Assembly: GCA_947372355.1 (NCBI GenBank)
Contig: CANBTI010000022.1
Span: 1 to 34,760 of the forward strand
Direction: 5' to 3'
DNA length: 34,760 nt
Source: Bdellovibrionales bacterium
GTDB taxonomy: Bacteria; Bdellovibrionota; UBA1018; CAIMNF01
In this document: positions 1 through 34,760 of the stretch, piece after piece
How positions within the stretch are numbered: the stretch's first letter is position 1
Layout of the letters: each line of letters opens with the position of its first letter
Notes under the pieces: model-generated
Told to the model about the DNA's origin: nothing
The model's database searches: none
The model's input: the letters and a program-made list of their open reading frames with translations, nothing else
Position numbers and translations under genes: made by a program

Positions 1-3
1 CAG

Positions 4-654
4 ATGATCGTGAATCAACTCACGAAAAGAGCCGCATTTGAGTATGTGATGCTTGCCTACCAAAATAAAACCGATCCATTTCCATCCTCGGAAGAGGAGT
101 GGGAATATGAAAAACAAGAAGCTCCCTATAGAATCGAAGAAATAGGTGATTCGGATGAATTCGTTGAATTCGACGATCAAAAGATTGCGGTTACAGAGTT
201 AAGAGTTTCAGATCAGAGCTATAAATTCATCTACCGAAAAATTGTTAGTTTATTGCATCCCGATCGGGGAGTGGAAATGAATGCTATGGAGAAAGTGCTA
301 TGGGAACAAACGCAAAGCGCTTATCTGGATCGAGATTCAAATTTACTTCGAACCATTTTATTGCGAATTGAAGGAACGTCACAAATTGAATTAAAATCAA
401 TCGAAACGATTGGCACCATTCAAACCATGTGTGATGCCCTTTGGTTTGAGTATGAAGAAATCAAAAATCAGCAAATCATTGCTAAAAATAAGCCAGTATA
501 TCAATTTTACTCACTGAATAAAAAAGCTAAAAGCTTAGCCTCAATCAAAACAGAATTATCACAAATTTTAAAACAGGAGTTATTTTACAAAAATAAAATC
601 CTTCGTGATTTGAAATCATCATTTTCTCGCTTTGAACGTTCCCTAAAAAAGTAA
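4..654 (+). CDS. J-domain-like protein of unknown role (possibly 5'-partial)
   Basis: The 216-residue product has one recognisable signature: an HPD tripeptide (H85-P86-D87) inside a segment that looks like helices II and III of a DnaJ J-domain (about residues 70-115). HPD is the motif with which J-proteins stimulate the ATPase of DnaK/Hsp70. The rest is charged and helical: an acidic stretch at about 28-60 and a Lys-rich C-terminus at about 165-216. I see no signal peptide, zinc-finger region or DnaJ C-terminal domain, so this is a cytoplasmic type III-like J protein if the call is right. The frame is open to the window edge, so the true start could lie upstream. About 220 bases follow before the next gene, AT-rich with T runs but without a clear hairpin terminator. 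The J-domain call rests on HPD and its local context only. Confidence 0.6.
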   Translation: MIVNQLTKRAAFEYVMLAYQNKTDPFPSSEEEWEYEKQEAPYRIEEIGDSDEFVEFDDQKIAVTELRVSDQSYKFIYRKIVSLLHPDRGVEMNAMEKVLWEQTQSAYLDRDSNLLRTILLRIEGTSQIELKSIETIGTIQTMCDALWFEYEEIKNQQIIAKNKPVYQFYSLNKKAKSLASIKTELSQILKQELFYKNKILRDLKSSFSRFERSLKK

Positions 655-873
655 TTTAACTCGCCGATCGAAAGTGTTTTCAATTCTTTTTTATTTTTTT
701 ATTAAATAATTTAATAAGATATATGTATTAAAGCCGTAAAATTTCAAGCATCTAATGCGCGTCAGATTTAAGGCGTAGGAGTGCCAGTCAGCTTTCTGCC
801 AGTATCATTTCGATACCGCCATAATTATTATATTAAGAGAGTTTAATCACAGACACGATGTCTAGGAGATATA

Positions 874-1728
874 ATGATGATGTTACGGACGATATTTTTA
901 TGTAGTAGTTTTTTAGTTTTTTCGGCTTGTACGGCTAAATTAGATCAACCCTATCTAGTTCCAACTTCCTCGGCACTAACTGATTCTGGAGTACCCAAAC
1001 CACTGGTTACGCCAAAGCCTATAGTGACCCCCACGCCAGTGGTGACTCCTACACCAGTGAGTACGGTAAAACATTCAGCACTAGGAGCTTCACTCGGTAT
1101 TAATGAATCGATCGATTTGCGACAATACGATGGGCCCATTGTTTCACAATTTGGGGGAACTTGTTCCACTTTTGCAACGGCAGCAGCCATGGATAATGTG
1201 CTCAAGAAAAAGGGGATTAACAAATTAGTTTCAGAACGTCACCTTTGGTCTACTTATGGAGTTTATGATATGGATGCAGCGATTGCATCTGCTAGTAAAA
1301 ACTTTATCAGTGAAGAACAGTACTGGCCCATCAATCAAACTTCTTCGAGCAGTACGCTTTACAAAGATCATGAATCATTAAGAATCACACAGTTTAAAAG
1401 TTACCAATACAACATGGAAGCTGCACTTCAAGGATTGAGTCAGGGGCATCCACTCGTGATGGCAATTCAGGTTCCTAATAGTTTGGGAAATTGTGATGCG
1501 AAGGTTGATCCAAAATCAAGAGCTGGTTCCGGACAACATGTACTCGAAGCCGTGGGTTATCAATTGGATGATTCAGTTTCGGGTGGAGGATATTTTATTT
1601 TGAAAAATAGCTGGGGTAGTGGATGCGGTGATCATGGTTACCATTTGTATCCATTTTCACTTTGTAAACGCAGCGATCTTTATTGTTATTTTACTGAAAT
1701 TATCGATGTGGAAGATCGATCGATCTAG
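874..1728 (+). CDS. Papain-like (C1 family) cysteine protease lipoprotein
   Basis: The 284-residue precursor has a lipoprotein signal ending at Cys19 (FSAC lipobox). A Pro/Thr/Val-rich linker at about 40-63, made of tandem TP-type repeats, would hold the enzyme away from the membrane. The C-terminal domain (about 80-284) has the papain-family layout: oxyanion Gln92 and nucleophile Cys97 (QFGGTCSTFA), His222 in SGQHVLEAVGY, and Asn245 in LKNSWG. All catalytic positions are present, so an active, membrane-tethered peptidase outside the cytoplasm is likely. The substrate is unknown. There is no long inhibitory propeptide, since the catalytic domain begins directly after the linker. Three consecutive ATGs start the frame. 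An AGGAG at 865-869 is best spaced for the second (877). The family call is firm; the role is not known. Confidence 0.85.
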   Translation: MMMLRTIFLCSSFLVFSACTAKLDQPYLVPTSSALTDSGVPKPLVTPKPIVTPTPVVTPTPVSTVKHSALGASLGINESIDLRQYDGPIVSQFGGTCSTFATAAAMDNVLKKKGINKLVSERHLWSTYGVYDMDAAIASASKNFISEEQYWPINQTSSSSTLYKDHESLRITQFKSYQYNMEAALQGLSQGHPLVMAIQVPNSLGNCDAKVDPKSRAGSGQHVLEAVGYQLDDSVSGGGYFILKNSWGSGCGDHGYHLYPFSLCKRSDLYCYFTEIIDVEDRSI

Positions 1729-1743
1729 CGTTACGATCGGAGT

Positions 1744-2430
1744 ATGGCAAAAACGATCTCTGAAGAAATCATTAAATGTAAGCGCTGCCCACGTCTGATT
1801 AGCCATGGTCAGAAGGTGGGGAGGGAAAAGCGCAAGGCATTCATCCATGAAAAATACTGGGCTAAACCCGTGCCTAGTTTTGGCGATTTAAAAGCAAGGA
1901 TCTTGATTGTTGGCTTAGCCCCCGCTGCCCATGGAGCAAATCGCACGGGGAGAATGTTTACGGGAGATCAATCGGGTTTATGGTTATATCGAGCACTTGA
2001 AAAAGCAGGATTATGCAATTCGGCTGGAAAAAAACAAGAGCCGGAAACAGCTCATATTCACGACGGTCTTCAATTGAAAAAAGTGATGATCACTAATGTT
2101 GTTCATTGTGCGCCACCGGAGAATAAACCAACGAAGGAAGAAATCCAAAACTGTTCCGAATATTTACGGCAGGAGATTGAAAACTTTAAAGATGTTCGAG
2201 TGTATCTTGTTTTAGGACAAATTGCTCTCCGAGGCCTATGGAAAACATTGCCAGATGAATGGAAATCTTCTCCAAATCTTCCGAAGTTTTCGCATGGGAA
2301 AAAAGTTCAGCTCAAAAATGGAAAATGGATTTTATGCTCCTATCATCCAAGCCAGCAAAATACTTTTACTAAAAGGCTCACTGAGCCAATGTTGGATGAA
2401 GTGATGAAGGTGGCTGGTACACTTAAATAA
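1744..2430 (+). CDS. Uracil-DNA glycosylase, family 5 (UdgB type)
   Basis: This DNA-repair enzyme removes uracil, and in this family also other deaminated bases, from DNA to start base excision repair. The 228-residue protein shows the family 5 hallmarks: motif GLAPAAHGANR at 57-67 followed by TGRMFTGD, and the C-terminal HPSQQN motif beginning at His201. Cys12, Cys15, Cys122 and Cys137 are placed as the four ligands of the [4Fe-4S] cluster of family 4 and 5 enzymes. Family 5 lacks the acidic or polar catalytic residue of other UDG motif A segments, as here (GLAPAA). The start codon follows the protease stop by 15 nt. GGAG lies only 1 nt before the ATG, too close to act as a normal Shine-Dalgarno, while a TACGAT -10-like box lies 6 nt upstream. 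A second FeS UDG of a different family is encoded 1.7 kb downstream. Confidence 0.92.
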   Translation: MAKTISEEIIKCKRCPRLISHGQKVGREKRKAFIHEKYWAKPVPSFGDLKARILIVGLAPAAHGANRTGRMFTGDQSGLWLYRALEKAGLCNSAGKKQEPETAHIHDGLQLKKVMITNVVHCAPPENKPTKEEIQNCSEYLRQEIENFKDVRVYLVLGQIALRGLWKTLPDEWKSSPNLPKFSHGKKVQLKNGKWILCSYHPSQQNTFTKRLTEPMLDEVMKVAGTLK

Positions 2431-2462
2431 GTCTCTTAAAATCTATTCATTGCGATTACTGA

Positions 2463-2492
2463 TTGATTGTTTCAGGAAATTCTCTCTATAAT
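2463..2492 (+). promoter_or_regulatory. Sigma70-type promoter, probably giving a leaderless transcript
   Basis: TTGATT (2463-2468), an 18-nt spacer and a perfect TATAAT (2487-2492). The ATG of the next gene is at 2499, 6 nt after the -10 box, so the expected transcription start coincides with the start codon. There is no Shine-Dalgarno. Leaderless expression is inferred. Confidence 0.65.
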
Positions 2493-2498
2493 TGATTC

Positions 2499-3245
2499 AT
2501 GAAGATAAAAATTCTCGCCCTCTGTCTTGGTTTTTCCTTCTCATTCCTCGCTTCAGCGCAAGCAAGACCACTTGCCTTTATTTATAGCGGAGATGGATCT
2601 TGTCCTGAAGGCTGTTCTAATGCAGCTGCACAGATGGCAATTCAAGCTGGATACAAAGCAATTTTTATCGGACCCCAAGACATCACAGAAAAATCCACTC
2701 CTGAAAGTATTCAGCATTTTTTTGATGGAGTAAAAATTTGGATTCAACCCGGAGGGCAATCACGCCAAGCCTACGAGGCGATGAATCGAAAACTGAAAGA
2801 AGCACTTCTTAATTTTGTTTTTACCGGTGGAGGTTATGTTGGTTTTTGCGCGGGCGCATTCATCACCACTCATCAAATTGGAACTACGGGAACTCCAGGA
2901 TTTTCTATTTTCCCGGGTAGCACCGCGCCTCTCATTGCAGCACCAGCACGCCCTGAACTCGAGTTTTCAATTGAAGAAGTGCAATGGAGTGGAAAATCGA
3001 GAGCGATTTATTTTGAGGGTGGTCCTTACCTTTATGATTTACCCCCTGAAGTGGAAGTGATGGCAACGTATGCGGATGGAAAAGTGGCCGCTGCACGCAC
3101 GAACTTTGGATTAGGGCACGTGTATATTTCTGGTCCTCATCCGGAAGCGCCGAAATGGTGGTCTAGCTCTGATCGAGTGATGGATCGCGATGGAAATGAT
3201 CATGATTTGGCTGTTTCTATGATTAAATGGGCAGCTCAAAAATAA
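2499..3245 (+). CDS. Secreted class I glutamine-amidotransferase-fold protein (BPL_N-like)
   Basis: The 248-residue precursor begins with a Sec signal peptide (cleavage after about Ala20, LASA-QA). The mature part resembles the N-terminal domain seen in some biotin-protein ligases (BPL_N), a member of the class I glutamine amidotransferase-like superfamily. It has a nucleophile elbow, GGGYVGFCAGA, with Cys117, and His214 and Glu216 in SGPHPE complete a plausible Cys-His-Glu triad. A GDGSC segment near the N-terminus (31-35) and a PGG (84-86) fit the same fold. The known BPL_N domain is cytoplasmic, so export is notable: this is probably a stand-alone periplasmic hydrolase or binding protein, substrate unknown. 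It has its own consensus promoter immediately upstream and a 35-nt gap to the next gene. The fold call is fairly secure; the function is open. Confidence 0.75.
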   Translation: MKIKILALCLGFSFSFLASAQARPLAFIYSGDGSCPEGCSNAAAQMAIQAGYKAIFIGPQDITEKSTPESIQHFFDGVKIWIQPGGQSRQAYEAMNRKLKEALLNFVFTGGGYVGFCAGAFITTHQIGTTGTPGFSIFPGSTAPLIAAPARPELEFSIEEVQWSGKSRAIYFEGGPYLYDLPPEVEVMATYADGKVAAARTNFGLGHVYISGPHPEAPKWWSSSDRVMDRDGNDHDLAVSMIKWAAQK

Positions 3246-3280
3246 CTTAAGTATTTTTTTTACTGATCCGATAGGGAGGC

Positions 3281-3754
3281 ATGAGGACGTCCTCCAAAAT
3301 ACTATCAGTCAAAGGACTGGCTGCACTTTCGCTTCTCGCTTTATTTTCTTGTTCCATTCCATTTTTTGGAAAAGGCAGAACAGCATCTACTGAAGAGGCA
3401 TCTCCTAAATTAGCGACTTTATCGGGTAATTTAGAATTCAATGAAGGTTGCGCTCCTGGATATTACAAAATTGTTCTTAAGGGTTTATTTGAAGGTGCTG
3501 GAGTTCAAGTAGAAACCCAAAGTGATTCTTTAGGTAGATTTAGTGTTTCAGCCCCTCCAGGTAAATATTTAGCTCAAGTGGAAAAAGATCAATGTGGAAC
3601 CAAAGAAACGGTAGAGCTAGAAAGTAATACTGAGCACATGTTCTCATTTGTAGTTCAAGAATCAAAAGCGATCGAAAAAACGGGCGACATGGAGAATCAC
3701 TTTCCAACTCGTTTACCAGCTTCTGTGATGGTGCCTTCACCAATTTCAAACTAG
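3281..3754 (+). CDS. Small lipoprotein with a carboxypeptidase-regulatory/CNA-B-like domain
   Basis: The 157-residue precursor has a basic N-terminus and a hydrophobic core ending at Cys24 (LFSC), a lipobox. The mature protein is mostly beta-type. The stretch around 75-110, with DSLGRFSVSAPPGKY, has the look of carboxypeptidase-regulatory or CNA-B-like immunoglobulin-type domains, which are usually structural or adhesive. The C-terminus (about 130-157) is Pro/Ser-rich and disordered-looking. A GGGAGG lies only 1 nt before the ATG, so the start is uncertain, but no later start would keep the signal sequence. No partner gene is evident. The lipoprotein call is firm; the function is unknown. Confidence 0.7.
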   Translation: MRTSSKILSVKGLAALSLLALFSCSIPFFGKGRTASTEEASPKLATLSGNLEFNEGCAPGYYKIVLKGLFEGAGVQVETQSDSLGRFSVSAPPGKYLAQVEKDQCGTKETVELESNTEHMFSFVVQESKAIEKTGDMENHFPTRLPASVMVPSPISN

Positions 3755-3802
3755 GCAAAAATACTCCATTTAGCTCCCCGAAATCTCAACCGAGAAGTAT
3801 TT

Positions 3803-4084
3803 ATGAGCAATAAATACGACGAAACAAACGAAACTATCGATGAACTAATCCTAGCCGAAGAGCAAATGCTCGAGGAAGTGGTAGAGCAAGGTCCAGTGCC
3901 AACTCTAGCGCCCATGCTAGGAACCTGTAAAAATGTAGTAGAGCGTTATAGTCACTGCAATATATGCCTCGGACGCCTCCATTTTAATTATGTCACTGAT
4001 TTTAGCCGTAACACTACGCATGAAAAATCTTCATGTCCTGAGTGCGGCTTAGACGCAAAGCAAGTTTTGCATCGTTTGCAGTAA
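3803..4084 (+). CDS. Small protein with a two-CxxC zinc-ribbon-like C-terminus
   Basis: The 93-residue protein has an acidic N-terminal half (about 1-32, many Glu/Asp) and a C-terminal module with two knuckles, Cys52-x2-Cys55 and Cys78-x2-Cys81. Their 22-residue spacing is typical of a zinc ribbon; an extra Cys42 lies just before. There is no signal peptide. Small zinc-ribbon proteins often bind nucleic acid or RNA polymerase, and an acidic tail plus zinc ribbon is reminiscent of the DksA/TraR style, but the DksA signature itself is absent and I do not assign it there. It lies between a lipoprotein gene and a uracil-DNA glycosylase gene with a 19-nt gap to the latter, so co-transcription is possible. 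No strong Shine-Dalgarno is visible (GAGAAG, weak). Confidence 0.65.
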   Translation: MSNKYDETNETIDELILAEEQMLEEVVEQGPVPTLAPMLGTCKNVVERYSHCNICLGRLHFNYVTDFSRNTTHEKSSCPECGLDAKQVLHRLQ

Positions 4085-4103
4085 TGAGTTAGAACCTTGG
4101 CTC

Positions 4104-4757
4104 ATGAGAAGCCTAAAAGGTTATTTGCCAAAAGACGCGATGGTCATGGCAAAAAAGAAATCAAAAAATTCGAAAGCAGGGGCCCCCATTGGGATCCCTG
4201 CTTTTTCTACTTTAGCTGAAGTTCACGCAAGCTTGCAGGATTGTAAACGCTGTAAACTTTGCAAGGGCAGAACAAATATTGTTCTTGGAGAAGGAAGCTC
4301 TAAACCTACATTTATGTTCGTGGGAGAAGCTCCAGGCGCAAAAGAGGATGAATCAGGACGTCCTTTTATTGGACGTTCAGGTCAATTACTCACCAAAATG
4401 ATCGAAGCCATGGGCGTGAAGCGTGAGGATGTATTTATTGCCAATGTGGTGAAATGTCGCCCACCGGATAATCGGGCTCCCCGGCCCGCTGAAATTGAAC
4501 AATGTAAGCCCTTTTTAGAGGCTCAAATTAAAATGCTTAAACCCAAAGTGATCATTGCCTTGGGGGCGACCGCTGCAAAAAATTTATTGTGCACGAAAGA
4601 ACCTATTGGTGAGTTGCGTGGAAAAGTGCATAGTTACCAAAATACAAAACTGATTGCCACCTTTCATCCGGCATATCTGCTCAGAAATCCTCCAGCTAAA
4701 AAAGATTGTTGGGAAGATTTGCAATTTGCGATGAAAGAAATTGGCTGGAAGAAGTAA
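4104..4757 (+). CDS. Uracil-DNA glycosylase, family 4 ([4Fe-4S], UdgA type)
   Basis: The 217-residue enzyme of family 4 excises uracil from DNA. It shows the cysteine-rich start of the family (C47-x2-C50-x2-C53-KGR), the motif GEAPGAKED at 74-82, [12 protein letters not shown], Cys118 in VVKCRPP, Cys134, and the C-terminal HPAYLLRNP from His188. The cluster ligands are expected among C50/C53, C118 and C134. The first 14 residues before MAKKKSKN look unlike the family. Translation may start at the ATGs at 4140 or 4146 instead of 4104; none has a good Shine-Dalgarno. The TAA stop shares two bases with the ATG of the slipin gene (TAATG), so the two are probably translationally coupled. Similar proteins are sometimes annotated as phage SPO1 DNA polymerase-related. 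Confidence 0.92.
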
Positions 4758-5518
4758 TGGAAAATTTATTTGTTTTTGGAGGATTCTCGATGATCTTTTT
4801 TTTAATTGTATGTGTGGCTGCTGTCGTGATGATGGTTCGGGTTTTAAATGAATACGAGCGTGGAGTGGTTTTTCGTTTAGGACGAGTACAAGGAGCCAAA
4901 GGCCCCGGACTCATGATCCTCATTCCTGTTTTAGATAAAATGGTGAGAGTGGATTTGAGAACGATCACTTTAGATGTGCCACCCCAAGATATTATTTCTC
5001 GCGATAACGTAACCATTAAGGTGAATGCAGTGATTTACTTTAAAGTGGTGGATCCGGTTCAAGCGGTGGTGGAAGTTGAAAATTATTTAATGGCGACTTC
5101 AAAATTGGCTCAAACCACTTTGCGTTCGGTGGTGGGGCAAGTGGATCTCGATTCTCTGTTATCGCAACGTGAAACGATTAATCATCAATTACAAAGCATT
5201 TTAGATAAGCAAACCGAACCATGGGGCGTGAAGGTATTAAACGTGGAAGTAAAACAAGTGGATTTGCCGATTGAAATGCAAAGAGCAATGGCAAAACAAG
5301 CGGAAGCGGAACGCGAAAGACGCGCAAAAGTGATTGCTGCTGAAGGGGAGCTGGAAGCATCCTATAAACTGGCGAGTGCGGCTAAAAACATGGAAGAACA
5401 GCCGATGTCGCTTCAATTGCGTTATTTGCAAACGATGCGTGAAATGTCCAATGAGAGAGCAACTACGACAATCATTCCTTTTCCGATTGAAATTTTGAAA
5501 TTTTTCGATAAAAAATAA
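4757..5518 (+). CDS. Slipin / SPFH-band 7 membrane protein
   Basis: The 253-residue stomatin/slipin-type protein has one N-terminal membrane anchor (about 7-27) followed by the sequence [14 protein letters not shown] that opens the SPFH domain. The band 7 core runs to about 180, with [24 protein letters not shown] highly typical of slipins. A charged helical stretch ([19 protein letters not shown], about 183-202) resembles the oligomerisation coiled coil. SPFH proteins scaffold membrane microdomains and often control membrane proteases. The frame is open further upstream, but the start was set at 4757 because this ATG overlaps the preceding stop, follows GGAAGAAG, and gives the expected slipin N-terminus. 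The NfeD partner gene often found beside slipins is not present here. Confidence 0.9.
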
Positions 5519-5548
5519 ACAGTTAATTTAATGAAGGGTAAAAACACA

Positions 5549-6526
5549 ATGTCTCAAGCAAATATTAGTCAGTTCATGGATCACCACTATCGTCACTTCA
5601 ATGCTGCAGCAATGATGGATGCAGCTAAAGGTTATAAAAAACACCTTGCTGAAGGAAATAAGATGTTTGTGACTTTAGCGGGTGCGATGAGCACTGCGGA
5701 ACTTGGACTCAGTTTAGCTGAAATGATTCGCCAAGATAAAGTTCACGGCATTTCTTGTACCGGAGCAAACTTAGAAGAAGATATTTATAATCTAGTGGCT
5801 CATGATCACTATGTTCGTATTCCTAATTACCGTGATTTAACAGCGGAGCAAGAAAACGACCTTTTAAAACGTAATTTAAATCGCGTGACGGATACCTGTA
5901 TTCCAGAAGAAGAAGCAATGAGAAAAATCTGGCGTGTGATGGAAGCGGAATGGCTAGAAGCGGAAGCAGAAGGCAAAACTTACTTTCCACATGAGTATTT
6001 TTACAAAGCTTTATTAAAAGGTAAATTCAAACAAGACTATCAAATTGATCCTAAAAACAGCTGGATGCTTGCGGCAGCGGAGAAGAACATTCCAATCATC
6101 GTTCCAGGTTGGGAAGATTCTACTTTAGGAAACATGTACGCTTCTTACTGTATGGAAAAGAAAGTGAAGAATGTTCACACAGTAAAAACAGGGATTGAGT
6201 ACATGATGATGCTTGCTGATTGGTACACTGAAACCACTTCAGGTAAAACTTCATTGGGCTTTTTCCAAATCGGTGGCGGTATTGCCGGAGATTTCCCAAT
6301 TTGTGTGGTTCCAATGTTAGAAAAAGATCTCAATCGCGGACCAAAACTTTGGAGTTACTTCTGCCAAATCAGTGATTCTACCACTTCTTATGGTTCTTAC
6401 TCAGGAGCGGTACCCAATGAAAAAATCACTTGGGCGAAACTCGGAGTAGACACTCCGAAATTTATCGTAGAATCAGATGCAACGATTGTTGCTCCATTGA
6501 TGTTTGCTTATATTTTAGGCTGGTAG
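5549..6526 (+). CDS. Deoxyhypusine-synthase-like protein
   Basis: The 325-residue protein belongs to the deoxyhypusine synthase (DHS) family. Typical features are FVTLAGAMSTAELG near the N-terminus, CTGANLEEDIYN (NAD-binding region), HEYFYKALL, VPGWEDSTLGNMY, FFQIGGGIAGDFPI, and SDSTTSYGSYSGAVPNEKITWAKL near the end. The Lys in WAKL aligns with the active-site lysine of eukaryotic DHS (VSWGKI), so aminobutyl transfer from spermidine is plausible. Bacteria lack eIF5A, and bacterial DHS-like enzymes have been linked to homospermidine formation, so polyamine synthesis is the best inference; it is not shown by the sequence. I chose the ATG at 5549 (MSQANISQFMDHHYRHF), with an upstream AAGGG, over an in-frame ATG at 5531. 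The gene lies 30 nt after the slipin gene and converges on the HD-GYP gene 3 nt later. Confidence 0.88.
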   Translation: MSQANISQFMDHHYRHFNAAAMMDAAKGYKKHLAEGNKMFVTLAGAMSTAELGLSLAEMIRQDKVHGISCTGANLEEDIYNLVAHDHYVRIPNYRDLTAEQENDLLKRNLNRVTDTCIPEEEAMRKIWRVMEAEWLEAEAEGKTYFPHEYFYKALLKGKFKQDYQIDPKNSWMLAAAEKNIPIIVPGWEDSTLGNMYASYCMEKKVKNVHTVKTGIEYMMMLADWYTETTSGKTSLGFFQIGGGIAGDFPICVVPMLEKDLNRGPKLWSYFCQISDSTTSYGSYSGAVPNEKITWAKLGVDTPKFIVESDATIVAPLMFAYILGW

Positions 6527-6529
6527 TTT

Positions 6530-7888
6530 TTACTCTAGTTTAAAGAGAGCTAATTCAATGAGGATTTTTTTAAAATATCCTGCACTGTAATCATTTTGTC
6601 GAAGTGCTATGAAGTCTTCGATTTTAAATTGATCTTTGGTTTTCTCATAAAAACAGAGTAATTCATGAGCAATAATAAAAACGCATGAAAGTGGTGCAAT
6701 TCTCACGTGATTGAGTTTGTTCGGGAAGCCTGTGCCATCACATCTTTCGTGATGTTGGCTGATGATCACATCGACATCGGGAGGAATTCCTTTGAATTGT
6801 ACTACGAGTTCAGCTGATCTTTTGGTGTGACCAACAAAATCATCGTAATCTTTTTTAGATAACTCAGCGCTGGCGTTCACTAGATCTGATTCATTTTCGT
6901 ATTTGGCATGAATCGGATTATGAAGTGTGGAATCGTGAAGTAAGGAAGCGAGTGCCATTTTATAAGCCGTACTATCAGAATCCCAACCCATCATTTTTGC
7001 AATGTGATTGGCAAGGTAGGGGAGTCTGGAACTATGAATAGCTAAGTAGTTACCAGATGCTATATTTACGTTTTCTAAAAGTGCTCTTAAGTTAGGATCT
7101 GAAGAAATGGTTTTTAATGCCATGTCCACACCGATTTTAGTGATGGTTTCAAGCTCTTCAGAGAAGCCAAATCCTGCTGCCATATCATGAATAGCGGTAC
7201 TAATTTCATCACAAGTTGTAATGAGGTCTACTGGCGTGAAATTTGTATTTTGGAAATTTTGAAGATATTTGTCTAAGAGTATTTTGAACAATGATTTTCC
7301 ATTTTCACGATCGATGTAGAGATAGTTTATTTTTTTTGCATGAAAACGGGAGAGTTCTTCGGTTCCAAAAAATTCATTTTCGTGAAGTACTTTTAAGAAT
7401 TTGTTTTCAGAAAGTTTTGCATACAATGCATAATTCACAGTTCCCAATCTCGCTAACTGGCTAATCGCCACACGAATGTAGTCTTCACTTTCAATGGTTT
7501 CTTCCTTAGTTGTGAGGAATTTTTGAATGGCATCCTTAAGAGGATCATTAAATTGCGGTTTTTCAACGATTGCATCAGGAGAAGAAATTTTAAATTCCTG
7601 AACCGATTTAGGGTTTACCGCCGAGACGAGGATAAACTTGATGTTCGGATGAGCCTTCCGGACGTAGAGGAGTAAACCTCCTCCGGTCAATTTAGGCATA
7701 TTATAATCTGAAACCACGATCTGAAAATTTGAATCTTTTTCTAATATTGCTTTTGCTTTTTCGCCATCTTCAGCAATCACCACTTCTGCATTGAACTCAG
7801 ATTCAATAAAAAAGCTGATGATTTCCAGAAGTTCTGGTTCATCTTCAGCAACAAGAATTCGTGGTTTTGGGCCAGCGGTCGTACTCAT
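6530..7888 (-). CDS. Response regulator with HD-GYP-type phosphodiesterase domain
   Basis: The 452-residue two-component output protein has a complete N-terminal receiver domain (about 8-125): acidic pocket E15/D16/E17, phospho-acceptor Asp61 (SDYNMP), Ser89 and Lys110 (VEKP). A middle region (about 135-275) has no clear match. The C-terminal domain (about 280-450) is HD-GYP-like: HSSRLPYLA with His285, LLHD with His318-Asp319, His354 in GHTKRSAE, and HHERCDGTGFP at 379-389, the GYP motif in its GFP variant. HD-GYP domains degrade cyclic di-GMP to GMP. The metal-ligand histidines are kept, but the usual GKIGVP-type segment after HD is replaced (STLHNPIHAKY), so activity is probable rather than certain. 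No kinase gene is adjacent; the partner may be elsewhere. Confidence 0.87.
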   Translation of the reverse strand: MSTTAGPKPRILVAEDEPELLEIISFFIESEFNAEVVIAEDGEKAKAILEKDSNFQIVVSDYNMPKLTGGGLLLYVRKAHPNIKFILVSAVNPKSVQEFKISSPDAIVEKPQFNDPLKDAIQKFLTTKEETIESEDYIRVAISQLARLGTVNYALYAKLSENKFLKVLHENEFFGTEELSRFHAKKINYLYIDRENGKSLFKILLDKYLQNFQNTNFTPVDLITTCDEISTAIHDMAAGFGFSEELETITKIGVDMALKTISSDPNLRALLENVNIASGNYLAIHSSRLPYLANHIAKMMGWDSDSTAYKMALASLLHDSTLHNPIHAKYENESDLVNASAELSKKDYDDFVGHTKRSAELVVQFKGIPPDVDVIISQHHERCDGTGFPNKLNHVRIAPLSCVFIIAHELLCFYEKTKDQFKIEDFIALRQNDYSAGYFKKILIELALFKLE

Positions 7889-7949
7889 AGAGTTAATTTC
7901 TTATCGGTCAGAACCCTTGAATACTTTAGTGATTTGGTTCGGTTTAAAC

Positions 7950-8005
7950 AAAAAACCTCAATTTCGTTCACTAACCAGGGATTGGATGAAGTGAGGAACT
8001 TGAGG
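7950..8005 (-). terminator. Probable intrinsic terminator of the upstream secreted-protein gene
   Basis: Read on the minus strand, an imperfect stem (CCTCAA at one end pairing with TTGAGG at the other, plus GTTCACT opposite AGTGAGGAAC inside) is followed at once by a T run (the A tract at 7950-7955). It sits 30 nt after the stop of the secreted-protein gene ending at 8035. The long loop makes the stem weak. Confidence 0.5.
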
Positions 8006-8034
8006 CTTTTGAGGTACAAATTTAAATGATCAAA

Positions 8035-8538
8035 TTAGTGTTTAAGATATCTTGAACAAACTGCTTTCTCTTCGAGTAGTTCACCATTTCTTTTGAGGTA
8101 AGAAATACGGGCATCAAATACTGTTCCATTGGTGATCTCTTCAGAATCCAAGCTGGCATTGTTGTAAGTGAATTGGCCGTTTTTGGTGTAAACTTGTAAG
8201 CTAATGGTGTTGAGGTAGCCCAGTTTTGTACCAGCAATATTTTCGCCTTTTTTATGGCTCTCTAAATAACGAAGATCAACTTTAGCCTTAAATAAGCCAT
8301 AACCTTGGTAGGCAAGGGTATGGTTTTCATCGGTGAATTCTGCAATGGTTTGATTGGGTGAGCTCACGTGAGAATCAGATACGATCATCACGGCAGCTTT
8401 ACGGGTGCCTTCAGAAGGATTGGTATGGTTGTAAACCTGTACCTTCACTCCCGTATTCACTCCCTCGCATTTAAATCCATCTGCTCTTGCATTGGAAACA
8501 CTCACGAACGTCATCACTGTGATCAAGATAGTTTTCAT
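8035..8538 (-). CDS. Secreted protein of unknown function
   Basis: The frame is longer, but the start at 8538 gives a clean Sec signal peptide (residues 1-19, VSNARA-DG) and a 167-residue precursor. The mature protein looks all-beta. It has one cysteine near each end (FKCEG and AVCSRY) that could form a disulfide closing the domain. I do not recognise a named domain. Segments such as VYNHTNPSEGTRKAAVMIVSD and the AGTKLG stretch look like a conserved small exported family of predatory deltaproteobacteria, by impression only. A TACATT -10-like box lies 6 nt before the ATG with no Shine-Dalgarno. The gene diverges from a LysR-type regulator gene with a 71-nt shared promoter region, so LysR control is possible. 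Confidence 0.65.
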   Translation of the reverse strand: MKTILITVMTFVSVSNARADGFKCEGVNTGVKVQVYNHTNPSEGTRKAAVMIVSDSHVSSPNQTIAEFTDENHTLAYQGYGLFKAKVDLRYLESHKKGENIAGTKLGYLNTISLQVYTKNGQFTYNNASLDSEEITNGTVFDARISYLKRNGELLEEKAVCSRYLKH

Positions 8539-8609
8539 GAATGCAATGTAACAAAAGTTGATTTTATTTATATTCAAAAATTTTATCTTTTGATATAAAT
8601 TAATTTTAT

Positions 8610-9506
8610 ATGAGTAGTTCTCTCGATTTAGCCCATCTTCACACCCAATTTCCCAGTTCTGAGGCAATCATGGCTTTGCTCGCTTTTGAGCAAGAGGGGG
8701 ATATGGTTCGAGCTGCTAAGATACTTCAAACTTCTCAACCTGCTCTATCTTTTCATCTTAAAAAACTTGAATCGAATCTTGATTTTCCACTGTTCGCCAT
8801 TTCAGGAAAAAGAAAAGTACTCACAAAAATGGGTAAATCCTATGTGCGTGAATTACAGAAGATGATGAAGTCGTATCAATATGGAAGTGAACGTATTTTT
8901 AAAGAAGCACAAGCCGTAGAAAATCAATTGTTGAGGGTTGCGGGCCGAAGGGAACTTTTAATTCCATTTCTTCCCTTTCCATTTCCCGGAAAAATGGAAT
9001 TCATCCAAACCACTTCAAATGAAGCGGTGGAATCACTGAAAAAACATCAAGTAGATCTTGCATTGAGTGCCAGGTTGCAAGATTCGGCAGAGCTGGTTGC
9101 CAAGTTGTTTTTCGAATCGGGGATGAAAGTGGTTTATCCCAAAGCTTGGAAAAGTTTTAATCTGAATCAAATTCGTGAAAGGCCCGTGATCGTTTATGGA
9201 CTTCATCAAGCTTATTTAAATGAATATTTAAAAGCTCGCGAGATTTCATCAGCGGAACTGAGGGTAAGTCGAGTGGTGGAGGATTGGTTTAGTGTGGTGG
9301 AATGGGTAAAGTTAGGACAGGGTTGGGCTTTGGTTCCTGAGGTTTGGGAAAGCCATTCCAGTGAAGTGGAGGAGATTCATATTTCTGAAAAATTGATTGA
9401 AAAACAAAAGGTATATCTCTTTTTTAGAAAAGAAGATCGAAAAACACTTTGGGTAAAACATCTTGAGAAATGGCTCGATTCGCGAGAGCATAAAGTGAAT
9501 GTTTAA
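8610..9506 (+). CDS. LysR-family transcriptional regulator
   Basis: The 298-residue protein has a standard LysR architecture. The N-terminal winged helix-turn-helix (about 18-78) carries AAKILQTSQPALSFHLKKLE, the usual recognition-helix layout, then LTKMGKSYVRELQKM. An effector-binding region from about 100 follows, somewhat divergent and short of clear ligand motifs. Near the C-terminus VEWVKLGQGWALVPE is typical of family members. LysR proteins commonly bind the intergenic region of a divergently transcribed target, here the secreted-protein gene ending at 8538. The start has a TATAAA box at 8594-8599 about 10 nt upstream and no Shine-Dalgarno, so a very short leader is likely. The effector is unknown. 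Confidence 0.88.
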   Translation: MSSSLDLAHLHTQFPSSEAIMALLAFEQEGDMVRAAKILQTSQPALSFHLKKLESNLDFPLFAISGKRKVLTKMGKSYVRELQKMMKSYQYGSERIFKEAQAVENQLLRVAGRRELLIPFLPFPFPGKMEFIQTTSNEAVESLKKHQVDLALSARLQDSAELVAKLFFESGMKVVYPKAWKSFNLNQIRERPVIVYGLHQAYLNEYLKAREISSAELRVSRVVEDWFSVVEWVKLGQGWALVPEVWESHSSEVEEIHISEKLIEKQKVYLFFRKEDRKTLWVKHLEKWLDSREHKVNV

Positions 9507-10050
9507 ACTGAAGTTTTTGATGATCAGTCTTTTTATTTCCACAGCAGCAATGGCCCAATCACCCGCTGGTGCGCCTGCGGGTGGTGGATTGATGGGAACT
9601 TCAAGCTTCAAAAGCGAATTTACTTTGAGCGGTGGTTATTTAGGATTCAGCACTTCATCAGGACAAATGAACATTGCCCCCGCATTTTATTACAAACCAT
9701 TAAAAACAGATTTATTACAAGTAGGTGGAGAAGTGGCCTACCAAAGCACCTCCCACAAGGGTGGATCTGCAAGTAACATGGCTTTATTGGCTGGTGTGGC
9801 GATCAATGTTGGTAATTTGAGTAGTGCATTTTATTGTGCAATGGGATTGGCAATTAAAAGTGGCTCCGGTGGAACGGGCGAAGATGCTGCCGCCACGGAT
9901 CCCAATGGAATGGGTTATCATTTCATCTGTGGCAAAAGAATTCCAATTGGTGGTAGTCCTAACTGGGTGTTTAAACCAAATCTGGGTGTGATCTCCGGCG
10001 GAACGGGTGGAATGGTGTTTCGTCCACTCGCGATCTCTTATTTACTCTAG
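9499..10050 (+). CDS. Exported, probably outer-membrane beta-barrel protein
   Basis: The 183-residue precursor has a signal peptide (about 1-19, AAMAQ). The mature part is Gly/Ser-rich with alternating hydrophobic strands (FTLSGGYLGFST, MNIAPAFYYKP, LLQVGGEVAYQS, MALLAGVAINV) and ends in a hydrophobic strand (MVFRPLAISYLL). That pattern fits a small outer-membrane barrel whose last strand is recognised by the BAM complex. The ATG overlaps the 3' end of the LysR gene by 8 nt, so the two are probably co-transcribed. Two cysteines (Cys112 and Cys144 approximately) could pair. No family is recognised. Confidence 0.7.
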   Translation: MFKLKFLMISLFISTAAMAQSPAGAPAGGGLMGTSSFKSEFTLSGGYLGFSTSSGQMNIAPAFYYKPLKTDLLQVGGEVAYQSTSHKGGSASNMALLAGVAINVGNLSSAFYCAMGLAIKSGSGGTGEDAAATDPNGMGYHFICGKRIPIGGSPNWVFKPNLGVISGGTGGMVFRPLAISYLL

Positions 10051-10080
10051 TTGACATATTGCGTTACCTATGATTATAGT
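10051..10080 (+). promoter_or_regulatory. Near-consensus sigma70-type promoter
   Basis: A perfect TTGACA at 10051-10056, an 18-nt spacer and TATAGT at 10075-10080. It begins on the base after the preceding stop codon and lies 30 nt before the start of the next gene, which has a good Shine-Dalgarno (AAGGGGAG, 10097-10104). This marks a new transcription unit. Confidence 0.75.
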
Positions 10081-10110
10081 TCTCCAAACTTTAACCAAGG
10101 GGAGTCTTCT

Positions 10111-10596
10111 ATGAAAAACGCACTCATTTTATTCGCCATTTTATTTTCTTCAGCTTCATTCGCACAAGTGGATGCCGGTAAGAAATATGCAAATCCAAAA
10201 TCTCTTTATCTTGAATGTGAGTTAGCTACGATTTACGGAAACACCAATGATTCTTGGGGAATGACCATTAGCGGACTCACTGCTGCTTTTTGGGATAACG
10301 ATTCTTACTCGATCGGAAGATATAAAGGAATCGGTTACGATAACACGATCAGCGCAAGTGATCGCTCTTACGGTGATGGAAGATTTTTCGTGTACGAGGG
10401 TGTAAATAAAAAAGATAAATGGTCTTTGATCATTGGGCCTACCTACATGCTTGAAAATAATCAAATTGATTCAAGAGTTCCATTTATTTATGGAACTTTA
10501 AAAGTTCCAGGAAAATTGAAACCACAAATCATGGAATGTAAAGTAACCACTAAGGCTCAAGCGCAAGAAACTATTAAAAATGCACTGGATGAATAG
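10111..10596 (+). CDS. Secreted protein of unknown function
   Basis: Translation most likely starts at 10111, not at the upstream end of the open frame, because this ATG follows AAGGGGAG by 6 nt and begins a textbook signal peptide (MKNALILFAILFSSASFAQ). The 161-residue precursor gives a mature beta-rich protein with two cysteines, one early (LECEL) and one near the C-terminus (MECKV), which may form a disulfide. I recognise no domain. It has its own near-consensus promoter, so it may be well expressed. It is followed 12 nt later by the ferritin-like gene. Confidence 0.68.
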   Translation: MKNALILFAILFSSASFAQVDAGKKYANPKSLYLECELATIYGNTNDSWGMTISGLTAAFWDNDSYSIGRYKGIGYDNTISASDRSYGDGRFFVYEGVNKKDKWSLIIGPTYMLENNQIDSRVPFIYGTLKVPGKLKPQIMECKVTTKAQAQETIKNALDE

Positions 10597-10608
10597 TTTA
10601 TCATTCTC

Positions 10609-11094
10609 ATGTGGGAACCCTATCTCATCGGATTAGCTCCTAAAGTTCGTCCACTCCAAACTGTGGAGGGAGTTTGCGATCGGCTACGCTTAATCGCATT
10701 TGCTGAACGACAAGCTTATTATGCTTTTATCGAAGCAGCGGAGAGATTTAAAGATGCTCCTACAGGGTTAGCAGATGCTTGGAAGTGGGTTGCCGCTGAA
10801 GAGCAAAAACATGAATCTTGGTATTTGAAGCGCTTAGCAGAACTCGGGCAAGATGTCGCTGCCGTTCCTGTTGATTTAAAACTTTATCATTCATTTTCAC
10901 AGTGTAAAACTGCAAGAGATTTTGCTTTTTATATTTCCGATGCTGAAGAGCGCGGAAGAGTGGGCGCGGAAAGATTCGCAGAATTGCTCAAAGATTCAGA
11001 TCCCATTACCGCTCAAATATTCGCCCAAGTTGCCATTGAAGAACGCGAACATGTGGCACTAGTGACTCGCTTTTTTCCTACTGAATCGAATTGA
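10609..11094 (+). CDS. Ferritin-like di-iron four-helix-bundle protein
   Basis: The 161-residue helical cytoplasmic protein has the ligand pattern of ferritin-like di-iron carboxylate proteins: Glu33 in helix A (FAERQAYY), Glu65-x2-His68 in helix B (EEQKHES), a Glu113/114 pair in helix C (DAEERGRVGAERF) and Glu145-x2-His148 in helix D (EEREHVA). Two ExxH motifs plus single Glu residues are the classical set, so it should bind two metals. Members of this superfamily range from iron storage and peroxide defence to hydroxylases such as MiaE; the sequence does not decide among them. It is not a full-length bacterioferritin or a rubrerythrin (no rubredoxin Cys). No Shine-Dalgarno precedes the ATG. 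It converges on the lipocalin gene with a 5-nt gap. Confidence 0.78.
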   Translation: MWEPYLIGLAPKVRPLQTVEGVCDRLRLIAFAERQAYYAFIEAAERFKDAPTGLADAWKWVAAEEQKHESWYLKRLAELGQDVAAVPVDLKLYHSFSQCKTARDFAFYISDAEERGRVGAERFAELLKDSDPITAQIFAQVAIEEREHVALVTRFFPTESN

Positions 11095-11099
11095 ACTAA

Positions 11100-11639
11100 T
11101 TAGTATTGATCAAAGAATAAGTAATCAGTATCAAAACCTTTGTTCTTGAGTACATTGAGAATGTTGGTTTTTAATTCTTCAGATATCGGCGCTTCACGTG
11201 CGAGAATGAATGTATTTTTTTTACCCGGACTACTCACTACAGCCCATTGGTATTGAGGATCAAGTTCTGTGATCCAATAATCACCGCGTGCAAAGAAATT
11301 AAATCGAACTCTTAGTTTTGCAGGAACCGCTGGATCAACCACTCTCGCCACGCCTGAAATGGTTGAAATGCCTCCGTTGAATTTATAACAAGTGTTGTAA
11401 ACGGAAAGTGATTGATTGCTCAATACCTTATATTCAGCCGTAGAGCTCTTGCATTTTCTTTGAAAAAAGTTGGGCGAGTGCGCTACTTCTTTCCACAAAC
11501 CTGAATAAAGTTGTAGATCAACAGCTGAAACCACTTCTGGATCTGATGGGTTAGTTGATCCCTTTTCAGTGGCAAATGAGACACCGGATAAAGTTAAAAA
11601 GCAGGTGATCATTAAATAAAATGCGCTTGAAGTTTTCAT
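11100..11639 (-). CDS. Bacterial lipocalin (Blc-like), periplasmic
   Basis: The 179-residue precursor has a signal peptide (about 1-23, VSFA-TE) without a lipobox, so it is soluble or periplasmic rather than a lipoprotein like E. coli Blc. The lipocalin signature is clear: YSGLWKEVAHSPNFFQRKC, with the GxW motif at Gly47-Trp49, then DYWITELDPQYQWAVVSSP and the TFILAREA strand of Blc-type proteins. Cys63 and Cys84 may form a disulfide. Lipocalins bind small hydrophobic ligands; Blc-type proteins bind lysophospholipids and fatty acids. The gene lies 36 nt downstream of hemH on the same strand, so a shared transcript is possible. A link to haem or porphyrin is only a guess from position. Confidence 0.87.
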   Translation of the reverse strand: MKTSSAFYLMITCFLTLSGVSFATEKGSTNPSDPEVVSAVDLQLYSGLWKEVAHSPNFFQRKCKSSTAEYKVLSNQSLSVYNTCYKFNGGISTISGVARVVDPAVPAKLRVRFNFFARGDYWITELDPQYQWAVVSSPGKKNTFILAREAPISEELKTNILNVLKNKGFDTDYLFFDQY

Positions 11640-11675
11640 AACCTTTTACTAGCAAAATTGAAGCCAAAAATAAAG

Positions 11676-12704
11676 TTAAATAGAGACCATTCTTGCAACA
11701 AAATTTGCAAAATCGTCATGGCTATTCAAGCAGGGAACGTAGCTAAATTTTTCTCCACCGGATTGAAAAAAGAGTTCCTGATATCTGATTTGAATCTCTT
11801 CCAACGTTTCAAGGCAATCCGCAGTAAAAGAAGGAGAAGCTACGACTAGTTTTTTAATCCCTTTTTTAGGAAATTCTTGGAGTAAAATATCGGTATAAGG
11901 TTCAATCCACTTAGTTCGTCCTAATCTGGATTGAAATGAGGTGATTACTTTTTCAGGGTCCAGATCGAGTGCAGCAGCAAGCTTTCTTGATGTTTCGTAA
12001 CATTGAGCTCGGTAGCACTTTAAATTGTTTTCATCCCACTGATCGCAGCATCCGGGAGTACAGCATTTTTTTGAAGGTTCCTTGATCTTCAATAACTGAC
12101 GCTCAGGAACTCCGTGATAACTGAGTAAAAGTAAATCTGGATTTTCTGCCTTCATTGCAGGCTTCATGGATACCGCCAAAGCGGTGATGAAATCCGGTTC
12201 GGAGAAAAAATCTTCTATTGTTTTCACTTTGATGTTTGGAAGCAGTTGCGATTGGATTTTTAAAAATTCCATGATCGAACTCTCAGAGGCGGCATAAGAA
12301 TATTGAGGATAAAGTGGAAGGAAGATCAGTTCTTCAATGCCTTCATTTTTAAATTCAGTCATCGCTTCTAAAATAGAAGGGTGGCCATAGCGCATTGCCA
12401 TTTTTACTGAAACCTTAGTTTCTTTTTCATTGAGTAATTTTTTAACTTTATGAGTGAGTTGCTCTGTATTGATTAATAGTGGAGAGCCTTCTTTGGCCCA
12501 AATCTTTTCATAAGCTTCCGCAGATTTTTTTGGACGAGTATTGAGAATAATCCCATCTACCAATAATTTTCTAAAAAAGTAGGGAATATCAATCACATAA
12601 GGATCATTGAGAAATTGTTTTAAATACGCTCTCACATCTTTGTGATGAGGACTAAGGGGTGTGCCAAGGTTAAGAAGTAAAACCCCAGTTTTAATTTTAT
12701 TCAT
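11676..12704 (-). CDS. hemH: Ferrochelatase with internal cysteine-rich segment
   Basis: The 342-residue enzyme inserts Fe2+ into protoporphyrin IX in the last step of haem synthesis. Landmarks: LLLNLGTP at the N-terminus, IWAKEGSPLL, AMRYGHPSI, LPLYPQYS, the active-site His197 in LSYHGVP, SFQSRLGRTKWIEPYT, and the conserved acidic stretch ADCLETLEE around Glu289. Between the active-site strand and SFQSR lies CC(TPG)CC followed by two more Cys: C214, C215, C219, C220, C230, C235. Some bacterial ferrochelatases hold a [2Fe-2S] cluster with internal cysteines of this region, so a cluster is likely here. The ATG overlaps the stop of the DTW gene by 4 nt (ATGA), indicating translational coupling. 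Confidence 0.95.
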   Translation of the reverse strand: MNKIKTGVLLLNLGTPLSPHHKDVRAYLKQFLNDPYVIDIPYFFRKLLVDGIILNTRPKKSAEAYEKIWAKEGSPLLINTEQLTHKVKKLLNEKETKVSVKMAMRYGHPSILEAMTEFKNEGIEELIFLPLYPQYSYAASESSIMEFLKIQSQLLPNIKVKTIEDFFSEPDFITALAVSMKPAMKAENPDLLLLSYHGVPERQLLKIKEPSKKCCTPGCCDQWDENNLKCYRAQCYETSRKLAAALDLDPEKVITSFQSRLGRTKWIEPYTDILLQEFPKKGIKKLVVASPSFTADCLETLEEIQIRYQELFFQSGGEKFSYVPCLNSHDDFANFVARMVSI

Positions 12705-13384
12705 GAAGTTAAACTAGCACTTTTGCTCAGATACTTCAATTGAACGTCAACGAGTTTTCTAAAGCTCTGAATCAATTGATGATGCGCATCGCTTGGTTGA
12801 ACCGTGCAGAGATTTTTTTGTTTTAAGTTTTCGATTAAAACACTCACCGCCTCAACAGTGGAGATGCAGTACTCTTTAGGTTGCTTGCGAAATTCATAGA
12901 TGGAGGGAGTGAGAACGTTAAAACTGAGTTTGGGTAACGCACTTAAGATTTTGCTTCTTCTGATCATTTGTTTAGCTGTTGTCCATGTTCCATCAATCAC
13001 AAATACGGTGAGTCTTTTATTTTTTGGAATCTGAGAGGATAAGATTTCTGGAGTGGCAGTGCTGAGGTTCAAACTATCTTCACCCGGAAATAGAATCATC
13101 GGATAAAGCTCAGGATTGGAAATGATGGAAAGAAAATTAGGATCTTGATCAAAGTCGAGCCCAGAACCTCGGATCAACTTTGAATTGGTGAGAGAAAGTT
13201 TTACGATCTTCACCGTTCCTACTGTTTTTTTGAATTCTCTTGGATGAACCAATAATACGATCAAAGGTTCGATTTCAAATGGAGTGATGCTGGAGCATAA
13301 ACATAAGTGTTTAACTCTGAAACAGCGTAAACAAGGATCTCTTTCCATAGATAAAGCATAGTTAACTTGTTGAAATAAATACAT
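12701..13384 (-). CDS. DTW-domain tRNA-uridine aminocarboxypropyltransferase
   Basis: The 227-residue protein of the DTW family transfers the 3-amino-3-carboxypropyl group of S-adenosylmethionine to a tRNA uridine (acp3U), as shown for TapT/YfiP in E. coli. The N-terminal cysteines C18, C21, C28 and C30 (CLRC...CLC) form the family's zinc-binding site. LVHPREFKKTVGTVKI (about 45-60) and the signature DGTW at 131-134 (VIDGTWTTAKQM) follow, then FRKQPKEYCISTVEA, also typical. A second possible start is Met13 (13348), which would place the cysteines nearer the N-terminus as in most members. The gene is the first of a probable DTW-hemH-lipocalin unit and diverges from the sensor kinase gene. Confidence 0.9.
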   Translation of the reverse strand: MYLFQQVNYALSMERDPCLRCFRVKHLCLCSSITPFEIEPLIVLLVHPREFKKTVGTVKIVKLSLTNSKLIRGSGLDFDQDPNFLSIISNPELYPMILFPGEDSLNLSTATPEILSSQIPKNKRLTVFVIDGTWTTAKQMIRRSKILSALPKLSFNVLTPSIYEFRKQPKEYCISTVEAVSVLIENLKQKNLCTVQPSDAHHQLIQSFRKLVDVQLKYLSKSASLTS

Positions 13385-13414
13385 CTTTTAAAATCTTTAG
13401 GTATACTTTATCTA

Positions 13415-13449
13415 GTTGATTTTCAACGATAACTCATTAAAAATGAGTT
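13415..13449. repeat. Two adjacent small inverted repeats in the DTW/kinase divergent promoter region
   Basis: GTTGA-TTT-TCAAC (13415-13427) is followed by a perfect AACTCATT-AAA-AATGAGTT (13431-13449). The second ends on the base before the kinase ATG at 13450. They could be operators for a dimeric regulator, or an RNA hairpin covering the ribosome-binding region of the kinase. The 65-nt gap serves both divergent genes. Confidence 0.7.
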
Positions 13450-15252
13450 ATGTTTCAATTTTCTAAAATCAAGCCCGCGTTAATGATAATATTGATTGGA
13501 TCAATTTTAACGCTTGTTGGCGCGAATAGAGTGAAAGATTCTCAATTGAAGCAAGCGTTTGAGTTAAAGTCTCGAGAAAATGATGAAATTTTAATTCAAA
13601 CTAAGGGAAGAATCGAACAGGTTTTTGGGGTTACCTACGATACTTTGCGCACCATTGCTATGTTGCCTGGAGTGAGCTCCATTGATCGATACGCTAAAAA
13701 ATTCCAAATAGACGCTAAATTATCCGTTCAACAATTATACAATAACATCGCATCTCACGTGAGTGTTTCAGAAGTTTATATCGTTCCCGCAGAATTTGAA
13801 CCGGATGTGATTGATCCAGTGACCAAAAAACTTCAAACTCCGATGATCACTTTTGATGAGGTGATCGTTGGAAAAAGTAATCAGGTTAAAACAGCAAAAG
13901 AATCAAAAGAGAATGCCCCTTCAAAACTCGAAGAAGTAGAGATCTTTGAGTATCGGGAAATGAAAAAACAAAACACCTGGTTTAAAGAAAACTACCCAAC
14001 GATTTCTCAAGTGGATGGCATGAAGTATCCAGCTTTGACCAGCTCAGAAGTGATTACTTGTGATAATGCTGAGTTTAACTCTGAATTATTAAAAAAAGGC
14101 GACGACACGAAAAGAAAAGGGATTCTTTATTCGGTGCCATTTTATGGGCCAGATGGAAAGTATAAAGGTTTAATTACTGCGGTTTTTCGCACCAGTGTTT
14201 TAGAAAAAGTTCTTGGTCTTCCATTGATTGGAATTCAAAAAGTTGGATCAAATTATAAAATAGGAAATATTTTAGATTTAAAAACCGAAAATAAATATCA
14301 AATTCACCAATCTCAAAATCTTGATATTAAAGATAAAGATTTATGGAGTATTTCGTTTTTTCAGAGTCCCGAACTCTTCCTCACTAGTTCGGCGTACTCA
14401 AACGTACAATTCGATTTTACACTCATGCTGATGATGGGGTTATTGATCACGGTAATGTCTGCTTGGGGATTTTTTATCCTCACCACTACACGTGATCGAG
14501 CAATTAATCTTGCAAAGAAAATGACCAGAATTGCAGAAGAAAGACAAATTGCGCTCATCCAATCCTCAAAAATGGCATCTTTGGGAGAAATGGCTTCAGG
14601 CATCGCTCACGAAATTAATAATCCACTATCGATCATTTTGGGTAAAATAGCCTCACTTCAAAGAAATATGGAGAAGAATGGAGTTGATAAAGAAACGGTT
14701 TTAGCTTCACTTCAGAGAGTGAGTAATGCAGCAGAAAGAATTGCTAAAATTGTAAATAGTTTAAGAAGCTTTTCTAGAAAATCAGATTCTGATCCAATGG
14801 CCCCAGCAGAGTTGAAGAAGATCGTTGAAGATAGCTTAGAACTATGCGCTGAAAAAATAAAAAATACAGGTGTCAGTTTACGTCTTCCAGAGGTGATTCC
14901 TGATGTAACTTTGAGATGTCGCCAAGGTGAGATCACTCAAGTTTTAATCAATCTTATTTCTAATGCTTGCGATGCTATTGAGGTAAATGAAGAAAAATGG
15001 GTTGAGCTGAGTTTCGCTATTGATGAAAATAATGTGAAGTTTAAAGTTACGGATAGTGGAAAAGGGATTCCTGTTGAGCTTCAAGATCGTTTGATGGAGC
15101 CTTTTTTTACGACCAAGGATGTAGGAAAAGGTACGGGACTCGGTCTGAGTATCAGTAAAAAAATCATTGAAGATCACGAGGGTATATTTTTAATTGATAA
15201 CAAGAGTCCAAATACTCAGTTTGTATTCACGGTTCCAAGGGTAAAGTATTAA
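13450..15252 (+). CDS. Membrane sensor histidine kinase
   Basis: The 600-residue kinase has a first membrane helix at about 9-25 and a large extracytoplasmic sensing region at about 28-320. This carries a membrane-proximal segment reminiscent of Cache-type sensors (GILYSVPFYGPDGKYKGLI at about 224-242). A second helix lies at about 322-345. The cytoplasmic part has a HisKA domain with phospho-acceptor His387 (ASGIAHEINNPLS) and a HATPase_c domain with the N box (INLISNACDAI), G1 (DSGKGIP), F box (EPFFTTK) and G2 (GKGTGLGLSISKKI). All catalytic boxes are intact. There is no receiver domain and no adjacent response-regulator gene, so it is an orphan here. A hairpin-forming repeat directly precedes the ATG and no Shine-Dalgarno is visible. 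Confidence 0.93.
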   Translation: MFQFSKIKPALMIILIGSILTLVGANRVKDSQLKQAFELKSRENDEILIQTKGRIEQVFGVTYDTLRTIAMLPGVSSIDRYAKKFQIDAKLSVQQLYNNIASHVSVSEVYIVPAEFEPDVIDPVTKKLQTPMITFDEVIVGKSNQVKTAKESKENAPSKLEEVEIFEYREMKKQNTWFKENYPTISQVDGMKYPALTSSEVITCDNAEFNSELLKKGDDTKRKGILYSVPFYGPDGKYKGLITAVFRTSVLEKVLGLPLIGIQKVGSNYKIGNILDLKTENKYQIHQSQNLDIKDKDLWSISFFQSPELFLTSSAYSNVQFDFTLMLMMGLLITVMSAWGFFILTTTRDRAINLAKKMTRIAEERQIALIQSSKMASLGEMASGIAHEINNPLSIILGKIASLQRNMEKNGVDKETVLASLQRVSNAAERIAKIVNSLRSFSRKSDSDPMAPAELKKIVEDSLELCAEKIKNTGVSLRLPEVIPDVTLRCRQGEITQVLINLISNACDAIEVNEEKWVELSFAIDENNVKFKVTDSGKGIPVELQDRLMEPFFTTKDVGKGTGLGLSISKKIIEDHEGIFLIDNKSPNTQFVFTVPRVKY

Positions 15253-15288
15253 ATCCATAATTATCGTGGTGTGTTAATAGGTGTTTTC

Positions 15289-15318
15289 TTGTCTTCGCAA
15301 TTTATAAAGTGATATAAA
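15289..15318 (+). promoter_or_regulatory. Promoter of metG, probably leaderless
   Basis: TTGTCT (15289-15294), an 18-nt spacer and TATAAA (15313-15318). The metG ATG follows 6 nt after the -10 box and there is no Shine-Dalgarno, so transcription should begin at or next to the start codon. This matches the geometry seen before 2499 and 30291. Confidence 0.6.
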
Positions 15319-15324
15319 TTTAGA

Positions 15325-17256
15325 ATGAATAAGCAAGCTCATCAGGCACCCTTCAATCCCAATGATATTGATGCGATTAAAAAGCAAGCGGTGCGGCCGA
15401 AGCGTTCAGTGGTGACCGCAGGTATGCCTTACGCAAATGGCCCACTTCATTTAGGCCACTTGGCTGGCACTCATGTGCCTGCAGATATTTATGCTCGATT
15501 CATGAGAATGTTGATTGGTAGTGAGAATGTATTGTTCGTGTGCGGTACAGATGATCACGGATCAACCAGCGAAATCGCGGCGATGCAGGCAGGGAAAACG
15601 GTTCAAGAGTTCATTGGTGAAATTCACGATAAGCAAAAACTCACTCTGAAGCGTTATTCTGTTGGGTTAGATACTTACACCGGCACCTCTCGACCCGAAT
15701 GTTTTCCTGAACACAAAGAGCTTGCGCAAAACTTTATTCGTAAACTTCATAAAAATGGAATGTTAGAGAAGAAGGTGAGTCGTCAGTGGTTTGATCCGAA
15801 AATATCAAGATTCCTTCAAGATCGATTAGTGTTTGGAAAATGCCCGAATCCTAAGTGTGATAATGAAAAAGCCTATAGCGATGAATGTGATCAGTGTACC
15901 ACTCACTATGATCCATCTGAGTTGATCAATCCCAAGAGCGCTGTGAGTGATGGTTTGCCTGTTTTAAAAGATACCGTTCATTGGTGGTTAGATCTATGGA
16001 AAGTATCTGAGCTATTGCGTGTTTGGATTCAAGGAAAAGAAAAAACCTGGAGACACGCGCTTTTTAATGAAGTGATCAACACGGTGTTGCCGGCGCTCAG
16101 TTTTGATAATATTCACGAAGCTAAATATAAAGAGCTAAAGGAATCGTTACCAAAACACAAAAGTAAGTATGCAGCTGGAAAAAAAGTAGCCTGCACCTTT
16201 GAAAATAAAATTGATTTAAATACTGGGCGAGAGTTGCTCGAAAGTCAGGGAATTAAAACCGAACTACTGGATGGCTGGGCTCATCGCCCGATTAGTCGTG
16301 ATGTGAGTTGGGGAATTCCAATGCCGGTAGATCTAGATCCTGATATGGCAGGTAAATCTCTTTATGTTTGGCCGGATTCTTTGATCGCTCCAATTTCATT
16401 TACAAAAGTTGCGCTCAAGGAAAAGGGGTTGGACCCATCCACTTACAAAGAATTCTGGAAAAATCCAAATGCTAGAGTTTCTCAGTTTTTGGGCCAAGAT
16501 AACGTTTATTTTTATGTACTGATGCAAGGGGCTCTTTGGATTGGTTCTCAAGATGATCCAACACATTTGCCCGCTGCAGATGATTTACAAATGACCGAAA
16601 TTCTCAGCTGCTACCACTTGATGGTGGAAGGTGAAAAAATGAGTAAATCTAAAGGAAACTTTTTCACAGGTGATCAATTGCTCGATGAAAAAGGTTATTC
16701 TGCTGATCAGGTTCGTTATTTTTTATCGATGTTAACTTTGGCTGAAAAATCATCCAATTTTGATTTTGCTACACTCAATGAACGTAATCGCTTTTTAGCT
16801 GGGCCTATGAATGCGGCATTTGAAAAGCCAATTTCAGCTTGTCACTCAAAATTTGGAGGATTAGTTCCAGAGGGTGTGCTGAACGAAAAAGTTCATTCGG
16901 AAACAGCAAATTTAATCAGAAAATATTTACGCTCCATGGATCGTGGTGAATATGCATCCCTGTTAAATCTGGTTGAAAACTACGCTCGTCAAATTAATAG
17001 TTTATTCACTCAGTTTAAGCCGCATGATGATCGCCAGCCGGAAGAAGTTAGAAAGAATGCACTCTATTCTTGTTTCTATGTTTTAAAAAATCTCATGATC
17101 ATGCTTTATCCCTTTGTGCCTGAAACAATGGAAAAACTCCGAGTTTCTTTAAATTTACCTAAAGAAGTTTTCACGATTGATGAGTTAGGAACTGGGATTT
17201 CGCCAGGTCACACCATCGGTGAACAACAACAATATTTTCCGGCAATTGCTGAGTAA
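15325..17256 (+). CDS. metG: Methionyl-tRNA synthetase with an extra internal segment
   Basis: The 643-residue class I synthetase charges initiator and elongator tRNA-Met. It shows HLGH at 42-45 (GPLHLGHLAG), GTDDHGST, the four-Cys zinc knuckle C173/C178/C188/C191, SRDVSWGIPMP, YVWPDSL, LGQDNVYFY, the KMSKS loop at 438-442, and a helical anticodon-binding domain from about 480. The C-terminal tRNA-binding (OB-fold) extension of many bacterial enzymes is missing. Between SELLRVWIQG and the SRDVSWG strand lies a Lys-rich stretch (about 250-315) roughly 60 residues longer than the corresponding part of the E. coli enzyme, judged from memory of that sequence. The N-terminus also has a 27-residue leader before the first beta strand. 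Transcription is probably leaderless. Confidence 0.95.
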   Translation: MNKQAHQAPFNPNDIDAIKKQAVRPKRSVVTAGMPYANGPLHLGHLAGTHVPADIYARFMRMLIGSENVLFVCGTDDHGSTSEIAAMQAGKTVQEFIGEIHDKQKLTLKRYSVGLDTYTGTSRPECFPEHKELAQNFIRKLHKNGMLEKKVSRQWFDPKISRFLQDRLVFGKCPNPKCDNEKAYSDECDQCTTHYDPSELINPKSAVSDGLPVLKDTVHWWLDLWKVSELLRVWIQGKEKTWRHALFNEVINTVLPALSFDNIHEAKYKELKESLPKHKSKYAAGKKVACTFENKIDLNTGRELLESQGIKTELLDGWAHRPISRDVSWGIPMPVDLDPDMAGKSLYVWPDSLIAPISFTKVALKEKGLDPSTYKEFWKNPNARVSQFLGQDNVYFYVLMQGALWIGSQDDPTHLPAADDLQMTEILSCYHLMVEGEKMSKSKGNFFTGDQLLDEKGYSADQVRYFLSMLTLAEKSSNFDFATLNERNRFLAGPMNAAFEKPISACHSKFGGLVPEGVLNEKVHSETANLIRKYLRSMDRGEYASLLNLVENYARQINSLFTQFKPHDDRQPEEVRKNALYSCFYVLKNLMIMLYPFVPETMEKLRVSLNLPKEVFTIDELGTGISPGHTIGEQQQYFPAIAE

Positions 17257-17808
17257 TTAAGTTAATCGATCTAAAGATTGAGGAATCACTTCACCATCAA
17301 TCGTATCTTCGCCTATTTGAATCATCAGTGATCCCTCGTTATGAATCACATTCCACGAATTATCTCTTATTAATAGGGTAGTGAGAGGATTGAGAAAGCT
17401 TTCAGCAAAACTAAAAAGTTCGATTCTTTCTGGCTGATATATTTTATCGGTGAGGAATTCTTGAATTAAAAGTTCTGGATTTTTATAGGTATAAATTTTT
17501 ACTTTTTGGCTCATTTTCGTAGATTTATGAATCTTTTTTACACTTGGATTTCCAATTTCAATCCAGAGTTGATAACCACCACCTGCATCAAGAATACTGA
17601 TGCTAGGTTCTTCGGGTGTTCCTAGTCCTTCTTTGGAAAACTGAAGTTCATCACTATAATTTAATGCATAAGCCAAAACTCTGGTGATTAAAAACGATTC
17701 TGATTCAGAAGGGTGCATTGCTACTCTAAAATCGAGAGTCTGATATACATTGCGATCTATATCGGTGAGATCGATTCGAAAGCGGTAGAGAGTAGAGGGT
17801 TGAGCCAT
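17257..17808 (-). CDS. yaeQ: YaeQ family protein
   Basis: The start at 17808 gives 183 residues and the typical YaeQ beginning (MAQPSTLYRFRIDLTDIDRN). The family's conserved features follow: a hydrophobic strand, then MHPSESESFLITRVLAYAL, LQFSKEGLGTPEEPSI, and the GYQLWIEIGNPS segment. YaeQ proteins adopt a fold related to PD-(D/E)XK nucleases, and their cellular role is unresolved. The Asp/Glu around the sheet (DAGGGYQLWIEIG) would be candidates for a metal site. The open frame extends further upstream, but that part is unlike the family. A TACAAT box lies 6 nt upstream of the ATG without a Shine-Dalgarno. The gene converges with metG (the two stop codons abut) and diverges from the RCC1 gene. 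Confidence 0.88.
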   Translation of the reverse strand: MAQPSTLYRFRIDLTDIDRNVYQTLDFRVAMHPSESESFLITRVLAYALNYSDELQFSKEGLGTPEEPSISILDAGGGYQLWIEIGNPSVKKIHKSTKMSQKVKIYTYKNPELLIQEFLTDKIYQPERIELFSFAESFLNPLTTLLIRDNSWNVIHNEGSLMIQIGEDTIDGEVIPQSLDRLT

Positions 17809-17853
17809 AATTTCATTGTAATCACAGATGGTTCTGCAATAATAGTTAAGAAA

Positions 17854-18088
17854 ATGAATAAAAAATTTATTGTGATCATATCGATACTTTTGGTGACTGG
17901 TGTTTCTTACTTTTATATTCGGAAACATAGAGATACATCTTCAAGGTAGACTTTCCATCCGCGGCGTTGAATCTGATTCAACTGATCAGACAAGCAAGCC
18001 ACATATCGCAAGAAAACTCATTAGTGGTGATGTGCATTCTTGTTTCATCGACTCTGATGGATCTCTCAGTTGTTGGGGGGGGGGATAG
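17854..18088 (+). pseudogene. Detached 5' part of the RCC1-repeat gene (signal anchor plus first repeat)
   Basis: An ATG at 17854 opens a good signal sequence (MNKKFIVIISILLVTGVSYF) that stops at 17949. In the next frame, bases 17900-18088 encode a continuation ending in the first RCC1-type repeat (GDVHSCFIDSDGSLSCWGG), cut by TAG just after the G10 tract. The main RCC1 frame continues in the third frame. So the N-terminus is broken twice: one shift between about 17903 and 17946, and one at 18075-18084. The pieces together look like one exported RCC1 protein. Whether the breaks are phase variation, decay or sequencing error cannot be told here. Confidence 0.6.
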
Positions 18089-20558
18089 TAGTGCACAAAT
18101 TAAAAGACCCGATCATTGGTTGCCGATGATTATCTCTGGAATCGCTCCCGCCAGTTCAATTCCTAGTGCTTCTCTCAATTCTTATAATCCAGCTGGTATT
18201 CCAGTTTTAACTTCCGTTTCTTCTGGGGCTTATCACACTTGTATTATTCTTGGAGGAGCGCTCAAATGTTTTGGTAGAAATAATTACGGTCAAATTGGTA
18301 ACCCAACAATCACCGCAGTACAGTATTTTACTATACCTCAAACGGTTGTTTCTTCAGGTGTCACTGCTGTGGGGGCTGGATATTATCACACATGTTTTGT
18401 AGTTGCAGGCGCACTCAAATGTTTTGGAAATAATAGTAATGGGCAATTGGGAGATCCATCAACAGGAGGAGTGACGAGCACTCCTTACACTGCGATTGCA
18501 TCAGGAGTAACAGCCGTTGCAGGTGGTAACGGTCACACCTGCGCAATTGTTTCGGGTGCACTGAAATGTTTTGGTAAAAATGATTCCGGTCAAATAGGAA
18601 ATGGAATTGCATCTGGTGCAGACGTCACCACTCCTTATACGGTTATTCCAGCAGGTGTTACTGATGTTGCGGCTGGAGATAGCCATACCTGTGCGATTGT
18701 TTCAGGCTCACTTCAATGTTTTGGTGCTAACAACATGGGACAAATCGGAAATGGTGTTTCAGGCACTGTTGTTACCTCACCTTATACAGTGATTGCAGCA
18801 GGTGTAAGCAAAGCAGGCGCTGGACTATTTTATTCTTGCGTAGTCGTAGCAGGAGTTCCGAAGTGTTTCGACTCTAACGGTTCAGGGCAATTTGGAAATG
18901 GATCTTCTGGAGGAGCGAATGTGACAACACCCACTTCATCCAACATCGCTGGAGTTACCGACATTTCTTTAGGTTTTTATCATTTTTGTTCCATCACTAA
19001 CAATAATGAACTTTATTGCAATGGAGAAAATGGTGTTGGTAAATTAGGTAGTGGAACAGATAATTCTGGAAGATTAGAGAAAACACCCGTTCACATCATG
19101 GGCCCTTATTATCATGGTGGAAGTTATGATTATGTTGGTAGCCAAACTTTTCATTCAATGGCCGGAGGTACTGGGCATTCATGTGTGATTCAATCGGGTG
19201 GATCCCTCATTTGTTACGGAGATAATTCAAAAGGACAAATCGGTAATGGGAGTGGTGGAGTGAATGTTCGAGTAGATGCTCCTTATCAAGTGATCGCTTC
19301 AGGGGTGACTAAAGTTTTTGCAGGTTACACTCACACTTGTGCCATTTCATCTGGAGCATTGGTTTGTTTTGGAAACAACACTTTTGGACAATCTGGAACT
19401 GGAACAGGCGATTTTAGTGTGTTGACTCCAACGACGATTATTGCATCTGGCGTGACGGATGGTTTTGTAGGTGCAAACCATACTTGTGCCATGGTTTCTG
19501 GGAGTTTACAGTGTTTTGGAATTGGTTATACAGGACAACTTGGAAATGGCATTCAAAACTTAACTGTAGCCACTCCTTATCTACTTTTCTCTTCCGGAGT
19601 CACTGATGTAGCAGCTGGAATTTCTCATACTTGCGCAATTGTTTCAGGATCACTAAAATGTGTAGGAGATAATTCCTACGGACAAATTGGAAATAATGTT
19701 CAAACTAAATATTATTTATCCAATGATCCATATACAGTTTTTTCTTCTGGGGTAAGTTCAGTGGCAGCGGGGGATAACCATACCTGTGCTGTAGTTTCGG
19801 GAGCTCTATGGTGCTTTGGTGAAAATGGATACGGTCAAATTGGAAACAATACGAGTGGTACTTTTGAAACAACACCGGTTCAAGTAATTTCATCAGGCGT
19901 TGTTCGTGTTTTTGCTGCCGGACTCACCACTTGTGCCGAACTCAGTGATCATTCACTTAGTTGTTTTGGATATGGAGCCGAAGGGATTTTTAATGATGGA
20001 GCGATGGGGGCAACTCAAACCACACCTTTGCCGATCACTCTTCCAAGTGGGGTAGGTACACTAGTTGATTTTGATCTCAGTATTACTCATGCTTGCGGAA
20101 TTTTTGATTTAGCTGGTGTTCGTAAGCTTTATTGCTGGGGTGGAAATAACTCAGCTAATATCTTTGATGACTCAATTTATTCGGACCCCATTACTTCACA
20201 TTTAGTAACAGTCGCTTCCTCTCCATCAAAAGTTTCAATCGGAGTTAAGCACTTTTCTTTTAATCCGGCTGGTAACACTTGTTTCATTGATAATGGAGCG
20301 GTGAAATGTTTTGGAGACAATACTAACGGACAAATAGATCCAACTACAGCGGGTGTGACTGCATTTGTTCCCATCACTTTATGGGCAAATGGAGCAAGTT
20401 TAATCAGTGCAGGTGGATCATATCAAACCTGTGCTCTGATTAATGATGATGTGAAGTGCAGTGGATATAATTTTAATTATGCAATGAACCTTGGTGGTAG
20501 TGTTTCACCAAATACATATGGCTCTGATGTTACGATTCTTCATTCAGTGGGTCCTTAA
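17967..20558 (+). CDS. RCC1-repeat secreted/surface protein, main frame
   Basis: This frame is uninterrupted over 863 codons, but codons before about 18075 are probably read out of frame (a non-repeat, signal-less N-terminus from a TTG start). From 18075 on it encodes about 15 RCC1-type repeats of roughly 50-60 residues, and a 16th lies upstream in another frame. Each unit follows AG-x2-HTCAIVSG-x-LKCFG-x-N-x2-GQIGNG. RCC1 repeats build seven-bladed beta propellers, so this could form two propellers. Nearly every unit has a Cys in HTC and another in KCFG, which suggests one disulfide per blade and hence an extracytoplasmic location. Repeats diverge towards the C-terminus (about 640-863). No catalytic or anchoring domain is seen. 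Such proteins are likely binding or adhesion scaffolds. Confidence 0.8.
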   Translation: MNLIQLIRQASHISQENSLVVMCILVSSTLMDLSVVGGGDSSAQIKRPDHWLPMIISGIAPASSIPSASLNSYNPAGIPVLTSVSSGAYHTCIILGGALKCFGRNNYGQIGNPTITAVQYFTIPQTVVSSGVTAVGAGYYHTCFVVAGALKCFGNNSNGQLGDPSTGGVTSTPYTAIASGVTAVAGGNGHTCAIVSGALKCFGKNDSGQIGNGIASGADVTTPYTVIPAGVTDVAAGDSHTCAIVSGSLQCFGANNMGQIGNGVSGTVVTSPYTVIAAGVSKAGAGLFYSCVVVAGVPKCFDSNGSGQFGNGSSGGANVTTPTSSNIAGVTDISLGFYHFCSITNNNELYCNGENGVGKLGSGTDNSGRLEKTPVHIMGPYYHGGSYDYVGSQTFHSMAGGTGHSCVIQSGGSLICYGDNSKGQIGNGSGGVNVRVDAPYQVIASGVTKVFAGYTHTCAISSGALVCFGNNTFGQSGTGTGDFSVLTPTTIIASGVTDGFVGANHTCAMVSGSLQCFGIGYTGQLGNGIQNLTVATPYLLFSSGVTDVAAGISHTCAIVSGSLKCVGDNSYGQIGNNVQTKYYLSNDPYTVFSSGVSSVAAGDNHTCAVVSGALWCFGENGYGQIGNNTSGTFETTPVQVISSGVVRVFAAGLTTCAELSDHSLSCFGYGAEGIFNDGAMGATQTTPLPITLPSGVGTLVDFDLSITHACGIFDLAGVRKLYCWGGNNSANIFDDSIYSDPITSHLVTVASSPSKVSIGVKHFSFNPAGNTCFIDNGAVKCFGDNTNGQIDPTTAGVTAFVPITLWANGASLISAGGSYQTCALINDDVKCSGYNFNYAMNLGGSVSPNTYGSDVTILHSVGP
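18075..18084 (+). repeat. G10 homopolymer tract, candidate contingency (phase-variable) site
   Basis: Ten consecutive Gs in otherwise AT-rich DNA, inside the first RCC1 repeat. With ten Gs the upstream frame hits TAG at 18086-18088. With nine (or twelve) Gs it reads SLSCWGGDSSAQI into the downstream 15-repeat frame, matching the CWGGNNSANI of a later repeat. Slipped-strand change of the tract would therefore switch the frame. Confidence 0.75.
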
Positions 20559-20570
20559 TCACTAAATTAC

Positions 20571-20599
20571 TTGCGCAACTTATATTTTAAATATATGAT
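20571..20599 (+). promoter_or_regulatory. Promoter of the Lys-rich miniprotein gene
   Basis: TTGCGC (20571-20576), a 17-nt spacer and TATGAT (20594-20599). The start is expected near 20606, giving a leader of about 40 nt that contains a perfect GGAGG at 20635-20639. Confidence 0.55.
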
Positions 20600-20647
20600 C
20601 GGCTTATATGTGCCACCTAATGTGACACTTAACCGGAGGAAACCAAA

Positions 20648-20731
20648 ATGGCTAAGAAAAAAACTGCTGCTAAAAAAGCAACTAAGAAAACTGCAACTAA
20701 AAAAACAGCTAAAAAAGCTGCTAAAAAATAG
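20648..20731 (+). CDS. 27-residue Lys/Ala/Thr-rich histone-tail-like miniprotein
   Basis: ATG at 20648 opens a 27-codon frame ending at TAG 20729-20731. After MAKKK it consists only of Lys, Ala and Thr in AAKK/ATKK/TAKK units (15 Lys), like the tail of histone H1 or of bacterial H1-like proteins. It has a perfect Shine-Dalgarno (GGAGG, 8 nt before the ATG), one of the best in this window, a promoter upstream and a strong terminator 31 nt after the stop. It is therefore a complete small transcription unit, not a chance frame. Nucleic-acid (nucleoid) binding is inferred from charge and composition only. A 96-codon frame overlapping it in another register (20571-20861) lacks these signals and is rejected. 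Confidence 0.78.
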   Translation: MAKKKTAAKKATKKTATKKTAKKAAKK

Positions 20732-20761
20732 TAATTTTTCTTTTTTAAAAAGATTTATTCA

Positions 20762-20793
20762 AAAGCTCAAGACCTCGGTCTTGGGCTTTTCTA
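20762..20793 (+). terminator. Intrinsic terminator after the miniprotein gene
   Basis: A 12-bp stem (AAAGCTCAAGAC with GTCTTGGGCTTT, one G-T wobble), a 4-nt loop, then a TTTT run. It separates the miniprotein from the iron permease-like gene, whose possible promoter (TTGGGC-18-TATAAA, 20781-20810) begins in the stem. Confidence 0.85.
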
Positions 20794-20824
20794 TTTTACA
20801 GACCTATAAAGTTGAGGAGTCCCT

Positions 20825-21223
20825 ATGCGTGAACAATTTAGAAAGTTTTCTCATCAAATAGCTGAATCTGCTGGTTCACCCATCGCTTTTTCACTCGCAA
20901 CTCTTTCTATTCTCATCTGGGGGGCAAGTGGTCCTTACTTTCATTATTCAGAAACTTGGCAGTTAGTGATCAATACCAGTACCACGATCATTACTTTTCT
21001 GATGGTGTTCATCATTCAAAATGCACAAAACAGAGATTCAAGAGCGATTCATTTGAAATTAAATGAAATCATCAAAGGAGTGAAAGGTGCCCGAAACGAA
21101 ATGGTGAATTTAGAAGAAGCTTCCGATGAAGAGTTAGAAATTCTTCATAATGAGTTTCAAGAACTTCACAACCGCATTCATGAGCAACTAGCGGCTCGTA
21201 AAAAAGAAAGTAAAAGTGATTAA
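20825..21223 (+). CDS. Low-affinity iron permease family protein
   Basis: The 132-residue membrane protein of the family is typified by fungal low-affinity iron transporters. Bacterial members are short, about 130 residues, as here. Conserved features are SPIAFSLATLSILIWGASGPYF, SETWQLVINTSTTIITFLMVFIIQNAQNRD and IHLKLNEII. Two membrane helices (about 18-38 and 46-65) are followed by a charged cytoplasmic coiled-coil-like tail (about 70-132). The name is inherited from the fungal family; iron transport by the bacterial form is not established. GAGGAG lies 5 nt before the ATG. The stop overlaps by 2 nt the stop of the convergent phosphoesterase gene. Confidence 0.87.
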   Translation: MREQFRKFSHQIAESAGSPIAFSLATLSILIWGASGPYFHYSETWQLVINTSTTIITFLMVFIIQNAQNRDSRAIHLKLNEIIKGVKGARNEMVNLEEASDEELEILHNEFQELHNRIHEQLAARKKESKSD

Positions 21224-22695
21224 AAAATTAATTTATTTTCATTATTTAGAACTTCAATAGGGGGAATGACTTCAGTTGGAATTTTTTCCAAGCAAGACTC
21301 TAGTCCCCACTCAAATAATTCTGAAATTCGCTCTACCCCAGAGGGATGAGGGTGGATCCAGGCAAAACACTTCTTTCCGAAAGGCTTCAAGCACTCAACA
21401 TCATAAAATGCTGGGGCCCATGTACCTGTATTGAGGTATTCGATTCCTTCGAGATAACAGTGTTTTGAAATATGGGTATGTCCATGAATCACTCTTTTAA
21501 CCATGGCGATTTTTGCGGCAATTGGAACTTGATGAAGTGCTTTTTCTTGGCTTTTTTCAACCCCAGATCTAATAGAGCGAGCATAAAAGATAAAAGCTGG
21601 AAATAATATAGCAAAGGGAATAGCAAAAAACCAAATGGACCACTCCGTAAATGTATTGAAGAGTAAAAAAATTTGAAAACTGGTGAATACTACCATTGAG
21701 AACAAAAGGGCTCGATCCAGCCATAGCTCTTTAAGTAATTGAATCGGATTAAAACAAGCAGGATGGGCATGGAGCTCTCTTAAACAAATCACTTCAGTGA
21801 CAGAGGCATTCGCTTTCTCGGCAATATCTTCCATCCTTTTAATCATGGATAACGGATTTTTAAGCGGAGGGTGCAAGCCCTCCGTGATGGTTACCCAAAG
21901 AGTAACGATTGAACCCCAAAACCAGGTCCAAAGAATAAAAGGTTGGGCCTTGAGGATGTATTCGTAAAAAAACACTAAATACTCACTCGCTGATCCTTTG
22001 ATGTAACTATTTTCGCTATGGGGATTCATCAGTCCCATGGCATTGATAATGTATTTCCCAGCAAGATTTCCAAACGGAATCCTTAAAGTAACATGGTGAT
22101 GTTTTTTAATGAAAGGACTCACTGGATTGAGACACATGCTATAGGGATCATATTGATTGCCGTGTTCAATCAAGGTGTCATCATTACTGATGTAAAACCA
22201 TTCAGCAAAACTAACCAGTGATCCATTTTGATGGATTCCCAAGCGAAATCTGATTTCATTTTGAACTTTAGGCCAATGGAGTTCGATATCGTGATTACCA
22301 ATAATGAAAACAATCTTATTTCCATTTTCGATAAAGCTTTTTAAGGAATTTACCCAGATTGAATGAGCATCTAAAATTGTTTTAATTTTAAATAGTGACT
22401 TATCTTCTTCTGGATTCAAACCACGTCTGAGCTCTAGCCAACTTAGATGTAGATGAGATGATTGAGGAATGCTCATCACTGAATCAAAATCAAAAATATC
22501 ACCATTAAGAATGAGTTCGATGGGTTCTGTTGTTTTTTTTTCAATAAATTCGAGAAAATTTTTAAAACTTTGATCAATATAAAAATCAGGACTTTTAAAT
22601 CTTTTCCACAAAGGCACTCTGGGGTGAGGCGGCTCTCGATCAGCAAGATGAATGTCGCTGACTACTACGGTGTGGGACAAGCTTTTGCTGCTCAT
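21220..22695 (-). CDS. Membrane-anchored calcineurin-like metallophosphoesterase
   Basis: The 491-residue protein carries all five metallophosphoesterase motifs: D14-x-H16 (VSDIHLAD), GDIFD with Asp66 and Asp69, GNHD at 133-136, an H178-containing LIEHGN, and GHTH at 405-408 (VIHGHTH). The layout (DxH, GDxxD, GNHD, GHxH) fits the broad calcineurin-like family, which includes the lipid A precursor hydrolase LpxH, but the length is about double that of LpxH. Between EHGN and HGHTH lies about 220 residues of extra sequence with three hydrophobic helices (about 251-270, 331-350, 352-372). The catalytic pieces at both ends must therefore fold on the same side of the membrane. The substrate is unknown. 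It is probably co-transcribed with the secreted-protein gene 27 nt upstream. Confidence 0.85.
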   Translation of the reverse strand: MSSKSLSHTVVVSDIHLADREPPHPRVPLWKRFKSPDFYIDQSFKNFLEFIEKKTTEPIELILNGDIFDFDSVMSIPQSSHLHLSWLELRRGLNPEEDKSLFKIKTILDAHSIWVNSLKSFIENGNKIVFIIGNHDIELHWPKVQNEIRFRLGIHQNGSLVSFAEWFYISNDDTLIEHGNQYDPYSMCLNPVSPFIKKHHHVTLRIPFGNLAGKYIINAMGLMNPHSENSYIKGSASEYLVFFYEYILKAQPFILWTWFWGSIVTLWVTITEGLHPPLKNPLSMIKRMEDIAEKANASVTEVICLRELHAHPACFNPIQLLKELWLDRALLFSMVVFTSFQIFLLFNTFTEWSIWFFAIPFAILFPAFIFYARSIRSGVEKSQEKALHQVPIAAKIAMVKRVIHGHTHISKHCYLEGIEYLNTGTWAPAFYDVECLKPFGKKCFAWIHPHPSGVERISELFEWGLESCLEKIPTEVIPPIEVLNNENKLIF

Positions 22696-22722
22696 AGATC
22701 ATTAATGCAGCAAGTTTCGTTC

Positions 22723-23493
22723 CTAATGCATAATGAAATCTAAATTTTTATAGTAATGGGAACGACGATTGGCTTCTTGATCAACCTTTTTTAAACACAG
22801 GGCTAAATTTGTTGTCTCAAGGGAGCATTTTTTTGCATCTCTCCAGGCTTTATTTCTCATCCATGCAGCCCATTCTACTACCAACTTCTCTTCAATTCCC
22901 TTTGGAAGTGTTAAGTTATTGTGATCATAGGTTCTAAAAGCGATCCATAGATCATCCATTGAACTTTTAAGGATCTTGGTTACTTTAATGTAATCATTTT
23001 TTGCTGAGTCTGATTGAAATGGAGTTTTAACTTTAATGAGCGTTTCAACCATATCGTAAGCAATATGAGCATTCATGGATAAGATGAGCAAGGTGCCAGG
23101 TTGAAAATCTTTTTGATGAAGGGCTTTGAATGCGGTTTGCCAGCTCTCCGGCATCCGAGATAGTTGCTTGGATTGTTCTGAATAAAGTGCTTTACGGTAT
23201 AAATCAGAGTGGGCGACTAAAATCTTTTTAACAAAATCTGGATCCTCAAAATAATGTTGTTTAATTTTAAGATCAATAGCTATCAGGGTAGACGTATAAA
23301 CTTCAGCAAATAACCCATGAATATCATTACAAGATCTAAACTGAAGACCAAGATCATGAATGAGATCAAGAGCCTCTTCACTTGTTTGAAGGGGGGTAGA
23401 TAAACGAGCCAAATCGCTAGAGCTTAAGCATGGTGAGGCCAGTGTAGGGGTTGAAAGCCCTAAAGAAGAGATGAGGAATAAGATCGACAACAT
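22723..23493 (-). CDS. Secreted helical protein, DUF5995-like
   Basis: The 256-residue precursor has a signal peptide at about 1-19 (PTLAS). The mature protein is mainly helical. It contains FAEVYTSTLIAID, an aromatic EDPDFVKKILVAHSDLYRKAL stretch, MPESWQTAFKAL, and LLILSMNAHIAYDMVETLI. The NAHI-x-YD core and the order of segments resemble DUF5995 proteins as I recall them. No catalytic function is known for that family; the conserved His and Asp in NAHIAYD might bind a metal. A Cys pair (Cys223 and Cys233 approximately) lies near the C-terminus. It is upstream of the metallophosphoesterase gene on the same strand. Confidence 0.6.
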   Translation of the reverse strand: MLSILFLISSLGLSTPTLASPCLSSSDLARLSTPLQTSEEALDLIHDLGLQFRSCNDIHGLFAEVYTSTLIAIDLKIKQHYFEDPDFVKKILVAHSDLYRKALYSEQSKQLSRMPESWQTAFKALHQKDFQPGTLLILSMNAHIAYDMVETLIKVKTPFQSDSAKNDYIKVTKILKSSMDDLWIAFRTYDHNNLTLPKGIEEKLVVEWAAWMRNKAWRDAKKCSLETTNLALCLKKVDQEANRRSHYYKNLDFIMH

Positions 23494-23542
23494 GGGATCG
23501 AATTATTACATAAATACTAAATAAAATCAATAGTTCATTGTT

Positions 23543-23734
23543 TTAGGCTGCATGCTGTTCTGAATATCGATTTTTAGGTTTTATTTTTGGTTTTAAGTGT
23601 CGAATCATCACATGTTGGCTCCTCATTTGATTTTGAATGATATCAAATGCCAAATAAACTAGACCAGGAACAATAAATAAAAATAAATGAACATAAATCA
23701 AAGTAAGTAAAAGGGCGTTTGGGTTTTTAAACAT
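23543..23734 (-). CDS. Small single-pass membrane protein
   Basis: The start at 23734 is preferred to the in-frame ATG at 23752 because GGAGG (minus strand, 23740-23744) lies 5 nt before it. The 63-residue product has one long hydrophobic helix (about 7-31, LLLTLIYVHLFLFIVPGLVYLAF) followed by a Gln/Arg/His/Lys-rich cytoplasmic tail. No family is recognised. The good ribosome-binding site supports a real gene. It is separated by about 50 nt from the upstream end of the DUF5995-like gene. Confidence 0.6.
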   Translation of the reverse strand: MFKNPNALLLTLIYVHLFLFIVPGLVYLAFDIIQNQMRSQHVMIRHLKPKIKPKNRYSEQHAA

Positions 23735-23897
23735 AAATTCCTCCACAACCAATAATGGAGCATAACTTGGGCCAGGCTAGCGTCAGTTTATCGTCAAAGA
23801 AAAGCTACCTTTACCATTTTTGAGACATTTTAGGACGTGAATAGGCATTTGGTTTAATGCGTAAAGTTAGACACTGAAATAGGATGTTGCATCATCA

Positions 23898-23927
23898 GGT
23901 ATTCTTAAAGATTCAATTTAGAATACC
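23898..23927. repeat. Inverted repeat upstream of the CheA-like gene
   Basis: GGTATTCT (23898-23905) and AGAATACC (23920-23927) form perfect 8-bp arms with a 14-nt spacer, 12 nt before the GTG start at 23940. The spacer edges (TAAA and TTT) can extend the pairing. Such spacing fits an operator for a dimeric regulator or an RNA hairpin near the start codon. Confidence 0.65.
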
Positions 23928-23939
23928 GTTAAGTAAAGA

Positions 23940-25547
23940 GTGCCAAAAGAATTTATATACATCGATGATTTTAAAATAGCGCTCAAGTATATGGTGGAGC
24001 AATTTAAAGTGATTTATCCTCAAGATAAGTTGCAAACATTTGATTATGGAATGGATGCGATTGAACACATTAAAAAATCACCTCAATTACCTTTCATGAT
24101 TTTTTGTGATGTAAATATGTCGCGGTTTAGCGGAACTGATTTACTGGATCTAATTAAAAGAGATCCTAAATTACACCAGATACCAGTGGTATTGGTGAGT
24201 GCCGAATTAGATCAAAAAACTAGAATTGAATTGGAACAAAAAGGTGCATTTCAACTAGTACCAAAACCATTTCAAGGCGTCGAATTAAAATCGGTAGTAG
24301 ATCGATATTTGTCACAAGCCATCGATGTAAAAACACTTGAATCTCTTGATGTAGGCTTTACGGATGATGCGATTGATTTAATTGGGCAAGCTCAAAATTA
24401 TGTTGGATGCAAAGATGAAAATTCTGTAAAAGAACTGTTTAGAATTTATCATACGATTAAGGGTGGAGTTTTCACATTACAGTTTCCATCGGTAGGAGTA
24501 TTTGTTCATTTATTGGAAAATGTATTGATGATCATTGGAAAGTATTCAATTTATTCGCATGAAATGGTGAGTGCACATCTTCGTGAATCTCACACGCATT
24601 TGTTGAATCAATTAAATAATATTAAACAACAAAAACTTCTTGATCCCGCACCAGAAAAACTCGTGGAAGGATTAACGTTAACTATTTCAAACGCAAAAAC
24701 TGGATGGTTGAAAGGTAATCAAGTTGAAAAACAAGAGCAATTACCAGTAGAGATTAAAAATCCCTCTACTCTAAGAATTGCGAATGAAAAGATGGACGAA
24801 CTCCAGCAGAGGTTTAAAAAACTTCAGCAAATTAGGGTGAAGATGAATCAATTTGCACAAGAGTTAAAACGTGAATTCTCCGATGAAGGTTTTCCAAATC
24901 AATTGATAGAATTAGTTTCGGATATGGAAAAACAAAGCATGGGAATCATGGATTTTTTCATCACTCTCAGGGTAATCCCTGTTGCCAGGTTAAAAGCTTT
25001 TGCAACTCAAACCGCATTACAAACATCGGATATGTTAAAAAAGAAAATCAATTTTATCTTTAATGCTGATGAATCACTCGAGGTGGATCAGGCTGTTTTA
25101 GAAGTGCTTGAAACATCACTCACTCATTTGATCAGAAACTCGATTGATCATGGAATCGAAATTAGAGAGCAAAGATTTGCATCAGGCAAAAATGAGATAG
25201 GACAATTAACAGTAGAAATCATAAAAGATTCCCGTGAGTCTTTTATTATGAAGATTGCCGATGATGGTGCTGGGATTAATGCGGATCGATTGCGTGAAAT
25301 GGTTTCATTAAAAGGAATCATGGAGGAAAAATCGTTGAGAGATTTACCGAATGAAAAAATTTATGAATTTATATTTCTTGATGGATTAAGTACCAAACAA
25401 GGGTTAACAGAAATATCTGGTCGTGGTGTAGGCTTGAGCGCAGTGAAAGATCGTATCCTGCAATTGGGGGGCACCATTGATGTGATCAGCGAATGGGGTA
25501 AAGGAACTAGTTTTGAAATACGAATGCCGAGGGTTTTTCAGCTATGA
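23940..25547 (+). CDS. CheA-like hybrid: receiver, Hpt and histidine-kinase ATPase domains, no CheW domain
   Basis: The 535-residue protein starts at a GTG. An N-terminal receiver domain (about 3-120) has D9/D10, phospho-acceptor Asp57, Ser87 and Lys109. An Hpt domain (about 130-240) has His171 in FRIYHTIKGG, the CheA P1 pattern. A helical linker or dimerisation region follows (about 275-345), ending in ITLRVIPVARL, the counterpart of the CheA LRMVPL segment. The CheA-type HATPase (about 345-535) has HLIRNSIDHGIE with Asn400, DDGAGIN at 441-447 and GRGVGLSAVKDRI from 494. The CheA C-terminal CheW-like regulatory domain is absent: the protein ends right after the kinase core. It therefore should not dock a chemoreceptor array in the usual way. 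The stop overlaps the next ATG by 4 nt (ATGA). Confidence 0.88.
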   Translation: MPKEFIYIDDFKIALKYMVEQFKVIYPQDKLQTFDYGMDAIEHIKKSPQLPFMIFCDVNMSRFSGTDLLDLIKRDPKLHQIPVVLVSAELDQKTRIELEQKGAFQLVPKPFQGVELKSVVDRYLSQAIDVKTLESLDVGFTDDAIDLIGQAQNYVGCKDENSVKELFRIYHTIKGGVFTLQFPSVGVFVHLLENVLMIIGKYSIYSHEMVSAHLRESHTHLLNQLNNIKQQKLLDPAPEKLVEGLTLTISNAKTGWLKGNQVEKQEQLPVEIKNPSTLRIANEKMDELQQRFKKLQQIRVKMNQFAQELKREFSDEGFPNQLIELVSDMEKQSMGIMDFFITLRVIPVARLKAFATQTALQTSDMLKKKINFIFNADESLEVDQAVLEVLETSLTHLIRNSIDHGIEIREQRFASGKNEIGQLTVEIIKDSRESFIMKIADDGAGINADRLREMVSLKGIMEEKSLRDLPNEKIYEFIFLDGLSTKQGLTEISGRGVGLSAVKDRILQLGGTIDVISEWGKGTSFEIRMPRVFQL

Positions 25548-25987
25548 ATCCTTGTAGAAAAGTAAAAATTTTAATTGTAGATGATTCTTCCAATTTGCGG
25601 CAAGTGATTAAACGATATCTTCAAATGGCTCAAACTGAAGGATATCTTTTTGAATTTGATGAAGCTTGCAACGGATATGAGGCCGAACAAAAATTACAAG
25701 AAGCAGCCGTGATAGACGAACCATTTGAGATTGTTTTTTTAGATTGGATGATGCCAAAAGTAACGGGATATGAGTTCATGAAAAAAATTAGGGAAATAGA
25801 GATTTTCAAAGTAATGCCTTCTATCATCATGCTCACTGCTGAAACAAACTCTGAACAAATTAATGCTTGTATGAAGTACGGCGTTTCTAAATATATTATT
25901 AAACCTTTTACTCAAGAAATGTTGGCTAATGTTTTACATGAATTACTAGAGGGTAAAGCTGACGGAGGAATTAAATATGCCATTTGA
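25544..25987 (+). CDS. CheY-like single-domain response regulator
   Basis: The 147-residue protein consists of one receiver domain with all switch residues: Asp13/Asp14 (VDDS), phospho-acceptor Asp67 (FLDWMMPK), Thr98 (MLTAE) and Lys120 (IIKPF). There is no output domain, so it acts through protein contacts, as CheY does. It overlaps the CheA-like gene by 4 nt and the STAS-CheX gene by 11 nt, so it is almost certainly the cognate partner of this kinase. The downstream CheX-type domain is a plausible phosphatase for it. Confidence 0.93.
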   Translation: MNPCRKVKILIVDDSSNLRQVIKRYLQMAQTEGYLFEFDEACNGYEAEQKLQEAAVIDEPFEIVFLDWMMPKVTGYEFMKKIREIEIFKVMPSIIMLTAETNSEQINACMKYGVSKYIIKPFTQEMLANVLHELLEGKADGGIKYAI

Positions 25988-26828
25988 TGTGATTAATCAG
26001 AATGAATATATTTTAGTAAAATTACAGGGCGAGTGTTTGGGTGGAGAATCTCCCAATGTAGGTGAATTACTTTCAAAAATGGTGGAAGAAACAAAACTTA
26101 AATTTGTAATATTTCAGGCTACTGAGTGTTCTGCTATTGGATCCTCATTTCTTCGAGATATGACCATTGGTTATAAAGCCATAAAGGCTTTGAATGGCCA
26201 AACACGCTTTGTGGGTGCAAAACCCAGTGTGAATCAATCCGTGGTTCAGAACGGGCTAGATCGAATTTTTGTACCGAAAATGAGTTTAAAAGGTGCGTTG
26301 GTTGATTTTGGATTAGTTAAGCAAAAAGATTTTGATGTGAATGTGATCAATCCATTTTTAAACGCAACGATCAAAGTTCTTAAAATCCAATGTTTTATAG
26401 AATCTAAGCCCGGTAAACCATTCATGAAAAAATCCACAGATCCTCTTTTATTAGGTGATGTGAGCGGAATTATTCCGATTGTTTCAGAAAGTTTCAACGG
26501 AACGCTAGCCATTAGTTTAAGTGAATCCATTTTTTGTCATATTGTAAAAAATATGTTGGGTGAGGAATGCACAGCGATTAATGAACAAAATGTGGATTTA
26601 GTGGGAGAGTTGGCGAATATGATTCTCGGTCAAGCAAAAGTTGAATTAGGGCAATTGGGATATGGAATTCAAATGACCATTCCATCGTGTGTATGGGGTA
26701 AAGATCATAAAATTAAACATTTCGGCGGAGGAATGTGTGTGGTGATGCCATTTGAAACTGAAGTGGGAACCTTCTATTCCGAAGTGATGACCAACAACAC
26801 AGTTCAAGAGCAAAAGAAGGTTGGATGA
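25977..26828 (+). CDS. STAS-CheX fusion protein
   Basis: This 283-residue two-domain protein has an N-terminal half (about 1-112) with the STAS/anti-sigma-antagonist pattern: LVKLQGECLGG, then FVIFQATECSAIGSSFLRDM where the phosphorylatable Ser of STAS proteins lies (Ser52 or Ser56/57). The C-terminal half (about 120-275) is CheX/CheC-like: NPFLNATIKVLKI, GTLAISLSESIFCHIVKNML, and DLVGELANMILGQAK, with the Glu211-x2-Asn214 pair that such phosphatases use on CheY-P. A perfect GGAGG at 25964-25968 lies 8 nt before the ATG. In this operon it may both dephosphorylate the CheY and read or pass a Ser-phosphorylation signal. I do not know this fusion as a standard family. Confidence 0.82.
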   Translation: MPFDVINQNEYILVKLQGECLGGESPNVGELLSKMVEETKLKFVIFQATECSAIGSSFLRDMTIGYKAIKALNGQTRFVGAKPSVNQSVVQNGLDRIFVPKMSLKGALVDFGLVKQKDFDVNVINPFLNATIKVLKIQCFIESKPGKPFMKKSTDPLLLGDVSGIIPIVSESFNGTLAISLSESIFCHIVKNMLGEECTAINEQNVDLVGELANMILGQAKVELGQLGYGIQMTIPSCVWGKDHKIKHFGGGMCVVMPFETEVGTFYSEVMTNNTVQEQKKVG

Positions 26829-26843
26829 TTTTTAAAAAAGAAT

Positions 26844-26880
26844 AAAAAAAAGGCCACTGGATATTTCCAGCGGCCTTTTT
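26844..26880. terminator. Bidirectional intrinsic terminator between the signalling operon and fadA
   Basis: A-run, GGCC-A-CTGG, loop ATATTT, CCAG-C-GGCC, T-run. The stem (one A-C mismatch) is flanked by A and T tracts, so it works on both strands for the two convergent units. Confidence 0.9.
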
Positions 26881-26897
26881 GATTCGAAAATTAATTG

Positions 26898-30231
<3,334 letters not shown>

Positions 30232-30253
30232 AAGTGGAGAGATCCTTTCGTTG

Positions 30254-30283
30254 TTGCCTTAGTCTTAATTATATCGGTAAAAT
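30254..30283 (+). promoter_or_regulatory. Divergent promoter region fadB/mgtC-like; plus-strand promoter probably leaderless
   Basis: Plus strand: TTGCCT (30254-30259), an 18-nt spacer, TAAAAT (30278-30283), then ATG at 30291 with no Shine-Dalgarno. Minus strand: TATAAT at 30268-30273 for fadB. The two promoters interleave, so polymerase on one should hinder the other. Confidence 0.55.
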
Positions 30284-30290
30284 ATTAAAT

Positions 30291-30968
30291 ATGGACATGC
30301 AAATTCTCGATACCCTCAAACTTCTTTGGCCCAAGCTGTTAGTTGCACTTTTATGCGGTGGATTGATCGGTTTTGAGCGTGAATTGAAGAGTAAGGCTGC
30401 GGGGATTAAAACCAATATGTTGATTTGTGTGGGAGCAACTCTCTACACCGCAATCTCTATTGTGATGGCATCGTCTGAAACGGGAATGGGTCTCAAGGGT
30501 GATCCTGCTCGTATTGCTGCTCAAATTGTTTCGGGTATTGGTTTCTTGGGTGGGGGTGCGATTCTTCAATCAAAAGGAAATATTATCGGACTCACGACAG
30601 CGGCAACTATTTGGCTGGTGGCTGCGATTGGTGTTTGGATTGGGATGGGGTATCTCGCAGTTGCATTCTGCGTTACTGTTTTAATTGTCGTCGTATTGGT
30701 CACCGTGACCTTATTTGAAAATCATTTCTTGGGAAGAAAGCGTTACTTTAGAATTACGATTCATCTTCGTGAAAAATCAGATGAAATTACTCGCGCTGCT
30801 TTAGAAGAACTCATGAATGATCATGAATTAAATTTAGAAGAATACCGTGAGATCATGAGTGGTGAGCAACCTGAAATTCGCTTGGCTTATGTAGGTAGAA
30901 ATCATGATCATGCTCACATGTTGCTTGAGCTTTGGAAGATTCGCGGAATTTTGGATGTGAAGCAATAA
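30291..30968 (+). CDS. MgtC/SapB family inner-membrane protein
   Basis: The start at 30291 gives 225 residues and the usual family beginning. Conserved features are LCGGLIGFERELKSKAAGIKTN, ICVGATLYT, DPARIAAQIVSGIGFLGGGAIL (Asp71 to about 91) and GLTTAATIWLVAAIGVWIGMG, forming about five membrane helices. A cytoplasmic domain (about 150-225) at the C-terminus looks ACT-like. MgtC proteins modulate ATP synthase and survival at low Mg2+ or inside host cells in some pathogens; most bacterial members have no tested role. The longer open frame upstream (from 30234) was rejected because it runs through the promoter. It is followed by 380 nt without a gene. Confidence 0.92.
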   Translation: MDMQILDTLKLLWPKLLVALLCGGLIGFERELKSKAAGIKTNMLICVGATLYTAISIVMASSETGMGLKGDPARIAAQIVSGIGFLGGGAILQSKGNIIGLTTAATIWLVAAIGVWIGMGYLAVAFCVTVLIVVVLVTVTLFENHFLGRKRYFRITIHLREKSDEITRAALEELMNDHELNLEEYREIMSGEQPEIRLAYVGRNHDHAHMLLELWKIRGILDVKQ

Positions 30969-30975
30969 ATCAATA

Positions 30976-31052
30976 GGAGGGTGGCAAAGCCACCCGGACT
31001 ATGATCGCAAACTTGACGGCCGAGCAAAGCTCGGCAAACAAGTTGAGATCAT
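30976..31052 (+). repeat. Nested-palindrome repeat, copy A
   Basis: Order: GGAGG; hairpin GGGTGGC-AAA-GCCACCC (30979-30995); joint GGACT; then a compound hairpin of ATGATC/GATCAT (31001-31006 with 31047-31052), AACTTG/CAAGTT (31010-31015 with 31039-31044) and GCCGAGC-AAA-GCTCGGC (31019-31035), separated by small internal loops (ACG opposite AAA). It begins 8 nt after the mgtC-like stop. The GC-rich hairpins stand out from the AT-rich surroundings. It shares its joints and inner hairpin with copy B, but not its other stems. There is no T tract, so it is not a standard terminator. Confidence 0.85.
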
Positions 31053-31085
31053 CTATTGAGAAGAAGTTTAGAATATTAATGAATC

Positions 31086-31105
31086 GGTGCGAGCATGATT
31101 GTTTT
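31086..31105 (+). repeat. Degenerate fragment of the nested-palindrome repeat
   Basis: GGTGCGAGCATGATTG (31086-31101) differs by one base from GGTGCGAGCTTGATTG (31150-31165) in copy B. Its partner arm is missing here. It is followed by TTTTTAAAAA instead of the inner hairpin. This looks like a decayed or partial third copy. Confidence 0.6.
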
Positions 31106-31123
31106 TAAAAAGCTGATGTAGTC

Positions 31124-31238
31124 ACGGTCCGAGGCACGCAAGTGCCGAAGGTGCGAGCTTGATTGACGGCCGAGCAAAGCTCGGCAAACAATCAAGCTCG
31201 CATAGTCCGGCTGACTCCGTCAGCCTCCTTCGGACCGT
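31124..31238 (-). repeat. Nested-palindrome repeat, copy B (inverted relative to A), closed multi-arm structure
   Basis: Outer stem ACGGTCCGA/TCGGACCGT (31124-31132 with 31230-31238) encloses three arms. Arm 1 is GGCAC-GCAA-GTGCC (31133-31146). Arm 2 has a 14-bp stem (31152-31165 with 31189-31202) capped by GCCGAGC-AAA-GCTCGGC (31169-31185) across an ACG/AAA internal loop. Arm 3 is GGCTGAC-TCC-GTCAGCC (31209-31225). Read on the minus strand it starts GGAGG-hairpin-CCGGACTATG, exactly as copy A does on the plus strand. It lies about 110 nt before the HU gene start, upstream of that gene's promoter. Confidence 0.85.
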
Positions 31239-31268
31239 CAACTTACACAACGGATTAAAAAAATAGTT

Positions 31269-31298
31269 TTGTATTCCTGCGAAAAAAGTTTCTATCTT
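31269..31298 (+). promoter_or_regulatory. Promoter of the HU/IHF-like gene
   Basis: TTGTAT (31269-31274), an 18-nt spacer and TATCTT (31293-31298), giving a leader of about 45 nt with AGGAG at 31337-31341, 7 nt before the ATG. The rest of the 380-nt gene-free stretch (30969-31348) holds the nested-palindrome repeats. Confidence 0.5.
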
Positions 31299-31348
31299 AT
31301 TGAATTCCTTGCAAATACTCCTTAATCTTAAAGGATAGGAGATCCATT

Positions 31349-31630
31349 ATGACCAAAGCAGATTTGATTAACATCGTCGCGCAAAAGGTAAATTTGCAAA
31401 ACCGCCAAGCTGAAACGGTGGTGAACTTAGTATTTGATATGATGTCGGATACTTTGAAAAAAGATGATCGCATTGAAATTCGCGGGTTTGGATCATTTGT
31501 GAATCGCGTTTACGGAGCTTACGAAGGACGTAATCCAAAAACGGGTGAGCTAGTGAAGGTAGATCCAAAACGTGTCCCATTTTTTAAGGTTGGAAAAGAA
31601 CTGAAAGAAATGGTGGACCGTAAAAAATGA
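31349..31630 (+). CDS. HU/IHF-family DNA-binding protein
   Basis: This 93-residue nucleoid protein has the full family pattern: helical dimerisation part (1-42), IEIRGFGSF (46-50 core), the DNA-minor-groove arm with GRNPKTGE at 60-67 (Pro63 is the intercalating proline), and PFFKVGKELKE at 77-87. The last motif and the arm are closer to IHF subunits than to classical HU, but I do not assign alpha or beta. It binds and bends DNA as a dimer. A good AGGAG Shine-Dalgarno is present. Its TGA overlaps the ATG of the outer-membrane barrel gene by 4 nt, so it is the first gene of an operon of surface genes, which is unusual for a nucleoid protein. Confidence 0.93.
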   Translation: MTKADLINIVAQKVNLQNRQAETVVNLVFDMMSDTLKKDDRIEIRGFGSFVNRVYGAYEGRNPKTGELVKVDPKRVPFFKVGKELKEMVDRKK

Positions 31631-32364
31631 ATCAAAAACAAATAAAACTTTTTTTATTTTCAATATTCCTAGCACTGAGTTTTTGCGTGGATATGCGTTC
31701 AGCATTTGCCGCTGCAGATGATGACTATAATTTTAGCTGGCTAGATCCAGACAAAAAAATCTACGTTCTTCAAAATCGTAAATTTCGTAAAGCTCAATCC
31801 GCACAAATCTTTGTTTTGGGTGGTATGGGATTAGGTGAAACCTACCGCAAAGCATTCCAGTATCAAACTCGATTGGCTTACTGGTTTAACGAAGATTTTG
31901 GGTTAGAGGCATTTTATACTGGAAGATCTAATACTGAAAATGGAGCTTATGGTTCTCTTGCTCGTGCTCTTGGTTCAGGAACTAGTCCTTATATACGCGA
32001 AGTGAACAATCAATTTGGTGTTCTCTTCAACTGGGCTCCTTGGTACGCAAAAATCAATGTTTTCAATTCAATACTTTATTTTGATTGGTACTTCAGCATG
32101 GGTGCAGGAAGTATGGGCACAGAAGTAGGACCAAAAACTAAAGCTGAAATTGCTTCTCAGTGGAAAACAGAAAATCTATTTGCAGTTTATCTCGGTACTG
32201 GACACTTATTCCATCTTTCTGAACGTTTTATGGTGCGTCTTGATTTTCTGGCGCATTTTTATAGTGCGGCAATCGATGGTGGGAATTCCGCAACTGGCGC
32301 TTCAAATGATAAAGCCATTTTTTCAAACACGAGTTTGAATCTTGGGATTGGATTAAAACTATGA
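31627..32364 (+). CDS. Outer-membrane beta-barrel protein of myxobacterial type
   Basis: The 245-residue precursor has a signal peptide of about 28 residues (SAFAA). The mature N-terminus carries DPDKKIYVLQNRKFRKAQSAQIFVLGGMGLGETY, which matches the opening of the outer-membrane barrel family common in myxobacteria (OMP_myx_plus), where a QNR motif precedes the first strands. Amphipathic strands follow (YQTRLAYWFNEDFGLEAFYTG, YAKINVFNSILYFDWYFSMGAG, FMVRLDFLAHFYSAA), ending in a strand with NTSLNLGIGLKL. Related barrels occur in the Myxococcus gliding (Glt) machinery. It overlaps both neighbours by 4 nt, so HU, barrel and TPR genes are translated in series. Confidence 0.82.
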   Translation: MNQKQIKLFLFSIFLALSFCVDMRSAFAAADDDYNFSWLDPDKKIYVLQNRKFRKAQSAQIFVLGGMGLGETYRKAFQYQTRLAYWFNEDFGLEAFYTGRSNTENGAYGSLARALGSGTSPYIREVNNQFGVLFNWAPWYAKINVFNSILYFDWYFSMGAGSMGTEVGPKTKAEIASQWKTENLFAVYLGTGHLFHLSERFMVRLDFLAHFYSAAIDGGNSATGASNDKAIFSNTSLNLGIGLKL

Positions 32365-33914
32365 TTCTAGGTTTGCTTCTATTGGTGAGTAGTGCACAAG
32401 CATCGTTCACGGATGTGAAGCATGCTTATGATTCTGGGCAATATTTTTCTGCAGCAAGGATGGCATTCAACGATGCCAATCATGCTGGAAATAAGGCCGA
32501 GCAAGCTTTAGCTTATGCTTGGGTTTCAGAAAGTTTAATTCGTGCAGGATTAGATCAATCTGCACTTTATTTTTTCTTTCGTACGATTCAATTGCAAGAT
32601 CGCACGGCTTCAAGAAAAGTATTGGAATTAGCACCAATCTTAATTGAAAGAACGGGGCCTGATTTGATGAGAAAATTTCTCACTAAATTTACCAATATTG
32701 AAGATTATTCCTCACGCGCCAAGAATGCCTATTTTGTTTCGTTAGCTAAAGAAAAGTTATTAAAAGGTGATTATTCGGGTGCAATTCAAAATGCATCCTT
32801 AGTGCAAACCAATCATCAACTTTATCCAGTGGCCCTTCAAATTAAAGCCACTGCGGAAACAATGATTAATCAATCCGCTGCTGCCATTCGCGATTTTGCT
32901 GAATGTGCCAGTCATGCGGATCAAAGAAATGAAGTAGATGAAGAACAGATTTCAGGTTCTCTACAAGCAAAATGGAATTCATTGAAAGAAAATGCGGCCC
33001 GTGATTTGAGAGCTCGTTGTATTGCTGGTCAAGCTCGTGTTTTATACGAGACTGAAAAATTTGATGAAGCGGATCGTATGTATGATCAAATTCCAAAGGC
33101 AAGTTTCGTCTGGACGGACACTCTGTTTGAACATGCTTGGAATAGTTATGCGCGCGAAGAATACAATCGAACTTTAGGAAAGTTAGTTTCTTATAAGAGT
33201 CCTGCACTTCAGTTTTCTTTCAATACCGAAGTAGATGTGCTCATGGCGCAATCCTACATGGCATTATGTATTTATCCTGATGCTTCTAAAATCATTGATG
33301 AGTTCACTAAAACTTATGGATCAGTGGCAAAAGAAGTAAAAACTTTTGTGGATACCAATTCCAGTGATCTTAGGCCTTATTTTAATTTAGGTAAGGAAGC
33401 GCTCGCGCAGAAGCTACACACGGATCGCAAGCTTTATCGTTTTATGAATCGATTTGTTCGCTCACCTTATTTTGAGGCAGTTGCTTTATCTCAAGAAAGA
33501 GTAGCGGCAGAACGCATTGCGATTCAACGCATGGATTCTTCCCGCCCTGAAACGAGCACTGGAATGAGTGCTGGATTTCCAGGGTTTTTATCACTTGTTT
33601 TAGAATGGCGTAATCGTTCCATTGAATTACTCGGTGGAATTTACATCAAGAACTCCATGATTGATTATCATCAAGTGTTAATCTCTGATTTTGAAAAAAT
33701 GCAATTCATGAAAATTGATTTACTTTCTCACTTAAAACAAAAATTAATGGAGCCTGAGTTGGCAAGTTCAGCTGAAAGAAATCGCGGTAATCGAATTCCT
33801 GTTCGCAGAAATGATCAACTTCTTTGGACCTTTAACGGCGAGTTTTGGAATGATGAAATCGGGGATTATGTTTTCGCCCTCGAATCAGAATGCAATAAGG
33901 ATGATGCGAAATGA
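32361..33914 (+). CDS. Exported TPR-like protein, possibly related to gliding-motility TPR proteins
   Basis: The 517-residue precursor has a short signal peptide (about 1-15, SSAQA). The rest is almost all helical with TPR-like pairs: AYDSGQYFSAARMAF (about 22-36), EKLLKGDYSGAIQNASLV (about 132-149), GQARVLYETEKFDEADRMYDQI (about 223-244) and EHAWNSYAREEYNRTLGKL. The C-terminal segment LLWTFNGEFWNDEIGDY resembles the ending of TPR proteins in myxobacterial gliding clusters (GltE/AglT type) from memory. Together with the barrel upstream, an envelope-spanning assembly is plausible. The lipobox seen in some such proteins is absent. The TPR call is good; the Glt relationship is tentative. Confidence 0.7.
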   Translation: MILGLLLLVSSAQASFTDVKHAYDSGQYFSAARMAFNDANHAGNKAEQALAYAWVSESLIRAGLDQSALYFFFRTIQLQDRTASRKVLELAPILIERTGPDLMRKFLTKFTNIEDYSSRAKNAYFVSLAKEKLLKGDYSGAIQNASLVQTNHQLYPVALQIKATAETMINQSAAAIRDFAECASHADQRNEVDEEQISGSLQAKWNSLKENAARDLRARCIAGQARVLYETEKFDEADRMYDQIPKASFVWTDTLFEHAWNSYAREEYNRTLGKLVSYKSPALQFSFNTEVDVLMAQSYMALCIYPDASKIIDEFTKTYGSVAKEVKTFVDTNSSDLRPYFNLGKEALAQKLHTDRKLYRFMNRFVRSPYFEAVALSQERVAAERIAIQRMDSSRPETSTGMSAGFPGFLSLVLEWRNRSIELLGGIYIKNSMIDYHQVLISDFEKMQFMKIDLLSHLKQKLMEPELASSAERNRGNRIPVRRNDQLLWTFNGEFWNDEIGDYVFALESECNKDDAK

Positions 33915-34760
33915 AACTCTTATCAATTCTCCTGATTTTAATGACCGTATCGGCTCAAGCAGCGATGAATTATGGCGCTGTTCAAAACCCGAAGGAAAAA
34001 CAAATTGAATCGATTCGAAATGAAGAGATTCGAGCTGTTAAAACGGCTCTTTCTTTGCGTAGTCATGAAAATCGTAAGGCAGAACTTTATCTGAGATTGG
34101 CTGAACTCTATTTAGAATCTTATCAATCTGATTTTTTATTAGAGGGAAGATTGCAAGAGCAGGCATTGCAAAAAAATCCTAACGCAAAATTTGTACGTGA
34201 AAGAACCGTTGATGATTTAAAGAATGGTATTGGAGCTGCTGAAGAAATATTATCTTTAAACGTAGACCCTAAAAAATTAGATCAAGTTTATTACTTTCTT
34301 GGCTACAATTATGCCCAATATGGGGATGTTCAAAAGAGTGCTAAGTATTATAAAAAACTAGCGCAAGATTATCCCACCTCAAAATTTGCAGTAGAAGGAT
34401 TTCGCGCTATTGGTGAAGAAGCTTTTGCAAAAGGCGATTACAATGAAGCTCAAACACAATTTGAACAAGCGTTGAAAAAAACCAGTGATCCTTCTCAACA
34501 AGCACGTTTATACCATAAATTAGCTTGGTGCTATTATCGTCAAAAACGAACAAACGATGCAATTGAATCCATGAAAAAGGGGATTGCACTTGCTCAAGGC
34601 GATCAGGAAAAGTTTTTAAGCATTCGTGAAGAAGGACTCCGTGATTTAGCTATCTATTACGCAGAAAGTGGCAGAGTAGAAGAAGCAATTGATTATTTCC
34701 GCAAAAATGCTGGTGGCGGAGAAAATGGTGAAGAAAAACTCATTAAAGTATTAGAAAAAT
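33911..34760 (+). CDS. Exported TPR-repeat protein, 3' end outside the window
   Basis: ATG at 33911 overlaps the preceding stop (ATGA). The frame stays open to the last base, about 283 codons. The product starts with a signal peptide (VSAQA-AM at about 13-18). TPR-type units follow: YYFLGYNYAQYGDVQKSAKYYKKLAQDYP, then FRAIGEEAFAKGDYNEAQTQFEQAL, YHKLAWCYYRQKRTNDAIESMKKGI and LAIYYAESGRVEEAIDYFRK. These are classic TPR residues (W/L-G-Y-A-F-A-P positions). The helical N-terminal part (about 20-110) has many Glu/Arg. It is probably an interaction scaffold in the same envelope complex as the two upstream gene products. Confidence 0.8.
   Translation, partial: MKLLSILLILMTVSAQAAMNYGAVQNPKEKQIESIRNEEIRAVKTALSLRSHENRKAELYLRLAELYLESYQSDFLLEGRLQEQALQKNPNAKFVRERTVDDLKNGIGAAEEILSLNVDPKKLDQVYYFLGYNYAQYGDVQKSAKYYKKLAQDYPTSKFAVEGFRAIGEEAFAKGDYNEAQTQFEQALKKTSDPSQQARLYHKLAWCYYRQKRTNDAIESMKKGIALAQGDQEKFLSIREEGLRDLAIYYAESGRVEEAIDYFRKNAGGGENGEEKLIKVLEK

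Follow-up and report, generated by a model that had tools for sequence, protein, structure and literature searches.

The intergenic region between an MgtC-family gene and the gene for an HU-type DNA-binding protein, in a stretch of 34,760 nt from a Bdellovibrionales bacterium (hereafter the window, meaning the whole stretch that was analysed), carries two opposed nested palindromes, copies A and B, and raises the question of whether these are members of a mobile palindromic repeat family of the REP/BIME kind or of a structured RNA family. Both structures, as described in an initial annotation made from the letters alone, were found in the sequence, A on the plus strand and B on the minus strand (Table 1). 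The start that had been given for A (30976) needed correction, as the structured unit begins at 30970, and the structure itself stood. In the folds the long stem of A also contained an asymmetric GCA/GA internal loop, and the outer stem of B had two alternatives, CCGAAGG/CCTTCGG in the DNA fold of 31136–31238 and ACGGTCCGA/TCGGACCGT in the RNA fold of 31120–31240. Over six folds, RNA and DNA, the energies of A and B were 7.6 to 11.2 SD below those of shuffled sequences, and none of the 200 shuffles made for each fold was as stable. A script that searched for compound hairpins found A and B as the only sites in the window (three matches, B being hit in two registers), whereas 20 shuffles of the window gave four matches altogether.

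Table 1. Positions of the repeat copies, their parts and the neighbouring genes in the window.
Feature	Position	Strand	Description
Upstream gene, MgtC family (PF02308)	30234–30968	+	10 nt between its stop codon and P2 of copy A
Copy A	30970–31059	+	Three-way junction; strand from the 5′ box, model R2 scoring higher on the other strand
Copy A, P1	30970–30976/31053–31059		TCAATAG/CTATTGA; encloses P2 and the compound hairpin; then GA
Copy A, P2	30979–30985/30989–30995		GGGTGGC-AAA-GCCACCC; then GGACT
Copy A, P3	31001–31052		Long stem, with inner hairpin P4 (31019–31035) within
Inner cassette of A	31013–31041	+	Exact 29-nt direct repeat of 31163–31191, opposite frame
Half element between A and B	31086–31104	−	3′ arm of P3 of B and next bases; partial duplicate
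Copy B including outer stem	31124–31238	−	
Copy B, outer stem	31124–31132/31230–31238		
Copy B, P5	31133–31146	−	GGCAC-TTGC-GTGCC; extra hairpin, missing from the initial annotation
Copy B, P3/P4	31152–31202	−	14-bp stem, 3 × 3 loop, GCCGAGC hairpin
Inner cassette of B	31163–31191	+	Genomic direction as in A
Copy B, joint	31201–31208	−	GGACTATG
Copy B, P2	31209–31225	−	GGCTGAC-GGA-GTCAGCC
Downstream gene, HU-type DNA-binding protein (PF00216)	31349–31630	+	

The inner cassettes of A and B form an exact direct repeat of 29 nt (TTGACGGCCGAGCAAAGCTCGGCAAACAA), the long exact match noticed between copies, around which the two frameworks are inverted. The ACG/AAA internal loop that had been reported as common to both is shared on the plus strand only: followed in the direction of each element, A has ACG/AAA there, whereas B, like copy C80 (see below), has TTT/CGT. 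This suggests that in some copies the core has been turned relative to the ends of the unit, a change that recombination between the arms of a palindrome could bring about. The behaviour of R2, a model of the family described below, agrees with a turned core, since in A, C23a and C11 it favoured the strand opposite to that of the 5′ box; for the same reason the direction of those three copies is uncertain. The half element lying between A and B was recognised from a direct repeat, D2 (31086–31101), and an inverted repeat, I2 (31088–31104).

Searches of the host genome brought the family to 13 copies (A, B, C77, C3, C23a, C23b, C4a, C37, C80, C119, C11, C4b and C20), which occupy 11 loci and lie on 10 contigs. 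This number is a lower bound, as the assembly is a draft of 125 contigs that is 93% complete and each search had a limited reach. BLAST yielded C77 and a faint lead to C23; a further lead, C15, had no palindrome by eye. The pattern GGAGGN13CCGGACTATG, with up to three mismatches, gave eight host sites against 19 control sites. A, B and C77 matched it exactly and C3, which follows groEL, with one mismatch, and the four sites with three mismatches were taken as chance given the number of control sites. With the inner-hairpin pattern GCYGAGCNNNGCTCRGC (up to one mismatch) there were nine forward sites in the host, all exact, and none in the reversed control, compared with 36 forward sites (one exact) and 31 control sites in 13 other genomes together. 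Six copies went into the model R2, which matched the host genome 23 times at E ≤ 0.1, counting both strands, and recovered 11 of the 13 copies at E ≤ 1.3e-4, six of these being its own training rows. Beyond its training rows it matched A, C23a, C77, C11, C4b and, weakly, C20 (E 0.0415), and it was the source of C11, C4b and, again weakly, C20 as new copies. C3 was missed by R2 and came from the pattern together with another model, R1. A pattern for the 3′ box (up to three mismatches) gave eight host sites (control, one), five of which were known copies; the other three (C1, C67 and C75) each had three mismatches, and R2 found nothing in C67 and only E 0.47 in C75. The initial annotation had staked its reading on further copies, in this genome or in relatives, whose stems keep pairing. 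Further copies do exist in the genome and their pairing is kept, so that on this half of the test the reading survived.

Read along the element, the copies share a plan consisting of an end hairpin (P2), a joint, the 5′ arm of P3, an internal loop, the hairpin P4, the 3′ arm of P3 and, in some copies, P5, with a full unit measuring 73–134 nt (box edges were set by us). The sequence of P2 is variable, the joint has the consensus GGAYTATGCGA (exact in B, C77 and C80, with variants elsewhere) and P4 is mostly GCYGAGC-nnn-GCTCRGC. A 3′ box with P5 was present in 9 of the 13 copies (B, C77, C37, C80, C4a, C4b, C23b, C119 and C20), and by eye 4 of the 13 had AGGAGG at the head, the others having AAARGC or other bases. 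Among 12 folds, six (A, B, C23a, C4a, C80 and C11) had a 3 × 3 internal loop and five had one that was uneven or partly closed; the loop was fully closed only in the fold of C23b, where the core is a single unbroken 25-bp hairpin. In A, B, C77 and C3 a P1 stem of 6–9 bp enclosed P2 and P3; that of C3 was taken from the centroid and has a close rival fold, and that of B is one of the two alternatives given above. Opposed pairs occurred at 2 of the 11 loci (A/B and C23a/C23b), with a single unit at the other nine; in BIMEs, REPs are clustered and alternate in orientation. Half elements were duplicated at C77, at C37 and between A and B, the left side of C4a resembled an inverted 3′ box, C20 was an internally deleted copy without P3 and P4, and in C77 an insert preceded the 3′ box. 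By eye, this insert has TCGCA on both sides. The duplications at C77 (L054, near 7293–7500) and C37 (L107, near 1491–1560) are direct and adjoin the full unit.

Stems that differ between copies were nevertheless found to be paired within them. For the arms of P3 (13 nt chosen by us, in 12 copies, as C20 has no P3 and was dropped) the match was 91% within a copy and 48% between copies, a within-copy value reached by none of 100,000 shuffles; without A and C3, for which other anchors were used, the values were 94% and 58%. In P2 of the four copies with GGAGG (A, B, C77 and C3) all 28 of 28 cells were paired, with four of the seven pairs changed on both sides, compared with 7–46% pairing in slid controls. 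Four of five measures for P2 were reached by 2 of 500 shuffles, and the fifth, the number of further pair types, was not unusual (141 of 500). Compensated changes were also seen in P4 of C11 (GCTGTGC/GCACAGC) and C4b (GCTGAGT/ACTCAGC), and P4 of C119 had one C·A mismatch. Among 265 pairs in 12 copies there were 12 G·U pairs, one enclosed 1 × 1 C·A mismatch and the 2 × 2 loop of C119, all of them small numbers; several of the G·U pairs belong to the internal loop, and copies differ in which strand is transcribed. That P2, P3 and P4 change and yet pair means that structure is kept across the copies, either by selection or by hairpin-templated correction, and the persistence of the internal loop argues against correction alone. 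The compensatory changes pointed out by the initial annotation are present, but selection is not the sole reading of them, since hairpin-templated correction of quasi-palindromes also produces paired changes.

The units mostly lay at the ends of genes. Open frames of at least 85 codons were taken as genes, unit edges were set at the end hairpins or boxes, and B and C23b were treated as the second units of their opposed pairs. On this basis 10 of the 11 loci had a unit end separated by 0–13 nt from a stop codon (A, 10 nt; C77, 4; C3, 13; C23a, 11; C4a, 7; C11, 4; C37, 3 and, at its opposite end, 19; C80, 0 and 2; C119, 0 and 7; C4b, 0). At the remaining locus, C20, the nearest stop codon was 85 nt away and the unit adjoined the 5′ end of a gene. 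At C80 and C119 the neighbouring genes converge and the unit occupies nearly the whole gap between their stop codons; divergent genes surrounded a unit at none of the 11 loci. C4b, judged by its 5′ box, and less surely C11, are reversed with respect to the gene whose stop codon they adjoin, and from C4b it follows that the stop-codon rule concerns the end of the unit and not its strand. The initial annotation had proposed to check for an intergenic preference; the copies are indeed extragenic, and they occur in both orientations and occasionally in opposed pairs, as REP/BIME repeats do. Five T residues followed the end hairpin in one direction in 3 of the 13 copies (C23b, C4b and C80), and no site resembling an intrinsic terminator (G+C-rich hairpin and U tract) was present in 30900–31400. 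Downstream of groEL, the interval from the stop codon to the terminator, a hairpin with a T run, was 119 nt in the host, with the unit inside it, as against 12–64 nt in ten congeners (ten measured of eleven matched; in G008 the terminator was also close by eye). A longer interval is what an insertion would leave, the exact empty site being unreadable at the divergence concerned, as the closest relative is 83% identical in groEL DNA.

The relatives, which the initial annotation had also proposed to search, gave no copies with R1 or R2 in the genomes covered. R2, with 12 candidates scored per genome and stricter filters, matched none of 367 other genomes in the phylum at E ≤ 0.001, and a weak match in G035 (E 0.00725, from 128 candidates scored in 35 relatives) was folded and by eye had none of the box motifs. 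Weak R1 matches in 10 of 57 other genomes were all rejected on reading; the best, in G004 (E 0.0068), had AGGAGG and a paired P2-like hairpin, but is situated in a 316-codon open frame and is followed by bases that do not fit. With BLAST the region had short matches (E 5.3e-5 to 0.098) to 50 of 289 other genomes. Among the few that were followed up, that in G135 (26 nt, 96%) was inside an open frame, and those in G173 and G122, inspected briefly, cover bases outside the palindromes. A match in G052 was inside a 649-aa frame that resembles YgiQ. The 3′-box pattern, at up to three mismatches, had matches in all 13 genomes searched, and the one-mismatch match in G002 was inside an open frame. Exact matches to GGAGGNTN9ANCCGGACTATG were found in eight genomic and four viral stretches; as P2 was by eye unpaired in the right register in all of them, they were put down to chance. 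Two further stretches, from another viral pattern, were inside open frames and were likewise rejected. There was no phage match for 30900–31340, no plasmid match for copy B and no Rfam match in the window at gathering scores; a relaxed Rfam search of 30900–31350 gave three matches far below those scores (best E 0.015). A hidden small gene, with AGGAGG, a bypassed hairpin and ATG, was also rejected, as by eye the frame stops after three codons in B and after six in C77 and C3 has no ATG at that place (in A it continues for about 35 codons). On present sequences the family is apparently restricted to one species, and its absence from the searched relatives suggests that it spread within the host lineage.

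HUH/Y1 transposases, for which the initial annotation had suggested a search, are present in the genome, but none was found beside the repeats. PF01797 matched at five places in the host genome, four of them above cut-off. One of the proteins (on C65, a 256-aa frame) passed the model for REP-associated tyrosine transposases (NF047646) with 80.6 bits (cut-off 80), and three distant paralogues of 190 aa scored far below cut-off with this and with the IS200 model. No unit was detected with R2 (up to E 10) at the loci of the five matches, nor by eye in the flanks of four Y1 genes, one downstream flank being only 55 nt long at a contig end. The C65 gene (L048:1241–2008) has by eye an inverted repeat, TAGGTGTCCGACAACTTTTG, on both sides; this is unlike the unit and resembles the arrangement of the TIR-flanked RAYTs in PMC3733652. 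The genes for the other three proteins (L049:1499–2074 on C69, L050:1534–2106 on C81 and L051:1440–2009 on C103) lie at unlinked sites, two of the products being 88% identical to the first; by eye about 50 bp directly upstream are conserved among them, and the visible downstream flanks differ. Of 11 congeners, 8 also have the 190-aa protein, and R2 detected no unit in them. With RAYT and Y1 genes in the genome and none found beside a unit, a Y1 enzyme would be available to the units, but the link is circumstantial. As the assembly is an incomplete draft, a REPtron could be missing from it.

REPINs are described in PMC3116915 as having REP end hairpins in inverted order and paired spacers with compensatory changes, and as folding into a ‘clover’. 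The unit is like them in its terminal hairpins, its co-varying paired middle and its clover or long-hairpin fold, as well as in being extragenic, non-autonomous, sometimes in opposed pairs and partially duplicated; it is unlike them in that REPINs number hundreds and only 13 copies were found here, the ends are weakly alike, its middle holds a conserved inner hairpin (P4), and no cognate RAYT was found beside a cluster. REPINs are further marked by an over-represented 16-mer, whereas the long exact match noticed here is the 29-nt one of A and B. The likeness of the ends was measured with a profile of nine reverse-complemented 3′ boxes, which matched 2 of the 11 5′ ends tested (C23b, E 0.0017; C23a, E 0.0026; C4a and C37 were outside the test). 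REPs are reported to be situated mainly downstream of coding regions (PMC3733652), their known super-families being marked by GTAG or CGTC heads, and RAYTs are flanked by their own REPs, some carrying unrelated terminal repeats instead (TIRtrons) (PMC2817692, PMC3733652 and PMC8266576). With these systems the unit shares a short-loop palindrome often at stop codons, paired changes and a RAYT in the genome, and differs in having no GTAG/GTGG or CGTC head, in being a nested palindrome of about 70–135 nt in place of the 20–40 bp of a REP, and in that the RAYT here, unlike that of a REPtron, has an unrelated inverted repeat at its flanks. Because of its head, its copy number and the failure to find a linked transposase, the unit was not filed as a member of the REPINs. 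Bacterial MITEs are short, non-autonomous and intergenic with inverted ends, as is the unit, and are expected to come with a target-site duplication and an autonomous parent having the same ends; no such duplication was recognised by eye around the units and no parent was present among the matches obtained. Literature searches confined to an open-access library, some of them assuming a Bdellovibrio-like host, listed nothing that was recognised as describing the unit.

We consider it probable (about 60%) that A and B are copies of a low-copy, non-autonomous REPIN/BIME-like element belonging to a small, apparently species-restricted family. Of the two possibilities raised by the initial annotation this favours the mobile repeat, the structured RNA family having gained no positive support here. 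A full unit, a long nested palindrome flanked on one side or on both by a terminal hairpin, can fold into separate hairpins (a clover) or, if its ends pair, into a single longer hairpin. A transposase supplied in trans, probably a Y1 (HUH) enzyme, would recognise the folded single strand and carry it into gene-free space beside stop codons, where the unit would then persist as a stem-loop in the 3′ UTR. That the unit moves, that it does so as a single strand, which enzyme acts on it and whether transcripts are affected are all matters of inference, and the divergence of all 13 copies, with no near-identical pair, counts against recent movement. The same divergence, together with the unbroken hairpin of C23b and the inner cassettes of A and B that keep one direction in opposed frames, as palindrome-arm recombination could produce, would fit if the copies were inert remains of an ancient dispersed repeat, with no present mobility or function and with stems paired only through hairpin-templated replication or gene conversion. 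We think this improbable, as pure correction would not preserve the joints or an internal loop that just one of the 12 folds closed completely, and as absence from the searched relatives suggests spread within the lineage.

The placement of the units could also be explained if they were structured RNA elements of the 3′ UTR, transcribed with the upstream gene, protecting mRNA 3′ ends or shaping termination and kept for that role, with mobility of the DNA secondary or absent. The closeness to stop codons at 10 of the 11 loci, the very stable RNA folds, the filling of the convergent gaps at C80 and C119 and the T runs in three copies all fit such a role. It is made fairly unlikely by C4b and, less surely, C11, which lie reversed to the gene they abut, by the lack of terminator-like sites around A and B and the separate terminator kept downstream of groEL, by G·U pairs that favour no single transcribed strand (in small numbers) and by the empty Rfam result at gathering scores. 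In outline the units, hairpins of a single strand that lie by stop codons and combine fixed joints with paired stems of variable sequence, also resemble integron attC sites, and they could be recombination sites of that or another site-specific kind that act as folded single strands. attC sites carry the boxes RYYYAAC and GTTRRRY; this pair was present in none of the 13 copies on either strand, the copies are dispersed and form no cassette array, and we regard the chance of such an origin as very slight. Returning to the REPIN/BIME-like element, an unlikely but more far-reaching form of it would be a new class of head-less (no GTAG) miniature elements that fold as single strands and insert at or directly against stop codons (gap 0 at C4b, C80 and C119), so making up nearly the whole 3′ region of a gene and coupling mobility to 3′-end function, and for which the enzyme may be a trans-acting Y1 protein not flanked by the repeat.

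If the preferred reading is correct, REPIN-like elements would extend to a genome that has neither a linked dedicated transposase nor the standard head motif, and the set of 13 copies would allow the structural rules to be read directly, with joints kept and stems free to change as long as they pair. It would then become testable whether trans-acting Y1 enzymes move repeats that do not flank them, and whether the units act as the 3′ ends where genes converge.
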